This document shows positions 1-64,000 of a DNA stretch of 64,000 nt, in pieces; position 1 is the stretch's first letter; each line of letters begins with the position of its first letter. Source of the DNA: Ignavibacteria bacterium (GTDB lineage Bacteria > Bacteroidota > Ignavibacteria > Kapaibacteriales > UBA4661); assembly GCA_014654705.1 (NCBI GenBank), contig JACVZY010000010.1, positions 1 through 64,000 of the forward strand, given 5' to 3'. Under the pieces are notes generated by a model. It searched no databases, was not told the origin of the DNA, and saw nothing but the letters and a program-made list of their open reading frames with translations. The position numbers and the translations under genes are program-made.

Positions 1-45
1 GGCAGACTGGCTGCCGCTTTGATTGCTCTGATTTTTAACTTTTAA
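1..45 (+). CDS. Possible 3' end of a truncated plus-strand gene
   Basis: Frame 1 is open from the window edge to a TAA at 43-45 and would end in a hydrophobic tail (ALIALIFNF). The other two plus frames stop earlier. A strong bidirectional hairpin begins 12 bases later, as expected between two convergent genes. Only 14 codons are visible, so neither the product nor the reality of the gene can be established. Confidence 0.25.
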   Translation, partial: GRLAAALIALIFNF

Positions 46-56
46 TTGGCATTATA

Positions 57-105
57 AAGCAAAAGCCGCTTGAATACATTATTTCAAGCGGCTTTTGCTT
101 TTGCA
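57..105. terminator. Bidirectional terminator after ftsZ
   Basis: A perfect 18-bp inverted repeat (arms 57-74 and 83-100) with an 8-base loop has A/T-rich tails on both sides (GCTTTTGCTTTT on plus). It lies 33 bases past the ftsZ stop and probably ends the ftsQAZ transcript. It may also serve a plus-strand gene entering from the left edge. Confidence 0.85.
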
Positions 106-137
106 GTGAGCAATATTTCTCATCAACAACGTTACAA

Positions 138-1448
138 TTAGTCCATAATACGGCGCAAGAATGCGGGTTTATTGAGTGCTTCACCGTTTGCCTGTTCTTC
201 GTCGGGGTGCTCCGGGCTGTCGGCGAAACGGTTAATTTTCACACCATTGCCAAAGCCAGCTACATCGCGGCGTTTGTATGCCGGCTCATCGTATTTCTGT
301 AATTCTTGGATTCCGCTTGGGCTGCGCGATGGTATGGAGCGGTTGACGGGAATTGGTGGCGCTGCGGGTTGCACTTGCGGCTGTGGCACTGGTTCTTGGG
401 CAATAGGTGCGGGAGCTGCTTGCGGGGGTGGAGTGGAAGAAACCACCACACGGGCACGTTCTTGCATTCGCTCGGCTGCTGCCTGCATTTCGGAATGATT
501 GAAGCCCGTTGCAACGACCGTGACCATCAGTGTATCGCCCATGCCCTCGTCGAACACAACACCGTGAATGAGATTCACTTCGCTGCCGGTTGCTTCTTCA
601 ACGGCAGAAACGGCATCGCTCACCTCGAACATGGTAACGTCTTGCGTTGCAGTGATATTCACGAGCACACCCTGAGCACCTTTAATAGACAAACCATCCA
701 AAAGCGGCGAAGAGATAGCGTTTTGCGCAGCTTCGATAGCACGATGCTCACCTTTGGCATAGCCTGTGCCCATAAGTGCATCACCGGTAGCTTTCATCAC
801 TGTCCGCACGTCGGCGAAGTCAACATTGATGTAGCCTGCACCTGAGATAATATCAGAAATGCCGCGAGTGGCGTTATACAACACATCATCCACCCGCAGG
901 AATGCTTCTTTGACGGAGGTATGTTTGTCAATAATCGAAAGAAGGCGTTGGTTCGGAATCACGATCAGTGCATCCACGTTTTTGCGCAATTCCTCCACCC
1001 CCCGCTCTGCTACTTGTCCACGCTTGGCTGCCTCCCATTTGAAGGGTTTGGTCACAATACCCACCACAAGTGCGCCCATATCGTGAGCAATCTTAGCCAC
1101 GACCGGAGCTGCTCCCGTGCCGGTTCCGCCGCCCATACCGGCGGTAACAAAAACCATGTCCATCCCCGCTAGAACCTGCCGAACTTCTTCGGCACTTTCT
1201 TCGACGGCTTTATGCCCTACACCAGGATCTGCACCCGCTCCCAAGCCACGAGTAGAGGACTTTCCCAACTGAATTTTGTGGGGCGCTAGGTTATTCTGTA
1301 ATGCTTGAATATCGGTATTGGCGGCAATAAAATCAACTTTGGACAAGCCTTTGTTAATCATGCTATTGACCGCGTTACCGCCGCCGCCGCCGACCCCCAC
1401 AACGCAAATTCTTGCGCCCTGGACATTAGTAGATTCTATTTCAATCAC
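138..1448 (-). CDS. ftsZ: Cell division protein FtsZ
   Basis: Tubulin-like GTPase that polymerises at midcell into the Z ring and recruits the division machinery. The 436-residue product has the N-terminal nucleotide-binding glycines ([10 protein letters not shown], about 18-27), the tubulin signature GGGTGTG at 106-112 and the T7 synergy loop NVDFADVR at 208-215. After the core (to about residue 330) comes a proline/glutamine-rich linker, then a C-terminal peptide [11 protein letters not shown], the conserved tail that normally binds FtsA and other partners. The upstream neighbour on the same strand is ftsA, 77 bases away, so ftsQ-ftsA-ftsZ read as one unit ending at the hairpin at 57-105. 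The start ATG fits the family N-terminus and no better alternative is visible. Confidence 0.98.
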
Positions 1449-1525
1449 GGCTGTTTCCTTGAAACTGTTGATTATTAGTGTGTTGTTATGCTTGTTGTGC
1501 TTGCTTGCGAATGTGTTGTTGTCTG

Positions 1526-2932
1526 TTATAGCTCTTGAAAGAACGATTTCATACGGTCAAAGACGGTAATGCGTTCATAATTGCCGTTTATTCCGGTTTC
1601 ATTGAGCATGGGTTCTTGGTCAAACGTGTCGTCTGGAAGGTTTGCTTCGTCGATACGCTGCTGGTCTTCAGTGGTGTCATTACTTTGCACAAAATCATGG
1701 AGAGTGAGATATTGCTCATGGCGTACACCATAACGGATAAGACCGATCCCGGTAGCAAATTGAGGATTCTCAATTTCCGGTGCCAAGCCCGCACGGCCGC
1801 AGCCAACTGGTATGCCGATTTTGACAGGAAGTCCAAAAATAGATGCAGCTAAGTCTTCGGTGCCGCGTAAGAGCGAACCACCGCCGGTCAGAACCACACC
1901 CGCCGATAAATGCTCCATATAACCGGAGCGACGAATCTCAGCAAAAGCAAATTCGAGAAGCTCTTCCATACGAGGCTGTATGATTTGGCAGAGCATACTT
2001 TTGGTGAACTCCATCGGCTTGCGTCCGCCAACGCCCGGAATCATAAAAATATCATCATGGGAAAGTTCTGCCGCAAAGGTGTGCCCGTACTCGCGCTTGA
2101 CTCGCTCTGCTTCTTTCGCCAGAATACCAAGCCCTTTGCGAATATCATCTGTTACCTGCCGTCCGGCAATCCCGAAAACGGCTGTGTGGCGAATGATTCC
2201 TTCTTCAAAAATTGCAATATCAGTCGTACCGCCACCAATATCAATGAGCGCTACACCGATTTCTTTTTCTTCGTCGTCGAGAACGGAGTAACTGCTGGCA
2301 ATCGGCTCCAGCACAAGGTCGCGAACACGCAGCCCTACACGCTCGACGCATCGGTAAATGTTCTGCGCTGCCGTTACGAGTCCCGTTACAACGTGGACAC
2401 GAGCTTCCATACGGATACCACTCATTCCGACCGGCTCTTTGATGCCGTCTTGTCCGTCAATAATGTAATCTTGCGGGATAATGTGCAAAATACGACGGTC
2501 AGCAGGAAGAGCGATATTACGAGTTTCCTCAAGGAGGCGGTTCACATCGTGGCGGCTGATTTCACGATTGGGGTTGGAAATGGAAATGATACCGGTGGTC
2601 TGGAAGGATTGAATATGATCCCCCGCAATCCCCACAATAACTTCTTCTATCGCCACGCCTGATTGCTGCTGCGCCTTATCAATGGCTTCTCGAATGGAAT
2701 TAACTGTTTTTTCAATGTTGACAACTACCCCACGATTTAAGCCCTCGCTCGGCGCTCTGCCAATGCCAATAACGGTCATTGTGCCGTCAGCGTGCACCTC
2801 TGCCACAATAGCACAAATCTTCGTTGTGCCGATATCCAAGCCCACCACAAAGTTTCGTAATGCTGCTTCTCCGGAAGCTGCCGCGATGCCCTGCGTATCG
2901 GAAGGATCAACAATTTTTCGCATTCTGCTCAT
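1526..2932 (-). CDS. ftsA: Cell division protein FtsA
   Basis: Actin-like ATPase that tethers FtsZ filaments to the inner membrane and signals to late division proteins. The 468-residue product has the phosphate-1 motif GLDIGTTK (about 31-38), the phosphate-2 motif DIGGGTTD and a late GGGSLLRG adenosine-binding motif. It ends in an amphipathic helix (TVFDRMKSFFQEL), the expected membrane-targeting sequence. It is somewhat longer than the usual 410-420 residues because of about 20 extra N-terminal residues and an acidic linker before the terminal helix. It sits between ftsQ and ftsZ. Met4 is an alternative start only 9 bases in. Confidence 0.97.
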   Translation of the reverse strand: MSRMRKIVDPSDTQGIAAASGEAALRNFVVGLDIGTTKICAIVAEVHADGTMTVIGIGRAPSEGLNRGVVVNIEKTVNSIREAIDKAQQQSGVAIEEVIVGIAGDHIQSFQTTGIISISNPNREISRHDVNRLLEETRNIALPADRRILHIIPQDYIIDGQDGIKEPVGMSGIRMEARVHVVTGLVTAAQNIYRCVERVGLRVRDLVLEPIASSYSVLDDEEKEIGVALIDIGGGTTDIAIFEEGIIRHTAVFGIAGRQVTDDIRKGLGILAKEAERVKREYGHTFAAELSHDDIFMIPGVGGRKPMEFTKSMLCQIIQPRMEELLEFAFAEIRRSGYMEHLSAGVVLTGGGSLLRGTEDLAASIFGLPVKIGIPVGCGRAGLAPEIENPQFATGIGLIRYGVRHEQYLTLHDFVQSNDTTEDQQRIDEANLPDDTFDQEPMLNETGINGNYERITVFDRMKSFFQEL

Positions 2933-3013
2933 ACTGCTTCGTTGGTGTAGTGCGGAAATTTGATTTGGAAATGGCTTGGAATGTTTATGTCTTGACAGCT
3001 CGTCAAAAGTGCA

Positions 3014-3757
3014 TCAATTTCCAGACGGATGAAGGACAACTTGATTTTGCCAGCGAACATCCAAATATGCTGTTTGTTTGAACTTCGCGTGTGTTTGTTC
3101 GGTGTGATGCAGAAAAGCCGATATTCGTGCAATTTTTTGTTCTTTCTCATCGCTATTGCCGAATCGAATCGGTGCTGGGCTTTCCGTGAAGTGCAAAGTC
3201 ATCTCACCGTTTGGAACAATATCAATTTCCGATAATCCGCGATAGAGCTGCGCATCTTGCTGTTGCAGCGCCGTCATGGTGGCAAGAACTGACGCAAGCC
3301 TTACAGAATCAAGGCTGCCACGCCCAAGCCCAGACAGTATTGGTAAGTCCAGCACTACTTCTGTGAGGCGGTATGGAAGCAATCGTCCTTCAGCATCAAT
3401 ATAGAACTGTTTACCTTTACTGACCACAAGCGCTATCGGCTTACGCTCTTCAATCGTTACGGTCAGTGCATCGCTTGCGCCTAAAAACACGGATACGCTT
3501 TTGACGAAAGGGTGCTTCAGGATACGAAGTTCAATCTCAGCCGTATTTACGTCTCGCACAGCACGTGAACTGGGTAGCTTTACGAGGTCGAGAATTTCTT
3601 GCTGTCGTAGAAGGTTTGTTCCCACCACGCTCACACGGCTGATATTACGGCTGTGCTGCCAGCGAAGGGCGAGCACCCAAATGACAACCGCAAATACTAC
3701 AAACAGTAGTACAAAACGAAGCGAACCTGCTTTTTTGAAAACAGCAACAAAATCCAT
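3014..3757 (-). CDS. ftsQ: Cell division protein FtsQ/DivIB-like
   Basis: Bitopic inner-membrane protein of the divisome that links the Z ring to septal wall synthesis from the periplasmic side. A short cytoplasmic N-terminus is followed by one membrane span (FVLLFVVFAVVIWVL). Then comes a POTRA domain (VSVVGTNLL... to VTIEERKPIALV) and a beta domain containing the family-typical YIDAEGRLLPY stretch. I chose the ATG at 3757 (MDFVAVF) because AAGG lies about 8 bases before it. The frame extends to another ATG at 3802, which has no visible ribosome site. FtsQ sequences diverge strongly, so the call rests on POTRA, topology and position ahead of ftsA. No murC, murG or ddl lies upstream, unlike a classic dcw cluster. 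Confidence 0.9.
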   Translation of the reverse strand: MDFVAVFKKAGSLRFVLLFVVFAVVIWVLALRWQHSRNISRVSVVGTNLLRQQEILDLVKLPSSRAVRDVNTAEIELRILKHPFVKSVSVFLGASDALTVTIEERKPIALVVSKGKQFYIDAEGRLLPYRLTEVVLDLPILSGLGRGSLDSVRLASVLATMTALQQQDAQLYRGLSEIDIVPNGEMTLHFTESPAPIRFGNSDEKEQKIARISAFLHHTEQTHAKFKQTAYLDVRWQNQVVLHPSGN

Positions 3758-3802
3758 AACCGCAACCTTGTCTAATACGGGATGTATTAAAGGACGCAGC
3801 AT

Positions 3803-4387
3803 GCAATATCGAACAACTAAATTCTAGGGGATTGTGCGAAATAAAGGGCTATACAGACACAAGGTAAAAATCTTCACATACATCGAAGAGGGGTCAACTT
3901 TTTGTACGTTGCTGACGTATGATTCGATTGTGTCTATCACCAAAGGTTCATGCACAAAAACTTTTCGATAGAATTATTCAGAATGTCCATATTCTGAAAA
4001 AAAACATCGAATACCGAGTTTGGCATTTATTTTGATAATTCTAAAAGAGTAGCATTTGGGCAATACCATTCTTTTGCCACAAGACAACAAAAGTATATTA
4101 AAGAATACGTAAAGCATTCTCAAATATAGCGTGTGATCGTGTGATATAGCGAGGAATTTCGCCGAGAAATGCAATTCTGCTGCGTATGCTGCGACCGCAA
4201 CAGGAAAGGCTATTTATCTAAGCTAGCCGCAAGCTACAAGTCTTTGCGCTATTTTTCAAACTTTTTTTCGCTTTAACGTTTTTTTTCTTGCTCGTACTTC
4301 GTGCAATACTCTTTTTGATTCATCCATGACGATTTTGAGGAATAGATTTGTTATTGCTCTATCACCTAAAAAGTATAAGGTATTCAG
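3803..4387. other. Intergenic region between divergent ftsQ and xer
   Basis: About 585 A/T-rich bases separate the division operon (minus) from the recombinase gene (plus), so both promoters should lie here. A 66-codon minus-strand frame at 3974-4174 has neither family resemblance nor a ribosome site, and I do not call it. I see no RNA gene, terminator or strong repeat. Confidence 0.5.
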
Positions 4388-5284
4388 ATGGAATTTCGCG
4401 CCGTTCAACATCAGTTTTTGCTTTATTGTGAAACCGAGCGAGCATATTCTCCGCTCACCGTCGAAACATATTCTTTTGCCTTAGACCGCTTTTGCGCCTA
4501 TCTGCACGAGTTCTGTGGCGAAATCCCTTCCGTGGAGGCTATTCGCTCATCGGATATTCGTTCCTTTCCGGGTTGGCTTCACGACAAAGGGCATAAGAAC
4601 AATACTATTCGCAAATATCTTGCCGCGATGAAATCTCTTTTCAAATTTGCGCTTAAGCGCGGATTTATTCCCAGCAATCCTGCTTCTGCCATTCCTGCAC
4701 CCAAGCGCGAGAAAAAACTGCCGAATTATTTACAGCAAGATGAAGTTGCCTTGACGATGCAACAATTCGACTGCTCAACACCCAAAGGTATCCGTGACAA
4801 AGCAATTACCGAGCTTCTATACAGTTCTGGTTTACGAGTCAGCGAACTCACATCGCTTACAATAAATGCTTTTGATGAATATAACCGCACTGTGCGTGTT
4901 CTGGGCAAAGGAAAGAAAGAGCGGATTGTTCCTGTGGGCAGTGTTGCTATTACGGCAATACAATCGTGGCTATCGGTACGACCGCAATTTGTATCGCCCG
5001 AAAGTGGTTCTGCGATATTCCTCTCAGCAAAGGGATTTCCAATGACAGCGTCACAGGTCTATAGTCTTGTTAAAAATGCTATGCAAACCACCACCGAAGC
5101 CCGACAGAAAAGCCCCCACGTACTACGCCATAGTTTTGCAACGCATTTACTAGACAACGGCGCGGATATTTATGCTGTCAGCCAGATGCTGGGTCACGCA
5201 TCGCTTTCCACCACACAAGTCTATACTCATGTCTCTATTGAGCGATTGAAGGACTCCTACAAACAAGCGCACCCGCGTTCCTAA
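4388..5284 (+). CDS. xerD: Tyrosine recombinase XerC/XerD-like
   Basis: Site-specific recombinase that resolves chromosome dimers at dif sites and is coupled to division through FtsK. The 298-residue length is typical. The N-terminal SAM-like core-binding domain covers about 1-105 and the catalytic domain 115-298. The catalytic set is complete: Arg150 (SGLRVSEL), Lys174 (LGKGKKER), His244 and Arg247 (HVLRHSF), His270 (MLGHASLSTT) and nucleophile Tyr279 (YTHVS). Nothing mobile flanks it, and it is not paired with a second recombinase as integrases often are, so a housekeeping Xer role is likeliest. XerC and XerD cannot be told apart from this sequence alone. It stands opposite the ftsQAZ operon. 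Confidence 0.9.
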   Translation: MEFRAVQHQFLLYCETERAYSPLTVETYSFALDRFCAYLHEFCGEIPSVEAIRSSDIRSFPGWLHDKGHKNNTIRKYLAAMKSLFKFALKRGFIPSNPASAIPAPKREKKLPNYLQQDEVALTMQQFDCSTPKGIRDKAITELLYSSGLRVSELTSLTINAFDEYNRTVRVLGKGKKERIVPVGSVAITAIQSWLSVRPQFVSPESGSAIFLSAKGFPMTASQVYSLVKNAMQTTTEARQKSPHVLRHSFATHLLDNGADIYAVSQMLGHASLSTTQVYTHVSIERLKDSYKQAHPRS

Positions 5285-5558
5285 GAAAGCATCCACCGCA
5301 AAGAAAATTCCTCCAGCCAAAAATTGCTTTCAAAGAATGTTGACAAAGAACGGGAAGTGTTCTATATTTACGCCGAAGAAGTTTGATACCAGAATGGCGC
5401 AGATATTGAAGACTATTACTTGTAGTCATAGTCAAAGAATGTGCCAGTCAGTTTTCACATAATACATTTATCTGGCAAACAAGATTATATCAGCCTTGGC
5501 AGCACACCATCCATATCGAACCATCGCTGCTCCACATAGTAACAAGGTGTCTCAATAC

Positions 5559-7964
5559 ATGAATAATGTTTCATTTCTTGACAGTCTTGCGAATGTCTCG
5601 TTGCGCAGGGAACAGACACCAACGGTACTGCGGCTCGCGTATTGGAGAGTTCTTTTGTGCATTGTGGCTTTATTTGCCGTACTCCATCCTTGTCCAAGTG
5701 CAGCTTCCTATAACGTGCTGTCCGAACGTATCGTGCTTGACGAAGGGCTGTGGACGTTTGACAGTCCGCCACTGAAGCTCCTTTTTGAGCGCTACAAATT
5801 TACACCCACTAAAGAATGGCTTGATACGCTGCGATTGGCATCGGTGCGCTTCACCACAGGCGGTGGATCGGGAGCGTTTGTGAGCGGTCGCGGCTTGGTG
5901 ATAACGAACCACCATGTTATTTTGGAGCAGTTAGAGCAGCTTTCCACGAAAGAGCGCGATATTATCGCAGATGGCTATACCGCAAAAACACAGGCACAAG
6001 AGCTAAAATGCCCTGAAATGGAATTGGATGTGCTCGTCGAAATGGAAAATATTACCGCGCGGATGCTGCGTTTGGTGAAAAAAGGCATCACCGATGAGGA
6101 ACTCTTTGCAGCGCGGCAGGCAGAAATACGTCGCATAGAAACAGAGAATACGTCATACCGCGCCAATACTCGTGCAGAGGTCGTAACGCTCTACTCCGGT
6201 GGCGAATACTGGCTTTACCACTACAAACGATATACAGACGTGCGTCTGGTGGTAGCGCCGGAGTTGCAAGCTGCTAATTTTGGTGGTGATTATGACAATT
6301 TCACCTACCCGCGTTACGCGCTTGACTTCGCGCTGGTACGTGTGTATGAGCATGGGAAGCCGATTCAAAGTCCCTACAATCTAAAATGGAAGACCAAAGG
6401 CTCCGTGTCACGTGAACCCGTCTTTGTTGCGGGCTTTCCAGGTTCCACAAATCGCCTCAATACATATTCTCAGTTTGTCTTTAACCGCGATATTTTTTAT
6501 CCTTTTATGCTGCGGCGCATCAATTCTATGTTGATGACGGCACGGCGCTATTCCGAGCGTGGTCCAGAGCAATCACGGCGGGCTTTGGATGATATTTTGA
6601 ACGATGAAAATGCAAAAAAATCGCTCATTGGCGAATACAAGGGCTTAATGGATAAAACGATTGAAACGAAGTGCCGCCAAAGTGAGAATGAATTACGCCA
6701 AAGAATCGCCTCCGACCCTGAACTAGCAGGCTTGCACGGCAATGCGTGGGAGACAATAGACCGCGTAGTACAAAAACAAGCCGTTATTTTCAAAGAATAT
6801 ACAGCCACATTCTCGACGCCACTTGCCGATATTGCTTTTAGTATTATTCGCTATGCACTGGAGAAAGAAAGTATCAGTCCGACGAGCGCTGGCACCGATA
6901 AATCGGCGGATAAAAAAACTCCTGAAAAACCACTCGCTGCGGATAAAACCGTTAAAAAAGAGCTATTAGAAGAACTGCGTGCACAAAGCCTTAGCCCCAC
7001 AGCAATTGCATTGGATTACGAAGAAGTACGCCTTGCGGGGGAATTAGAATTTTTACTTTCAGAACTCAGCGCCGGCGACCCTTTTGTGCGTAGTATGCTT
7101 GGCGAGGGCAGTATTTTACGCGCTCCCGCAGACGTAGCTCGTGATGCCATTCGGGGAACACATCTGACGGATATTGCTTTTCGTAAAACGCTTCTGGACG
7201 GTGGACGCAAAGCCATTGAGCGCTCCACCGACCCGATGATTGTTTTTATGCGCAAACTTGTTCCACTCTGGCTGGAACGTGAAGAGTATCATCGCAACAA
7301 TATTCAAGCTCCGCTTGCTGTGGCATTAGAGAAAATAGCCCTTGCGCGGTTTGCCGTTTATGGCAAGAGTGCCTATCCCGATGCCAATTTTTCCTTGCGT
7401 CTGAGTGTAGGCACGGTGCAAGGATACAGCATGAATGGTACACTGGCGCCATCACAAACTACGCTCTACGGTTTGTTCGACCGCGCGCTAAGTTTTGCTA
7501 CCAGCGATGTCGCCTCGGATTTCATACTGCCCGCCCGTTTAGCGGCGAACAGAGAAGCACCCCAGCGTGACAGAATACCACTGGCAACACCCGTTAATTT
7601 CGTAACGACCTGTGATATTGTCGGTGGTAATTCCGGTTCGCCGCTTATCAATAGAAATCTTGAATTTGTGGGCTTGGTGTTCGATGGGAATATTGAGAGC
7701 CTGTCCGGGCGTTTTGTCTATAATGAAGAAGCCGGGCGAACGCTCTGTGTTCATCCTACGTTTATCATCGAAGCACTACGCAAATTGTACAATGCCGGCA
7801 ATACGGCTGACGAACTCGAAGGTATCAAGTCAATTCCGCTTGCCCCAGAAACAAAACCTTCTGACTCCAAGCCATCCGAAAAAAATCTTGACAAAGTACC
7901 CGAAAAAAGATCGGGTACAGTCGATGAAGCAAAGCCACCACGCAATATGGTACGTGCCCCCTGA
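5559..7964 (+). CDS. S46-family dipeptidyl-peptidase (DPP7-like)
   Basis: Secreted or periplasmic serine exopeptidase that removes N-terminal dipeptides from peptides, a nutrient-scavenging activity typical of Bacteroidota. From the ATG at 5559 (AAGGTG about 10 bases upstream) the protein is 801 residues with an N-terminal hydrophobic export segment at about 29-50. The S46 hallmarks are the catalytic His in VITNHHV (115-120), the Asp region FGGDYDNFTYPR (241-252) and the nucleophile Ser692 in GGNSGSP. Eighteen residues after the Ser lies Gly710 (VFDGN). In characterised DPP7/DPP11 enzymes this position sets P1 preference: Gly in DPP7 for hydrophobic residues, Arg in DPP11 for acidic ones. The charged region at 438-475 and the Lys/Pro-rich tail are extra. 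A TTG at 5496 is an unlikely alternative start. Confidence 0.92.
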   Translation: MNNVSFLDSLANVSLRREQTPTVLRLAYWRVLLCIVALFAVLHPCPSAASYNVLSERIVLDEGLWTFDSPPLKLLFERYKFTPTKEWLDTLRLASVRFTTGGGSGAFVSGRGLVITNHHVILEQLEQLSTKERDIIADGYTAKTQAQELKCPEMELDVLVEMENITARMLRLVKKGITDEELFAARQAEIRRIETENTSYRANTRAEVVTLYSGGEYWLYHYKRYTDVRLVVAPELQAANFGGDYDNFTYPRYALDFALVRVYEHGKPIQSPYNLKWKTKGSVSREPVFVAGFPGSTNRLNTYSQFVFNRDIFYPFMLRRINSMLMTARRYSERGPEQSRRALDDILNDENAKKSLIGEYKGLMDKTIETKCRQSENELRQRIASDPELAGLHGNAWETIDRVVQKQAVIFKEYTATFSTPLADIAFSIIRYALEKESISPTSAGTDKSADKKTPEKPLAADKTVKKELLEELRAQSLSPTAIALDYEEVRLAGELEFLLSELSAGDPFVRSMLGEGSILRAPADVARDAIRGTHLTDIAFRKTLLDGGRKAIERSTDPMIVFMRKLVPLWLEREEYHRNNIQAPLAVALEKIALARFAVYGKSAYPDANFSLRLSVGTVQGYSMNGTLAPSQTTLYGLFDRALSFATSDVASDFILPARLAANREAPQRDRIPLATPVNFVTTCDIVGGNSGSPLINRNLEFVGLVFDGNIESLSGRFVYNEEAGRTLCVHPTFIIEALRKLYNAGNTADELEGIKSIPLAPETKPSDSKPSEKNLDKVPEKRSGTVDEAKPPRNMVRAP

Positions 7965-8174
7965 CAGGGATAATTTCCCTCTTTTTTCGACAATTTCTTA
8001 TGCGGATTTCCAAGCCAATTATTGAGTGCAGACCCCACACACACTATCTCCGCACCAACAAGAAATTTCAAGCAAGGAATTTCATAAGTTTGGCATGGAA
8101 AATGTAGGTTTTACTATGATTTCTCTGTATATTTCCAAGCGCTGGTTACACGCAAGCCTCGGCGCATAGCAAAT

Positions 8175-10130
8175 ATGCACCGCAGTCATTATTTTTTCTA
8201 TCCTCTTTCACTCTTCGGTACGGAGAATATGAGCGCCCCAGTTTCCTCATCTACGCACGGCGCACCGCGTCGCAGCATTGACATCGCAACGCTTGGTGCG
8301 ATTGGACAGAGCATTACTGCCAGTCTTGACCTCGAAACCATTCTTACCACCGTTCACAAAAACGTTGAAGAACTAATGCGGGCGGATATCTTTGGCATTG
8401 CCATTTATCGTGAATGGGGTGAAATCGAGTATCAATACTACATTGAAGGCGGGAAGTTTGAGTATATGCCTTCGGCAGTGATGGAAGAAAAAAATAGCTT
8501 TGCCGTCTGGGCAATTGACCACAGCAAAGAAGTTGTGGTGCAGAATTATGCCGATGAATACAAAAACTATGTGGAAGTACTCCGTGCGGAGGAAACCAAA
8601 GCGCCGTCGCAAATGTACTTTCCGCTTGTTGCCAAGAATCAGCCCATCGGACTGCTCACAGTGCAAGCATTTGAGCCATCAGCATACGAAGAAATTCATA
8701 TCGGGATTCTCAAGACCATTGCCTCATATGCGGCTGTCGCTATTGACAACCTCAATTCTTACTCGCGCCTTGCCAATGCAGCTGCCGAGATGGAAGTGAT
8801 GAACCACAGTCTGCGCGACCTCAACGACAAAATGCAGAAAATCAATCAAGATATTTCTACGTTGAGTTCGATGGGGCAGAAAATCACCTCCACGCTAGAC
8901 TACGAGACTATTTTGAGCGCTATGTACCAAAGCGTTTGCGAATTGCTCGACGTTTCGACCTTTGGTTTAGGCGTGGCACGCGACGCGGACAATACCATTG
9001 AGTATTTGCTTTTTATGGTCAATGGTCACCAAAGCTACCACGTACCGATTTCACTGGATGACGATACGAGTCTTGCCGTCAAAAGCATGAATGAGCGTAT
9101 CGAAATTGTGATGAATAATGTTCCGGACGAGTATAAGCAGTATGTCCCGCGCCTTCGTGCCGAAGAAGCACACGCACGGTCGCTTGTTTATTTCCCTCTT
9201 GTTGTGAAAAATCGCGCCGTCGGCGTCTTGACCGTGCAAAGCGGCAATGCCAATTCCTACTCGAAGTATCAAATTGACATGATGCGCACGATTGCTACGT
9301 ACGCAGCAACAGCGATTGACAATATCTATGCGTACTCGTACTTGGCAACGGCTTTTGCCGAGACCGAAAGCACACGTGCTGAAATCACGCAGTTGAACAA
9401 GCACTTGGTAGAACTTGACAATGAGAAAAATGAGTTTCTAGGTATTGTGGCGCATGATTTGAAAAATCCGCTTTCCGGTATTAGGATGCTGGCAAAGGTC
9501 TTGCATGATGAATACTCCAGCATTAGCAAAGAAGAAATACAAGAACTTTCCAATGATATTTTGAATTCCGCCGGGCGGATGTTTGAGCTTATCACGAACC
9601 TTCTGGATATCAATGCCATTGAGCGCGGAGCAATCAAAGTTTATCTCTGCGATTTCGATTTTGCAATGATTGTCAATGCACTGTGTGAGAATTATTATCA
9701 ACGCGCCCATGCGAAAGATATTAAACTGAACTTTGAGGTGGAAGAAGGTTTGCGTTATGTATTTGCCGACCAAAATGCAACGATTCAAGTGCTGGACAAT
9801 CTTATCTCTAATGCTGTCAAATATTCACCACACAACAAAAATGTTTGGGTGCGCTGCACCATGAATGGCGTGAAAAAAGTGCGGTGTGAGGTTAAAGACG
9901 AAGGTCCCGGATTAACAGAAGAGGATAAAGCAAAACTTTTTGGTAAATTTGCACGACTCTCTGCGCAACCAACCGGCGGCGAACATTCGACAGGCTTAGG
10001 TTTGTCCATCGTTAAAAAGATGGCAGAAGCTATGGGCGGCACGGTTTGGTGCGAAAGTGAGTATGGGTATGGAGCTTCGTTTTTTGTGGAACTTCCCGCA
10101 ACAGAAGATGAGGAACTTCCACATTCGTAG
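8175..10130 (+). CDS. Soluble histidine kinase with two GAF domains
   Basis: Predicted cytoplasmic two-component sensor kinase. The 651-residue product has no membrane span. It contains two related GAF domains (about 36-192 and 229-386), each ending in a similar VGVLTVQ... YAA(V/T)AIDN pattern, so they probably arose by duplication. A coiled linker leads to the HisKA dimerisation helix with phospho-acceptor His427 (VAHDLKNPL). The HATPase domain has an N box (NLISNAVKYSP), G1 (DEGPGLTEED) and G2 (GLGLSIVKK). The ligand of the GAF domains is unknown. No response regulator lies nearby. The catalytic end closely resembles that of the TPR kinase at 53628-55718. A second ATG at 8229 (GGAG just upstream, but only 3 bases away) is a possible start. 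Confidence 0.9.
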   Translation: MHRSHYFFYPLSLFGTENMSAPVSSSTHGAPRRSIDIATLGAIGQSITASLDLETILTTVHKNVEELMRADIFGIAIYREWGEIEYQYYIEGGKFEYMPSAVMEEKNSFAVWAIDHSKEVVVQNYADEYKNYVEVLRAEETKAPSQMYFPLVAKNQPIGLLTVQAFEPSAYEEIHIGILKTIASYAAVAIDNLNSYSRLANAAAEMEVMNHSLRDLNDKMQKINQDISTLSSMGQKITSTLDYETILSAMYQSVCELLDVSTFGLGVARDADNTIEYLLFMVNGHQSYHVPISLDDDTSLAVKSMNERIEIVMNNVPDEYKQYVPRLRAEEAHARSLVYFPLVVKNRAVGVLTVQSGNANSYSKYQIDMMRTIATYAATAIDNIYAYSYLATAFAETESTRAEITQLNKHLVELDNEKNEFLGIVAHDLKNPLSGIRMLAKVLHDEYSSISKEEIQELSNDILNSAGRMFELITNLLDINAIERGAIKVYLCDFDFAMIVNALCENYYQRAHAKDIKLNFEVEEGLRYVFADQNATIQVLDNLISNAVKYSPHNKNVWVRCTMNGVKKVRCEVKDEGPGLTEEDKAKLFGKFARLSAQPTGGEHSTGLGLSIVKKMAEAMGGTVWCESEYGYGASFFVELPATEDEELPHS

Positions 10131-10186
10131 CCGATTGTCCGCATAAAATACATTTCTTTATCAAATTTTTCCGTGATTGCTGTATT

Positions 10187-10969
10187 ATGTTCTTTTCGCA
10201 TCTCCTCCTCACGTCATTCTACCGCTACATACGACTCCTAGGCACTATCACACTCATCTGTGTCGCGTTTTGTGCGGTCTTTTCTTTGACTTCTTGTTTC
10301 GCAACTGATCCGGCACTAGACACATCGGGAGACCTGATTATCGTTGATAAGGTCATCGGTACCGGTGCAACCGTTTCGATTGATACCAATATTGTAACTC
10401 AAGTAGATGTTGTGCTGAGCGAAAGACTTAAAGACGGCACTATCACACGCTCAACGGCAGCTACCAAACTCTTGGTAGATAATTTTAGCGGCACCCCGAC
10501 TGTAGGATTGGATATGGGCTTACGCGGTATGCGTGTGGGAAGTACCCGCACGATTACCGTTCCGCCACGCCTCGGATATTTGAATCGCCAGCAAGGAAAT
10601 GTGCCACCGAATTCTACGATTATTTATGACGTTACGTTGAACAAAACTGAGACTTTTCTAATAGAAGATCTTGTTGTTGGTACGGGAGATTCTGCGAAGT
10701 ATAACAGTACGGTTAATGTTACCTATACCGGTCGCCTGCTCAATGGTAATTTTTTTGATGCCACTACTGCCGGAGCCACATTCTCATTCCGAATTGGTGC
10801 AAATTCCGTTATTCGTGGCTGGGATATTGGCGTTTTGAATATGCGCGTAGGCGGTAAGCGGCGCCTCACTATCCCGTCCTTGCTTGGGTACGGCGCAACG
10901 GCACAAGGGAAAATCCCCGCAAACTCAACTCTTATTTTCGAGATAGAACTGATAAGCCTTACGCAATAG
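10187..10969 (+). CDS. Lipoprotein with two FKBP-type prolyl isomerase domains
   Basis: Predicted periplasmic peptidyl-prolyl cis-trans isomerase helping exported proteins fold. A hydrophobic signal segment ends in the lipobox LTSC with lipidated Cys37. Two FKBP folds follow, at about 49-155 and 157-260. The second keeps the typical VTYTGRLLNG, GWDIGVLNMRVGGKRRLTIP and GYGA stretches and should be the active copy. The first is degenerate: VGLDMGLRGMRVGSTRTITVP and GYLN are present, but the YTG segment is replaced by VVLSERL. Its stop lies two bases before the next ATG, so it is probably cotranscribed with the DUF58 gene. Confidence 0.9.
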   Translation: MFFSHLLLTSFYRYIRLLGTITLICVAFCAVFSLTSCFATDPALDTSGDLIIVDKVIGTGATVSIDTNIVTQVDVVLSERLKDGTITRSTAATKLLVDNFSGTPTVGLDMGLRGMRVGSTRTITVPPRLGYLNRQQGNVPPNSTIIYDVTLNKTETFLIEDLVVGTGDSAKYNSTVNVTYTGRLLNGNFFDATTAGATFSFRIGANSVIRGWDIGVLNMRVGGKRRLTIPSLLGYGATAQGKIPANSTLIFEIELISLTQ

Positions 10970-10971
10970 TA

Positions 10972-11895
10972 ATGGCTGGTGATAACAGTTCTCAGCACCT
11001 GTTTTTACAGCAAGAATGTATGGAAGCATCCGAACTCCTCAGAAAAGTACGCCGCATTGAAATAAAGACACGCGGTCTGTCGAACCAAATTTTTTCTGGT
11101 GAATACCATAGTGCTTTCAAAGGGCGCGGAATGGCGTTCAGCGAAGTGCGACAGTACCAGCCCGGCGACGACGTGCGGACGATAGATTGGAACGTAACAG
11201 CCCGCTTCAATGAGCCATTTGTGAAGGTCTTCGAGGAAGAGCGCGAGTTGACGGTGATGCTTGTGGTGGACGTAAGCGCCTCGAAAGACTTTGGCACAAG
11301 CAGGCAATTCAAAAAAGATTTGGTAACGGAACTTTGTGCTGTCTTGTCGTTCTCAGCTATTCAGAACAATGATAAAATCGGGCTGATTTTTTTTAGTGAC
11401 TGCATTGAAAAATTTATTCCGCCCAAAAAAGGGAAATCACATATTCTGCGAATTATTCGTGAACTGATTGAATTTACCCCACAGCATAACAGCACAAACG
11501 TCGCCGAGGCTCTTCAATACTTGACCAGTGCCATCAAAAAACGGAGCATTGCTTTTGTCATTTCCGATTTTTTAGATTCTAATTTTGAAACGTCTTTGCG
11601 CATTGCAGCAAAAAAACACGACCTTGTGGCAATTCGTATTTTCGATGAGCGCGAAGCAACTTTGCCGGATGTAGGACTGATGCGCGTCCGAGATGCTGAA
11701 AATGGCAGCACGGCATGGATAGACACTGCCAACCCCGAAACCCGTGCCCGCTACCGTTCATGGTGGACAAACCACGAAATGACGCTTGCCACCGCCTTTG
11801 CACGAAGTGGAGTGGATGTCGTGCGCATAGGGACTGCTGAATCATACATTACGCCCTTACGTACTTTTTTCAAGGCTCGCGAACAAAAACGTTAA
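10972..11895 (+). CDS. DUF58 domain protein
   Basis: Member of the DUF58 family, which has a vWA-like fold and often accompanies MoxR AAA ATPases that act as chaperones in envelope and stress pathways. The family block is clear at about 47-90 (FKGRGMAFSEVRQYQPGDD, then IDWNVTARFNEPFVKVFEEER). The degenerate metal-site motif is VVDVSASKDFG (98-108). No transmembrane segment is seen, so it is probably cytosolic. No moxR gene lies within the window. It follows the FKBP gene by two bases. A second ATG at 11020 (MEASELL) fits the usual family start better and could be the true one. Confidence 0.88.
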   Translation: MAGDNSSQHLFLQQECMEASELLRKVRRIEIKTRGLSNQIFSGEYHSAFKGRGMAFSEVRQYQPGDDVRTIDWNVTARFNEPFVKVFEEERELTVMLVVDVSASKDFGTSRQFKKDLVTELCAVLSFSAIQNNDKIGLIFFSDCIEKFIPPKKGKSHILRIIRELIEFTPQHNSTNVAEALQYLTSAIKKRSIAFVISDFLDSNFETSLRIAAKKHDLVAIRIFDEREATLPDVGLMRVRDAENGSTAWIDTANPETRARYRSWWTNHEMTLATAFARSGVDVVRIGTAESYITPLRTFFKAREQKR

Positions 11896-12160
11896 CGAGT
11901 ACTTTTCTTGCATAGTGCCTGATTCTATAGGGCTTTCAGAACGTGCTTGTGTCCGATAATCAACGACTTCGTGTAAAGCAATGGGAACTTTTACCGTTTA
12001 CCCCAAAAATATGTCATTTCACCCCAAACTTGTTGCGCATCTCCTCAAGAAAAACGATTTTTGTACAAGTAGCCTGACAACAAAAGCTACACAGATTGAA
12101 AAAACTTTTGATACAACATTTTCATTTTTCACAACAAATTTATTTCTAGGAGTTGTCATC

Positions 12161-13102
12161 ATGACACGCACATTCAAACAAACCCTCGCTTTTGCATTGG
12201 CAATCGCCATTATGCTTCCGGTCTTGGCTATGGCTCAAGGCGACGAAATCTTCAAAGTGATTGCTTGCAAAGGTAAAATCACATTGCAACGCACCAAAAA
12301 ACCCGTAAATGTAGGCTCCGGCTTGAATTCCGCCGACCAGCTACGCATGGAAGGACCTGTTTATTTGGGCTTGGTTCACAAAAGCGGTAAAGCGATTGAA
12401 CTTCGCAGTGAAGGTATCATCGTTATTTCTGACCTTTTGAAACAAGTTTCCTCAAAATCAACAGGCATGGACAAGCTTGTGGGTTTTGTTGTGAATTCGG
12501 TCAAAGGTGCTGAAGAAGGTAAAAATATTAAGAGCGCAAGTGTTGAGATGTCGCTGAACGTCAACAAACTCCGCCTTATCTCGCCTCGCACTACCAAAAC
12601 CATTGACGACGAGATGACGTTTACATGGAATGGTTCTGTGGATGGCAAGCCGGCAAACTATCTCTTCACGATTACTGACGCGAACCAAAACGTCCGCTTC
12701 AAAAAAGAATTGACCGAAACACAACTTTCTGTCAACCTGAAATCGTTGAGCCTTGAGAAAGACCGTTGCTACTACTGGAGTGTTACCCAAACCAACGCAC
12801 AAGTACCGTCCGTGGAGAGCTATTGCCTCTATTTGGTAAACGATGCAGAGACAGCTTCTCTTAGCGGACAGCTTCAGACCTTGCGTCAAGAGCAAGGCGC
12901 TCAACCAAATGCACTCGACAAACTTATGCTCGGTGCTTTCTATGAGCAAAATGGTCTTACCTACCGCGCTATGACAGCATACAAAGACGCAGCAGCTATC
13001 GGCGGCGACGTAGAAATCTTCAACGATTCCTACCGCGAGTTCCTCCGTCGCACGGGTGTTGACTATGAGACCATGAAATTGATGGTTAAAGAGCAGAAGT
13101 AA
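12161..13102 (+). CDS. Exported FecR-like protein of unknown function
   Basis: The start is set by a good ribosome site (AGGAG, 9 bases before ATG 12161) and a classic signal peptide (QTLAFALAIAIMLPVLAMAQ). The frame itself continues upstream to 11981 without coding character. The mature protein starts with a FecR-like beta region (about 30-95: CKGKITLQRTKKPVNVGSGL, then SKGTG-type glycine turns). A fibronectin-like stretch follows at about 130-230 (TFTWNGSVDGKPANYLFTI, CYYWSVTQ). The helical C-terminus from about 240 resembles a TPR hairpin (DKLMLGAFYEQNGLTYRAMTAYKDA). No family can be named with confidence. It stands alone and ends at a strong terminator, and it is probably periplasmic or surface-associated. 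Confidence 0.75.
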   Translation: MTRTFKQTLAFALAIAIMLPVLAMAQGDEIFKVIACKGKITLQRTKKPVNVGSGLNSADQLRMEGPVYLGLVHKSGKAIELRSEGIIVISDLLKQVSSKSTGMDKLVGFVVNSVKGAEEGKNIKSASVEMSLNVNKLRLISPRTTKTIDDEMTFTWNGSVDGKPANYLFTITDANQNVRFKKELTETQLSVNLKSLSLEKDRCYYWSVTQTNAQVPSVESYCLYLVNDAETASLSGQLQTLRQEQGAQPNALDKLMLGAFYEQNGLTYRAMTAYKDAAAIGGDVEIFNDSYREFLRRTGVDYETMKLMVKEQK

Positions 13103-13157
13103 ATAAATGCAAAAAACACGTTTTTGAGTAATAGGCTCGAAAACGATAGATAAAAAC

Positions 13158-13205
13158 AGAAGCGTTACGAACTACAAGAGTTTGTAACGCTTCTGGCTTT
13201 TTATA
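13158..13205 (+). terminator. Terminator after the FecR-like gene
   Basis: An inverted repeat AGAAGCGTTAC / GTAACGCTTCT (arms about 13158-13168 and 13184-13194) is followed by GGCTTTTTAT. It lies about 55 bases past the stop of the FecR-like gene and before the convergent DUF2126 gene. Confidence 0.8.
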
Positions 13206-13243
13206 GTAATTGCTGAAGATGTACCGATATGAGGCGAAGTATG

Positions 13244-16200
13244 CTACGCTTTCTTCTTTGCAAGGCGCAAATCCAACGTGTACGGATATTCGTCATTCTC
13301 CAGTTCCGGCGGAATATTTATTTGTGCACCCGGAGCATGACCTTCTGGAATAAATTGCCCACCAGTATAGATTGTTCCTTGCGATGCTGCTTCTTGTCGT
13401 GTGGGCTGCACTGCGCCTGTGGGTGTGTGACCATAGTTCCAGAAGCGTGAGATACGGCGAGACTCTGCCTCGTATGCATTCACAGGGAAGACATCGTAGC
13501 TCCGCCCGCCTGGATGCGCCACGTGATAGGTGCAGCCGCCCACAGAACGCCCGTTCCATGTGTCCACCACATCGAACACCAACGGTATATCCGCGCCAAT
13601 AGTGGGGTGCAGCGCCGAGTACGGCTGCCACGCCCGATAGCGCACACCGGCAACATATTCACCTTTTTTGCCCGTGTTGCGAAGCGGAATGCGGTTTCCG
13701 TTGCAGACGAGAATATGTCGTGTATCGGTTAGACCGGACAACTTCACTTGAATCCGCTCCAACGACGAATCCACATAGCGTGCCGTTCCTGAACTCGTCA
13801 TTTCTTCGCCGAGGACGTGCCAAGGCTCAATTGCCATACGGAGTTCTACTTCGATATTTTCGATATTGGCACGTCCATAGACGGGAAAACGAAACTCAAA
13901 AAATGGGTCGAACCACGAGAGTTTGAACGGATACCCCACACTGTTTAGGTCTTTGACTACATCGTTCATATCCGCCAGAACGTAATGTGGCAGCATAAAG
14001 CGGTCATGCAATTCTGTTCCCCAGCGTACAAGCGGCTTGTGATAAGGTTCGCGCCAAAATTTCGCAATGAGTGAGCGCACCAGAAGCATTTGGAGCATAC
14101 TCATTCGCTCATGCGGTGGCATATCAAACGCCCTGAATTCCAAGATACCAAGCCGTCCCGACGACGAATCCGGCGAATACAATTTGTCAATGCAGAACTC
14201 CGCTCGGTGTGTATTTCCGGTGATGTCCGTCAGTAAGTGGCGGAAAATGCGATCTGTGAGCCAAAAAGATGTTGCTTCATCAAGATTGTGACCGGGTTCA
14301 GGTACTTGCGAAAACGCAATTTCGAGTTCGTAAAGTTTTTCATCGCGCCCTTCATCGACACGCGGCGCTTGGCTCGTGGGTCCGATGAAAGCACTGGAGA
14401 AGAGATAAGATAAGCCCGGATGATGTTGCCAATAATTCACAAGAGACCGCAAAAGGTCAGGACGGCGCAGAATAGGGCTGTCCGATGGCTTTGCTGCGCC
14501 AATAGTAACGTGATTACCACCACCGGAGCCGGTATGCCTACCGTCCAACATGAATTTTTCCGTACCAAGCCGCGCCAAACGTGCCTCTGCGTAGAGTGTT
14601 TCGGTCAGATGTATTAATTCTTCCCATGACGCAGCAGGATGGATATTCACCTCAATCACCCCGGGGTCGGGCGTGACCAGAAGCCTGATAAGTTGAGGGT
14701 CGCGTGGCGGGTCATAACCTTCAATACGCACGGGCAGTTGCAGCTCGCGGGCAGTTGTTTCAACGGCGGCGGTCAATTCGGCGTAATGTTCCAAGTGTGT
14801 GAGCGGTGGATAAAACACGTGGAGCATTCCGCCACGCGCCTCAATACAAATAGCAGTACGTGCAATGAAATCTTGAGGAGAAGCGTTGAATGTTGAATGT
14901 TGAGTGCTGAGCTGTTTTTCGTAAAAATCAGGAATGGTGCGTTCTTCGGCAAATTGGTCTCGTTCCGGCATAATAGGGCGCTTATTGGGGTCTTCCCACG
15001 GCAAAGCGGCGAGCGGAAGACGCAAGCCGACGGGAGAATTGCCCGGAACCAAAAACAAATGATTGCGCCGAAAGTGCCATGCTGTGCTGCACCACGCAGA
15101 TTGAGCATCATTCCAAGCAAGCGGCAGCACATAGCCGACCGGCTCTTCGATACCGCCCTTGAGCAATTCCTGCAGACGCTGGCGCTCCAGCGAGTCCTTG
15201 AAATCTGCAATGAGCGGATTAACGTTAGTGGGGAGTTTTTCCTGCTCCCAAAGAAAATAAAACAAATCTTCATACGCCGGCATGGTATGGTCTTCCACGC
15301 CCAGATGCTTTGCCAAGCCCCGTGAAAAGCGCTCTGCGTCTGCATTGCCGAAGCCATAGTCTTTGCCGTCTTCAGCTTCGAGCGATTTGTCGCGCCACAT
15401 CGGAATGCCATCTTTACGCCAGAAAATGCCGAGTTGCCAGCGTGGAAGCGGTTCGCCCGGATACTGCTTGCCTTGCCCGTAGTGGAGCATACCGTGAGGT
15501 GCAAAGGCAGTACGGAGGCGCTTCACGAGGTCTCCGGCACGTTCGCGCTTGTGCTTGCCGAGCGCATCAGTATTCCATTCGGGCGATTCCATATTGTCAA
15601 TCGAAACAAACGTGGGTTCACCGCCCATGGTCATTCGGACACCGCCTGCGAGCAAGTCTTCATCTACCTTGTAGCCCAAAGCACGAATAGCAGTCCAGTC
15701 CTCATCGCTGAAGGGCTTGGTAACACGTGGGTCTTCGTGGATGCGGGCGACAGAATTGCTAAAAGAAAACGTTGTCTGGCAAAAATCTGTCATACCCGTC
15801 ACGGGTGCAGCACTGACAAAATCAGGCGTTCCGGCAAGTGGAATATGCCCTTCACCAGCAAATAAACCCGATGTCGGGTCTAAACCAATCCATCCCGCGC
15901 CCGGCACATATACTTCCGTCCATGCGTGAAGGTCGGTAAAGTCCGCCGTAGGACCAGACGGACCATCAAGCGCGGCAATGTCGGCGGTGAGCTGCACCAA
16001 ATACCCCGACACAAAGCGGGCTGCCAAGCCCAAGCGCCGCAAAATCTGCACCAGCAGCCACGCCGAGTCACGGCACGAACCAAGCTGCTTGCTGAGTGTT
16101 TCTTCGCACGTCTGCACACCAGGCTCCATGCGAATTGTGTAGGCAACGTACTTGTTGACTGCTTGATTAACCGCCACGAGAAAATCTACTATTGTTCGCC

Positions 16201-16624
16201 CTTCTTTGGGAGCGATGCTGATATTTTGTGCAATCCAATCAGTCAGAAGTGGCGTGGTATCAGTAATTTCGAGATAGGGCACAAGTTCTTTTTGAAGCTG
16301 TGCATCATAGTCAAAGGGATAGTGATTGGCGTAGTCATCCACAAAAAAATCGAAGGGATTAATCACTTCCATACGCGCAATAACTTCTACCTCAATGCTG
16401 AGTTCATGCGCCTTTTCGGGAAAAACGACCCGTGCTTGATAATTACCAAAGGGGTCTTGTTGCCAGTTGATGAAATGATTAGCGGGCTGAATCCGCAAAG
16501 TGTACGCCTCAATCGGTGTGCGGCAATGTGTCGCAGGACGCAGGCGAAAAGTGTGTGGCGAGAGCGCTACAAGGCGGTCGTAGGTATAAGTAGTTTTGTG
16601 GTTGATAGCAACACGAATAGCCAT
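13244..16624 (-). CDS. Transglutaminase-like / DUF2126 fusion protein
   Basis: Large cytoplasmic protein of 1126 residues from ATG 16624 (MAIRVAIN), the usual family start. The frame extends 33 codons further without matching the family. An N-terminal transglutaminase N domain (1-100) precedes a papain-like transglutaminase core with Cys184 (GSCRDSAW), His233 (DLHAWTEVY) and Asp249 (GLDPTSG), all intact. The remainder is DUF2126, with blocks such as TMGGEPTFVSIDN and LDGRHTGSGGGNH. The fused architecture is normal for this family, which often sits beside circularly permuted ATP-grasp and alpha-E genes that may form a peptide-modifying system. None of these partners is present here. The true substrate is unknown. 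Confidence 0.92.
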   Translation of the reverse strand: MAIRVAINHKTTYTYDRLVALSPHTFRLRPATHCRTPIEAYTLRIQPANHFINWQQDPFGNYQARVVFPEKAHELSIEVEVIARMEVINPFDFFVDDYANHYPFDYDAQLQKELVPYLEITDTTPLLTDWIAQNISIAPKEGRTIVDFLVAVNQAVNKYVAYTIRMEPGVQTCEETLSKQLGSCRDSAWLLVQILRRLGLAARFVSGYLVQLTADIAALDGPSGPTADFTDLHAWTEVYVPGAGWIGLDPTSGLFAGEGHIPLAGTPDFVSAAPVTGMTDFCQTTFSFSNSVARIHEDPRVTKPFSDEDWTAIRALGYKVDEDLLAGGVRMTMGGEPTFVSIDNMESPEWNTDALGKHKRERAGDLVKRLRTAFAPHGMLHYGQGKQYPGEPLPRWQLGIFWRKDGIPMWRDKSLEAEDGKDYGFGNADAERFSRGLAKHLGVEDHTMPAYEDLFYFLWEQEKLPTNVNPLIADFKDSLERQRLQELLKGGIEEPVGYVLPLAWNDAQSAWCSTAWHFRRNHLFLVPGNSPVGLRLPLAALPWEDPNKRPIMPERDQFAEERTIPDFYEKQLSTQHSTFNASPQDFIARTAICIEARGGMLHVFYPPLTHLEHYAELTAAVETTARELQLPVRIEGYDPPRDPQLIRLLVTPDPGVIEVNIHPAASWEELIHLTETLYAEARLARLGTEKFMLDGRHTGSGGGNHVTIGAAKPSDSPILRRPDLLRSLVNYWQHHPGLSYLFSSAFIGPTSQAPRVDEGRDEKLYELEIAFSQVPEPGHNLDEATSFWLTDRIFRHLLTDITGNTHRAEFCIDKLYSPDSSSGRLGILEFRAFDMPPHERMSMLQMLLVRSLIAKFWREPYHKPLVRWGTELHDRFMLPHYVLADMNDVVKDLNSVGYPFKLSWFDPFFEFRFPVYGRANIENIEVELRMAIEPWHVLGEEMTSSGTARYVDSSLERIQVKLSGLTDTRHILVCNGNRIPLRNTGKKGEYVAGVRYRAWQPYSALHPTIGADIPLVFDVVDTWNGRSVGGCTYHVAHPGGRSYDVFPVNAYEAESRRISRFWNYGHTPTGAVQPTRQEAASQGTIYTGGQFIPEGHAPGAQINIPPELENDEYPYTLDLRLAKKKA

Positions 16625-16793
16625 AAAGCATCTCGTTTCAGGGAAAAGGTGAAACACGGGGCTTGTCGGAAGGCTGAAAATAGGCATTTGTGGGAACAGT
16701 TGCCACACAAATTTTTTCACCATGCTTTCGTGGTACCGTTTCTCGTGTTGCCGTTTCTCGTGCGACCATTTCTGAGAAGCGCTTGCAAAAGAC

Positions 16794-18167
16794 TCAATCG
16801 CCGACCACGCTCAAAAGTGCTTGCAATATGCGGTCTGCAGGCTTTAGGTGTGGCGATGTTTCGCGTGAAAAGCGCTTCATATTGGCTTCGGGAAGCAAAA
16901 TAGATGAAAAGCCTAATTTCTGTGCCTCGTTCACGCGCTGCTCTATCGAAACAACTGCCCGCACCTCACCTGTCAGACCAATTTCGCCGATAAGTGCTGT
17001 GTCTGCTTGTATTGCCACGTCACGGAAAGAACTGACGATGGCAGCCGCTACGCCCAAATCAATGGCGGGGTCGTCAAGTCGCAAGCCTCCGGCGATATTC
17101 ACAAATACATCGTGCTTCCCAAGTGCCAATCCAAGCCGTTTCTCCAAGACAGCAATAATCATCTGTAAGCGGCGGTAGTCCAGCCCTGTAGCACTGCGCT
17201 GCGGGACGTTGTAGCTGCTGGGCGTTACAAGTGCTTGCACTTCCACCAGAATCGGTCGTGAGCCTTCCATTGCCGCCACGACAGCTGTTCCCGATTCTCC
17301 TGCATTGCGCTGCGAGAGAAACACTTCTGATGGGTTCGTTACCTCGCGCAAGCCATCTTCACTCATCTCAAATACACCGATTTCGTTCGTTGAGCCATAG
17401 CGATTTTTTGCTGCACGGAGAATACGATACGAATAGATACGCTCGCCCTCGAACTGCAACACCGTGTCCACGATGTGTTCCAGCACCTTCGGACCGGCAA
17501 TACTTCCTTCTTTTGTAACATGTCCCACAAGAAAAACCGCTTTGTTGAGCGTCTTTGCAGCTTGCATGAGCAACGCCGAACATTCGCGCACCTGAGCCAC
17601 GCTGCCGGGCGCAGACTCAATATCGGGGCGAAACATCGTTTGAATCGAATCGGCAATCACCAGTCCCACGTCGTCACGACGCATTGCTTCCACGATTTCA
17701 TCGGCATTTGTTTCCGCCAACACACGGAGTCCCGAAAAATCAAGGCTGAGACGGCTTGCACGGGATTTGATTTGTTGAAGTGATTCCTCACCCGTAACGT
17801 ACAGAGGCTGCACGGCGGCAAGATTGGCGCACATTTGCAGCATCAGTGTTGATTTCCCAATACCAGGATCGCCGCCAACAAGAGTAATAGAGCCTTGCAT
17901 GATGCCGCCACCAAGCGTGCGGTCAAGTTCGCCGATGCCCGTCATAATGCGCTCCTGGTTATCTTGCTCCACCTCCGTCAGAAGAATGGGCTTTGCACGA
18001 GTATTCGTGCGGTTCTCAGCAAGGACACGGCGCGATGTTGCTGCGGACTGCTTGACCTGCGTTTCTTCGGTCATGGTGTTCCATTCGCCGCAGGAGGGGC
18101 ATTTTCCTGCCCAGCGTGGTGAGGTGGCTCCGCAGTTCTGGCAGGCGTAAATAGTTTTTGTTTTCAT
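16794..18167 (-). CDS. radA: DNA repair protein RadA
   Basis: RecA-related, DnaB-like motor that helps branch migration during recombinational repair. From ATG 18167 the protein has 457 residues. The N-terminal zinc finger is CQNCG...CPSCGEW (9-29), Walker A is GDPGIGKST (99-107), and the RadA-specific KNRYG motif lies at 254-258. A Lon-protease-like C-terminal domain without protease function runs from about 285 to the end. The frame continues nine codons upstream to a TTG, less likely as the start. radA follows the DUF2126 gene on the same strand with a 169-base gap and precedes it in transcription. Confidence 0.97.
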   Translation of the reverse strand: MKTKTIYACQNCGATSPRWAGKCPSCGEWNTMTEETQVKQSAATSRRVLAENRTNTRAKPILLTEVEQDNQERIMTGIGELDRTLGGGIMQGSITLVGGDPGIGKSTLMLQMCANLAAVQPLYVTGEESLQQIKSRASRLSLDFSGLRVLAETNADEIVEAMRRDDVGLVIADSIQTMFRPDIESAPGSVAQVRECSALLMQAAKTLNKAVFLVGHVTKEGSIAGPKVLEHIVDTVLQFEGERIYSYRILRAAKNRYGSTNEIGVFEMSEDGLREVTNPSEVFLSQRNAGESGTAVVAAMEGSRPILVEVQALVTPSSYNVPQRSATGLDYRRLQMIIAVLEKRLGLALGKHDVFVNIAGGLRLDDPAIDLGVAAAIVSSFRDVAIQADTALIGEIGLTGEVRAVVSIEQRVNEAQKLGFSSILLPEANMKRFSRETSPHLKPADRILQALLSVVGD

Positions 18168-18394
18168 GCGTGGGGAAGTTTTTTTTGAACGCAATTATCG
18201 TCGGAATACCTTATTCCTGCTGGGTACAATCACAAATAATCGTGGAATATTTTTAGGGCTGATGGTGTGTGTGCGTGTGTACATTTTCCGAGTTGCTTCC
18301 TCCGCAGAGCAACGCATTTTTTTCTCGCAATAACGGCATCCAACGGCGAAGATGCCGTTGAACAGAAATACCCTCTCTATCAGAAACTTGAACT

Positions 18395-18434
18395 CAAAAA
18401 ACAAGAATGGAGTGCAGAATGTAATCCGCACTCC
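18395..18434 (-). terminator. Terminator after secA
   Basis: GGAGTGC (18409-18415) pairs with GCACTCC (18428-18434). On the minus strand the hairpin is followed by ATTCTTGTTTTTTG. It starts 33 bases past the secA stop. The plus side also has a T-run, so it may act both ways. Confidence 0.75.
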
Positions 18435-18466
18435 ACCTTTTTTTCACCTAATTTACCGTGCCTTCT

Positions 18467-21400
18467 TTACGCCTGCCGCGAGCAATGCGTAGCGCCATTT
18501 GCGCCGCAGCATTTTTTGAATTTCTTATTCGCATCAAAAGGGCAAGCGTCATTGCGACCAATTTTCGGTGCAGCGTTCACGATAGTTTTTACGCCACCAT
18601 TGCCGTTTGCTACCTGTGCAGAAACAGCGTCAGCCACTTCCGAGACGGTCTCTGCATTGGCATACAAGAACTGCTCAGCAGAAGGGCGAGAAAAACGCAT
18701 AGCGTTGGAATTGGTTGTCGTGAAGCGCGGCACAAAGCCGTTTGACACAGAAATGCTCGCGTTGCCATGCCCGTTACCGTTTTCGTTCGGTTGTTGCATT
18801 TGGCGCATCTGCTCCGGTGTGAGTTCGGGGAAATAGCGGAAAGCAAAATGTGCTGATTCGCGGTTCATCTCACCAACAAGTTCCACGAAAATTTTGTATG
18901 CTTCGCCTTTGTATTCCAAAAGCGGGTCTTTTTGTCCGTACGCGCGAAGGTGGATGCCCTCTTTGAGTTCGTCCATGACGCGCAAGTGTTCACGCCATTT
19001 TTCGTCAATAGTTTGCAAAATTGCAACCCGCTCCAACTCCGCCATAAACTCCTGACCAAAGGTCTTTTCTTTGCGAGAGTAGAATTCTTCGGCGACTTCC
19101 ATCACACGCTCGGTGCATTCCTCCTTGCGTAAACCCTTGAATTCATTTGCATCCATGTCAATATCGCACAGCAATGTCGTGCGGAGTTCTTCGCGGAAGT
19201 GATCAACATCGGCAGTATCGTGACAGGTATCATAGAGGTCTTCAGCAAATTCACGGACGTAATCCATAATTTCGCCTTTCATACGGTCGCCTGTGAGCGC
19301 ATGGCGGCGACGGCTGTAAATCACCTCGCGCTGCTGGTTCATCACATTGTCGTATTCCAAAAGACGCTTACGGGTACCGAAGTTGTTTTCTTCCACTTTT
19401 TTCTGCGCCCGCTCGACCGATTTGGTTACTTGATTGTGTTCAATCGGCTCACCCTCCGGCACTTTCAGAAACTGCATCACGCCTGCAATACGCTCTCCAC
19501 CGAAAAGACGCATCAAATCGTCTTCCAAGGACAAATAAAATTTCGATGAACCGGGGTCGCCTTGCCGTCCCGCACGACCACGCAACTGGCGGTCAATGCG
19601 CCGTGCGTCGTGGCGCTCGGTACCGATAATTGCCAAGCCGCCCGCGTCTTTCACCGACGGGTGCAGCTTAATGTCCGTACCGCGCCCCGCCATGTTCGTC
19701 GCAATCGTTACTGCACGGGGCTGACCTGCCTCGGCAACAATTTCCGCCTCGCGTTGGTGCTGCTTGGCGTTCAGAACGTTGTGCTTCACTTTTTCGCGAG
19801 CAAGCATTTTGCTCAGCAACTCCGATACTTCCACGCTTGTCGTACCGACCAGTACGGCGCGTCCTAGCTCGGTTTCACGCTTGACCTCTTCCACAACGGC
19901 ATTGAATTTCTCCCGTTTGGTGCGGTAGATGAGATCGTTCAAATCTTGACGAACGATATTACGATTTGTCGGAATCACGCACACGTCAAGTTTGTAAATC
20001 TCGTAAAACTCGCCCGCTTCGGTTTCTGCCGTTCCGGTCATACCGGAAAGTTTGCGGTAGATGCGGAAATAGTTTTGGAGTGTTACGGTAGCAAGTGTTT
20101 GTGTGTCGCGCTCCACGTTCACGCCTTCTTTGGCTTCAATTGCTTGGTGCAAGCCGTCGGAATAGCGTCGTCCCTCCAAAATACGCCCCGTGAATTCGTC
20201 AACGATTTTGACTTTGCCGTCGTCGAGAACGTATTCCACATCTTTTTCGTACAGTGAGTATGCACGCAACAGCTGCGTTACCGTGTGAATGCGGTCGCTG
20301 CGCTCTGCATATAGACGCATTGCGGAATCTTTGCGTAATTGCTTCTCAGTCGCATCGGGGCTGGCTTCGCCTTCTATCACGCTCAGTTCAGCGGCAATAT
20401 CAGGAATGATGAAAAAGTCTTTATCCGTCTGCGAAGCGCTCAGGAAGTCACGCCCTTTTTCTGTGAGATCAATCTGATGCTGGCGTTCGTCAATGGCATA
20501 GAACAATTCTTCGTCAATCTCGCTCATGCGCGTCCCTTGGTCTCGAAGGTAGTCCAGCTCGGTCTCGCGCATCAATTTCATGTTCTCCGGCGCGGCGAAA
20601 AGTTTGGTTAAGCGCTTGTTTTTGGGCATACCTCTGTATGCGCGAAGCAAGGCAATACCTGCTTCACGGCGGTTTTCCTTGTCTTGTTTATTATCGCCGC
20701 TTGGTTGCAAAAGACGCTCGGCATCGGCGACAATTTTCGCAACAAGGCGTGTTTGCGCTTCCACCAGACGGCGAAGCGATGGATTCATTTCTTCGTAACG
20801 GTGATCGCTTTGGTGAACGGGACCACTAATGATAAGCGGTGTACGCGCCTCGTCAATCAGCACCGAATCCACCTCATCCACAATAGCGAAATTATGCGGG
20901 CGCTGTACCATCTCTCCTGCATCGCCGACCATGTTGTCGCGCAAATAATCGAAGCCAAACTCATTATTCGTACCGTAGGTAATATCGCAGTTGTACTCTT
21001 TCTTGCGGTCTTCGGGGTCGAGGTCAGTGGTGATACAGCCTGTGGTAATGCCGAGATAATCGAACACCGGAAGCATCCACTCGCGGTCACGCTGGGCAAG
21101 GTAGTCGTTCACCGTCACAAGATGAACACCACGCTGTGGCAGGGCGTTGAGATACATAGGCGCAACGGCAACAAGCGTTTTGCCCTCACCCGTCGCCATT
21201 TCCGCGATTTTACCTTCATGGATAACAATGCCACCCATCATTTGCACATCATAGGGAATCATTTCCCACGTTGCTTCGCGCCCTACGATTTTATACTTCA
21301 GCCCTGTAAGCCGCTTACAAACTTGCTTAACCGTTGCAAATGCTTGTGGCAAGATTTCGTCGAGCGTTTCTTGAATTGTGGCGTATTCTTCGTCTTGAAG

Positions 21401-21670
21401 CGTTGAAATTTGCTCGTAGATGTCGCTTATTTCCTCGCCGGAAAGCTCGCCATTTCTGAGCTGGTCGCGCAGTTTGTTGATTTCATCCTCAAATTCTTTT
21501 GTGCGCTCTGCCAGCAGAGCACGAAATTCTGCGGTTTTACCACGAATTTCGTCGTCGGAAAGTTTGTCGTACTCGGCATAGAATTCGTTGATTTCGTCAA
21601 CGATAGGAAGCATTCGTTTCACGTCTTTGTCGTGTTTACTTCCAAAGATTTTTTCAATAAATTTCAGCAT
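18467..21670 (-). CDS. secA: Preprotein translocase ATPase SecA
   Basis: Motor ATPase that pushes unfolded preproteins through SecYEG. The 1067-residue length is above the 850-900 of proteobacteria but usual for long FCB-group SecA. Visible elements are Walker A (ATGEGKTLVA), the preprotein cross-linking region, DEVDSVLIDEARTPLIISG, and the second nucleotide domain with TNMAGRGTD and QLRGRAGRQGDPG. The C-terminal linker ends in a SEC-C tail, RNDACPFDANKKFKKCCG. Its second metal-binding Cys, normally in the pattern CPCGSGKK, is replaced by Phe, so zinc binding is doubtful unless the later Cys in THCSRQA substitutes. The gene is monocistronic and ends at a hairpin terminator. Confidence 0.98.
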   Translation of the reverse strand: MLKFIEKIFGSKHDKDVKRMLPIVDEINEFYAEYDKLSDDEIRGKTAEFRALLAERTKEFEDEINKLRDQLRNGELSGEEISDIYEQISTLQDEEYATIQETLDEILPQAFATVKQVCKRLTGLKYKIVGREATWEMIPYDVQMMGGIVIHEGKIAEMATGEGKTLVAVAPMYLNALPQRGVHLVTVNDYLAQRDREWMLPVFDYLGITTGCITTDLDPEDRKKEYNCDITYGTNNEFGFDYLRDNMVGDAGEMVQRPHNFAIVDEVDSVLIDEARTPLIISGPVHQSDHRYEEMNPSLRRLVEAQTRLVAKIVADAERLLQPSGDNKQDKENRREAGIALLRAYRGMPKNKRLTKLFAAPENMKLMRETELDYLRDQGTRMSEIDEELFYAIDERQHQIDLTEKGRDFLSASQTDKDFFIIPDIAAELSVIEGEASPDATEKQLRKDSAMRLYAERSDRIHTVTQLLRAYSLYEKDVEYVLDDGKVKIVDEFTGRILEGRRYSDGLHQAIEAKEGVNVERDTQTLATVTLQNYFRIYRKLSGMTGTAETEAGEFYEIYKLDVCVIPTNRNIVRQDLNDLIYRTKREKFNAVVEEVKRETELGRAVLVGTTSVEVSELLSKMLAREKVKHNVLNAKQHQREAEIVAEAGQPRAVTIATNMAGRGTDIKLHPSVKDAGGLAIIGTERHDARRIDRQLRGRAGRQGDPGSSKFYLSLEDDLMRLFGGERIAGVMQFLKVPEGEPIEHNQVTKSVERAQKKVEENNFGTRKRLLEYDNVMNQQREVIYSRRRHALTGDRMKGEIMDYVREFAEDLYDTCHDTADVDHFREELRTTLLCDIDMDANEFKGLRKEECTERVMEVAEEFYSRKEKTFGQEFMAELERVAILQTIDEKWREHLRVMDELKEGIHLRAYGQKDPLLEYKGEAYKIFVELVGEMNRESAHFAFRYFPELTPEQMRQMQQPNENGNGHGNASISVSNGFVPRFTTTNSNAMRFSRPSAEQFLYANAETVSEVADAVSAQVANGNGGVKTIVNAAPKIGRNDACPFDANKKFKKCCGANGATHCSRQA

Positions 21671-21724
21671 GGTTTTGATAAAATTAAGTTATACGATTTG
21701 TATTTATAGTCGATAGAAAGGAAG

Positions 21725-21762
21725 TTTTCAAGGCATTATTCCTTGATACTGATTCTTGAAAA
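21725..21762 (-). promoter_or_regulatory. Nested hairpin in the secA leader
   Basis: TTTTCAAG (21725-21732) is complementary to CTTGAAAA (21755-21762), and CAAGG/CCTTG form an inner hairpin. The element lies 55-92 bases before the secA ATG. secA expression is controlled through leader RNA in some bacteria, but I cannot tell whether this structure is functional. The evidence is the palindrome alone. Confidence 0.25.
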
Positions 21763-21903
21763 TTTCGCGTCCGGCAGAGATTTTCGGCAACACCGATTCG
21801 TATATGCACCGATTACTATTTGTGTAATCTGTGAAATCCACTGTAATCCATGTCAACAATGAACCTTGATAGACGAAAGGAAAGTATCAAAGGAAAAGCC
21901 GCA

Positions 21904-22377
21904 TCAAGCGGAGGCTTGCGAGGAGTCGTAATCGTCGGGAGGAGTAGAAACAGCAAGGAGGTACGCGGTTTGCGAGGTGTGTTCTTTACAGATAGTAAAG
22001 GTTTTGCGAATTTTAATAAGTTGTTCGCTGCCCTGTATGCTTCGGAGTGTCGCATTTTTTGCCGGAGCATCCCACAAGGTGTGGTTATACACGCCGGGCA
22101 GAGCCAACATTCTTACGGCAGAGTGTACGTCCAGTACAAAGAAAACACGATGGATGTTGCTTGTTCGGGAGCGAGCATTTCTTGCCCGTGTGCATTTATG
22201 AGCGGTCCCGACACTCTTCTCTGCGTACTTGTCTGCGCTTGATTGGACGCTTGAGGCGATACTTTGCCGCACGACAGTAAGCGCCCACTGCTCATGCACA
22301 TCCACACTCCGTCCCGACGCAGAGAGCGCCAGAAGAAGCGTGTGAATCATGGAATGAACAATGCCGAGAGTGAGCAT
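21904..22377 (-). CDS. Doubtful hypothetical exported protein
   Basis: A 157-codon frame opens with ATG at 22377 and a possible signal segment (LGIVHSMIHTLLLALSASG). It includes unremarkable stretches such as VLDVHSAVRMLALPGVYN. The stop codon lies inside an imperfect hairpin (AAGCCTCCGC / GCGGCTT) followed by TTCCTTTG, terminator-like for the minus strand. I recognise no family, and the residue composition (Ser, Arg, His rich) is unlike the neighbours. A competing plus-strand frame covers 21850-22242. This may be a lineage-specific gene or noncoding sequence. Otherwise the 827-base gap 21671-22497 shows nothing else I can name. Confidence 0.3.
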   Translation of the reverse strand: MLTLGIVHSMIHTLLLALSASGRSVDVHEQWALTVVRQSIASSVQSSADKYAEKSVGTAHKCTRARNARSRTSNIHRVFFVLDVHSAVRMLALPGVYNHTLWDAPAKNATLRSIQGSEQLIKIRKTFTICKEHTSQTAYLLAVSTPPDDYDSSQASA

Positions 22378-22497
22378 ACTTATACAAACATCGAACTCGA
22401 GAACTACCAATCGGTATAAATTTGGGGGATACAGACCTGCAATATACCACTTTTTTTAGACGCAGCCAATTCTGCAAAAAGTGTAATCACCACATCA

Positions 22498-22728
22498 TCA
22501 AGTGCTAAACTCATACATCGCCACACGAATATCGAAGGTGTCGCCGGAGTTGTAGGGAAGCGTTGCATCAAGCGCTTCGGTCACACGGACGGTTGCCCAG
22601 CACCCGCCGCCATATTTCAGAATTTCTGCCGCATAGACAGGTGCACCTTGATGCAGCAACGTGTACGTACCACCTTCTTCGGGGCGAGCATCTTTGGGCA
22701 GTTTTTCGTGTTTGATGTGCATTTTCAT
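22498..22728 (-). CDS. Small conserved-looking hypothetical protein
   Basis: A 76-residue protein from ATG 22728 (MKMHIKHEKLPKD). The frame runs to 22779, but those codons look like leader. The sequence reads like a small beta-rich domain (GGTYTLLHQGAPVYAAEILKY, then GCWATVRV and GDTFDIRVAMYEF), with no Cys pair or membrane span. I do not recognise a family. It lies just downstream of kynU on the same strand (84 bases), so the two may be cotranscribed. Confidence 0.6.
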   Translation of the reverse strand: MKMHIKHEKLPKDARPEEGGTYTLLHQGAPVYAAEILKYGGGCWATVRVTEALDATLPYNSGDTFDIRVAMYEFST

Positions 22729-22812
22729 ACGGAATTGAAATAGTATTATGAAAGTGAGATTCTGCGTAATGCCGAACATCTACTCAGATTCAAGAACGTA
22801 AAACGTTTTCTG

Positions 22813-24084
22813 TTATTGTGCCAATGCGCCTTTAAGAGCTTCACCGAAGCGCCAAACATCTTCAAAAGAGTTGTAGAGCGGTGCCGGGGCGGCGCGAATA
22901 ACATTTGGTTCGCGGAAATCAACCATAACGCCCTGCGCCATGAGGTGATTAAAAACATCCCGTCCATTTTTTTCGATAAAGAGCGAAAGCTGTGCACCTC
23001 GCTCTGCAGCATTGCTTGGAGTGATAATCTGAATGCGGCTTCCGGCAATATCTCGAATGACAAATTCCAGAAAGCCTGTCAATAATTCACTTTTCACTCG
23101 GAGACGCTCCATTCCCGCCTCGTCAAAAATCTCAACGGCGGCTTTATGCGCAGCCATGAGAAGCACCGGAACGTTGCTGAGTTGCCATGCTTGCGCACCT
23201 TCGGCGGCTCGGTAGCCTTTTTTCATCTGAAAACGCTCTTTTTCGTCATTACCCCACCAGCCCGCCAGACGCGGCAAATCCTTATTCGTCGCGTGTTTTT
23301 CGTGGATATACAAACCCGCAATACCACCCGGACCGGAGTTGAGATACTTGTACGAGCACCACACTGCCGCATCCACACTCCAATCATGGAGCATAAGCGG
23401 TACGTTTCCGGCGGCATGAGCAAGGTCAAAACATACCATAGCACCGACTTGGTGACCTGCGTACGTGATACTCTTCATATCGAAGACCTGCCCCGTGTAA
23501 TACTGCACGCCGGCAAACATAACGAGAGCAAGGCTATTGCCTTCTTTTCGTATTGCTTCGAGAATATCTTCGGTGTGCAGTGTTTTTTCACCGTCACGTG
23601 GAGCAACTTCGACAATCACTTCTTCCGGCTTCAAGCCCCGCATCCGCACGTGCGTTTCGAGTGCATAGTCGTCAGACGGGAACGCTCCTGCTTCGCAGAG
23701 AATTTTGAACCGCCCCTCGGTGGGCTGATAAAACGTCGCCAAAAGTAAATGCAGATTCACCGTCAGCCCGTTCATTGCGACCACCTCGTTCGGCTTTGCG
23801 CCGACAATGCGTGAGAGCGGTGCTTGGACAGGTTCGTGGTATTTCCACCACGGGTTCGTTGCGTGAAAATGCCCCTCCACTCCGAGCATTGCCCAGTCCG
23901 AAAGCTCCTGCTCAAGCGCAGTACGAACGGATTTCGGCTGCAATCCCAGCGAATTACCTGTCAGATAAACAACCTCGCGGTCGTTATGCTGCGGGAAAAG
24001 AAAACGATGACGAAAGTTCTGAAGCGGGTCGTCTTCGTCTTGCTGACGCGCAAAATCAAGCGTGTTGTGAAAAACAGGAAGCAT
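22813..24084 (-). CDS. kynU: Kynureninase
   Basis: PLP-dependent hydrolase of tryptophan catabolism that splits kynurenine or 3-hydroxykynurenine into alanine plus anthranilate or 3-hydroxyanthranilate. The 423-residue length is typical. Recognisable blocks are YLTGNSLGLQPK (40-51), GHFHATNPWWKYHE (71-84) and the PLP aspartate in CFDLAHAAGNVPL (Asp220, His223). The PLP-bearing Lys246 lies in WCSYKYLNSGPGG. No other kynurenine-pathway gene (tryptophan dioxygenase, kynurenine monooxygenase, 3-hydroxyanthranilate dioxygenase) is in the window, so whether it serves NAD synthesis or tryptophan breakdown cannot be decided here. Confidence 0.95.
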   Translation of the reverse strand: MLPVFHNTLDFARQQDEDDPLQNFRHRFLFPQHNDREVVYLTGNSLGLQPKSVRTALEQELSDWAMLGVEGHFHATNPWWKYHEPVQAPLSRIVGAKPNEVVAMNGLTVNLHLLLATFYQPTEGRFKILCEAGAFPSDDYALETHVRMRGLKPEEVIVEVAPRDGEKTLHTEDILEAIRKEGNSLALVMFAGVQYYTGQVFDMKSITYAGHQVGAMVCFDLAHAAGNVPLMLHDWSVDAAVWCSYKYLNSGPGGIAGLYIHEKHATNKDLPRLAGWWGNDEKERFQMKKGYRAAEGAQAWQLSNVPVLLMAAHKAAVEIFDEAGMERLRVKSELLTGFLEFVIRDIAGSRIQIITPSNAAERGAQLSLFIEKNGRDVFNHLMAQGVMVDFREPNVIRAAPAPLYNSFEDVWRFGEALKGALAQ

Positions 24085-24172
24085 TATACAAAAGGTAATG
24101 GTGAGATTTTACGTGGCATGATGAAATAGACTGTCTGCAAGACCGCACCGGGACTCACAGGTAACAGGCATA

Positions 24173-25258
24173 TTAGGGAACAATTTTTGTAAAATTAAGA
24201 AGCATTTGCGGTTTCACAAACATGACTCCCTTGGTTACAACAGTATCACCCTCTTCTAAACCGTGTATCACTTCGACTTTATCGGCAGTGCGGACACCGG
24301 TTTCCACAGGACGTATCACCGCTTTGCCGTTAAGCGAGATAATCACGCTTTTACCGCGCGTCTGTGGAATAATAGCTTGCGTTGGAATCATAATGCCCCG
24401 TTGCTGCCGGAGCTGAATGCGAACGCGAGTAAATGCGCCGGGTGCAAGCCGCCCTTTGGCATTGTCGAATTGAGCACGGACGCGAAGGGTGCGTGTGGCA
24501 GGATCAATCTTGGCATCCACCGCATACACACGGGCTTTGAGTGTATCGGGAAGGCTTTCTGTTGTGAAATTAACCACCATGCCCGCTTTAATATCGTCGC
24601 TATATTTTTCGGGCAGCGTAAAGTCCATTTTCAGCGATGAGGTTTGCTGTATGGTAGTAATACTTTGCGTTGGCGAGACGACCGCACCGACGCTCACAGT
24701 ACGCAAACCGGCTTTACCACTAAACGGCGCTCGAATTTCGGTTTTGGCAATATTTGCTTTCACGACCTCAATATCAGCACGAGAAGCTGCAAATTGCGCC
24801 TCAATAATATCCAATCCCTGCTGGCTTGTGCCTTGTATTGCCAGCAATGCTTTTTCGCGTTCCAGCGTTTTTTGCAACACGCCAAATTGGGCTTGGGCGC
24901 GTTGCGCTTGGGCTTGCAAGTCACCGTCGTAGAGCTTCACGAGCAGTTGCCCTTGGCTCACAGTCTGCCCTTCAGTAAAATTGATTTTGGTAATCCTTCC
25001 CGTAATTTCTGCCTTGATATCTGCTTCCTCGTTCGCAAGCAGCGTCCCACTACTAAGCGCTTCACTGGACATCATCGTTGCTTTAGCGATAGTGCCTTCT
25101 ACCATGATCGGTAGGTTTTTAGCGGCGGCGGCGGCATTGGCGGCGGTTGATTCGGATTTGTCGGTCTTTGCAGATTTACTGCGTTGGTAAAGATAAATTG
25201 CCCCAAGAGCGGCAAGAATACAAGCGGTGATGAGAGCAGGCTTCAAAAAGCGTTGCAT
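24173..25258 (-). CDS. RND-type efflux periplasmic adaptor
   Basis: Membrane fusion protein that bridges an inner-membrane pump and an outer-membrane channel. From ATG 25258 it has 361 residues with an N-terminal anchor (ALITACILAALGAIYLY). The lipoyl-like halves are split by a coiled hairpin: ITGRITKINFTEGQTVSQGQ before it, EIRAPFSGKAGLRTVSVGAVV after it. The beta-barrel and membrane-proximal domains (RVYAVDAKIDPATRTLRVRAQF, then VIIPQTRG) complete it. The pump and TolC-like genes usually sit next door, but downstream is kynU and upstream a divergent gene, so its partners must be elsewhere. The Ala-rich spacer after the anchor is unusual but harmless. Confidence 0.9.
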   Translation of the reverse strand: MQRFLKPALITACILAALGAIYLYQRSKSAKTDKSESTAANAAAAAKNLPIMVEGTIAKATMMSSEALSSGTLLANEEADIKAEITGRITKINFTEGQTVSQGQLLVKLYDGDLQAQAQRAQAQFGVLQKTLEREKALLAIQGTSQQGLDIIEAQFAASRADIEVVKANIAKTEIRAPFSGKAGLRTVSVGAVVSPTQSITTIQQTSSLKMDFTLPEKYSDDIKAGMVVNFTTESLPDTLKARVYAVDAKIDPATRTLRVRAQFDNAKGRLAPGAFTRVRIQLRQQRGIMIPTQAIIPQTRGKSVIISLNGKAVIRPVETGVRTADKVEVIHGLEEGDTVVTKGVMFVKPQMLLNFTKIVP

Positions 25259-25495
25259 GATGCTACAATAAAAGTGAAGTACCCCGATTATGACCATCGA
25301 GTGTTGGTGTCTGTATTGGTATGCTTGACAATGACGAACTACAAACTTAACGTATTAGCTTCATTCCACCACGCTTTTTCATAGAATTTATTGCAAAATT
25401 TCTCCAAAAGCGCTGCGTTTTGTATGTTGCACTTTATTGTTTGTATTTATCCTGTTCACTCCACAGTATTACATCACGTTATCACGCACGAACCA

Positions 25496-25771
25496 ATGAA
25501 AATTACTAAAATCACAACTGCGACTCTTGAAACTCTCACTGCCGAGGACAGCAGCCGTATTATCGAAATGGCATGGGAAGACCGAACACCGTTTGAAGCC
25601 ATTTTTGCCCAATTTGGCTTACGCGAACAGGATGTCCGCAAACTCATGCGGCGCTCCATGAAGACTTCCAGCTTCAAACTCTGGCGCGAACGCGTAAGCG
25701 GACGTAAAACCAAGCACGAAAAACTCCGTGTACCGGAGGAACACCGTTTTAAGTCTTCTAATCAGAGGTAA
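25496..25771 (+). CDS. DUF2805 / TIGR03643 family protein
   Basis: Small basic protein of 91 residues from ATG 25496 (MKITKITT). The frame itself opens at 25391. It matches a small uncharacterised bacterial family from memory of its core, IIEMAWEDRTPFEAIFAQFG followed by VRKLMRRSMKTSSFKLWRER. The helix-turn-helix-like pattern and Arg/Lys-rich tail (GRKTKHEKLR) suggest nucleic-acid contact, which is inference. It is divergent from the RND adaptor and convergent with ferritin. Confidence 0.8.
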   Translation: MKITKITTATLETLTAEDSSRIIEMAWEDRTPFEAIFAQFGLREQDVRKLMRRSMKTSSFKLWRERVSGRKTKHEKLRVPEEHRFKSSNQR

Positions 25772-25956
25772 TACGCAGCGAAAGAGAAGAATTTCTGAAG
25801 CGGATGAAGGCTAATAATAACCGTGATGACGCGGATGCTGTAAAAGCACAGTTCTATTGTTTTTCAAACAGTATTGTCTTTCACAACATCCGTGTAATCG
25901 GCTGAAAAATCTTGCTTCATCCTCTCAAACGTTGTGCTCGCGCAGCAAATTCATTC

Positions 25957-26490
25957 TTACTCCCCTTCGCTTTCGGTATCCTTGCCGACGTTGGCAGCAT
26001 CTGCTTTGGCGCGTTCTACCATGTAATTATCCAGCATGAACATACCGCCCGGATTATCGGCAACCATTCTCACTTTTTGCAAGATTCGGTCAGCTTGCGC
26101 TTCCTCCTCAATTTGCTCCATCACGAACCAATGCAAAAACGCTTCAGTGGAGTGGTCTTTGTGCTGCCGAGCCACTTCCACAATTTTGTGAATGGATTCG
26201 GATACCTTGCACTCGTGTTTGTACGCATCTTCGGCAGCGGCGGCGGGAGATTTCCACGTTTTGACAGGCAGCCCAATAGCGGTCATGTCGCGCTTGCCAC
26301 GCCTGTCACCGATGTAATCATAGATTTTCATGGCATGGAACATCTCTTCGTGTGCCTTGACCTTGAACCATGCGGAAAACCCTTCTAAATCAATGCCCTC
26401 GAAGTACGATGACATTGCCAAATAGACATACGCAGAAGCAAACTCCATGTTGAGTTGCTTATTCAAGCCTTCTAAAACTTGCTTATTCAT
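25957..26490 (-). CDS. ftnA: Bacterial non-haem ferritin
   Basis: Iron-storage protein that oxidises Fe(II) and mineralises it inside a 24-subunit shell. The 177-residue four-helix protein has ferroxidase residues at Glu16 (NMEFASAYVYL), Tyr23, Glu49 and His52 (KAHEEMFHAMK), plus the later VMEQIEEEAQ stretch. It has no haem-binding Met arrangement of bacterioferritin. It starts with the family-typical MNKQVLEGLNKQLN. The acidic tail (GKDTESEGE) is an extension. It stands between a convergent DUF2805 gene and the TMTC-like gene on the same strand. Confidence 0.96.
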   Translation of the reverse strand: MNKQVLEGLNKQLNMEFASAYVYLAMSSYFEGIDLEGFSAWFKVKAHEEMFHAMKIYDYIGDRRGKRDMTAIGLPVKTWKSPAAAAEDAYKHECKVSESIHKIVEVARQHKDHSTEAFLHWFVMEQIEEEAQADRILQKVRMVADNPGGMFMLDNYMVERAKADAANVGKDTESEGE

Positions 26491-26544
26491 AGTGGTATAA
26501 AATTGAGTGTGAGAAGTAAGGAATGGTGGGCATTTGAGTCGGTG

Positions 26545-28458
26545 CTATGGTTGTGCTGTTTTTTCTGCTTCTTCCTCTTGCAATGCCTGTTGAATATGGA
26601 AAATGTATTGTTGAGCAATTTGCGATTCGGGATTGATTTTATACGCGGCCTGGAAGGCAGTGAGAGCCTTTCGGTACTCTTTTTGCCGCCCATAGACCAT
26701 ACCTAGGTTGATATACGCATTTTCACTATTTGGATTAAGCGCCAGTGCGGTTTGTAAATCTCGTACTCCGGCATCAAGTTTTTCTTCGTTAATGCGCTGC
26801 GCACCGCGCGACACATACACCGAAGCCAAATTGCGCTTAAAAATGGACTTGCGATGAATAGCCAATCGTGTCGTGGAATCCAGTGCCAACGCGCGATTGG
26901 CGCACATAATTGCCCGTTCATAGTCGCGGCGCTGCAAGGCAGAAAGCGTTTGAAGATCGTAGAGAGCGGGGTCGGCGGTGGAGTCGGTCTGCAAACCACG
27001 CGCAATAACTGCATCGGCTTCATCCAGCAAAACACCGCGCTCGGTGTCGTTTTGCGCACGCCCCGCACGAAGAATGAGCTGCGAAGCGTAATTGCGAGCG
27101 GTCATCATACTTTCAGGACTTGCTCGATAGTCTGATTGAAGCAACTTATAATCGGTTTGCCAATCCGGAAGTCGCATAAAACCACGTGCAGTGTAAGAAA
27201 CGGCACCAAGTAACACTATGACAGTAACGGGCAGCGCACGAAAATGTTTGCTCGACGCACCAAATACATCAAAGAGCATCCAAAGTAGCCCCAAGATTGC
27301 AAAAAGACTAGGCGTGTAGAGAAATCGATCGCCCAGCATACTTCCGGCATAGACAAAAAGATTCGAGGCTATTACCAGCGTTGTAAAAAATGCGAGGATG
27401 GAAAAAGCCATGACATCACGCTTCACAAATCGCATCACCGCTAGTGCTAGCAAGCCAAGCGTTGCCAGTAAGCCCGCTATTGCTCGCCCGTCATCCCAAG
27501 AGACGACCGCCCAAGCATTGTAGGTGTAGCCTTCCGAAAGCGTCCACGGAAAAATCGCCTTGACCATATACGCACCAAGCGTCATAAAGCCTGTGGCTGT
27601 GCGCTCTGCAAACGATGCACCGACAAAAGGATTATGCAGACGATACGCATACAAGCCTTCTTCCACGCGCCCCACCAGCCCAAACCAGATGAGGAGAAAC
27701 GCTACTGTTACGCCCAAATACGGAAGAGAAAGGCGCGCAAGACGCTTCGTATCAAGTTTTGTGAAGGTATAAAGCAGACCGCAAATAACGGGCAACATCA
27801 GTACAGCACTTTCTTTCGAGAGCAATGCCAGTGCGAGTGCAGCAAGGCTCAGTGCAAGATGCTGTACGGTATTGGTACGTAGATGTTTGAAAAGGAATAA
27901 TGCAGACAAAAGAGCAAAAAGCAGAGCAAACATTTCATCACGGCTTTTGATATTCGCCACGACGGCAGTATGCACGGGATGGAGCGTAAAAAGCAGTGCG
28001 ACGGCAAAAGGGAGCATATCTTTCGTTGGAGAGGTGTCTGCGTCAGCAAAGAGACGGCGCAGTAAAAGCAGCAGCACGACTGCCGTGAGCGCATAGAGCG
28101 CAGCATTCACGCCATGCGCTACGGCTGCATTGTTATTAAAAAGCTGCTTTTCGATAGCAAAGGAAATGAACGAAATAGGACGATAGGTTTTACGCTGATT
28201 TGCGCGTTCATAGTTCTCGTCAAATCCGGCAAATGAATCTTTGGTGAGAAGTGCCGGAATACCGGCAAAACCTTGCTGCACGGTTTTGTGGTCGGTAATA
28301 ACCATGTTATCGTCCAGCACCAAACCGAAGCGAAGGGTCTGCGCATACATGGCAAGCGCCACGAGCACCAGAAAAACGGCTTGTACGCGAGAGTTTTGGT
28401 AGAACGGTGATCTCTTTGCCGCTTTGGGTTTGCTTGTTTTTGGGTGAGATTTTGCCAT
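26545..28458 (-). CDS. TMTC-like membrane protein with TPR repeats
   Basis: Integral membrane protein of 637 residues from ATG 28458 (MAKSHPKTSK). It has about ten membrane spans, then TPRs in the last 130 residues (for example SENAYINLGMVYGRQKEYRKALTAF without its first residues). The first loop has the Asp-Asp motif LVLDDNMVITDH and the YRPISF block typical of GT-C fold glycosyltransferases. The middle resembles DUF1736 of the TMTC O-mannosyltransferases (HNPFVG). It is therefore probably a GT-C enzyme acting on the periplasmic face with a lipid-linked sugar donor. Donor and acceptor are unknown. The 16 residues before this ATG read as leader. Confidence 0.8.
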   Translation of the reverse strand: MAKSHPKTSKPKAAKRSPFYQNSRVQAVFLVLVALAMYAQTLRFGLVLDDNMVITDHKTVQQGFAGIPALLTKDSFAGFDENYERANQRKTYRPISFISFAIEKQLFNNNAAVAHGVNAALYALTAVVLLLLLRRLFADADTSPTKDMLPFAVALLFTLHPVHTAVVANIKSRDEMFALLFALLSALFLFKHLRTNTVQHLALSLAALALALLSKESAVLMLPVICGLLYTFTKLDTKRLARLSLPYLGVTVAFLLIWFGLVGRVEEGLYAYRLHNPFVGASFAERTATGFMTLGAYMVKAIFPWTLSEGYTYNAWAVVSWDDGRAIAGLLATLGLLALAVMRFVKRDVMAFSILAFFTTLVIASNLFVYAGSMLGDRFLYTPSLFAILGLLWMLFDVFGASSKHFRALPVTVIVLLGAVSYTARGFMRLPDWQTDYKLLQSDYRASPESMMTARNYASQLILRAGRAQNDTERGVLLDEADAVIARGLQTDSTADPALYDLQTLSALQRRDYERAIMCANRALALDSTTRLAIHRKSIFKRNLASVYVSRGAQRINEEKLDAGVRDLQTALALNPNSENAYINLGMVYGRQKEYRKALTAFQAAYKINPESQIAQQYIFHIQQALQEEEAEKTAQP

Positions 28459-28492
28459 GATAGTAGAAAGAGAAAACAACGGTGTGAAAAAC

Positions 28493-29290
28493 TTAGAACG
28501 CCCCAATAAACTCTATGCGTGCCATACGATAGGGCTGGGTAGCGCCGGGCAGGCTACGAAAGAGGTCGCGTACCTGCACCTCCACCGTAAAGCCGCGTCC
28601 GGTGCTAACACGGAGAGCGGTATTGAGCAAGCCGCCACGCTGGCGGGAGCGGAGGTCATCAAGCGTGGGATTATACTCAATCACAAGCGAAATAACGCTT
28701 CCGATGGTCTTTTCGATGCCGATATATGCATTAGGAAAGCGCTCGGCAAGAATTGGGTCGAAGGAATAATTGATGCCCCCATGCAATGCGAGCGAACCAA
28801 GAAACGAAAAATTCTTACTGGCTGCAACAAAAATGCCCGGAGAGTGCGTCAGGAAGCGCCCTCCACTATATTCGCCGCGCCCTTGAGAACTAAAACCAAC
28901 TGTAAGGGCAGGAATGGTCAATGTTTCGTCGAAAGCACGAAACCGTGCATGGAAGCCGGGAAGCGCTTGGAAAACAATATTCCCATTCCCCAAGAAACCC
29001 GAACCACCAAAACTCAAACCCACTTGAAGATTTGTGAGGGGAGAGGCAGTAAATTCCGCCAGCACACCACTATTTCCAAACACATAGCCATCGGCAGCAA
29101 AGCGCCCTTTGGCAAGGACACCCGCCGTTGGCATATCGACAATGTAGCGTGACTCACTTGCCGCCTGCTCCCCGGCACTTGCTTGAGCATGGAGCATGCC
29201 TGATGATATGGTTAGTGCAAAAAATTGCACCAGAACATAGATGATGCTTGAGGAACAATGTCCACGCCGGATTTGAGGATGTATTCGCAT
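28493..29290 (-). CDS. Predicted outer-membrane beta-barrel protein
   Basis: A 265-residue exported protein with a signal segment (IIYVLVQFFALTISSGMLHAQA). Glycine/aromatic beta strands follow (VGLSFGGSGFLGNGNIVFQ, LTVGFSSQGRGEYSGG), and the last residue is Phe, typical of barrel proteins. No family is recognised. Start 29290 (MRIHPQ) fits the signal peptide. An ATG at 29311 lies 4 bases after the upstream stop and would also suit coupled translation. It forms a run with the DUF486 gene on the same strand. Confidence 0.7.
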   Translation of the reverse strand: MRIHPQIRRGHCSSSIIYVLVQFFALTISSGMLHAQASAGEQAASESRYIVDMPTAGVLAKGRFAADGYVFGNSGVLAEFTASPLTNLQVGLSFGGSGFLGNGNIVFQALPGFHARFRAFDETLTIPALTVGFSSQGRGEYSGGRFLTHSPGIFVAASKNFSFLGSLALHGGINYSFDPILAERFPNAYIGIEKTIGSVISLVIEYNPTLDDLRSRQRGGLLNTALRVSTGRGFTVEVQVRDLFRSLPGATQPYRMARIEFIGAF

Positions 29291-29315
29291 AGTGTAGAGG
29301 AAAAGAATCATTTAT

Positions 29316-29657
29316 TTACGACTTCAAACCGACAGCAAAATAGACTGCCAAAACAATAAGCAAAAACGACACAATATAGTTCCATTGTAAACGCTCTTGC
29401 AGCACAAAGACGGCAAAAAGCAAGAATACGACAATAGAAACTGCCTCTTGGATGATTTTAAGTTGCGTAGCATTGAAATAACGGTATCCCAAGCGATTTG
29501 CGGGTACTTGTAAACAATACTCGAAAAATGCAATACCCCAGCTAATCATAATGATTTGGGGCAATGACTGTCCCTCACCCTTTGCGAACCGTAAATGCCA
29601 ATACCACGCGACTGTCATAAACACGTTTGCGGCGATAAGCAGGACAAGAAAAAGCAT
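29316..29657 (-). CDS. DMT-superfamily membrane protein (DUF486)
   Basis: Four-helix inner-membrane protein of 113 residues matching the DUF486 family: FMTVAWYWHLRF near the N-terminus, then ISWGIAFFEYCLQVPANR, YFNATQLKIIQEAVS and VFVLQERLQWNYI. The family resembles half-size drug/metabolite transporters, but no substrate is known. It follows the PASTA gene by 19 bases and precedes the barrel protein, suggesting one transcript. Confidence 0.88.
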   Translation of the reverse strand: MLFLVLLIAANVFMTVAWYWHLRFAKGEGQSLPQIIMISWGIAFFEYCLQVPANRLGYRYFNATQLKIIQEAVSIVVFLLFAVFVLQERLQWNYIVSFLLIVLAVYFAVGLKS

Positions 29658-29676
29658 AATTACCTACCTCAAATAC

Positions 29677-30510
29677 CTACTTCGTAACAGTGAGGTTAAT
29701 GGGTGTACCTGTCTTGACGGAATCCATCGGTGGCGGAATTTGCTTGATGACTGTGCCGGGCATAAAGGTATCATTTACCTCGCCATCGGTTACTTCGCCA
29801 ACGGTAAAACCTGCTGCACCCAAGATACGACGTGCTTCGTCAAGCGATTTACCCTCCACGTCAGGAACAATAACATACACAACCTCAGGTCCCAAACTGA
29901 CAGAGACATCTACTCTTGCACCAAAACCGACCTTTTGCTTTGCTGTAAGGCTTTGAGAAAAAATAATATTGACAGGAATATGGTCATTAAATTGATAGGC
30001 AGCATTATTAAGCGACAAACCCAAACGGATAAGCGCTATGCGGGCATCGCGTACCGTTAGTCCTACCAGATTTGGAACTTCCAGAAGCTGCTTGCCCCTA
30101 GAAAGCGTTACATACACGGTGCGGCTTTTTTTGACGAGGCTTGTCGGAAGCGGCATTTGGTTGACAATGTGTCCTGAGGGAATAGCATTGTTGTAATACT
30201 CGCTGGCTACTTTCACCGAAAAACCATTATCCTCCAGTATGCGTGCAGCTTGATTGTAGCTCATTCCGGCAACGTTTGGCATTCGGACAATATCGTTGTG
30301 CCCTACAAACCACGGCATAAATACGAGGTCGAGAAACCCAATAGCAAAGATAATCGTAAAGAAAATTATAGTAATACGCGAACCGTACCGCACCCATTCC
30401 TTGCCTTCGGGCGTTGAGGCACGAGATTCTAAGCGCTGTTCAAACAAATGATACCGCTCAATTGCATTCGACGTTATTTGTTTGACAGTAGAGATGATGT
30501 TTTGTGCCAT
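29677..30510 (-). CDS. Membrane-anchored PASTA protein without a kinase domain
   Basis: A 277-residue bitopic protein. A 40-residue cytoplasmic N-terminus and one membrane span (about 44-66) are followed by three PASTA repeats (VRMPNVAGMSYNQAARIL, LLEVPNLVGLTVRDARIAL, VIVPDVEGKSLDEARRIL). PASTA domains of Ser/Thr kinases and penicillin-binding proteins sense muropeptides or cell-wall intermediates. Here there is neither kinase nor transpeptidase domain, a form also found in other FCB genomes. A role at the septum or wall is inference. It sits 6 bases before the lipoprotein gene's end on the same strand. Confidence 0.9.
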   Translation of the reverse strand: MAQNIISTVKQITSNAIERYHLFEQRLESRASTPEGKEWVRYGSRITIIFFTIIFAIGFLDLVFMPWFVGHNDIVRMPNVAGMSYNQAARILEDNGFSVKVASEYYNNAIPSGHIVNQMPLPTSLVKKSRTVYVTLSRGKQLLEVPNLVGLTVRDARIALIRLGLSLNNAAYQFNDHIPVNIIFSQSLTAKQKVGFGARVDVSVSLGPEVVYVIVPDVEGKSLDEARRILGAAGFTVGEVTDGEVNDTFMPGTVIKQIPPPMDSVKTGTPINLTVTK

Positions 30511-30516
30511 AATTTT

Positions 30517-31200
30517 TTAGAAATCAATGGTTGCCAATACCGAAGCGTATATACTTTCCATCTCATCGCGGGGGATAAGTTTGCGCCCCGTAAAAGTGAG
30601 GTCAGAAAGCGTACACTCATAGTAATTTCCGAAGGATGAGCGAAAGACCGCCACGCGGTTCAGTGTTGCTCCGTTGTCAGTGGTATAACGATAGAGGCAA
30701 AAATGCTTTGTGCCGACTATCACTTCCTCAAAATCACCCAAACGCTTGATATTGCGCATCTTGGTATCACGTTTAGTGGCGCTGATTTTACCAATACCCA
30801 CCAAACCATCTTTCTGAAAAACCTGATCAAAATTTTCTTCTTTGCGTAAGACCGAGTAGGCGAGGCTTGCAGTGTATGAATTATTGACGGCAACACTAAA
30901 GACCTGCACCGGCATATTTGTTTCAATATTCACCAGCGACCATTCGGCAGGAAGAAGCGATACCATATCGCCCAGTTCTGAGCGCACCACTTCATCGGAC
31001 ATCACCACAACAGGCTTGGAGGCAAGCTGGCGCAGAGGACGCTCGGTCTCAGGCTTTGATGCGCTTTTCTGCTGCGCTTGCGGCTGCTTTTGTACAACTA
31101 CCACACATCCGGCAAAGAAAAGAATAGGCAATACGAGCAGACAAAACCGCACGAAGATGAAGGGGAATGCGTAATACAAAACGGCGAATCTATGCTGCAT
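30517..31200 (-). CDS. Hypothetical lipoprotein
   Basis: From ATG 31200 (MQHRFAVLYY) the protein has 227 residues with a signal peptide ending in lipobox FAGC (Cys32). The frame extends a further 85 codons upstream, but that part overlaps the DUF1684 gene and has no coding support. The mature part begins with a Gln/Lys-rich spacer and then a globular domain with an alternating beta pattern (EEVIVGTKHFCLYRYTTDNG, VAVFRSSFGNYYECTLSD). No family is recognised. Transcribed between DUF1684 and the PASTA gene, with only 6 bases to the latter. Confidence 0.7.
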   Translation of the reverse strand: MQHRFAVLYYAFPFIFVRFCLLVLPILFFAGCVVVVQKQPQAQQKSASKPETERPLRQLASKPVVVMSDEVVRSELGDMVSLLPAEWSLVNIETNMPVQVFSVAVNNSYTASLAYSVLRKEENFDQVFQKDGLVGIGKISATKRDTKMRNIKRLGDFEEVIVGTKHFCLYRYTTDNGATLNRVAVFRSSFGNYYECTLSDLTFTGRKLIPRDEMESIYASVLATIDF

Positions 31201-31216
31201 GATGGCGAATAATAGG

Positions 31217-31951
31217 TTACTTTCGCGGATGAAAAAACACTTTTTCTCCCGCTTCAATGCGTACAGCGAGAATATTTTCCTGCGGTACAAGCGGACAACT
31301 GTACTCTTCGTTGTAGTTACAGTATGGATTAAAGGCGCGGTTAAAATCAAGAATAAAAGGCTTATTTGCTCGTGGAATCTCAACATCAAGGAAGCGCCCG
31401 GGACGATAAGAATCAGTCCCATTAGTAGCATCTTTGAAAGGAACAAAATATCCACGTTGCATTTTTCCTTCCAGTCCCGTATAACGATATGCCGTCAAAT
31501 GGCATGAATCCTTGCCAACGACAAAGTGTAATCGCCCCACGCGAAGCATGAGCCGCACTTCGTTGTCGTTGGTCAGAATACGAACAGTATCTTGTGTGGG
31601 CAAACTCTCAAACCGTGCAGCAATGCAGTATTCAGGATTCGGTGCAAAGTATGCTAATCCTTGAAAAAGCGCTTTGTCTTCTTTACGAAGCGGCGAGTTT
31701 TCGCCTTCGCGCCAGTAGCGATCTTTCGCCACGCGCTCTTGGGCAATGCTGTCCGGCTGAAAATATGGATTTTTGCCGGACGGCTCAGAACCTTTACATG
31801 AGGCAAGCACACAGACAGTCAATACACACATGAACAACGTCGGCACTATGCCTCGTACTCCTGCAATAATGGCGCAGGCAAGCAGAGACAAGCCCTTACG
31901 GGAGTCTCTGTGCGCTAACTGGCATATAAATGAATGAAAGCAAGAGTACAT
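31217..31951 (-). CDS. DUF1684 lipoprotein
   Basis: About 244 residues from ATG 31951, with a membrane segment and lipobox ASC (LTVCVLASCKGSE). The DUF1684 core is unmistakable: FVPFKDATNGTDSY, GRFLDVEIP and the block DFNRAFNPYCNYNEEYSCPL near the C-terminus. The family has no assigned function. A GTG at 31975 (MEKLLNVF) overlaps the dcd stop by 16 bases and could allow coupled translation. The sequence does not settle which start is used. Confidence 0.85.
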   Translation of the reverse strand: MYSCFHSFICQLAHRDSRKGLSLLACAIIAGVRGIVPTLFMCVLTVCVLASCKGSEPSGKNPYFQPDSIAQERVAKDRYWREGENSPLRKEDKALFQGLAYFAPNPEYCIAARFESLPTQDTVRILTNDNEVRLMLRVGRLHFVVGKDSCHLTAYRYTGLEGKMQRGYFVPFKDATNGTDSYRPGRFLDVEIPRANKPFILDFNRAFNPYCNYNEEYSCPLVPQENILAVRIEAGEKVFFHPRK

Positions 31952-31959
31952 GAAAACGT

Positions 31960-32493
31960 TCAAAAGTTTTTCCACATCATGGATTCAACAGGAAGATTGG
32001 TCTGTCCGTTATATTTGGCGTTTTTCTTTGTGTTGTAAGGCATGAGAATTTCTCCGGCGACCTCAAAGTAAATCAGCTGCCCAATCGGCATTCCGGCATA
32101 TACACGAACGGGCTGCTTGACAGAAATTTCGAGCGTCCATGTATTGCAAAAGCCGACATCGCCCTTACCGGCAGTGGCGTGTATGTCGATGCCCAAGCGC
32201 CCGATACTGGATTTCCCTTCCAAAAACGGAACGTGCTTGTGCGTTTCGGTATATTCCTCTGTCACGCCTAAGTAAAACTTGTCCGGGTGTAAAATAAAAC
32301 CATCGTCGGGAATGTCAAACGTCTGAATGAGATTGTGCTGTTTTGCATCAAGCACCTCATCGCGGTAACAAGCAAGCGTTTTACCGAGCCGAACATCATA
32401 GCTATTCGAGCCAAGCGATTCGCGGCGAAACGGAGTAATCACAATATCGCCAATGTCAATATGGCGGAGAATTTCTGCGTCGGATAGAATCAT
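31960..32493 (-). CDS. dcd: dCTP deaminase
   Basis: Trimeric enzyme converting dCTP to dUTP for thymidylate synthesis. The 177-residue protein carries PFRRESLGSNSYDVRLGK near the N-terminus. The catalytic region is EGKSSIGRLGIDIHATAGKG then FCNTWTLEISV (catalytic Glu), followed by VYAGMPIGQLIYFE. The length suits the monofunctional or bifunctional (deaminase-diphosphatase) forms, and the sequence does not decide between them. Its 3' end overlaps the alternative start of the DUF1684 gene. Confidence 0.95.
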   Translation of the reverse strand: MILSDAEILRHIDIGDIVITPFRRESLGSNSYDVRLGKTLACYRDEVLDAKQHNLIQTFDIPDDGFILHPDKFYLGVTEEYTETHKHVPFLEGKSSIGRLGIDIHATAGKGDVGFCNTWTLEISVKQPVRVYAGMPIGQLIYFEVAGEILMPYNTKKNAKYNGQTNLPVESMMWKNF

Positions 32494-32601
32494 CTATGTG
32501 AATCTCACATTCTAGGGTTAAGAACAGATGACGAATGTGCAATATTTCGGGGGAAATCCAAGCATGATGCGTCATCCACAAAAAAATCATGGCAATTTGC
32601 T

Positions 32602-32955
32602 TTACAGTATTTTCTTCAAAGCAGCTTCGGTGCTATCGGAAATATCAAACACGGTATTAAGTCGTGTGATTTCGAGAAGATTCATCACATTGGCAGGAAT
32701 AGCAGCAAAGCGCATTGTACCGCCGGCTTTTCGCATGGTGGTCAGCCCGCCGACGAGCATTCCCAAACCAGAGCTATTAATAAGCGTAATTGCAGATAAG
32801 TCTGCCACGACGTGCTTCACCTTGCCAGCTACCAATTTATTCAAGTGTGTAGAAAATTCGACTGCTTGCGGTCCCCCTGTGATATGTCCGCGTAGAACAA
32901 CCGTCGCAACGGCGCTGTTTGTAGGGTGAGCGGTAAATTCCAATGCTTCAGGCAT
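32602..32955 (-). CDS. STAS-domain protein, anti-anti-sigma factor type
   Basis: A 117-residue single STAS domain resembling SpoIIAA/RsbV antagonists, which bind and release anti-sigma kinases depending on serine phosphorylation. The conserved site is LINSSGLGML, with candidate phospho-acceptor Ser61 or Ser62 after strand VVADLSAIT. No RsbW/SpoIIAB-like kinase or sigma factor gene is adjacent, so its partner is unknown. It is separated from dcd by 108 bases and from secF by a terminator. Confidence 0.88.
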   Translation of the reverse strand: MPEALEFTAHPTNSAVATVVLRGHITGGPQAVEFSTHLNKLVAGKVKHVVADLSAITLINSSGLGMLVGGLTTMRKAGGTMRFAAIPANVMNLLEITRLNTVFDISDSTEAALKKIL

Positions 32956-32994
32956 AGTTGCAATAAATTATATGAAGAAAATGACTGGAAACAA

Positions 32995-33021
32995 CAAAGG
33001 GACTTAAATTAAGTCCCTTTG
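32995..33021. terminator. Terminator after secF
   Basis: A perfect 13-bp inverted repeat around one central base (CAAAGGGACTTAA / TTAAGTCCCTTTG). Read on the minus strand it is followed by TTGTTGTTTCC, and on plus by CGGTGTTTTCC. It lies 64 bases past the secF stop, separating secDF from the STAS gene. Confidence 0.75.
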
Positions 33022-33084
33022 CGGTGTTTTCCAAGTTTTTTTACGCCAGCACACCGATTCGGTGTAACTGCGACGCTTTTACTT

Positions 33085-34047
33085 TTAGGCTTTTGCCTTC
33101 GCACTAATGCTTGCATAACTTTCTACGTGGAGGTCGTATTTTTTCACCGACTCCAAGTACCAAGCCACAAAAGCACTTGCGACATAAATAGATGAATATG
33201 CACCAGTCACAAAACCAACCAGCATCACAAAAGCAAAACCTTGAAGCACTTCGCCACCGAACACGGTGATAACGATAAGTACCAGTACAGCCGTCATGAC
33301 AGTATTGATAGTGCGGCTCAATGTCTCATTGATACTAAGGTTCACCATATCAATAAATGGCATATTTTTGTGTTTCTCGCGGTTTTCACGGATGCGGTCG
33401 AAGATAATCACAGTATCGTGTACCGAGAAACCAATTACGGTCAGCATTGCCGCAAGCATACTTTGGTTAACTTCAAGATTGATGATACCTAAATCGTGCA
33501 CCATTACCGCCACCACGAATGCTAAAATAGCATCGTGCACAAGTGCCACAATAGCACCCAAGCCGTAGAGGAACTCAAAACGGAACGCAATGTAGAGCAT
33601 AATCATCAGGAACGACAGCCCAAGCGCCATAAACGCCTTGCTCCGCAGTTCTGCGCCTACCTTAGGACCGATTTTGTCAACTTTAAGCAGAGTCAATGTT
33701 TGATTAGGGAATGCTTTTTTGAGGCTTTCCATAATGGCAGAAGAAGAGTAATCTTTACCGACAAGATTGGGCAGGCGAATAAGAAACTCGTCTGACTTGC
33801 CATAAGATTTAATCTCTGAACCAGTAAACTTAGCTTCGTCCATTGCTTTACGAACCTCTTCGGTCTGCACTGCCGATGAACCGCTAAATTTGATACCGAC
33901 TTCCGTACCACCAACAAAATCAATACCGTAGTCTAAGCCTTTCAAAGCGACGACTAAAATTCCAACGATATTGATAATAATAGATGCGAAAAAGAAAATT
34001 CGGCGTTTACTCAAAAAGTCAATTTTTGTATCGTGAAAGAATTGCAT
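33085..34047 (-). CDS. secF: Protein translocase subunit SecF
   Basis: Inner-membrane RND-like partner of SecD that uses the proton gradient to pull preproteins out of SecYEG. The 320-residue protein shows six membrane spans, the first-loop motif GIDFVGGTEVGIKF and the family blocks VGAELRSKAFMALG, TVIGFSVHDTVIIFDRIREN and SINETLSRTINT. It follows secD by 30 bases on the same strand. Separate secD and secF genes contrast with the fused SecDF of most Bacteroidia. Confidence 0.97.
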   Translation of the reverse strand: MQFFHDTKIDFLSKRRIFFFASIIINIVGILVVALKGLDYGIDFVGGTEVGIKFSGSSAVQTEEVRKAMDEAKFTGSEIKSYGKSDEFLIRLPNLVGKDYSSSAIMESLKKAFPNQTLTLLKVDKIGPKVGAELRSKAFMALGLSFLMIMLYIAFRFEFLYGLGAIVALVHDAILAFVVAVMVHDLGIINLEVNQSMLAAMLTVIGFSVHDTVIIFDRIRENREKHKNMPFIDMVNLSINETLSRTINTVMTAVLVLIVITVFGGEVLQGFAFVMLVGFVTGAYSSIYVASAFVAWYLESVKKYDLHVESYASISAKAKA

Positions 34048-34077
34048 GATGGATGTTCTCCTCAGGTTAAAAATGGG

Positions 34078-36126
34078 TTACGCTTTTTCCGATGCTGGCT
34101 GACCAAGATTAAAGGTCGTCGCGCCACGCGAAAGGATGAGTTCAAAGAACACTTTCGACAGCGTAATGCCGGTGAAGAGTGTGATGACAATACCAATCAT
34201 AAGCGTTACGGCAAAGCCGCGAATCGGACCGGTTCCCAAGTAGTACAAGATTGCGCCTGTAATCATCGTGGTAATGTTCGAGTCCAAAATCGCATTAAAC
34301 GCCCGTTTGAAACCTTCGTCCACCGCAGCACGGAGCGAGCGCCCGTGATGCAATTCTTCACGAATACGCTCAAAGACGAGGATGTTTGTGTCCACCGCCA
34401 TACCAAGCGTGAGAATCAAACCTGCAATGCCCGGAAGCGTAAGTGTTCCGGCAAATGCTGCCAAGACGGCAATAATAATCGTAATGTTGACCAAAACCGC
34501 CAAGTCAGCCAAAACGCCTGCCGTTGCATAGTAGAGAATCATAAAGAGCACCACAAGCAATGCCGCGATTGCGCCGGAGATGATACCTTTGCGAATAGAG
34601 TCTTCACCAAGCGACGGACCAATGACGCGCTCTTCCACGATTTTTACCGGTGCTTTCAGTGCGCCGGCTTTCAGAACGATTTCGAGCAATCGTGCTTCAT
34701 CAATGGTAGAACTGCCGGTGATTTGCGAGCGCCCGCCCGTGATTTTGTTCTGTACGGTCGGCGCAGAATAAACACGGTCGTCGAGGACAATAGCAATACG
34801 CTTTTTGATGTTCGCGCCCGTGATACGTGCCCAGCTTGCCGAACCGTCGGCGTTCATGTCCATCATAACCATTGGAGCATTATTCGTCGGGTCAAATGTT
34901 GCGGTTGCGTCTGAAATTACATCACCCGTGAGTTCTGGTTTTGCCAAAACTCCGTAAATGTAATACAACTTCACGCCTTGACGCTCAAAGAACGGCTCCG
35001 GCTTTGCAGAAATAATTGCTTGATATTCAGTGCCCATAATACGGCGAACATCAGCACGAGCCATGATTTCTTCAAATTTCTGAACGCTTTCGTCAGGAAT
35101 TTGGAAGCTATAATCACCTTCGGGGAATTCGTTCTTTTCATAAATAACGGGAATCGGCTGTTGACCTTCGCCCGGTGGGTTGAAATAGGTAACGAACATC
35201 GAAGTAAACGGGTAGTCTTTCTTGAATTTTTCCCGCTTTTGGTCGTCAGTCAACCCGGCATATGGGTCTTTCTTTGCAGAATCTGCACCCCCAGCGCTAG
35301 CAGTTGCAGTAGAAGCTGCTGTTGTGGTCGCGGTGGAAGACGCCGCTGCGGTCGCGGTCGTTGAAGCAGAGGCATCAACGCCCTTATTTTTCAGGAGTTG
35401 GTCAATAGCATAGAACGTGCGGACGATCTGTGCGTTGTTACGCACAAGTTTGAACTCCAAACGAGCGGTTGTTTGGAGCAACGAGCGAACTTCTGCCTCA
35501 TTATTGACACCCGGAAGTTCAATAACAATGCGGCGTGTACCTTGCTTTTGAATAGTCGTCTCGGCAACGCCGTATTTGTCAATACGCTGGCGAACGACTT
35601 CAATAGCCTGGTCAATTGCTTCGTTGATATTGCGCTCCAGACGCTTCACAATTGCATCCTCGCTGAGGTCGCGGTTACTGCCCGCGTCGAAATACGAGAA
35701 AAGTTTGCGTCCTTTGGGACGAGCAATTGCATCGAAATTTTTCAAGAATACGGGCAGAACGTCGTCGTCGCCACCGGCATCCACTTGCTGACGGGTTTTT
35801 TCGAGTGTTTCTAAGAACACATCGTCAACCGCGTCGCGCATAGCGGACTCTTCCAGAAGGCGTATAACGTCTGCTTCGAGCGTTACATAAATGCCACCAC
35901 GCAGGTCCAGACCGAGCTTGAGGCTCTGTTCTTTATTTTTGCGCAGCGTCTCACCATTTTCTTTGTCGAAAGCGGCAAGTGCGGTCTCATTCTTTGCCTT
36001 TACCAGCTCCAAGCGTTGCTTTTCGAGCTGTGATGCGCGGAAAGTCGGAAATAGCAGAAGACCCGCCGCTAAAAGCGGGAGTACGATAATAAGCCATTTC
36101 CCAAGTAGTCCTTTTTTCAAGGTCAT
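34078..36126 (-). CDS. secD: Protein translocase subunit SecD
   Basis: Large-loop subunit of the SecDF complex. The 682-residue protein has a first membrane span (WLIIVLPLLAAGLLLF), LGLDLRGG at 71-78, the P1 head domain, and a membrane half with GEDSIRKGIISGAIAALLVV and LTLGMAVDTNILVFERIREE. A striking Ala/Thr/Ser-only spacer at about 251-280 splits the periplasmic domain just before KKDPYAGLTDDQ. It probably forms a flexible insertion and may vary in length between strains. secD leads the secD-secF unit. Confidence 0.96.
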   Translation of the reverse strand: MTLKKGLLGKWLIIVLPLLAAGLLLFPTFRASQLEKQRLELVKAKNETALAAFDKENGETLRKNKEQSLKLGLDLRGGIYVTLEADVIRLLEESAMRDAVDDVFLETLEKTRQQVDAGGDDDVLPVFLKNFDAIARPKGRKLFSYFDAGSNRDLSEDAIVKRLERNINEAIDQAIEVVRQRIDKYGVAETTIQKQGTRRIVIELPGVNNEAEVRSLLQTTARLEFKLVRNNAQIVRTFYAIDQLLKNKGVDASASTTATAAASSTATTTAASTATASAGGADSAKKDPYAGLTDDQKREKFKKDYPFTSMFVTYFNPPGEGQQPIPVIYEKNEFPEGDYSFQIPDESVQKFEEIMARADVRRIMGTEYQAIISAKPEPFFERQGVKLYYIYGVLAKPELTGDVISDATATFDPTNNAPMVMMDMNADGSASWARITGANIKKRIAIVLDDRVYSAPTVQNKITGGRSQITGSSTIDEARLLEIVLKAGALKAPVKIVEERVIGPSLGEDSIRKGIISGAIAALLVVLFMILYYATAGVLADLAVLVNITIIIAVLAAFAGTLTLPGIAGLILTLGMAVDTNILVFERIREELHHGRSLRAAVDEGFKRAFNAILDSNITTMITGAILYYLGTGPIRGFAVTLMIGIVITLFTGITLSKVFFELILSRGATTFNLGQPASEKA

Positions 36127-36519
36127 TACTCCTTAAACAAATGTGTTGAAATTGTGCGAACAGTTTGTGCAGTTTTCGTAGAATTGCCGTCAGGAAACAT
36201 CATTGGTATGCCACCGGAAGCAAGAGTCCGTGCTTCTTTGGTCGGCAATGATGTGGTTTCAAAGCGTTGTTGTTGCGTGAAACGTAACAATTTATGCAGA
36301 CTCGCAATATAACAGGAGATTTTGAAAAAATCAATAAATTTTGTGTTGTTGCCCACAATAGAGCGATTTGTGTACACAATTTTGCGCTATTTAGGTGCGA
36401 AAGTGCATAACTTCGCCAAAAACTACATTTTCTCCGCACGTCTTCCCCATGCCTTTTGTAGATTGCAATCTCTGGATTCCAATCAATTCTTTTGTCTCAC
36501 GTCCAACCGACGATATATT
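36127..36519. other. Divergent intergenic region, secD / T9SS cargo gene
   Basis: About 390 A/T-rich bases between two divergently transcribed genes, expected to hold both promoters. The plus-strand frame from 36322 runs through here into the T9SS protein, but its first 66 codons lack a signal peptide and coding character. I see no repeat or RNA gene. Confidence 0.5.
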
Positions 36520-38343
36520 ATGACGATTGTGCAACGCTTCTCTCTATGCTTGGGCGCCGCTCTCTACCTGTGCTGCGGCATTGTTTCCGCCCAGCAGCCC
36601 ACACAGCAGCAACGGTTTCTTCGCTTTCTGGGGCAACGCTCGGTAACGACGGGCACGCTGCTGCCCGCCGTGGAGCCGTTCCGCGCCGGTGTGCCGACGA
36701 CGGCGAGTTTGGTGTTTGCTATTATGGATAGCGAGGGGCGGATTTTGAAGGATGATAGTACCGAAGCGTTTTTGCGTCTGCCGGATTCGCTGGCAATTAA
36801 CGGTAGCGGCTATGATAGTGAGCCAAGGCTTTGGCAAACAGATGCAGTCACACGTATATTTGATGGCACACTGTTTGGAAATTACCGCATACCTGCTGGT
36901 TTTGCACGTGCAAAATCCAAAGCTGGAATGCTTGAGTTCTACGGCTTGAGAATCATAGGAAAAGCGCATCCTAATATGATTTTACATTGCACTGCGGCAA
37001 ATACACAAACAACCTCTTTGACTATATCGCTAATAGGTGGATATCGTTTCGGTGCAGTTATTCCAAAATTAAAAAATGGCAAGTGCGCGATCCCAGGGAC
37101 ATCATTTGGCGAGCAGGGAGCTATACCTTATATCACTGTAGGACAACCAGTCCAATTTAATAATCCTGATTCTTCCGATTACAACTATATTACGCTTAAA
37201 GTTGTAGATAGATGGGGCAACGGGTCTTCTTTTCCAACAACAGCAACCATTCAACTAGCTGGTGGATGGCCACCTGTTGACCAACAACGAACGCCAACTA
37301 TTGGGAATACCGCCATGAGTGATGGAAATGGAATAGCAGTCTTTAAGGAGTTTCAGATTTTTGGAGCAACTTCAGCAAATGTACGGGTTGTTGTCAGTGT
37401 TTCTGACCCGTTTACTTGCTGGGGGTGGTTAGCTCACGATGCAAAAGGCTCTTCACAACTAAACTGCTCGCCCCCTTACACGATTTCTACGGTAACACTT
37501 GTTCCCAGTCCGGCTATCGCAATCGCGCCGGTTATCATTTATGACTTATACGATTCACTAACTATACTTTCTATATTTTTTGGATACACCCCCAACCGAA
37601 TGCTCTCACGCTTCACCATCGGTAAATCTAATGCCGATGACCCGCGCACATGGTTCTACCTCCAAGCCGTTGACCAGTTCGGCAATCGCGTAGATAACGG
37701 ACCCAATGCCTATAATGGCGGCATAGCAACTATCCGTATAGCCACACCCGAAGAAGGCTTGCCCCGTAGCACCACATCTAATTTCCAATTTTCCGCAAGC
37801 AACGACCCGTATGTCCGCGCCAACAGTCAGCGCTTTGCTGCCGCAGGCACAAGTGCAGTTGCGGTCAATGGGCTGTACACCTTCAACAACTTTACGCCGC
37901 TTGGTCCCGCCAGTAGGAGCACGACGGACACCGTTGTACTGACGTTTGAAGACCCTGCGCTACAAGGAGCACAGGTTTCGCATCCTTTATTGCCTTGGTT
38001 AGGGAGTATCTTCCGCCCAATACCGCCAATCACCACTGCTACCACCACCTTTATCCGAACAACAAACGTGGCTCTGCGCAGCGAAACGCCGGATGTTTCT
38101 ATCACTCCCAATCCCGCTTCTGACGCACTCCACATCACTTTCACACTGCCGGAGAGCGTTCCCGTACTTATGCGCATGGAAGATATGCTGGGACGCGCTG
38201 TCCTTCGGCATGAGGAGCAGTCTGCCGTCCAAGGTATGTTTGCCACAACACTGGACGTGAGCCGTCTCGCACAAGGCGCATACACGCTGCACGTGCAGAG
38301 CGGGCGCGAGCGGTGGACGCGGCGTGTGGTGATTTTGCGGTAA
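36520..38343 (+). CDS. T9SS-secreted protein with C-terminal sorting domain
   Basis: Predicted surface or secreted protein of 607 residues from ATG 36520, where a signal peptide begins (SLCLGAALYLCCGIVSAQQ). The body contains beta-rich segments with repeated phrases such as VVDRWGNGSSFPTTATIQLAGG and later VDQFGNRVDNGPNAY, reminiscent of immunoglobulin-like domains. The last 80 residues are a type A T9SS sorting domain: SITPNPASDALHITFTLP, then DVSRLAQGAYTLHVQSG and a final RRVVILR. The sorting domain targets it through the T9SS outer-membrane pore, usually with attachment to the surface. The cargo function is unknown. Confidence 0.85.
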   Translation: MTIVQRFSLCLGAALYLCCGIVSAQQPTQQQRFLRFLGQRSVTTGTLLPAVEPFRAGVPTTASLVFAIMDSEGRILKDDSTEAFLRLPDSLAINGSGYDSEPRLWQTDAVTRIFDGTLFGNYRIPAGFARAKSKAGMLEFYGLRIIGKAHPNMILHCTAANTQTTSLTISLIGGYRFGAVIPKLKNGKCAIPGTSFGEQGAIPYITVGQPVQFNNPDSSDYNYITLKVVDRWGNGSSFPTTATIQLAGGWPPVDQQRTPTIGNTAMSDGNGIAVFKEFQIFGATSANVRVVVSVSDPFTCWGWLAHDAKGSSQLNCSPPYTISTVTLVPSPAIAIAPVIIYDLYDSLTILSIFFGYTPNRMLSRFTIGKSNADDPRTWFYLQAVDQFGNRVDNGPNAYNGGIATIRIATPEEGLPRSTTSNFQFSASNDPYVRANSQRFAAAGTSAVAVNGLYTFNNFTPLGPASRSTTDTVVLTFEDPALQGAQVSHPLLPWLGSIFRPIPPITTATTTFIRTTNVALRSETPDVSITPNPASDALHITFTLPESVPVLMRMEDMLGRAVLRHEEQSAVQGMFATTLDVSRLAQGAYTLHVQSGRERWTRRVVILR

Positions 38344-38386
38344 TAAATGCATCAACGGACTTGATACATGACAAAATCTTTCTTTG

Positions 38387-38473
38387 GTGGCACGGACTGA
38401 GCGCCGCGCTCAATTGTTTGTGAGGTTTGAAGCGATGTTGAAGGACTACACAGGCAGGAATGCCTGTGCCACC
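38387..38473. repeat. REP/BIME-like pair upstream of recG
   Basis: The stretch begins with GGTGGCACGGAC (38387-38398) and ends with TGCCTGTGCCACC (38461-38473), an inverted pair of REP-like ends. The right half is a full palindrome, CACAGGCA-GGAA-TGCCTGTG then CCACC. It matches the palindromes inside recG but has G:C where those have A:T at one stem position, changed on both arms. Between the halves is another hairpin, TGAGCG-CCG-CGCTCA (38398-38412), which could also end the T9SS gene transcript. The element is not coding. Confidence 0.7.
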
Positions 38474-38538
38474 GAAGCCAATTTTAAGCGGTAATCGCAA
38501 CATCAACACACGATTTTTACGTTTCTTCTCAAGTCATC

Positions 38539-41481
38539 ATGCCGGAACAGCCCATTTCATCAGCGACCGAAGCCTCTGCATCAAGCACTGCCCCGCCCGT
38601 CTCGCCCATTCAATATATGCGAGGCATCGGACCACGCCGCGCTGAAGCACTGGCGCTGGCGGGCGTTCTTACGCCATCGGATTTGTTGCGTTTTTACCCA
38701 CGCTCTTACATTGACCGCAATAGCGTGCCTTCGCTTCGCGACCTGCGCACAGCCCTTCTGAACGCACAGCAGCAAGACGCTTTTTCTGAGCAGAACATGA
38801 ATTTGCAAACGGAAATCACAGTCGTCGCTTTTGTGCGGGCGGTGCGCGACAGAACCTTTGGGAAGAACCGCACAATGGTCATCGTGGAACTGGACGACCA
38901 CAGCGGCGTAAAAGCAGAAATCGTTTTTTGGCATCAGGCGGAGTATTTCAAACGTATCTTTGAAGCCGACCAACTCCTTGCAGTAAGCGGTCTTGCCGAA
39001 TATGCTTACGGAAAAATTCAATTCAATCATCCTGAAATTGAACGCATTGACCCCGACGACGCAGAATCGTACAGCAACGGACGGATTTTGCCCAAGTACC
39101 GACTCACGCAAAAAATGAAGGACGCGGGGCTGACGATGCGCGTGATGAGGAATCTCATCGCGTCGGTCATTGACCAAGAAATTCCGAACCTGCGCGAAAC
39201 CTTATCGGACGAGCTGCTCACGAAGTTTGATTTTCCCCACATTCAAGCCGCCGCACGGCAGCTGCATTTCCCGGATTCCCACGAAGCACTGGCAAAAGCA
39301 CGTGAGCGCATGAAATTTGAAGAACTATTTTTCTTTGAGATGCTGCTTGCTATGCGGCATAACGGCATAAAAAGTCTCGACAAAGCGCCCGCCATTGCCG
39401 AAAAAAGCCCACTTGCCCGCATGATGCTGGAACTTCTCTCTTTCGACCTCACCCGTGCTCAAAAGAAGGTGCTCCGGGAAATTGTGGAAGATATGCGCAC
39501 CACAAAGCCCATGAACAGGCTCTTGCAAGGCGATGTCGGCTCCGGCAAGACTGTGGTGGCGCTTTTGGGAATGTTGGCGGCTATTGATTCGGGCTTGCAG
39601 TGCGTACTCATGGCTCCCACGGAAATTCTCGCTGAACAGCATTTTAACACGTTCCGCGACTACGCGGAAAAACTAAACGCAAAACTTGCTGAACTCGGCG
39701 ACCCGCGTACTATCACGGTCGCGCAGCTTGTGGGCGGACAAAAAAAGCGCCAGAGGAACACGATTAACGAACAAATCGCCAGCGGCGAGGTAAATATCGT
39801 CGTCGGGACGCACGCAGTTTTCCAGAGTGCCGTTGAATACAAGCGTTTGGGCTTGGTAGTGATAGATGAGCAGCACCGATTCGGGGTATTGCAGCGAGCG
39901 GAATTGAAGAAAAAAGCGACGGCGAGTTTTGCGGGGGAAAGTATCATCTCAACTACACCAGAGATAGAGAAAAATACTTTGGTGGCACAGACATTCCTGT
40001 CTGTGCAGACTACACCTGAATTGCAAAAGACTCAAAGAAACTTACCACATTGGATAAAAGAGGGTTCTACATATTTTATCACATTTCGAGCGATAGGCAA
40101 ACTGAGTCAAGAAGAGCAAGCGGTAGTATTTAATCACATTATCGAAGGAAATGGAACGTACTACTCTGTCGGAGCAGCCGTCGTTATGACCGACCACGTC
40201 CATATCGTTTTGGCAAACCACGAGAACTACGATCTTAGCAGGATAATGAAAGGTATAAAAGGCGTTTCCGCAAGACTTGTAAACAAAATGCGCACCATAA
40301 CAGACAGTCCAGTTTGGCAAGATGAATCTTACGATAGAATTATTCGGAATGGACGGGAATTGCAGGAGAAAATAAAATATATTATCGAAAATCCCTTAAA
40401 AGAGGGATTGATTGGTGGGCATGAGATGTACCCGTATTTGTACGTTGCAAATGGAGATATGCAGCAGACTACACAGACAAGAATGTCTGTGCCACCATTG
40501 ACAGTAGAAACGCAGACCATAGAGACAGTACAGACAAGAGTGTCTATGCCACAGGAAGAAAAGCAAGCCGCACAGACAGAACAGCACGAAATCTCGCCCC
40601 ACATCATGGTCATGTCCGCGACGCCCATTCCGCGCACGCTTTCGATGACCGTCTATGGCGACCTTGATGTTTCCATCATTGACGAACTGCCCAAAAATCG
40701 TAAACCCATCAAAACAAAAGTTGTTTTTGAATCAAAACTGCCCGTTGTGTTTCAGTTTATCCGCGAGCAAATTGAGAAAGGGCATCAAGCGTACATCGTC
40801 TATCCGTTGGTGGAAAAGTCCGAAAAAGTCGAGGCAAAATCAGCCGTAGAACACTTTGAGCGTCTTCAGCACGAGGTTTTCCCCGACCTCAAAATGGGCT
40901 TGCTGCACGGACAAATGCTTTGGTACGAAAAAGAAGACGCGATGAAAGCGTTCAAAAACAAGGAATTTCATATTCTGGTAGCCACGACCGTCGTGGAAGT
41001 TGGGATTGATATTCCGAATGCGACCGTGATGCTGATTGAAAATGCCGACCGTTTTGGATTGGCGCAGCTTCACCAGTTGCGCGGGCGCGTGGGTCGCGGT
41101 GCCGAACAATCATTTTGTCTTTTGGCAACCAAAGACCATTTCAAATTTCATTTGGGCAAAAAAGAAAACGAGGCACAAGAACGAAAATCGTGTATTATTC
41201 GCCTCAAGACTATGCAAGAGACCAGCGACGGCTTCAAAATTGCCGAGGTTGACCTAAAATTGCGCGGTCCGGGCGACTTTCTGGGTACACGCCAATCCGG
41301 CATTCCCGAATTTACGTTTGCTGATTTGGTCAGCGATGGTGATGTTATCACACTTGCACGACGTGAGGCATTTGCGATTGTCGCCGAAGACCCACACTTG
41401 CGCAAGCCAGAAAACGCCACAATACGCACCGAATTTTTGCGTCAACACCAGAAAGACTTTACATTGCTTGATGTGGCGTAA
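38539..41481 (+). CDS. recG: ATP-dependent DNA helicase RecG with in-frame RAYT insertion
   Basis: RecG is a superfamily 2 helicase that regresses stalled replication forks and branch-migrates Holliday junctions. The usual length is about 690 residues, but this frame has 980. The wedge domain covers about 90-180, Walker A is GDVGSGKT (331-338), motif II is DEQHRFGV (443-450), motif III is MSATPIPRT (692-700), and the later motifs TTVVEVGIDIPNA and QLRGRVGRG plus the TRQSGIPEF tail are all present. Between motifs II and III, about 211 extra residues (470-680) encode a REP-associated tyrosine transposase. No stop or frameshift interrupts it. The ATG at 38539 is the only plausible start. The helicase may tolerate the insert as a loop, but activity needs testing. 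Confidence 0.93.
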   Translation: MPEQPISSATEASASSTAPPVSPIQYMRGIGPRRAEALALAGVLTPSDLLRFYPRSYIDRNSVPSLRDLRTALLNAQQQDAFSEQNMNLQTEITVVAFVRAVRDRTFGKNRTMVIVELDDHSGVKAEIVFWHQAEYFKRIFEADQLLAVSGLAEYAYGKIQFNHPEIERIDPDDAESYSNGRILPKYRLTQKMKDAGLTMRVMRNLIASVIDQEIPNLRETLSDELLTKFDFPHIQAAARQLHFPDSHEALAKARERMKFEELFFFEMLLAMRHNGIKSLDKAPAIAEKSPLARMMLELLSFDLTRAQKKVLREIVEDMRTTKPMNRLLQGDVGSGKTVVALLGMLAAIDSGLQCVLMAPTEILAEQHFNTFRDYAEKLNAKLAELGDPRTITVAQLVGGQKKRQRNTINEQIASGEVNIVVGTHAVFQSAVEYKRLGLVVIDEQHRFGVLQRAELKKKATASFAGESIISTTPEIEKNTLVAQTFLSVQTTPELQKTQRNLPHWIKEGSTYFITFRAIGKLSQEEQAVVFNHIIEGNGTYYSVGAAVVMTDHVHIVLANHENYDLSRIMKGIKGVSARLVNKMRTITDSPVWQDESYDRIIRNGRELQEKIKYIIENPLKEGLIGGHEMYPYLYVANGDMQQTTQTRMSVPPLTVETQTIETVQTRVSMPQEEKQAAQTEQHEISPHIMVMSATPIPRTLSMTVYGDLDVSIIDELPKNRKPIKTKVVFESKLPVVFQFIREQIEKGHQAYIVYPLVEKSEKVEAKSAVEHFERLQHEVFPDLKMGLLHGQMLWYEKEDAMKAFKNKEFHILVATTVVEVGIDIPNATVMLIENADRFGLAQLHQLRGRVGRGAEQSFCLLATKDHFKFHLGKKENEAQERKSCIIRLKTMQETSDGFKIAEVDLKLRGPGDFLGTRQSGIPEFTFADLVSDGDVITLARREAFAIVAEDPHLRKPENATIRTEFLRQHQKDFTLLDVA
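39981..40015 (+). repeat. REP-like palindrome, left copy
   Basis: GGTGG foot followed by a perfect 9-bp hairpin GCACAGACA-TTCC-TGTCTGTGC, then AGACTACAC. A short 5' tetranucleotide (here GTGG) next to a hairpin is the classic REP layout recognised by RAYTs. It is translated in RecG as LVAQTFLSVQTT. Confidence 0.8.
40466..40496 (-). repeat. REP-like palindrome, right copy
   Basis: On the minus strand, GGTGG is followed by CACAGACA-TTCT-TGTCTGTG and TAGTCT. It is the mirror image of the left copy at 39981 and closes the transposase segment. It is translated in RecG as QTTQTRMSVPP. Confidence 0.8.
40529..40553 (-). repeat. Degenerate REP-like copy downstream of the RAYT
   Basis: TACAGACAAGAGTGTCTATG followed by CCACA resembles the right palindrome, with mismatches in stem and foot. 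It is still in frame (QTRVSMP) within RecG. It indicates more than one REP-type insertion or duplication at this site. Confidence 0.6.
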
Positions 41482-41572
41482 GAGTTGAATGTTGCCAGAG
41501 CGCAGGTAATACAAATTGTAAAGGCTTTTCTCTATACCACAACAAACTATTTCTATCAATTCTGAAATTTCT

Positions 41573-43399
41573 ATGGCTGCACACAACACCAACGGCAAAA
41601 CCTACCACTCCTCGCATGAACACTCACAGGGGCAGCATCCTGATCCGTCGGCATGGACACTCCTCAAAAAACTCTACTACCTTATTCATGCGGAAAAGCG
41701 CGATATATGGGTCTTGGTGACGTACTCAATTATTTCGGGTTTACTGAGTTTGATTGTACCGCTTTCTTCGCAAGCGATTGTCAATGCTGTTCAGTTGGGA
41801 GTAGTAACACCACAGTTGATTGTGCTTTGCATAGTTGTGGCGCTGGGTATGATGATTACCGGCGTTTTTATTCTTATGGAATCGTATTTAGTTGACCTCG
41901 TGCAACGCCGCTTGTTCGTAAGGGCTGCACTTGATGTGGCAACCCGACTACCCAGAATCCGTTTGGATGCTCTCTCCGGCGAATATGCGCCCGAACTGGT
42001 TAATCGCTTTTTTGATGTTATCACCATCCAAAAATCGCTCAGCAAAATGCTCTTGGATGGCTTGAGTGCGTTATTAGTGGCGATGGTAGGTTTAATTCTG
42101 CTGGCAGTGTATCATCCGATTTTTATCGTTTTCGATTTTTTACTGTTCTTTTTTGCCGCTATCGTTGTGTTCGTGCTGTCATATGGTGGTTTGCAGACAA
42201 GCATTAAAGAATCAAAGAAAAAATATGCTCTTGTGGAATGGCTTGAGGAAATTGCTCGCAGCCACACGAGTTTTAAGGTCTATGCCACAGAGCAGTTTAT
42301 TATTGAGCGTGTTGACCACATTACCGATGAGTATGTGAAAGCTCGCGGGAAGCATTTTGCGGTTCTCGCACGTCAGCTTATGGGTTCGGCTGTTTTCCGT
42401 GCTATTGCGAGTGCAGGGGTCTTGGGTGTGGGAGGATTTTTGGTCATTGAACAAAGTATTTCTATCGGGCAGCTTGTGGCGGCAGAACTGGTGATTTTGT
42501 CTGTCTTAAGTTCCTTAGAAAAACTCATCAGTCAGTTCGATATTTACTACGATTTGCTCACTGCCGTTGATAAAGTCTCCTACATCACCGATAAAGCGCT
42601 TGAAAATAATGTTGGTGAGCAGTTTGAGCGCCAATTTGGTGCGGCTTCCCTTCGCCTCCATAACGTTGTTTTTGCCTACCCAGACAGCCCGCCAATTCTG
42701 CGCGGCTTATCGTTTGCGGTGGCTCCCTGCTCGCACACGAGTATCGTTGGTGAACCCGGTTCCGGAAAGACAACCATCACCAACCTTTTGGCGCGTCTGT
42801 ATGAAGCGCAAAGCGGCGGCATTCTTCTCAACGGTCAGGAAATACGGCATCTCCGAACTAGCGACACACGGGCAGCTATTGGCATTGTCACGACTAATTT
42901 AGAAATCTTCGATGGCACGGTGCGAGACAACATCACTCTTGGACGGCATTTTAGCACGGAAGATATGGAGTGGGCGCTCAAAACAGCAAGCGTCTATGAA
43001 GAAATCGTACAACTGCCGGACGGCTTGAATACAGATGTTTTGGCAACAGGTGTGAATTTATCCGAAAGCATCCTGTGCCGCGTAATGATTGCCCGTGCAA
43101 TCATTGCTCGCCCCCAGTTGCTCGTACTGGACGAAGCATTCCACACGCTCGACCAAGCTCGAAAACTCCAGATTTTGGATACTATCTACACTTGCGGTAA
43201 TTGGACGATTCTTGATATTTCCAATGACACCGAAAATATCCGTCGCTCTGATCGCGTACTGGTACTCAAAGAAGGTGTTGCCGTAGAAAATGGTACCGCT
43301 GCGGAACTTGCCGCCAACCGTAACAGCCTCTTCTCAAACCTATTCCCAATGCTTTCGGAGGACTTACGAGTATCGTCGGAGAGCAGCATCAGCGGATGA
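41573..43399 (+). CDS. ABC exporter-like protein with degenerate ATPase motifs
   Basis: A 608-residue half-transporter: six membrane spans in about 45-320, then a nucleotide-binding domain from about 355. Walker A is intact (GEPGSGKTT, 393-401), as is Walker B with the catalytic Glu (LLVLDEAF, 516-523). The Q-loop position reads IGIVTTN instead of a Gln (about 440-442). The signature LSGGQ is LSESI (496-500), and the H-loop is DISND without the His (548-552). The Asp/His-rich N-terminus (SSHEHSQGQH) is unusual. It may be a regulatory or low-activity half that pairs with another subunit, but no partner is adjacent. Substrate unknown. Confidence 0.88.
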   Translation: MAAHNTNGKTYHSSHEHSQGQHPDPSAWTLLKKLYYLIHAEKRDIWVLVTYSIISGLLSLIVPLSSQAIVNAVQLGVVTPQLIVLCIVVALGMMITGVFILMESYLVDLVQRRLFVRAALDVATRLPRIRLDALSGEYAPELVNRFFDVITIQKSLSKMLLDGLSALLVAMVGLILLAVYHPIFIVFDFLLFFFAAIVVFVLSYGGLQTSIKESKKKYALVEWLEEIARSHTSFKVYATEQFIIERVDHITDEYVKARGKHFAVLARQLMGSAVFRAIASAGVLGVGGFLVIEQSISIGQLVAAELVILSVLSSLEKLISQFDIYYDLLTAVDKVSYITDKALENNVGEQFERQFGAASLRLHNVVFAYPDSPPILRGLSFAVAPCSHTSIVGEPGSGKTTITNLLARLYEAQSGGILLNGQEIRHLRTSDTRAAIGIVTTNLEIFDGTVRDNITLGRHFSTEDMEWALKTASVYEEIVQLPDGLNTDVLATGVNLSESILCRVMIARAIIARPQLLVLDEAFHTLDQARKLQILDTIYTCGNWTILDISNDTENIRRSDRVLVLKEGVAVENGTAAELAANRNSLFSNLFPMLSEDLRVSSESSISG

Positions 43400-43632
43400 C
43401 TGTGATGGGCAGAAAAGAAATTTCTTCAATGCAGTGAAATTGTTTCCGATTATGAAAAATTTTCATAAATTCATCCCGTTCAGAGAAGTACAGTCTGGAA
43501 AAAACTCTTGCGAACTGTGTGTTATTCCTGCGTCGAGCCTTTACTTTGATTGAGAGTTGATATTTTCGCAGACAATCCGCTTTGCCCAACATATACCATT
43601 TTCTTTCACCCTTTTAATCCTCCGGAGGAACT

Positions 43633-45357
43633 ATGCCTGCTACTCTTGATGCTCAAACAACCGCAGCGCGTCCGTGGCTTCAATTCTACGACAAAGGTGT
43701 TCCACCCACACACGAGTACCCGGAGTTTGCGCTTTGGGAACTTGTGCGCGATTCCGCCAAAAAATATTCCGATAAGGTTGCCTTAGACTTCATGGGTTAC
43801 ACCATGACCTATACGAAACTCTGGGAGCAGGTGCAGCGCTTTGCACACGCACTGCAAGCACTCGGCATCAAAAAGGGCGACCGCGTAGCGCTGATGCTAC
43901 CTAATACACCGCAGTTTCTCATCGGATTTTATGGTGCACATCTTGCCGGAGCGACAGTAATTGCGATTAATCCTGTTTATTCTTCGCGCGAACTTGAACA
44001 TGTTTTGCGGGATTCCGGTGCGGAAACATTAGTCATTATTGATTTGAAATATCCTATTTTCCGTGAAATTGCTGCCAATTCCCACATCAAACGTACCATT
44101 GTAACAGGCATACAAGACTATTTGCCATTCCCGAAAAATCTCCTTTATCCATTCAAAGCCAAAAAAGAAGGGATGTGGGTAGAAGTCAAGCAAGCGCCGG
44201 ACATTTTCTTCCTAAAACACCTTTTGGACAAATACGGTCCCACGCCCGCCAAAGTCGATATCAATCCGAAAGAAGATATAGCAATGCTCCTCTATACGGG
44301 CGGCACGACCGGCTTCCCCAAAGCAGCAATGCTCACACACTACAATCTTGGCACCAATGCTATTCAAAACAAACTCTGGACACCCGGCATTAAGCTGGGT
44401 AGCGAAGTCGTTGGCTGCGTATTACCATTTTTCCACAGCTACGGGCTTTCTACCGCAATGAATTATGGCATAGAAATCGGCGCAAAACTTGTCCTCTTCC
44501 CTAAGTTTTCTGCCGGCGATGTCATTCAAGGTATCCAGAAGCACCGCATTACACTCTTTCCGGGGGTTCCGACGATGTATGTGGCAATTAACAACTACCC
44601 CGACCTCAAGAAGTACGACCTCAGCAGTATTCGCTGCTGTATGTCCGGCGGTGCGCCGCTTCCGGTGGAGGTGAAGCAGCAATTTGAATCCGTTACGGGC
44701 GGAAAATTGCTGGAAGGCTACGGTCTTTCGGAAAGTTCACCAGTATTGACGGCAAATGTTTTTGGCGGAAACCTGCGCGAAGGAAGCATTGGTATTCCTC
44801 TTTCGGATACTGACATTCTCATCATGAGCGAAGAAGGAAATCCCGTTCCCAAGGGCGAGGTCGGCGAAATCTGGGCTGCCGGACCACAAATTATGAAAGG
44901 TTATTGGAATCGACCTGAGGAAAACTCCAAAACCATCCGTGAGTACGACGGAAAGCGGTGGCTCGTCACCGGCGACATGGCACGCATGGACGACGATGGG
45001 TATTTCTACATCGTTGACCGCAAAAAAGATGTTATCTTGGTTGGTGGCTTCAATGTATTCCCGCGCGAAGTGGAGGAAGTTCTCTATGAACACCCGAAAG
45101 TCCAAGAAGCAGTCGTGGCGGGCATTCCCGACAAATTCCACGGCGAAACTGTCAAAGCATATATCGTTCTGAGCGCAGACCAAGAAGCCACAGAAAAAGA
45201 AATTATTGAGTTCTGCAAAGAGCGTATGGCGGCATACAAAGTTCCCAAAAAAGTTGAGTTCCGCAAGGACTTGCCCAAAACAATTATCGGGAAAATCCTT
45301 CGCCGCGAACTCCTCGCTGAAGAAAAAGCGAAAGAAGCGGCTGCAGCGACAAATTGA
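43633..45357 (+). CDS. fadD: Long-chain fatty-acid--CoA ligase
   Basis: AMP-forming ligase that activates fatty acids to acyl-CoA for beta-oxidation or lipid assembly. The 574-residue protein carries the A3 core LLYTGGTTGFPKAAMLTH, then GYGLSESSPV, the A7/A8 hinge TGDMARMDDDGYFYIVDRKKD and the C-terminal catalytic Lys in LPKTIIGKILRREL. A strong ribosome site (CCGGAGGAAC) lies 5-10 bases before the ATG. It resembles classic FadD more than short-chain synthetases. It is transcribed alone and ends at a good terminator. The next gene, a thioesterase, may act on related acyl-CoAs. Confidence 0.94.
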   Translation: MPATLDAQTTAARPWLQFYDKGVPPTHEYPEFALWELVRDSAKKYSDKVALDFMGYTMTYTKLWEQVQRFAHALQALGIKKGDRVALMLPNTPQFLIGFYGAHLAGATVIAINPVYSSRELEHVLRDSGAETLVIIDLKYPIFREIAANSHIKRTIVTGIQDYLPFPKNLLYPFKAKKEGMWVEVKQAPDIFFLKHLLDKYGPTPAKVDINPKEDIAMLLYTGGTTGFPKAAMLTHYNLGTNAIQNKLWTPGIKLGSEVVGCVLPFFHSYGLSTAMNYGIEIGAKLVLFPKFSAGDVIQGIQKHRITLFPGVPTMYVAINNYPDLKKYDLSSIRCCMSGGAPLPVEVKQQFESVTGGKLLEGYGLSESSPVLTANVFGGNLREGSIGIPLSDTDILIMSEEGNPVPKGEVGEIWAAGPQIMKGYWNRPEENSKTIREYDGKRWLVTGDMARMDDDGYFYIVDRKKDVILVGGFNVFPREVEEVLYEHPKVQEAVVAGIPDKFHGETVKAYIVLSADQEATEKEIIEFCKERMAAYKVPKKVEFRKDLPKTIIGKILRRELLAEEKAKEAAAATN

Positions 45358-45382
45358 TACTCTTACGATAAAAAAAAACTTC

Positions 45383-45420
45383 AAGCCCGCTTCAGTACTT
45401 GCTGAGGCGGGCTTTATTTA
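45383..45420 (+). terminator. Terminator after fadD
   Basis: AAGCCCGC...TCAG pairs with CTGA...GCGGGCTT around a TACTTG loop (arms 45383-45395 and 45402-45414), followed by TTATTTATA. It begins 26 bases after the stop. Confidence 0.85.
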
Positions 45421-45465
45421 TACGCTCTGACAAATCAACAACACTCCCAAGCCAGCAATAATACT

Positions 45466-45888
45466 ATGTGGTTCATCACACCAACTCTTGAGCAAATCAA
45501 CCAAATGTCGCGCAATACGATGGTCGAACATTTGGGTATTACCATCACTGCCATTGGCGAGAACTACATCGAAGCCCGAATGCCGGTTGACAAGCGCACG
45601 CATCAGCCGATGGGCTTGCTGCATGGCGGAGCCTCGGTCGCGCTCGCGGAAACGCTCGGTAGCTTCGGCGCTTTCCTCTGCGTGAATCCAGAAGAAAAAG
45701 CGTGTGTGGGGCTAGAAATCAACGCAAATCATATTCGCTCGGTGCGCGAAGGGTTTGTTATAGGACGCGCCACGCCGAAGCACATCGGCAAAACAACCCA
45801 AGTATGGGAAATAACTGTCTCGACCGAAGAAGGAAAACTTGTCTGCGTGAGCCGTTTAACGGTGCAGGTGCTGGATATTTCACGGTAA
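45466..45888 (+). CDS. Hotdog-fold acyl-CoA thioesterase (PaaI/MenI type)
   Basis: A 140-residue hotdog thioesterase hydrolysing acyl-CoA esters. The catalytic block is HQPMGLLHGGASVALAETLGS, in which the Glu of AET acts as base, followed by CVGLEINANHIRSVREG. This pattern matches the DHNA-CoA/PaaI subfamily. Without a menaquinone gene nearby, a specific MenI role cannot be claimed. It follows fadD past a terminator and is convergent with the giant IPT/TIG gene. Confidence 0.9.
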   Translation: MWFITPTLEQINQMSRNTMVEHLGITITAIGENYIEARMPVDKRTHQPMGLLHGGASVALAETLGSFGAFLCVNPEEKACVGLEINANHIRSVREGFVIGRATPKHIGKTTQVWEITVSTEEGKLVCVSRLTVQVLDISR

Positions 45889-45952
45889 GAGCCACAATAT
45901 GTTCCTTGGGTTCAAACCCTTCCAATATCATTGACGGCTTTACAGAAAACGC

Positions 45953-45995
45953 AAAAGGCTGTGGTTCCGTTGGAAACCACAGCCTTTTCTCTTTT
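45953..45995. terminator. Bidirectional terminator between convergent genes
   Basis: AAAAGGCTGTGGTTCC and GGAAACCACAGCCTTTT form a stem of about 16 bp (one bulged A) with a GTT loop, with T-runs on both strands. It serves the thioesterase gene on plus and the IPT/TIG gene on minus. Confidence 0.85.
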
Positions 45996-46016
45996 CTCGT
46001 ACAGTCCACAAATTTT

Positions 46017-49000
46017 CTACCGAATGAACTGCACCGGACGCGAGAGTTTATCGCGCTCGGTGTGGAGAAGAATCCTGTAAGCGCCGCTTGGAATGGTGCT
46101 TGCGTCGAATTCGACGTTATGCTCACCGCCCTCAAACCAGCCTTCGGTAATCGTTTTGAGAAGATTCCCTCGTGCATCTACCAGACTTATCACAACGGCT
46201 GTTTGTACGGGCAACGCAAATTTCACCGAGACCATGTTTTGTGCGGGATTGGGGCTGATGACCGTGAGAGCGGCAGCAGAGACCGAACGAATTAAACGCC
46301 CGCCCGTCAGCGCCGTAAAGCTCCCGAAAGCGCTTCCTGACTGACTTTCCTCCACAAATACTGTTTGCCCACTGACCATAGTAACGCTCATCTGCTCAAA
46401 TTCAAGCGGCGTGGTGTTCATGGAGCCATAATACACACCCACAGGTATGCTGCCCAAGACCAAAGTCGGCGGAACTGCTGCCGAGAGCGCCAATGCTTGC
46501 GGGGTAAAATTCACGCGCTGAAGCGGATTACGCTGTTCGCCATTACGCACAAGCGTAAACTGCCCTTGTGCCGACGGACTCGGAGCGCCGGGATTCAGCG
46601 CTGAGAGCAATACATTGTGATTCCACCGCACCGACGCTCTCCACTGCGCCGAGCTGGTGCGCAAACGGTCAAGATTCTGCCCACCCGTCAACTCAAGGCG
46701 CAAAGACACGTTCTGACCCGGCGCAAGAGTATCGCGTTCCGCCACAAAGCGAGATTCCAGCACAATGTCGCCCACAAGTGGCGCACGGCTGAATGCTGAT
46801 ACGTTTGCAACGCCTGTATCAAGGGCGCTTTCCACACGCAACACGCTCTGCAAACTCTGCTGCGTTACGCTTGGCAGACAGCGAATAATTGCCGAAACCG
46901 TATCGCCCGCACCCACCCAGCGCGGAGCAGTGCCCGTGAGGAGAAAAGCACCATCGCTTTGGAGACGTAATGCTTCTATGCTTGCGGGCTGCGTATTGCG
47001 ATTGACAATCAAAGCATTGCGCAGAGTAGAACGTCCCGTCCGAACGGTATCAAAGTTCACAGCAGTTACCTGCCAAAGCCCTGCAGATGCCGCGAGAAGC
47101 GTATCAATCGTGCCGCTTACGCCTTGTATGCTTGCGCTCACCGTCGCGGATTTTCCACCACTCGTGCGTGGCGCAAAGGTAACGGTTGCTTGCGTAGATT
47201 CATTGCGGCGGAGTGTAAAGGTATTCGGCGCCCCGAGTTTGAAGTTGTCTTCTGTCTGTGAGAGCGAAAGCCCGACGCTGACCGCCCCGGCACTTTGGTT
47301 AATGATGGTAAGCTTGCCTTGCTGCGTATCGCCGGGGAAAATTTTTGTAAACCGAGCGGGTTGCAGCAGGAGCGCACGAGCAGGTGCTTGATAGGTGAAG
47401 CGTCCGGGCGCGGTAATGCTACATGCTCCGGCAGTAATCACAACGTCACCGCTTTCTACGCTGCCCACAGTCACAGAAATACTCGTTGGGGACTGAAGCG
47501 ACCACGCTCGGACGGGTACACCGCCAATACTGATGCCCGTTACTGCCTGCAAGCCTACTCCCGAAATCGTCATGGTCGTCTGAGGATTGCCGCTTGCGGG
47601 CACAAAACTGTCAATACTTGGGCAAGGAATAAACGTAAAGCGTGCCGTTGCGGTAGTCTCACCGCCACGAGTGCGCAGAGTCAGCGTCAAATCCGGAACG
47701 GTCGTCATACCGAAATCCGGAACGATAACAGTCATCTGCGTTGGGGAGAGAACCGTAAAGACCGCATCACGACTACCAATACGCACCGAACTTGGCGCCG
47801 AAAACCCTGCACCGGAGAAATTCTGCCCCGTGAGCGTGAGCGTGGAACCTGCGCCGGAAGTAGTTGGCGTAAAACTTTGTATGCTTGGCGGCGGGAAAAA
47901 GACGAATTGCTGCGTTGAGCGACCGCTATCAAGCGGGTTCGCAACAAGAACAATGCCACTTGCACCACCACTTGCGACCACAGCGCGTATTTCTGAATCA
48001 GAAACAACTTGAACGCTTGAAGCCGCCACGCCGCCAAAGGTTACGCGGTTTGCACCACGAAAATTTGAGCCGCGAATGGTGATAGCTGTGCCTTGTGCGG
48101 CGGAATCAGGTAAGAAACTCATCACCTGCGGTGTACGCACGATTACAAAGTCATTTTGCGACTGCGTCGTACCGATGCTGTTGGCAATGCTAATGCGCCC
48201 TGTTTCTGCGCCGTTGGGCACTTGCACCGTGATTTGCGTATCGCTGCTGCCCGATGGCACGGCATCAATCGTTCCGTCTGCTGCATTGGCAAAACTCACG
48301 CGCGGCGTGGCGCCAAAATCGCGCCCCCTAATGGTAATACTTGTTCCCACGCGCCCCGCTTCAGGGCTGACACTTGCAATGACGGGCGCACCCTGCTGAA
48401 CGCGCACGACGAATTGATGCGTTGCCACACCACCAAGCCCGTTATCAGCGGTGATAATCACGGCAGCGGTTGAACCGGAAATTGCCGCAGGAAGAAGCGT
48501 GAAGCGCACAAGCGGTCGGCTACCAAACGTCGCAGAACCTGTACCAAGGCTTACGGTGAGGCGCGTGGAATCACTGGAGCGAACAGTGTACTTTAACGGC
48601 AAATAGTTATCATCGTAGAAAATGTCTTTCGGAAGTACACCGCCATTTGCTGCGGCTCGTACTGCTGTACTTCCCGGCAATGCTTCTGCCTCAATAAAGA
48701 CAGAATCAGTGCGTCCGGCAAACATTTGGCGCTCCGCGACGGGGTTAATAACGGCGGGTGCTGTAATTGGCGGATCGTCCAGAATAACTGTTGCCGTTGC
48801 GTTCTCGGTGTCCACATCATACTGTCCCACAGGCGAGGGCAAAAGCTGCACGACCATACGTCGCTTGCCCTGCCGCCCCACAGGTATTGAAAGGGCAGAA
48901 GCAAGGAAGCCTTCGGGATTATTCACATACAGTTGGTCGCTCCACCGCGCACGGACAATAATAGGAGCAACATCAATTCTATTTGCCTCCGTGAGAGTAG

Positions 49001-50675
49001 GTACACCCCGAATGGGAATAACGCTTTCCCCAAAGCGCAAGGTATCGAGCGTGGAGGTGCTTCGCACCGGCAGAAGGTCGCCCCACAAGCCATTAATAGG
49101 AGCGATGGTGCGGGCAGGAAAAAATGGTAATTGGCTGACCGCTACGGGCGGAACAGGCATTTGAACGTCTGACGTTTCATTACTCCGGCGCGTATCGGTT
49201 ACGGTAATGCCGCGCAGAACATTGATGGGAGCATTATTGCTGTCAAAATAACTAATCCTAACAATCGCATCCACACTCACGTTCCAATTGCGCCGCTCGA
49301 CAAGAACAGCGCCTGTTTGCTGGGCTTCGGGTGGGTAGAATGTTGCACGGCGCTCGTTCAGCGTCAGCGTTTTGGCAGCTTGGTTAATAACCGCTCCTCC
49401 GGCAGCATTTCCAAGCCGTAGAGCCACCTTGGGGCGAGCATATACTTGATCGACAAAAACAATGGTCTCCGGTGCAACCGTCGAACCGCCGTCAGCAGAA
49501 AGATTGACAGGCACACCGCTCACAAAAGGCGACAACTCAAGCGCCGGATAGACAGCAGTAATCGTCTCCTTTGTGCCGATGGTAGCCACCATGAGCGTAT
49601 CACTTGTGTTAATGGTGGTAATGGGTCTTACCCCGCCAAAATTCACCTGTGCATTGAGCAGGTTCGTGCCGCGAATATATACGGGCGTGCCGGGTCCGAT
49701 AATATTGGGCGAAACAGACGTAATGATAGGGCGAGGCACAAACGTAAAGGCATCTCTGGAAGCAGCAGTACCGCCGGGTGTCGTAATTTCTATAATACCC
49801 GTTCTACTGCTGTTGCCGATGTTAATAATAAGCGGATTTTGAGAAACAACCTGAGCCGGAGAGCGCCCCACGCGCACAGAGGTGATGTTTTGTAAGTTTA
49901 CTCCGGTAATGGTAATGAGCGTTCCGGGTCCGCCTTTGTCTGGGCTGAAGCTGGTGATGCTCGGAGCACCTTGTGTGGGTTGGATACATTCCAATACACC
50001 TATACTTGTAGCAGATGCTAGCCCAGAAAGAGGATCAGTATTCGTAATGACGATAGGACAACTGGCAGTACACGTTGCTTCAAATATCAAAGTATCTCGT
50101 GGAACAGGCGGATCTATGCTTATATCATTTGATTGAACACGGTCAACAATTGTCATCGGCTGCCCACATACCGTTACTCGTACACTGGGACGAAAACCAC
50201 CGCCATATACATATACTCTCGTTGTTCGCCCTGCAAAGATTCTTTTTGGAGTATAGTCATAAATAACTGGAGCTTCAATCGTATTGAGATATTTGAAAGG
50301 GAAAGCATTGCTGCAATCAATCGTGATAAACCCATCACTTGCACTGCCAACGCTAAATTTTATTTCAGAACTGGACACAAACTCTATGTTTTCTGTTTGA
50401 ACTGTGCTGTTAATCCGAATGACTGAACTTCGCGTAAAATTGCTACCATAAAGAGTCATAACGGTTCCCGGACCACCAACCGCAGGAGAACCTGATGCAA
50501 AGCTGCTTACAACACGAGTAATTACAGGGCACTGCGCCTCTGCTTTCTGCGAAGAGAGCAACAAAACGCCCGTTAGTGCAAAAGCGCAGAGCAACCGAAT
50601 CAAAATGGATTGAGCAAGAGCATTTGTAAAGGAGCGACCACGATGTGAACCAAAGGGAAGTATGAACTGGAGCAT
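46017..50675 (-). CDS. Giant secreted IPT/TIG-repeat protein with T9SS sorting domain
   Basis: A 1552-residue surface protein with a signal segment at about 24-48 (LLCAFALTGVLLLSSQKAEA). At least eight IPT/TIG immunoglobulin-like repeats are visible from their start motifs, for example SITSFSPDKGGPGTLITITG, IITSVSPNIIGPGTPVYIRG and QVMSFLPDSAAQGTAITIRG. The middle (about 540-740) is non-repeated and includes a putative-Ig-like stretch. A choice-of-anchor-like segment (ARFTKIFPGDTQQGKLTI) precedes the end. The last 80 residues are a T9SS sorting domain (VISPNPAQNMVSVKFALP to SRPVQFIR). IPT/TIG arrays often mediate adhesion or carbohydrate contact. The role here is unknown. Confidence 0.9.
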   Translation of the reverse strand: MLQFILPFGSHRGRSFTNALAQSILIRLLCAFALTGVLLLSSQKAEAQCPVITRVVSSFASGSPAVGGPGTVMTLYGSNFTRSSVIRINSTVQTENIEFVSSSEIKFSVGSASDGFITIDCSNAFPFKYLNTIEAPVIYDYTPKRIFAGRTTRVYVYGGGFRPSVRVTVCGQPMTIVDRVQSNDISIDPPVPRDTLIFEATCTASCPIVITNTDPLSGLASATSIGVLECIQPTQGAPSITSFSPDKGGPGTLITITGVNLQNITSVRVGRSPAQVVSQNPLIINIGNSSRTGIIEITTPGGTAASRDAFTFVPRPIITSVSPNIIGPGTPVYIRGTNLLNAQVNFGGVRPITTINTSDTLMVATIGTKETITAVYPALELSPFVSGVPVNLSADGGSTVAPETIVFVDQVYARPKVALRLGNAAGGAVINQAAKTLTLNERRATFYPPEAQQTGAVLVERRNWNVSVDAIVRISYFDSNNAPINVLRGITVTDTRRSNETSDVQMPVPPVAVSQLPFFPARTIAPINGLWGDLLPVRSTSTLDTLRFGESVIPIRGVPTLTEANRIDVAPIIVRARWSDQLYVNNPEGFLASALSIPVGRQGKRRMVVQLLPSPVGQYDVDTENATATVILDDPPITAPAVINPVAERQMFAGRTDSVFIEAEALPGSTAVRAAANGGVLPKDIFYDDNYLPLKYTVRSSDSTRLTVSLGTGSATFGSRPLVRFTLLPAAISGSTAAVIITADNGLGGVATHQFVVRVQQGAPVIASVSPEAGRVGTSITIRGRDFGATPRVSFANAADGTIDAVPSGSSDTQITVQVPNGAETGRISIANSIGTTQSQNDFVIVRTPQVMSFLPDSAAQGTAITIRGSNFRGANRVTFGGVAASSVQVVSDSEIRAVVASGGASGIVLVANPLDSGRSTQQFVFFPPPSIQSFTPTTSGAGSTLTLTGQNFSGAGFSAPSSVRIGSRDAVFTVLSPTQMTVIVPDFGMTTVPDLTLTLRTRGGETTATARFTFIPCPSIDSFVPASGNPQTTMTISGVGLQAVTGISIGGVPVRAWSLQSPTSISVTVGSVESGDVVITAGACSITAPGRFTYQAPARALLLQPARFTKIFPGDTQQGKLTIINQSAGAVSVGLSLSQTEDNFKLGAPNTFTLRRNESTQATVTFAPRTSGGKSATVSASIQGVSGTIDTLLAASAGLWQVTAVNFDTVRTGRSTLRNALIVNRNTQPASIEALRLQSDGAFLLTGTAPRWVGAGDTVSAIIRCLPSVTQQSLQSVLRVESALDTGVANVSAFSRAPLVGDIVLESRFVAERDTLAPGQNVSLRLELTGGQNLDRLRTSSAQWRASVRWNHNVLLSALNPGAPSPSAQGQFTLVRNGEQRNPLQRVNFTPQALALSAAVPPTLVLGSIPVGVYYGSMNTTPLEFEQMSVTMVSGQTVFVEESQSGSAFGSFTALTGGRLIRSVSAAALTVISPNPAQNMVSVKFALPVQTAVVISLVDARGNLLKTITEGWFEGGEHNVEFDASTIPSGAYRILLHTERDKLSRPVQFIR

Positions 50676-51060
50676 ATATACAACGAAAACAGTGAAGGGG
50701 AATGTGTCACAGAGTGAAACACCGTCGCAGGAAGGCTAATGCCATAGCGAAGAAATGTTTCAAAGCAAAACACAAAAATACATTTTTTTGAGTAAACAGA
50801 GGTCAATCTCCAATTTTCGTGCCGAAAGTTGAGCATCTTTTTACGACTCACGAAGGCAGTAAGTGCGAAAAAGACAGACCAAAGCACATCAACAATACTT
50901 TTTTTTGGCAGAGAGATCGCATAAAAACTTAAAACATGACATACCCCTCAAAAATCGTTGCGGGGGGTGCACTATTTTCCGCTTGAGCATTTTCGTATTT
51001 TTGTATCATAAGTTTTAGAAGCATTCAAAAATGCTTGACAAAATAGTTCTACGAAAGTAA
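50676..51060. other. Intergenic region upstream of the IPT/TIG gene
   Basis: About 385 A/T-rich bases that should contain the promoter of the giant IPT/TIG gene (minus). A small perfect hairpin AAGCATT-CAAA-AATGCTT lies at 51019-51036. Short minus-strand frames here have no coding character. I see no RNA gene. Confidence 0.45.
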
Positions 51061-51216
51061 ACGCCGCTTGTATCATACTATTATTATACTGTCGGCGGTA
51101 TGAAAGCGGGTGTGTATCTGGTTGAAGTGCACACCGAGGGCAGATGCCTACTACGCTTGGTCTTGTATAATTCAAGGCACAAGCGACAGCTGAAGAGAGG
51201 CGGCTGCGTAGCGTAA
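51061..51216 (+). pseudogene. Probable remnant of a T9SS sorting-domain gene
   Basis: A plus-strand frame of about 51 codons runs from just after a stop (51058-51060) to TAA 51214. It reads YTVGGMKAGVYLVEVHTEGR followed by CLLRLVLYN. The pattern GxxAGVYLVxVxTEG resembles the end of type A sorting domains such as LAQGAYTLHVQSG in this window. No start or body precedes it in frame, so this looks like the 3' stub of a decayed cargo gene. The intact plus-strand terminator at 51238-51287 supports a former gene end. A new 38-codon gene from ATG 51100 is possible but less likely. Confidence 0.45.
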
Positions 51217-51237
51217 TCGAGTGTCCTCACTTTTTTA

Positions 51238-51287
51238 AACAGCGCATCCACACTGCTTTTCAGCAGCATAGATGCGCTGTTTTTTTG
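51238..51287 (+). terminator. Plus-strand terminator after the remnant
   Basis: AACAGCGCATC (51238-51248) pairs with GATGCGCTGTT (51271-51281), with an inner CTGC/GCAG stem, and is followed by TTTTTTTG. The T-run exists only on the plus side, where the sole upstream gene-like sequence is the sorting-domain remnant. Confidence 0.75.
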
Positions 51288-51359
51288 TGCGGCTGAAAAT
51301 CTTTCTAGTTGAGCATCTTTCTATGAGTACCGTGCCACGAACATATCCAACGTTACCCC

Positions 51360-53582
51360 CTAGTGTCGTGCCCGAAATTCTTCATCCTCAAGGGGCAGAT
51401 TGATTTTATAGGCATTTTTTCCGATCAGTACGCCCGAACCCGTCTTGAGAACTATCGTCGTCGGTAGTGTTACCCCGCCAAAAACACCATACTCCCGAAA
51501 CTCTTGCACTGATTTGATAATTCCTTGCGGTGTTTGACGCATTTCCTCAATGGATGCCAACAAAAACGTTTTCCCATCCAATGCTAATGTTTTGACCGTA
51601 CCACTCTCGGCTGATGCCTTGAGAATGTAGTAACCGTCGCGCCGTCCGAGCAGCTCAGGCGTAAAACCGCATAATTGCATGGTGAGTGCGGGAAAAATTT
51701 GTGCATCAAAAAGGGCACTTTCTGTTTCTTTGGGTGAGCGCTGCGCGAGCGCCTGCTCCTGCCCCATCATTTCGATTTTATCGAAGGCAGTTTTGCCGTC
51801 GCACCAGAGTTCTTGCAGTATTTGCGTCGCAGCGATTTCCAGCTTCCGAGAAATTTTATTCGGAATTTTTTGCTTGGTGAGAATGGTGCCGGGAAATTTC
51901 TGCGCCATCACCGAAAGTTGTGTTTCTGTGGTCGTTGTCAGCGTCGTAATGCCGGCAATCGCATCGGCACCGCCCAAAGCCTGCGTGTGGCGACGAAGGA
52001 GGCTATCGAGAGTAATATCAGACTCATCCAAGGTCAGTATTTCTTCACCCGCAGCAGAATAACGATGCACCTTCCCCAATGATTGCATTCCGTCTGCCAG
52101 TGTGCTCTTCCCAAGCACAATCACGGGCGGGCGCTCCACCATCGCGGTCGGCGGCACAGCACGCGCAATGGCGGCGTTTACTGCTTGCGAGGTAAGCGCC
52201 AGCAGACGCTTGGGATAGGCTTGGAGTTCTTTCAGCGAAAGTCCGTTAGCATCGGCATTGAGAAGCATGGCGGCAAGTGATTCGGGGCGGCGCAGCGCCT
52301 CGGCGTAGCGCTCCAAAAGAATGCTTTTGCAGGATGCAATTTCCGCATCGTGTTCGGTCGGTGCTTCGGCGAGAAAGCGCTGTAATTCATCGCGTACGAG
52401 AGCGTGAGAAGCAAGCAGCGTCTTTGCCTGAGAGACGTGTTGTTCTGCCTGATTATTCATGCTCTTCAGCCACTGCTTACAAACAAGAACATTTGCATAT
52501 TTATTGTCCGAAAGCGTGAAGGCGGCTTGAGCAGAATCGCTTGTTCTGTTCGTTGCCATCGTTGTCATCAGCCGAGCATTGATGCGCTTTTCCAGTAGCG
52601 TGGCGGCAAGGAGCATTGCGTCATAATCCATATCATTACGCGGCGGAGCCTCGAAAGCTAGAGCCGTTACGGGTGCAGCGTTGCTGAACTCCACCCAATA
52701 CACGCCTTGCTCCATCGGCTGCGGACGAGGACGTGTCATGTAGGGCGCATCCGCACTCTTCCATTGACCAAAGGCTTTGGTGAGCAGGGGGAGAAGATTT
52801 TTTTTCGTTACCCTGCCCAGAACGACCACCGTGGTATTATTCGGCATAGAAAGCATCGTGTAGGCAGCTTGTATATCGCTTGGTGTCAGGCTTCGCAAAC
52901 TTTGTTCGGTAGCGCTGCGAGAATAAGGATGCTCCGAGCCATAGACGACCTCGGCTGCCATTGCTTCAAGCGCAAGACGCGGCGCATCGGCGCTGCCCTG
53001 CGCTACTTGATTGGCGACAAGAACGTGTTGCCGTGCCGCATACACATCGGCAGCAGCACCCGGAGCAACGAATGGCGGACGTGATAGAACATCGCCAACA
53101 AGTTTCACAGTTGCCGGAAATTTTGATTGCGATACCGCCACGCCAAACGAAAAAGCATCGGCAGTGCTTTGCACCGTTATTGACACACGATTAGTGTCAT
53201 TGCCAAGTGCTGCACCGATACCAACTGTTGCACCGGCACGTGACCGTATTGCAGCAACAAGTGCCTGCGCCAGAACTGCGCTCGCGCCTTCCTTCCCGAC
53301 AGCATCCATCGCACTGCCACCCAAGCACTGCACGTAAAAACTAACGCGCTCCGGCGATTGATTCTCGGCAAGAATTACTTTTAATCCATTTTGCAACCGG
53401 AATTCTTCCACCTTTGGGAAAGACGGCACAGAAGAGGGGTTTGTAGCAGAGGGCTTAGGAAAAGAGGGTTTTGCAGCTAACTGCCTACTGGTCTTGCTGA
53501 TGGTTTGCGAGGTAAGCATCGGCACAAGACCGCCCGCAATACTCAGGCTGAGGATGCCGAGAAAACACGGTAGTAGTCGCAT
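51360..53582 (-). CDS. M16-like pseudopeptidase with extra C-terminal domain
   Basis: Exported 740-residue protein (signal about 1-25) of the insulinase/M16 fold, with the start pattern RLQNGLKVILAENQSPERVSFYVQCLGGS. The zinc motif HxxEH normally seen two lines on is absent: GKEGASAVLAQALV stands where GLAHLLEH is expected, so it is probably catalytically dead. A second M16-type lobe follows at about 265-460. From about 525 the sequence changes to LLRRHTQALGGADAIAGITTL with beta repeats, resembling LolA-like outer-membrane lipoprotein-sorting domains often fused in FCB members of this family. It could act as a chaperone or partner of an active M16 protease, none of which is adjacent. Confidence 0.82.
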   Translation of the reverse strand: MRLLPCFLGILSLSIAGGLVPMLTSQTISKTSRQLAAKPSFPKPSATNPSSVPSFPKVEEFRLQNGLKVILAENQSPERVSFYVQCLGGSAMDAVGKEGASAVLAQALVAAIRSRAGATVGIGAALGNDTNRVSITVQSTADAFSFGVAVSQSKFPATVKLVGDVLSRPPFVAPGAAADVYAARQHVLVANQVAQGSADAPRLALEAMAAEVVYGSEHPYSRSATEQSLRSLTPSDIQAAYTMLSMPNNTTVVVLGRVTKKNLLPLLTKAFGQWKSADAPYMTRPRPQPMEQGVYWVEFSNAAPVTALAFEAPPRNDMDYDAMLLAATLLEKRINARLMTTMATNRTSDSAQAAFTLSDNKYANVLVCKQWLKSMNNQAEQHVSQAKTLLASHALVRDELQRFLAEAPTEHDAEIASCKSILLERYAEALRRPESLAAMLLNADANGLSLKELQAYPKRLLALTSQAVNAAIARAVPPTAMVERPPVIVLGKSTLADGMQSLGKVHRYSAAGEEILTLDESDITLDSLLRRHTQALGGADAIAGITTLTTTTETQLSVMAQKFPGTILTKQKIPNKISRKLEIAATQILQELWCDGKTAFDKIEMMGQEQALAQRSPKETESALFDAQIFPALTMQLCGFTPELLGRRDGYYILKASAESGTVKTLALDGKTFLLASIEEMRQTPQGIIKSVQEFREYGVFGGVTLPTTIVLKTGSGVLIGKNAYKINLPLEDEEFRARH

Positions 53583-53627
53583 AGTGGCAGTGTGGTAAGA
53601 ATGAGAGAAAGAAGCAATTACGCGCTT

Positions 53628-55718
53628 TTAGCCTTGCACAGCAGGAAATTCGACAATAAAACGAGCACCATAACCATACTCGGATTCGCACCAGACACGC
53701 CCGTTCATCAGCTCTACCAACTGCTTGGTGATTGCCAAGCCCAGTCCGGTGGAAGATTCGCCGCCGGTAGGCTGAGCAGAGAGGCGTGCAAATTTCTGGA
53801 ACAACTGTGATTTATCGCTATCGGTCAAGCCGGGTCCTTCGTCAATAATGCTAAAACGGACACATTCATCAAAAGATTCCTCGCTGAGATTATCCATCGC
53901 ATCACCTACAAGTGCTTCATTATGCTTCACTACATGCACCATTTCGACCGTGATATTCACATTTTTGCCCGGAGGTGTATATTTCAAAGCATTGGAAATA
54001 AGATTGTCCAATACCTGAATAATAACACTTTCATCGGCGCGAACCACCATAGCACTTGTTGGTTTATCATAGTGTATGGTGATATTCTTATTTTCTGCTT
54101 GCTGTCGGTAATTGTCTAATACCAAATCAATAACTTCGGCAATATCGAACCGAATAAACGTCAGACGCAAGCGCCCTTCCTCTGCGCGGGCAACATCCAG
54201 AAAATTCTTGACAAGAGCGTACATTCGATTGCTTGTGCCCAGAATAACACCGGAAAATTCCTTGTACTGCTCAAGCGTAAACATTTCTGTATTCATCATC
54301 TCTGCAAGACCTTGTATAGCAACAATGGGGTTTTTAAGGTCATGGGAGACCATGCCCAAAATCATATTTTTTTCTTCGTTCAGGTCTTGAAGCTCGTCGT
54401 TGGTAACTTGTATTTGCCGTAGCGCTTCGGAAAGTTTTTGATGACTTTCTTGTAATTCCATCTGCGTCATGCGAAGGACATCATTCGCATCGGCAAGCGA
54501 TTCTGCACGGGCTTGTAGGTGCTGCGTTCCCTCGCTTTGCCGTTTATAGCGCCCGACAAGCCATAGAAACGCCGTTACCAATAGCGCGATAATAATGGCG
54601 ACTACCACGGTCAAAAGAGCATTAAAGCGCCGTTCCTGCTCAAAGACGCGAATTTGCTGCTCTTTGTTTTTGGTCTCGTATTCGATATTAAGCAATGCAT
54701 TTTGTTTAATGCTCCGCTCAGAAAAAATACTATCGCTCAGAGTTTTATGACGTTTGTACATCTCCAACGCTGCTTGGAACTTACCTTCGGCGGTATAGCT
54801 TTCTGATAAAAGCAAAGCCGCTTCTTTTTCAAGAACTTTTGCGCCAATGGTATTAGCTATCTGAAGTGCATTGTTGGCATACAACATTGATTCTGTAGGC
54901 TTCTTCATTGTGAGCAGAAGCGTTGCCATAGCATTATTGCCGACTGCGAGATTATAGGTAATACGCTTGCGCTCAAAAATCGCTAATGCTTTGGAAATAT
55001 AGTCGTATGCTTTGTCGTACTGCGTCATTGTTGCGAGCGCCTTGGCAATAGCCAAATAGACATCTGCCACATACACGTCCTCACCACGCCGTGCACGTAT
55101 AACAACAACTTTTTCGGCTGTTGCCAGCGCAAGTGCATACTCGTGGCGCGTGAAATGGAGGTCGGCGAGAGTAAAAAGGCAAAATGCCAGCAACGCTTCG
55201 TCTTTCATCTGCTCAGCAAGCGTTACCGCACGGTGGATATAGACGGTGGCTTCGCCTACATTGTTTTGCAAAAGCATAATGCGTCCAAGCGTATTGAGTG
55301 AATGCGCTATCTGCACACTATCGCCACGCTCTTCGTCAATAGAAAGAGACTTATGCACCAGTTCGGCAGCTTTCGCTAAATCTCCCGCGTTGCGATATGC
55401 CACTCCCAAAAAACGATAAATTTCTGAGCGTTTGCGCGGGTTGTTCTCGTTTTCTACAAGCTGCTGTGCTTCGCGTCCGTAGATAATAGCTTGCACGGGG
55501 TCAATCGTACGTTCTTCCCACATAAGACGCGCCAATACGGTGGAGCGCACCGAATCCGGCGGAGCTGTTCTAAGAGCAGTTCGCAATGAGTCAATTGCAG
55601 GGGTCTGCGCCGTGAGTACCTGCACACTGATACAGCTCAGCGAGAGCAGACTCCCGATGCAGAACCATAGACCGTGTATCATCCAACTGAACAGCGTCAA
55701 GCGTCGGAAGATGCGCAT
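53628..55718 (-). CDS. Membrane histidine kinase with TPR sensor region
   Basis: A 696-residue sensor kinase. An N-terminal signal/anchor (about 11-38) precedes a periplasmic TPR array at about 60-335 (for example LNTLGRIMLLQNNVGEATVY). One membrane span follows at 368-389. A coiled coil leads to HisKA with phospho-acceptor His459 (MVSHDLKNPIVA) and an HATPase with NLISNALKYTPPG, DEGPGLTDSDK and GLGLAITKQL. The catalytic end shares long stretches (KFARLSAQPTGGE, VWCESEYGYGA) with the GAF kinase at 8175-10130, so the two are paralogues with swapped sensors. No response regulator is adjacent. TPR kinases of this layout often respond to envelope or peptide signals. Confidence 0.9.
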   Translation of the reverse strand: MRIFRRLTLFSWMIHGLWFCIGSLLSLSCISVQVLTAQTPAIDSLRTALRTAPPDSVRSTVLARLMWEERTIDPVQAIIYGREAQQLVENENNPRKRSEIYRFLGVAYRNAGDLAKAAELVHKSLSIDEERGDSVQIAHSLNTLGRIMLLQNNVGEATVYIHRAVTLAEQMKDEALLAFCLFTLADLHFTRHEYALALATAEKVVVIRARRGEDVYVADVYLAIAKALATMTQYDKAYDYISKALAIFERKRITYNLAVGNNAMATLLLTMKKPTESMLYANNALQIANTIGAKVLEKEAALLLSESYTAEGKFQAALEMYKRHKTLSDSIFSERSIKQNALLNIEYETKNKEQQIRVFEQERRFNALLTVVVAIIIALLVTAFLWLVGRYKRQSEGTQHLQARAESLADANDVLRMTQMELQESHQKLSEALRQIQVTNDELQDLNEEKNMILGMVSHDLKNPIVAIQGLAEMMNTEMFTLEQYKEFSGVILGTSNRMYALVKNFLDVARAEEGRLRLTFIRFDIAEVIDLVLDNYRQQAENKNITIHYDKPTSAMVVRADESVIIQVLDNLISNALKYTPPGKNVNITVEMVHVVKHNEALVGDAMDNLSEESFDECVRFSIIDEGPGLTDSDKSQLFQKFARLSAQPTGGESSTGLGLAITKQLVELMNGRVWCESEYGYGARFIVEFPAVQG

Positions 55719-55768
55719 AAAACCTCATTCTGTGATGAGCATGAAAAAGCAAGCGTGATAATCAAAAG

Positions 55769-55795
55769 AAAGCCCATTTTCATGGGCTTTGTACA
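55769..55795 (-). terminator. Terminator after the transketolase-like gene
   Basis: A perfect 9-bp stem AAAGCCCAT / ATGGGCTTT with a 4-base loop (55769-55790). Read on minus it is followed by CTTTTGATT. It lies about 50 bases past the stop of the transketolase half-gene. Confidence 0.75.
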
Positions 55796-55840
55796 ACCAT
55801 TGTGCGATACATCTCACGACAACGTTACAAAACGACGGCG

Positions 55841-56869
55841 TTACAAATCATCACTGTATGTCGGTACGTCCTTGATAGCACGTGCCGCCGAACCTGAAAA
55901 CTTCCCATCGCGGCGTTGCATAGCCACGAGCGCCGAAGCATAAATGTCGCGCCATGTCATTCCGAAACGTAGCATGAGGTCTTTGCCGTCGCCGCTTCCG
56001 CCAAACATATCTTTCATGCCGACCATTTCCATCGGAACAGGATAATTTTTCACTAAGACTTCTGCCACTGCACCGCCCAAGCCGCCATGCACCTGATGTT
56101 CTTCGGCAGTAACGACCGCACCGCACTCGCTTGCGGCATTGACAATCGTAGCACTGTCAATGGGCTTCAGAGTGTGGCAGTTAATGACACGGGCTTGAAT
56201 GCCGTGTCGCTTTTCAAGTTCCTGCGCGGCTTGTATCGCTTCCCAGACGAGAAGTCCGCACGCAATAAGCGCCACATCGTTTCCATCGCGTAGCACTTCC
56301 GCGCGACCAATCTGGAAGGGCGAATCGGTGGTGGTGAACATTGCAGAATTATCGCGGCTGAAGCGCAAATATCCGGGTCCGTGCATCTCGCCAATGGCGA
56401 TAGTGGCGCGCCGTGCTTCTTCGTAGTCGCACGGCACCACAAGCGTCAGGTGCGGCAGTGCGCGGAGCAATGCTAAATCCTCCAAGACCTGATGTGTTGC
56501 GCCGTCCGGACCAACGGTTACGCCCGAATGACTTCCGGCAATTTTGACGTTGGCTTCGTTGTAGCACACAGAAATACGCAGTTGGTCAGCATTCCGCATC
56601 GTCGTAAAAGCGCCATACCCCGCAAAAAACGGGATTTTGCCGGACAGTGCCAGCCCTGCGGCGACGGTCGTTGCGTTCTGCTCGGCAATGCCGATGGAAA
56701 AGAAACGGTCGGGAAATTTGGCTTGGAACATGGATGTCAGCACCGAGCCGCTTACGTCTGCACCAAGTGCGACGACATTTGGGTTCGCTTCGCCAAGTTC
56801 GACCAGTCCCTGCCCGAAGCCTTGGCGGGTTGCCTTCATGCCGGGAATTTGTGGTATCGGTTGAGCCAT
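55841..56869 (-). CDS. Transketolase C-terminal subunit (split form)
   Basis: Transketolase moves two-carbon units in the pentose-phosphate and Calvin cycles. This 342-residue protein (ATG 56869, MAQPIPQIPGMK) has only the pyrimidine-binding and C-terminal domains: SIGIAEQNATTVAAGLALSG (PYR domain Glu), FAGYGAFTTMRNADQL and the C-terminal ALIACGLLVWEAI and TAEEHQVHGGLGGAVAEV. The N-terminal PP-binding half with the GDG motif should come from a separate gene, usually immediately upstream. Here the upstream side is a divergent membrane-protein gene, so the partner must lie outside the window. The leader codons to 56959 have no family match. Confidence 0.92.
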   Translation of the reverse strand: MAQPIPQIPGMKATRQGFGQGLVELGEANPNVVALGADVSGSVLTSMFQAKFPDRFFSIGIAEQNATTVAAGLALSGKIPFFAGYGAFTTMRNADQLRISVCYNEANVKIAGSHSGVTVGPDGATHQVLEDLALLRALPHLTLVVPCDYEEARRATIAIGEMHGPGYLRFSRDNSAMFTTTDSPFQIGRAEVLRDGNDVALIACGLLVWEAIQAAQELEKRHGIQARVINCHTLKPIDSATIVNAASECGAVVTAEEHQVHGGLGGAVAEVLVKNYPVPMEMVGMKDMFGGSGDGKDLMLRFGMTWRDIYASALVAMQRRDGKFSGSAARAIKDVPTYSDDL

Positions 56870-57316
56870 GAAACTGAAAATCGTTTGAGAATGAAGAATA
56901 TGCCTGTAATAAAAGCAATAATTAGCGGTTAATTTACAGAAGAAATCAAGTGTGCGCAAGCAGAAAACGACGGAAAGAAAGTAGTCGTACCTTCTCTAGG
57001 CATTATTGCTTTTGTACTTCCTGAGTGTCAGATTCAAAAAAAATCTTTTTCTGCGCCCTTCCAACATCAATAGCAGCTTAAAAACGATTTGCATACAACA
57101 AAATTCTGTGTAAATTAGTTTCGGTTGAATCGGGAACAAAATGGGTACTTCCCCTCAATCATGGTGCAAGATGCTGCGGGGCTAAAAAAGTGCTTGCAGC
57201 AATAAAGTTCATGCTGTGCTATTTGGCTTTACTTGAATTCAAGTTACCTGACTTTACGCTACTACGATTCTAATTCACTTTTCATCGTTATCATTCAATG
57301 TTCGGGGGCTGTTTTT
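56870..57316. other. Divergent intergenic region, transketolase / membrane protein
   Basis: About 450 A/T-rich bases expected to hold two promoters. A weak sigma70-like pair TTGCAT (57089) and TAAATT (57111) is spaced 16 bases apart facing the plus-strand gene. No RNA gene or repeat is seen. Confidence 0.45.
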
Positions 57317-58108
57317 ATGCAAGATTTTAGTATCAAAAGTGTGTTGATCTCATCGGTCGCAGGTTCGCTCATAACGCTTCTTATGGCGTATGCAAGCGGC
57401 TCATCGTTTGCGGCACTACCTTTTCCGATTATGGCTATTTTAGCCGGTTTTCTGATTACGGGTATTTTGGAAGGTTTGATTTCGCGAGACGTTAATTTAC
57501 TAGAACCGACGATTAGTGCGGTGGTGGTAAGTGTGGTACTGTATTTCGCGCTCCCGGCGCTACAGCTCAAGGGCTTGCTGGATATGACACCAACACTTCT
57601 CGTCATCATTCTGATGAACGGCATTGTGTTTTCGGCGGTGGGCGGCTGGGCTGGCGAAAAACTCCACGGAACCATTGCATATGGTGTCCGCGAAGAGCCG
57701 GTGGAATGGGGCTGGGCGCTGTGTGGTATCATTTTGGGCGTTACAGCCACCATGTTCACATCTAGTACATTGGTGATTATTTTAGGCTTTAAGCTGATGG
57801 AGCATTTTGTCGCGTATCTTATCGGGTTGTTTCTTGCCGGATTCATTATTGGCTTGCGCTCGCGCGGTGTGATATTTGAAGAAGCAGGAATTGCAGGCTT
57901 TACGACAGTCGTTATCAACATTGATATTGTCTGCATCGCGCTTGGAATGCTTGAGCTACCGATTATCGTCGGTGGTCTTGCCGTTGGCATCATTGCTACC
58001 TATTTTGGCGGCTGGGTGGGCGAGCGCGTCCACTCTTCCCGTGCGCCGGAGCCGACACGTCCGGCAAAATCACTGTTTGGTGCGATGATGATGCCTCGCA
58101 CAAAGTAG
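57317..58108 (+). CDS. Multi-spanning membrane protein with internal duplication
   Basis: A 263-residue membrane protein from ATG 57317 (MQDFSIKSVL). The frame extends 28 codons upstream without support. It has about eight spans and almost no soluble loops. Two halves resemble each other: AILAGFLITGILEGLISRDV ... GGWAGEKLHG and LFLAGFIIGLRSRGVIFEEA ... GGWVGERVHS, each with acidic residues after a Gly-rich helix. This inverted or direct duplication is typical of small transporters and DUF-type membrane proteins. I recognise no named family, although the glycine pattern resembles DUF5518-type proteins. It ends at a terminator. Confidence 0.75.
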   Translation: MQDFSIKSVLISSVAGSLITLLMAYASGSSFAALPFPIMAILAGFLITGILEGLISRDVNLLEPTISAVVVSVVLYFALPALQLKGLLDMTPTLLVIILMNGIVFSAVGGWAGEKLHGTIAYGVREEPVEWGWALCGIILGVTATMFTSSTLVIILGFKLMEHFVAYLIGLFLAGFIIGLRSRGVIFEEAGIAGFTTVVINIDIVCIALGMLELPIIVGGLAVGIIATYFGGWVGERVHSSRAPEPTRPAKSLFGAMMMPRTK

Positions 58109-58155
58109 TATTGCTTTTGAGAGACTAATCTCTCAAGTACATTCCCAAACAACAG

Positions 58156-58192
58156 AAGCCCATGGCATTTGATGCTATGGGCTTTGTTGTTT
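58156..58192 (+). terminator. Terminator after the duplicated membrane protein gene
   Basis: AAGCCCATGGCA pairs with TGCTATGGGCTT around a short loop (58156-58184), followed by TGTTGTTT. It begins about 48 bases past the stop. Confidence 0.8.
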
Positions 58193-58330
58193 CCGTCCTG
58201 CGCTCACTATTACCGCGACAGTAAAAGGTTTCTTTTTTCCTCCGGGCGGATTTCTTACCTGAGATTTTCTTATATTTGCTTTCGACACATCCTCTCTGTC
58301 TGATGCTTTCCCCTTTCTCAAACGTACACT

Positions 58331-59002
58331 ATGAATACTGTTACAGCGCTTTTAATTCTTCTTCCCTATTGCGTACAGGCATTTGCCTTTGTGGTCAAGC
58401 GCCCGCTCTGGCTACGCATGGGCTTGGTAGTTGGCTTTGCACTGGAACTTCTTTATTGGATTTATATTCCACACGAACTTCAGTACATCAACATTGTCGG
58501 CACGAGTGCCCTTCTGCTCATCAACCTTTTTCAGGGAGTGGTGCTTGTTCGCGCTCGCCACCTTGATTCGTGGAGCGATGAAGAGCGATTCTTGCAATCC
58601 ACAGCGTTCCGCAGCCTGCCGAATGTTGTTTTCAAAAAGCTGATGGAAATTGCTGAATGGAAAACGATTGGAAAAGGCGACACGCTTATCGCTGAACACC
58701 AAGACGTAGAGCGATTGATGCTGGTCTATGACGGAACGGCAACAATTCATCTCGACGGCAAACCAATTACCTATCTGCGAGACAACAGTTTTATTGGCGA
58801 AATGAGCTTTCTTACCGGCAATCCGGCATCGGCAACGGTGAAAGCCGCAACGCCGATGCGCCTTATTACGTGGCGCAAATCAGAGTTGTACGACCTGATG
58901 GCAAAAGAACCCGACCTCAAAGCCGGACTCCAAACGCTCTTCAGCTATGACCTTGCCGGAAAACTCTCCAAACAAAACGTCCGACAGCCGAAAGACAGCT
59001 AA
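58331..59002 (+). CDS. Popeye-like cyclic-nucleotide-binding membrane protein
   Basis: A 223-residue protein with two or three short N-terminal membrane spans (TALLILLPYCVQAFAF, MGLVVGFALELLYWIYI, IVGTSALLLINLFQGVVLV). A cyclic-nucleotide-binding domain follows at about 92-205, with LMLVYDGTATIHLDGKPITYL and the phosphate-binding-cassette-like FIGEMSFLTGNPASATVKA. The layout matches bacterial relatives of the Popeye family, which bind cAMP in animals. The key Arg of CAP-type cassettes is replaced by ASATV. It could sense cAMP or act as a ligand-independent adaptor. The next gene overlaps its frame but starts after its stop. Confidence 0.8.
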   Translation: MNTVTALLILLPYCVQAFAFVVKRPLWLRMGLVVGFALELLYWIYIPHELQYINIVGTSALLLINLFQGVVLVRARHLDSWSDEERFLQSTAFRSLPNVVFKKLMEIAEWKTIGKGDTLIAEHQDVERLMLVYDGTATIHLDGKPITYLRDNSFIGEMSFLTGNPASATVKAATPMRLITWRKSELYDLMAKEPDLKAGLQTLFSYDLAGKLSKQNVRQPKDS

Positions 59003-59057
59003 GGGTATTTGCCCGCTCTACCACTTCCATTTGTTTTTTTTCTCTCGGAAAATTTTC

Positions 59058-59909
59058 GTGAATACTCCTTTATCTGCTTTTCCCCTTACTGAAATTGATA
59101 GCTACAGCCAAATCATGTCTTGCGAGGATATTCCGGCAAGTGTGAAGTATTACTGGGGCTATCAATATCGTCTGGCAAAAGAAGTGCTCGTTCCCTACCT
59201 GCGAAAGCAAGGTGTCTTTAAGTCCGGCAACCGCGTAGCCGAAGTCGGTTGCGCTGAAGCAGGCGTACTCATGGCGTTTGCTGAGGCGGGCGCACAAGAA
59301 GTATTGGGAACTGATATTGAGCAGCTCCGCTTAGATATGGGGGCGACTATCGCTTCTCGGCTTACCATACCGCTCACACTCTCTTCGCACAATGTTCTTT
59401 TCGACGCGCTCAAGCCCGAATGGCAGCAAACATTTGACCTCGTGATTCTGCGCGACGTAATTGAGCACTTGGACGATACAGAACTGGCACTCAAAAATGT
59501 GCAGCGCCTTCTGAAGCCGGGTGGGTTCCTGTTTGTTGAGTTTCCGCCGTATAACTCGCCGTTCGGAGGTCATCAACACTTGCTTCGTAACACTATGGGC
59601 AGATTTCCTTATACGCATCTGCTGCCGAAGCCCCTGTTTGAAAAAATGACCGCATCGGGCTGGCATACAGTGGATATTGACGAGGTACGCCGTCTGGCAA
59701 CAATTCGCCTTATGCCCAAATCCTTCAAAGCCGCCGCTACATCTGCCGGGTACACCATTTGCCGCGAGCAGTATTATCTTCTGCGCCCAGTCTTTACAAT
59801 GAAATTTGGATTGCCGACTATTCCTCTTACGCCCATCAAATGGATTCCCGGTGTGAAAGAGCTTCTAAGCCTCGAAGCAAATTACATCCTTCAATGTACG
59901 GGTAAATAA
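59058..59909 (+). CDS. Class I SAM-dependent methyltransferase
   Basis: About 283 residues from GTG 59058, which begins VNTPLSAFPLTEIDSY. ATG 59115 (MSCEDIPASV) is an alternative, and the frame starts earlier within the previous gene. The SAM motif is VAEVGCAEAGVLMAFAEAGA, followed by the acidic GTDIEQLRLDMG and FDLVILRDVIEHLDDTELALKNVQRLLKPGGFLFVEFP, typical of methyltransferase domain 11/23 family members. The substrate is unknown. It runs 5 bases before miaE and may be cotranscribed with it, so a tRNA- or metabolite-modifying role is conceivable. Confidence 0.88.
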   Translation: MNTPLSAFPLTEIDSYSQIMSCEDIPASVKYYWGYQYRLAKEVLVPYLRKQGVFKSGNRVAEVGCAEAGVLMAFAEAGAQEVLGTDIEQLRLDMGATIASRLTIPLTLSSHNVLFDALKPEWQQTFDLVILRDVIEHLDDTELALKNVQRLLKPGGFLFVEFPPYNSPFGGHQHLLRNTMGRFPYTHLLPKPLFEKMTASGWHTVDIDEVRRLATIRLMPKSFKAAATSAGYTICREQYYLLRPVFTMKFGLPTIPLTPIKWIPGVKELLSLEANYILQCTGK

Positions 59910-59914
59910 CTGCT

Positions 59915-60493
59915 ATGCTCTGCCTGCAAGCCGACACCAACGCAGGCTGGATAGAAGCCGCCAGCCGCAATATTATTGCCCTTCTCTGCGACCACGCACA
60001 TTGTGAGCGCAAAGCCGCCATGAACGGGATGTATCTCATTATGCACTACCCACAGCACGACACGCTCGTGCGGGAAATGATTACACTTGTGGAAGAAGAA
60101 ACTGCTCATTTCAAAATGGTGGTCGGTGAGTTGTACGGGCGTGGTATTTCGCTTCGACCCGACCGTGGGAATGTTTATGCAAAACGCCTTGCCGAACAAG
60201 TCCGCAAGCAAGACCCTGAGCGGCTCATGGACTCGTTGCTCGTAGATTGCCTTATCGAAGCCCGTTCCTGTGAGCGCTTTACAATTCTTGCGGGCTGCGA
60301 AGATATTCCCGAAGATATTCGCGGAATGTATCACTCGCTTATGTCTTCCGAAGAAGGACATTATCTCACTTTTGTTGACCTCGCCAAACTCTATTTTCCC
60401 CATGCAACCGTTGAAGCGCGGTTGGGAGAACTCGCCACTGTCGAAGCCTCTATTGTACGCTCCCTGACGAATATGCCGCAGATGCACGGCTAA
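59915..60493 (+). CDS. miaE: tRNA-(ms2io6A) hydroxylase MiaE
   Basis: Diiron monooxygenase that hydroxylates the isopentenyl side chain of 2-methylthio-N6-isopentenyladenosine at tRNA position 37. The 192-residue ferritin-like bundle has ligands in DHAHCERKAAMNGM, LVEEETAHFKMV and the late SSEEGHYLTFVDLA, matching the MiaE ExxH pairs. It depends on prior modification by MiaA and MiaB, neither encoded in this window. It follows the methyltransferase by 5 bases. Outside proteobacteria the family is scattered, so vertical or acquired origin is open. Confidence 0.93.
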   Translation: MLCLQADTNAGWIEAASRNIIALLCDHAHCERKAAMNGMYLIMHYPQHDTLVREMITLVEEETAHFKMVVGELYGRGISLRPDRGNVYAKRLAEQVRKQDPERLMDSLLVDCLIEARSCERFTILAGCEDIPEDIRGMYHSLMSSEEGHYLTFVDLAKLYFPHATVEARLGELATVEASIVRSLTNMPQMHG

Positions 60494-60589
60494 TGGCTCT
60501 TCTACATGATTCTACACCGAAACTCCTATCGGTTATGTCTTTTAATTCGCGTCTTAAGAAAGAATTTACTAAATAGTATTTAATTTTTG

Positions 60590-60618
60590 TTGACTCTTTG
60601 ATTAAAAAAAAGTAGATT
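60590..60618 (+). promoter_or_regulatory. Sigma70-like promoter of the porin gene
   Basis: TTGACT (60590-60595), a 17-base A-rich spacer, then TAGATT (60613-60618). The likely transcript start is about 50 bases before the porin ATG, and TTAGGAC acts as ribosome site. This is pattern matching only; FCB bacteria often use different promoter motifs. Confidence 0.45.
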
Positions 60619-60675
60619 GCGCCAATTAAAAGCTAAAAATTTTAGTATTTTTCACTATCTTAGGACATTATACTT

Positions 60676-61791
60676 ATGACACAATTGCAACAATTTTGTT
60701 CTCGCATTCTTTGTGTAGCACTTGTAAGTATTGCTTTTACTGCGTACACAGGCTTTGCACAAGATAAAAAACCAACGCCACCCGTTATCACGTTTTCCGG
60801 CTATGTGGATACATACTACGCTTTTGATAATGATATTACCGCTCTTCCTAATCAGCCTGCCGGTGCACGGCAGTTCTCATTTTTGGGCTATGTACGAAAT
60901 CAATTTAATCTCAATACCGCTCAACTGACCGGTACAGTCGTGCATGATGACTATCGGGCAGCCCTGACGATTGCTTACGGGGATTTGCGTAATTCCGCAT
61001 ACGTGCCTCTCACACGATTCAACACGCTCCAACAAGCAAATGGTGGATTCCGCCTTGTGGATAAACTCTGGATTGATGGGGGATTTTTTATGACTCACAT
61101 CGGCGGTGAGAGCCTTTTGCCCAAAGATAATTGGTTCACCCTCTATTCATTTGCTACCACCAACGAGCCTTTCTATCAAGCCGGTGTACGACTTTCATAT
61201 GAAGGCAGCCTTGTGCAAGCGCAATTGCATTTGCTCAATGGCTATGGTATCTTTGAAGACAACAATGATTCCAAATCTATTGGTTGGTTTTTAGGCTTTA
61301 CGCCATCCTCCCAATTTACCGCTCTGATTTCCGGCATCGCCGGTAACGAGCAGCCCGCCGGTTCGCCCGCCGCCACACGCATCTACAACGATCTCGTGCT
61401 AACATATCAGCCAACAGACGCCTTAACTATTCGTGCGGAGGCTGACTTAGGCTTAGAAGAAATTCCAACCCTGAACCGTCAGTATGGCTCATATTTGGCA
61501 AGTTTCATTGCATTACGATATGCGATTATATCGAATGTTTTTGTATCAGGGCGCTTTGAATATGTCGCTAACGCGAATGGTAGCAACGGAGATATTGGCA
61601 TCATTACCAGTGCACTTCGGGGAACCGGCTACTCAGCATCGGTAGAATATCGTCCCATTGCAAATTCATACATACGCGCTGAGGTGCGTGCGCTGCAATT
61701 TGACAATCAATACACACTCTTCACCGATGCAAGTAATCGCCCCACCAGCTCGCGCTTAGAAGGTGTGGTAAGTCTTGGTGTTTGGTTCTAA
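60676..61791 (+). CDS. OmpL-like outer-membrane porin
   Basis: A 371-residue predicted beta-barrel with a signal peptide (CVALVSIAFTAYTGFAQ). It matches the beta-barrel porin-2 (BBP2/OmpL-like) type: FSGYVDTYYAFD at the mature start, KLWIDGGFFMTHIGGE, then alternating strands with aromatic girdle residues. The final residue is Phe (GVVSLGVWF). It probably permits passive diffusion of small solutes. It has its own promoter and terminator. Confidence 0.85.
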   Translation: MTQLQQFCSRILCVALVSIAFTAYTGFAQDKKPTPPVITFSGYVDTYYAFDNDITALPNQPAGARQFSFLGYVRNQFNLNTAQLTGTVVHDDYRAALTIAYGDLRNSAYVPLTRFNTLQQANGGFRLVDKLWIDGGFFMTHIGGESLLPKDNWFTLYSFATTNEPFYQAGVRLSYEGSLVQAQLHLLNGYGIFEDNNDSKSIGWFLGFTPSSQFTALISGIAGNEQPAGSPAATRIYNDLVLTYQPTDALTIRAEADLGLEEIPTLNRQYGSYLASFIALRYAIISNVFVSGRFEYVANANGSNGDIGIITSALRGTGYSASVEYRPIANSYIRAEVRALQFDNQYTLFTDASNRPTSSRLEGVVSLGVWF

Positions 61792-61813
61792 AACTCTTCT
61801 TCTTACGGTAAAC

Positions 61814-61856
61814 AAAAAAGGTGTCGTTTGCTTTATGCGAACCACACCTTTTTGCT
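61814..61856. terminator. Bidirectional terminator, porin / htrA
   Basis: AAAAAAGGTGTCGTTTGC pairs imperfectly with GCGAACCACACCTTTTT (61814-61853), with T-runs on both sides. It separates the porin gene (plus) from the convergent HtrA gene (minus). Confidence 0.8.
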
Positions 61857-61873
61857 ATAATCTTTGCTGTACT

Positions 61874-63142
61874 CTATTTCTTACGAGGCTCCAGCGTAAG
61901 CTGTTTTGTCATAGTTTTGTCGCCACGTTGAATTGTGAGTGATAATTTCTGTCCCGCAATCCCGTCATTGATAACGGTCAGAACGTCATTTTCACGGCGA
62001 ATTTTCTGCCCTTCGATTTCTACAATCATATCACCCGGCTCGAACCCTGCCTTCTCTGCCGTAGAGCCGTAGGCAATCTCACTGATAACAACGCCCTGCA
62101 CTTTTTTGAGGTCAAGATATTTCGCTATGCGTTCGTCCACCTGCTGCACACGAAGACCTGCGTTAAAATCTCGATTGATAGAACCGTCGCGCTTCAGCAA
62201 GTCCATAATTTTGCGAACACGATTCGCCGGTATGGCAAAGCCAATACCAATGCTCCCTGCACCGGAACCATTCTGTGCTGTGGAATAGATAATAGTGTTC
62301 ATCGCAATCACCTCACCAAGCGAGTTTACAAGCGGTCCACCAGAATTGCCGGAACTAATCGCTGCATCGGTCTGAATCATACCACGATACACACGCCCCT
62401 CCTGCACCATGTTCACACCCGAATTGCTGACTACGCCAACGGTAATTGTTGGTTTTGCATTAACGTCAAAAAGACCGAATGGATTTCCCAAAGCAATTAC
62501 CCACTCGCCAATAACAATATCTTCGGAGTTGGCAAAACGGAGCGCCGGAAAAGTAATACCTTTCGCGCTTTCGTCCTCAATCTTGAGCAAGGCGACATCA
62601 CTTGTGCGGTCAGTGCCGATGAGTTTTGCGTTGTATTTTTCGCCGCTTGTGAGCGTAACCACAATTTTGGAAGCATGACCGGCAACGTGGTCATTGGTGA
62701 GAATATATCCATCTTGTGAAACAAGGAAACCTGACCCCAAGCCTGCTACCTCTTGGCGGTACGTCTGCGGCTGCGCTCTTTGCCCGAAATACTGTCCGAA
62801 AAAAGGGTCATTGAAAAAGCCGGCAAAGGGATCATGCACCTGATATTCGCGGACTTCCACAACGTTGATACCAACAATTGATGGGCTGCATTGACTTACG
62901 GCTCGCGTAATGGCATTGCGACGCGAATTGGTAATATCTTGCTGTGCTGCTTGTAATTCTTCGGCAGAAGCAGGTTTCGTATCGGTACTGCTTGCTTCGT
63001 TCTCAGTTTTTGAAGATGTATTATCCGAACGATTGACAAATGCGCTAAAGCGTGATTGTAATGCAGAAGACGAGTAGAGCGCAGCACCACTTACGGCTAC
63101 AAACGCTGTAATGATAAGGAGTTTGGACTTCATAGACATCAA
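61874..63142 (-). CDS. HtrA/DegP-family periplasmic serine protease
   Basis: A 422-residue trypsin-like protease-chaperone of the envelope. An N-terminal signal anchor (KLLIITAFVAVSGAALYSS) precedes the catalytic domain with His152 (LTNDHVAG), Asp182 (TSDVALLKI) and Ser267 (AISSGNSGGP). One PDZ domain follows at about 330-415 (KVQGVVISEIAYGSTAEKAG). One PDZ and a linker make it DegS/HtrA2-like in size rather than DegP-like with two PDZs. The Q-rich insert QYFGQRAQPQTYRQEVAG corresponds to the LA loop. It degrades misfolded envelope proteins. The start could be the third codon ATG 63133. Confidence 0.93.
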   Translation of the reverse strand: MMSMKSKLLIITAFVAVSGAALYSSSALQSRFSAFVNRSDNTSSKTENEASSTDTKPASAEELQAAQQDITNSRRNAITRAVSQCSPSIVGINVVEVREYQVHDPFAGFFNDPFFGQYFGQRAQPQTYRQEVAGLGSGFLVSQDGYILTNDHVAGHASKIVVTLTSGEKYNAKLIGTDRTSDVALLKIEDESAKGITFPALRFANSEDIVIGEWVIALGNPFGLFDVNAKPTITVGVVSNSGVNMVQEGRVYRGMIQTDAAISSGNSGGPLVNSLGEVIAMNTIIYSTAQNGSGAGSIGIGFAIPANRVRKIMDLLKRDGSINRDFNAGLRVQQVDERIAKYLDLKKVQGVVISEIAYGSTAEKAGFEPGDMIVEIEGQKIRRENDVLTVINDGIAGQKLSLTIQRGDKTMTKQLTLEPRKK

Positions 63143-63235
63143 TACAATTTGGTGGAATATAAAAAATAGTTACTGCAAATTTACGGTAGGAAGTACATCC
63201 AACAAAATATTGAAAGGAAAATTGTTGCCCAGACA

Positions 63236-63292
63236 AAAAAATCCCCGTGCAAAATCGCTTGACAAAAGCGTGCTACACAGGGAAATTTTTGC
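63236..63292 (-). terminator. Probable terminator after the Spy-like gene
   Basis: Read on minus, AAAAATTTCCCTGTG and CACGGGGATTTTT form an imperfect stem with an inner GCTTTTGTCAAGC hairpin, followed by TTTT. It lies about 47 bases past the stop of the Spy-like gene. Confidence 0.5.
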
Positions 63293-63338
63293 TTAATTCT
63301 GCTTGCTTTCTCTTGCATACAATGCACTCAAAAGCAAT

Positions 63339-63821
63339 TTATTTATCAGCTTTTCTCTCTTTGCGGTGACTCATGCGTGCTTCCATTTTCGCCTTCATTT
63401 TGCCACGCATTTCCTCGAATTTCTTTTGTTGGTCTGCCGTCAGAACAGCACTGATTTCTTTGTCAGTGGTTTCCATAGCAGTCTTCATTGCTTCCGCAGC
63501 AGCTTTACGGTCGCCTTTTTTCTCTTCCGTGATCTTCCGTCCTTGCTGCGCACCGTTGAGAATAATGGGTTGAATTTTGCTAACCTGCTCGTCAGTCAGT
63601 TTTAGTGCTTTTTTCAGATGATTTGTTCGGCGCTCCGCCATTTTCTCCGGCGCTATGCGCGGACCTTTTCCGGGAGGCGGTACCGGAGGTTGTGCCAAAA
63701 GACTGGTTGCGATAAGTACAAGCCCCGTCAGAACAAGCACGGCTGCCGACAGTGTGTGGCGAAGCGTCTGTGCCGGTGCTGCGCTGGCATCAACGCTGGT
63801 GGAATTGATGTTGGTTTTCAT
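63339..63821 (-). CDS. Spy/CpxP-like periplasmic LTxxQ protein
   Basis: A 160-residue exported protein with a signal segment (VLVLTGLVLIATSLLAQPP) and a Pro-rich linker. It has two LTxxQ-type motifs (LTDEQVSKIQ and LTADQQKKFEE) in long basic helices, as in Spy/CpxP chaperones that protect envelope proteins. The helices are Lys/Met rich (KMKAKMEARM). A good ribosome site (AAGGGAG) lies 8 bases before the ATG. It is transcribed upstream of and towards htrA, which fits a shared envelope-stress role, although a hairpin lies between them. Confidence 0.85.
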   Translation of the reverse strand: MKTNINSTSVDASAAPAQTLRHTLSAAVLVLTGLVLIATSLLAQPPVPPPGKGPRIAPEKMAERRTNHLKKALKLTDEQVSKIQPIILNGAQQGRKITEEKKGDRKAAAEAMKTAMETTDKEISAVLTADQQKKFEEMRGKMKAKMEARMSHRKERKADK

Positions 63822-63866
63822 GACGAAAACTCCCTTAAAAAATGAAAAAAACTAGAGGTAATTGCT

Positions 63867-63908
63867 GCAACGTTTTTTCGTTTCTCTACCCTCAGGGTAG
63901 AGCGTTGC
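63867..63908 (-). promoter_or_regulatory. Nested palindrome upstream of the Spy-like gene
   Basis: CTCTACCC (63884-63891) and GGGTAGAG (63895-63902) make a perfect 8-bp stem with a 3-base loop. An outer pair, GCAACG (63867-63872) and CGTTGC (63903-63908), encloses it. It lies 46-87 bases before the Spy-like ATG. It could be an operator for a stress regulator or a leader RNA structure. Confidence 0.4.
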
Positions 63909-64000
63909 ATTGTGGAATTGATAATGAGAGTTTTGTTAGTAGGCAGAAGTTTAGTAGTCAGCTGTTAAAGTTTTGTTAAAATATTGGTGCTAGCATCTTT

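Follow-up and report, generated by a model that had tools for sequence, protein, structure and literature searches.

The recG gene of an Ignavibacteria bacterium raises the question of how a transposase domain comes to lie inside a helicase reading frame and what kind of element it belongs to. Within the window, the 64,000-nt stretch of this genome (G000) analysed here, the recG frame occupies 38539..41481 on the forward strand and is open over all 980 codons, as a sequence-only reading had claimed; no other recG was found in this genome. Pfam recognised the RecG wedge, DEAD, Helicase_C and RecG_dom3_C domains, interrupted by Y1_Tnp (E 1.1e-8), and both RecG equivalog models exceeded their cut-offs (NF008168, 824.8 bits against 718; TIGR00643, 684.6 against 659.4). 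The helicase motifs that the earlier reading had described as intact on either side of the insert were located at residues 331 (GDVGSGKT), 443 (DEQHR), 693 (SATPIPR) and 846 (QLRGRVGRG). Its assignment of the insert to the REP-associated tyrosine transposases (RAYTs) also held: residues 504–633 matched NF047646 REP_Tyr_transpos with an E-value of 6.6e-21, at 74.7 bits, which is slightly below the curated cut-off of 80, and the active-site residues are present as His553 and His555, in the sequence MTDHVH at 550, and as Tyr614. A search of the whole window genome with PF01797 gave one match, the recG copy, which is the sole RAYT detected there.

The N-terminal part of RecG (residues 1–466; 38539..39936, +) comprises the wedge/OB and the first RecA domain to motif II and its helix; it is covered by Pfam RecG_wedge and DEAD, aligns to residue 513 of Thermotoga maritima RecG (1gm5) and was modelled with a pLDDT of about 80–94 over most of its length. 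The alignment resumes at residue 519 with the C-terminal part (40588..41478, +), which runs from motif III through the second RecA domain to the C-terminus of domain 3 (Helicase_C, RecG_dom3_C). Like 1gm5, the window RecG has all helicase motifs, the wedge and the C-terminal domain; unlike 1gm5, which has five residues at this position, it has roughly 210 additional residues separating motif II from motif III. The stretch from DEQHRFG to motif III measures 236 residues in the window RecG, 264 in the full fusion of a second genome (G006) and 76 in G005, compared with 16–40 in nearly all relatives read, in agreement with the earlier description of the site as a short loop in known RecG proteins. 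The RecG loop after motif II is permissive to length change.

The RAYT domain starts at residue 500 (40036..40455, +). It is bounded by 32-nt inverted arms at 39980–40011 and 40466–40497 that are 91% complementary, and each arm contains a REP hairpin made up of a GTGG foot and a palindrome whose loop is 4 nt long. The left REP (39982..40005, +) has its GTGG foot followed by the palindrome CACAGACATTCCTGTCTGTG, is read in frame as VAQTFLSV and folds as a single-stranded DNA hairpin of −9.9 kcal/mol (z −3.7). The right REP (40472..40495, −) is inverted, with CACAGACAAGAATGTCTGTG followed by CCAC (GTGG on the other strand), an in-frame reading of QTRMSVP and a predicted hairpin of −8.2 kcal/mol (z −4.0). 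A second, degenerate right REP at 40529..40552 (−) repeats the first over 30 nt at 83% and has no significant hairpin (z −0.83). An arrangement of a RAYT between two inverted REPs is the described architecture of RAYT elements (Nunvar 2010, PMC2817692), and the GTRG-type tetranucleotide contributes to both recognition and cleavage in the cases studied (PMC8266576). The frame beside the RAYT domain has no stop on either side, and the domain apparently lacks the start and stop of its own that a free-standing gene would have.

The same REP is dispersed in the genome. The core palindrome CAGACANNNNTGTCTG occurs 74 times in G000, compared with 0 copies of the reversed control, an excess well above chance expectation. 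Full 20-nt REP palindromes number 67 in G000, 168 in G001, 208 in G007, 444 in G006 and 470 in G005, and 0–1 in the other five family members. REP doublets, which define REPINs (PMC3116915), were sampled from G006 and G005 and nearly all spanned 76 nt, with their two REPs oriented like those in recG; the spacing of those sampled from G000 varies. Two inverted REPs with a GTRG foot thus flank the RAYT, and the REP is abundant in the genome and forms doublets, which are sequence features of a REPtron. The recG insert is therefore a complete REPtron, not a RAYT domain alone. The sequence-only reading was right about the RAYT domain and the frame, but had overlooked the REPs on either side and the REPINs dispersed through the genome. 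At 11 other REP sites sampled in G000, the repeats occupy short frames or the ends of frames, and none is in the middle of a long frame, which makes recG the exception in this genome. General intragenic REP insertion of the kind seen in Rickettsia was rejected on the same 11 sites. G001 and G005 have orphan REP populations, with no RAYT of the recG kind in the assembly, and REPs can therefore persist without a RAYT. This fits, without proving, a history in which the REPs spread first and the RAYT was lost later; another RAYT, since lost, could also have made them.

Alignment to relatives showed that the insert is not strain-specific. The fusion is present in three of the eight genomes of the genus (G000, G006 and G007), which represent three species, and absent from G001, G002, G003, G004 and G005 of the genus and from G009 of the family. 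In G006 it lies on a single contig in a frame of 1060 codons, and in G007 it is broken inside the insert over two contigs that overlap in frame by 46 nt. All three fusions use the identical loop, strand and phase, with the REPs read as VAQTFLSV on the left and QTRMSV on the right, and none has a stop before motif III. The RecG core of G001 is 97% identical to that of the window; the insert is absent and the loop has its native length. The precise empty site could not be defined, since the loops of both G000/G001 and G005/G006 are too diverged for base-level boundaries. The recG loop of G005 (L008/L057) holds an unrelated dispersed palindrome with 53 copies in G005, 3 in G006 and 0 in G000. A weak REP-like remnant in the same loop is suggestive only.

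In the RAYT, differences between G000 and G007 by codon position were 0.34/0.28/0.58, with a dN of about 0.40 and saturated dS (YN00). In neutral simulations at 30% substitution, fewer than 1% of sequences remained stop-free. RecG dN/dS in the same genomes was 0.03–0.12, and nonsynonymous change in the RAYT was two to four times faster than in the N-terminal part of RecG. The HUH motif and the tyrosine are retained in all three fusion species. The RAYT domain is thus conserved as a protein, although part of this constraint may predate the insertion. An AlphaFold model of the fusion, built on 32 sequences, has a folded RecG core (Z 33.9 against 1gm5) and a folded RAYT (residues 511–617), joined by disordered linkers with pLDDT below 50 over residues 468–508 and 620–681; the left linker proper comprises residues 467–481 (39937..39981, +) and the right linker 40553..40587 (+). 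The matches listed for the full model in fold searches are all helicases, and the RAYT was therefore folded and searched separately. Modelled alone, it reached a pLDDT of 82, and its best match was 4er8, a REP-bound RAYT structure (Z 13.8, 2.7 Å over 134 residues).

Embedded RAYTs were then sought by order-, class- and phylum-wide searches, with hosts identified by Pfam. In ten cases, Y1_Tnp and Eco57I are in one frame (G168, G263, G255, G252, G197, G360, G073, G083, G091 and G623); the embedded frame of G230 is a near-copy of that of G197, and G141 has a type IIG-like frame with a RAYT that is truncated at the contig end. DUF1156 methylases are the hosts in G012 and G200 by Pfam and, by similarity of sequence, in G605. 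HsdR is the host in G531 (HSDR_N and type I motor domain), G644 (motor part) and G614 (N-terminal part, by sequence). All recognised hosts are DNA helicases, translocases or methylases, and where the contig extends far enough, the host motifs flanking the RAYT are mostly intact. Of the 20 embedded frames checked, all 20 retain the HUH motif, and only that of G623 lacks the tyrosine. Embedded loci beyond recG are spread across the phylum (L194–L202, L161, L162, L164, L165 and L245–L249). In G623 (L245), a histidine replaces the catalytic tyrosine of an otherwise intact RAYT. In G073 (L161), the embedded RAYT contains, and is followed by, long arrays of short peptide repeats; apparently, repeat DNA was inserted into the inserted domain.

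A query with the G360-type RAYT (E ≤ 1e-35) against 391 class genomes and 395 phylum genomes gave matches that were all inside longer frames (9 of 9 in the class and 6 of 6 in the phylum, 14 distinct loci), and this subfamily was apparently found only embedded, at 14 of 14 loci. Among roughly 150 best RAYT matches listed, about one in ten is embedded; most embedded cases were chosen by their long frames, so the embedded share among RAYTs in general cannot be inferred from them and was not estimated. A phage collection gave no match, and carriage by phage was rejected. In a plasmid collection, a query with the embedded-type RAYT gave three weak matches only, annotated as transposase.

How the recG frame is expressed bears on what the insert is. 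The simplest product would be a single fused polypeptide of about 110 kDa, because no intron family was found and no intein feature was seen. In line with the earlier claim that intein motifs are absent, no splicing block was seen by eye and no intein appeared among the Pfam matches of the frame; the companion claim of one polypeptide is kept here as the simplest expectation. A search of Rfam for intron families gave just one weak match, to the sRNA Ysr141 (25.6 bits against a threshold of 196), which was taken as chance, and an intron was rejected. It is hardly credible that the fusion is an artefact, be it a chimeric contig, a pseudogene or an intervening sequence removed by splicing. The genomes of the relatives were assembled from metagenomes, and the break in G007 falls inside the insert, but the junction is of the same type in three assemblies and the in-frame overlap joins the two G007 contigs; no assembly join is indicated and a chimera was rejected. 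G006 and G007 derive from differently named projects, which makes an assembly fault very unlikely. A nested gene is improbable; in that reading, translation would begin internally, at an upstream TTG or at the GTG in the REP foot, so that the RAYT would mainly be a separate protein and read-through into RecG would be incidental. In-frame TTG and GTG codons do lie just upstream of the RAYT domain, and many free-standing relatives have frames of about 150–180 amino acids. However, no ATG closely precedes the RNLPHW block in the window, and its promoter-like sites (3, compared with 1.5, sd 1.2, in shuffles) include none on the sense strand upstream of the domain. The lack of a stop before motif III extends to three species, and termination behind the RAYT would abolish RecG, for which no second gene was found in the genome.

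The history of the insertion is a separate matter. In a tree of 39 RAYTs, those of recG cluster together (94/81), apart from the free-standing ones; the free-standing members were taken from best-scoring matches only, and the grouping of methylase-embedded RAYTs in this tree is therefore no evidence by itself. Distances among the recG RAYTs are star-like (0.46, 0.46 and 0.53) and do not track RecG distances, which leaves a single vertical insertion unproven and would also accommodate repeated insertion. On balance, we regard as possible but somewhat doubtful that the loop is a hot spot hit independently in G000, G006 and G007. The lack of the insert in the closely similar RecG of G001 and the strike of a second repeat family in the same loop in G005 speak for it, whereas the identical loop, strand and phase and the clustering of the recG RAYTs, with no free-standing RAYT of this kind detected in the genus, fit better with the alternative of a single old insertion followed by losses in G001, G002/G004 and G005. 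Repeated insertion would be compatible with our main explanation of what the element is. It is unlikely that the RAYT is an inert passenger, tolerated in the loop and translated but inactive, with the REPs as relics of an earlier free-standing RAYT. The REP-rich sisters G001 and G005 do without such a RAYT, the recG loop accepts other inserts, as in G005, and the RAYT changes faster than RecG at nonsynonymous sites; yet third codon positions change most, the domain has stayed open and, in the model, foldable, and the catalytic residues are kept in all three species and, with the one exception in G623, in the embedded RAYTs of other hosts.

The explanation that we favour is that the insert is probably a selfish or domesticated REPtron that is translated within the host enzyme RecG without splicing. 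It would have entered recG on the sense strand and in frame, at the length-tolerant loop after motif II, and lost its own start and stop, so that it would now form the central domain of the 110-kDa protein. The RecG part is predicted to fold still, with the helicase conserved, and linkers that are partly REP sequence may let both domains fold. With its HUH motif and tyrosine kept, the RAYT is predicted to act like its relatives, by binding single-stranded REP hairpins and cutting them. Through cutting and joining of such hairpins, the fusion RAYT may have dispersed the REPINs in trans, and it is the obvious candidate because it is the only RAYT detected in the genome. The E. coli RAYT enzyme acts as a monomer, and an embedded copy would therefore be workable. 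The element would then be an intein-like resident without splicing, with expression supplied by the conserved host gene, and RecG could possibly bring the RAYT to forks. The earlier suggestion that the transposase could exploit fork or hairpin structures bound by RecG draws no more than indirect support from the presence of in-frame RAYTs in other DNA enzymes (Eco57I-type, DUF1156 and HsdR).

The recG insert shares with RAYT/TnpA-REP proteins and REPtrons the HUH/Tyr fold (4er8 being the nearest solved structure), the inverted REPs with a GTRG foot and the dispersed REPs and REPINs. It differs in that described RAYTs are free-standing between REPs, whereas this one lies in a host frame. Over-long RAYT proteins have been set aside as gene fusions or annotation errors (Quentin 2018, PMC6006769). 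Rickettsia palindromic elements are palindromic repeats of about 150 bp that lie in frame in host genes and are translated (Ogata 2000, as described in PMC10969869). They resemble the recG insert as in-frame, translated palindromic inserts, but the latter includes a transposase domain. Inteins with a homing endonuclease likewise place a translated DNA-cutting domain inside a conserved host enzyme. Unlike these, the recG insert has no splicing motifs that we could see and is expected to stay in the protein, and it occupies a tolerant loop, not an active-site motif. More tentatively, RAYTs of several lineages that sit in frame inside RecG, HsdR, Eco57I-type IIG and DUF1156 enzymes may form bifunctional proteins, a non-splicing counterpart of inteins in which the host would deliver a single-strand nuclease to DNA. 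RAYTs, REPINs and the in-frame palindromes of Rickettsia were already known; RAYTs embedded in host enzymes appear to be new, with no report found in the open-licence literature, and an earlier report elsewhere is possible.

RAYTs are seen as domesticated transposases, free-standing and often present in a single copy, and what the host gains from them is unclear. An embedded RAYT, whose frame is tied to that of the host gene, offers a direct view of how elements of this kind can be kept, and embedded copies persist only if the conserved host enzyme stays unbroken. A transposable element can in this way alter protein architecture through a sequence that is stop-free in the frames used. With RecG, HsdR and type IIG enzymes naturally fused to a REP nuclease, the cellular role of RAYTs would become testable with defined proteins, including any action at forks or on foreign DNA.
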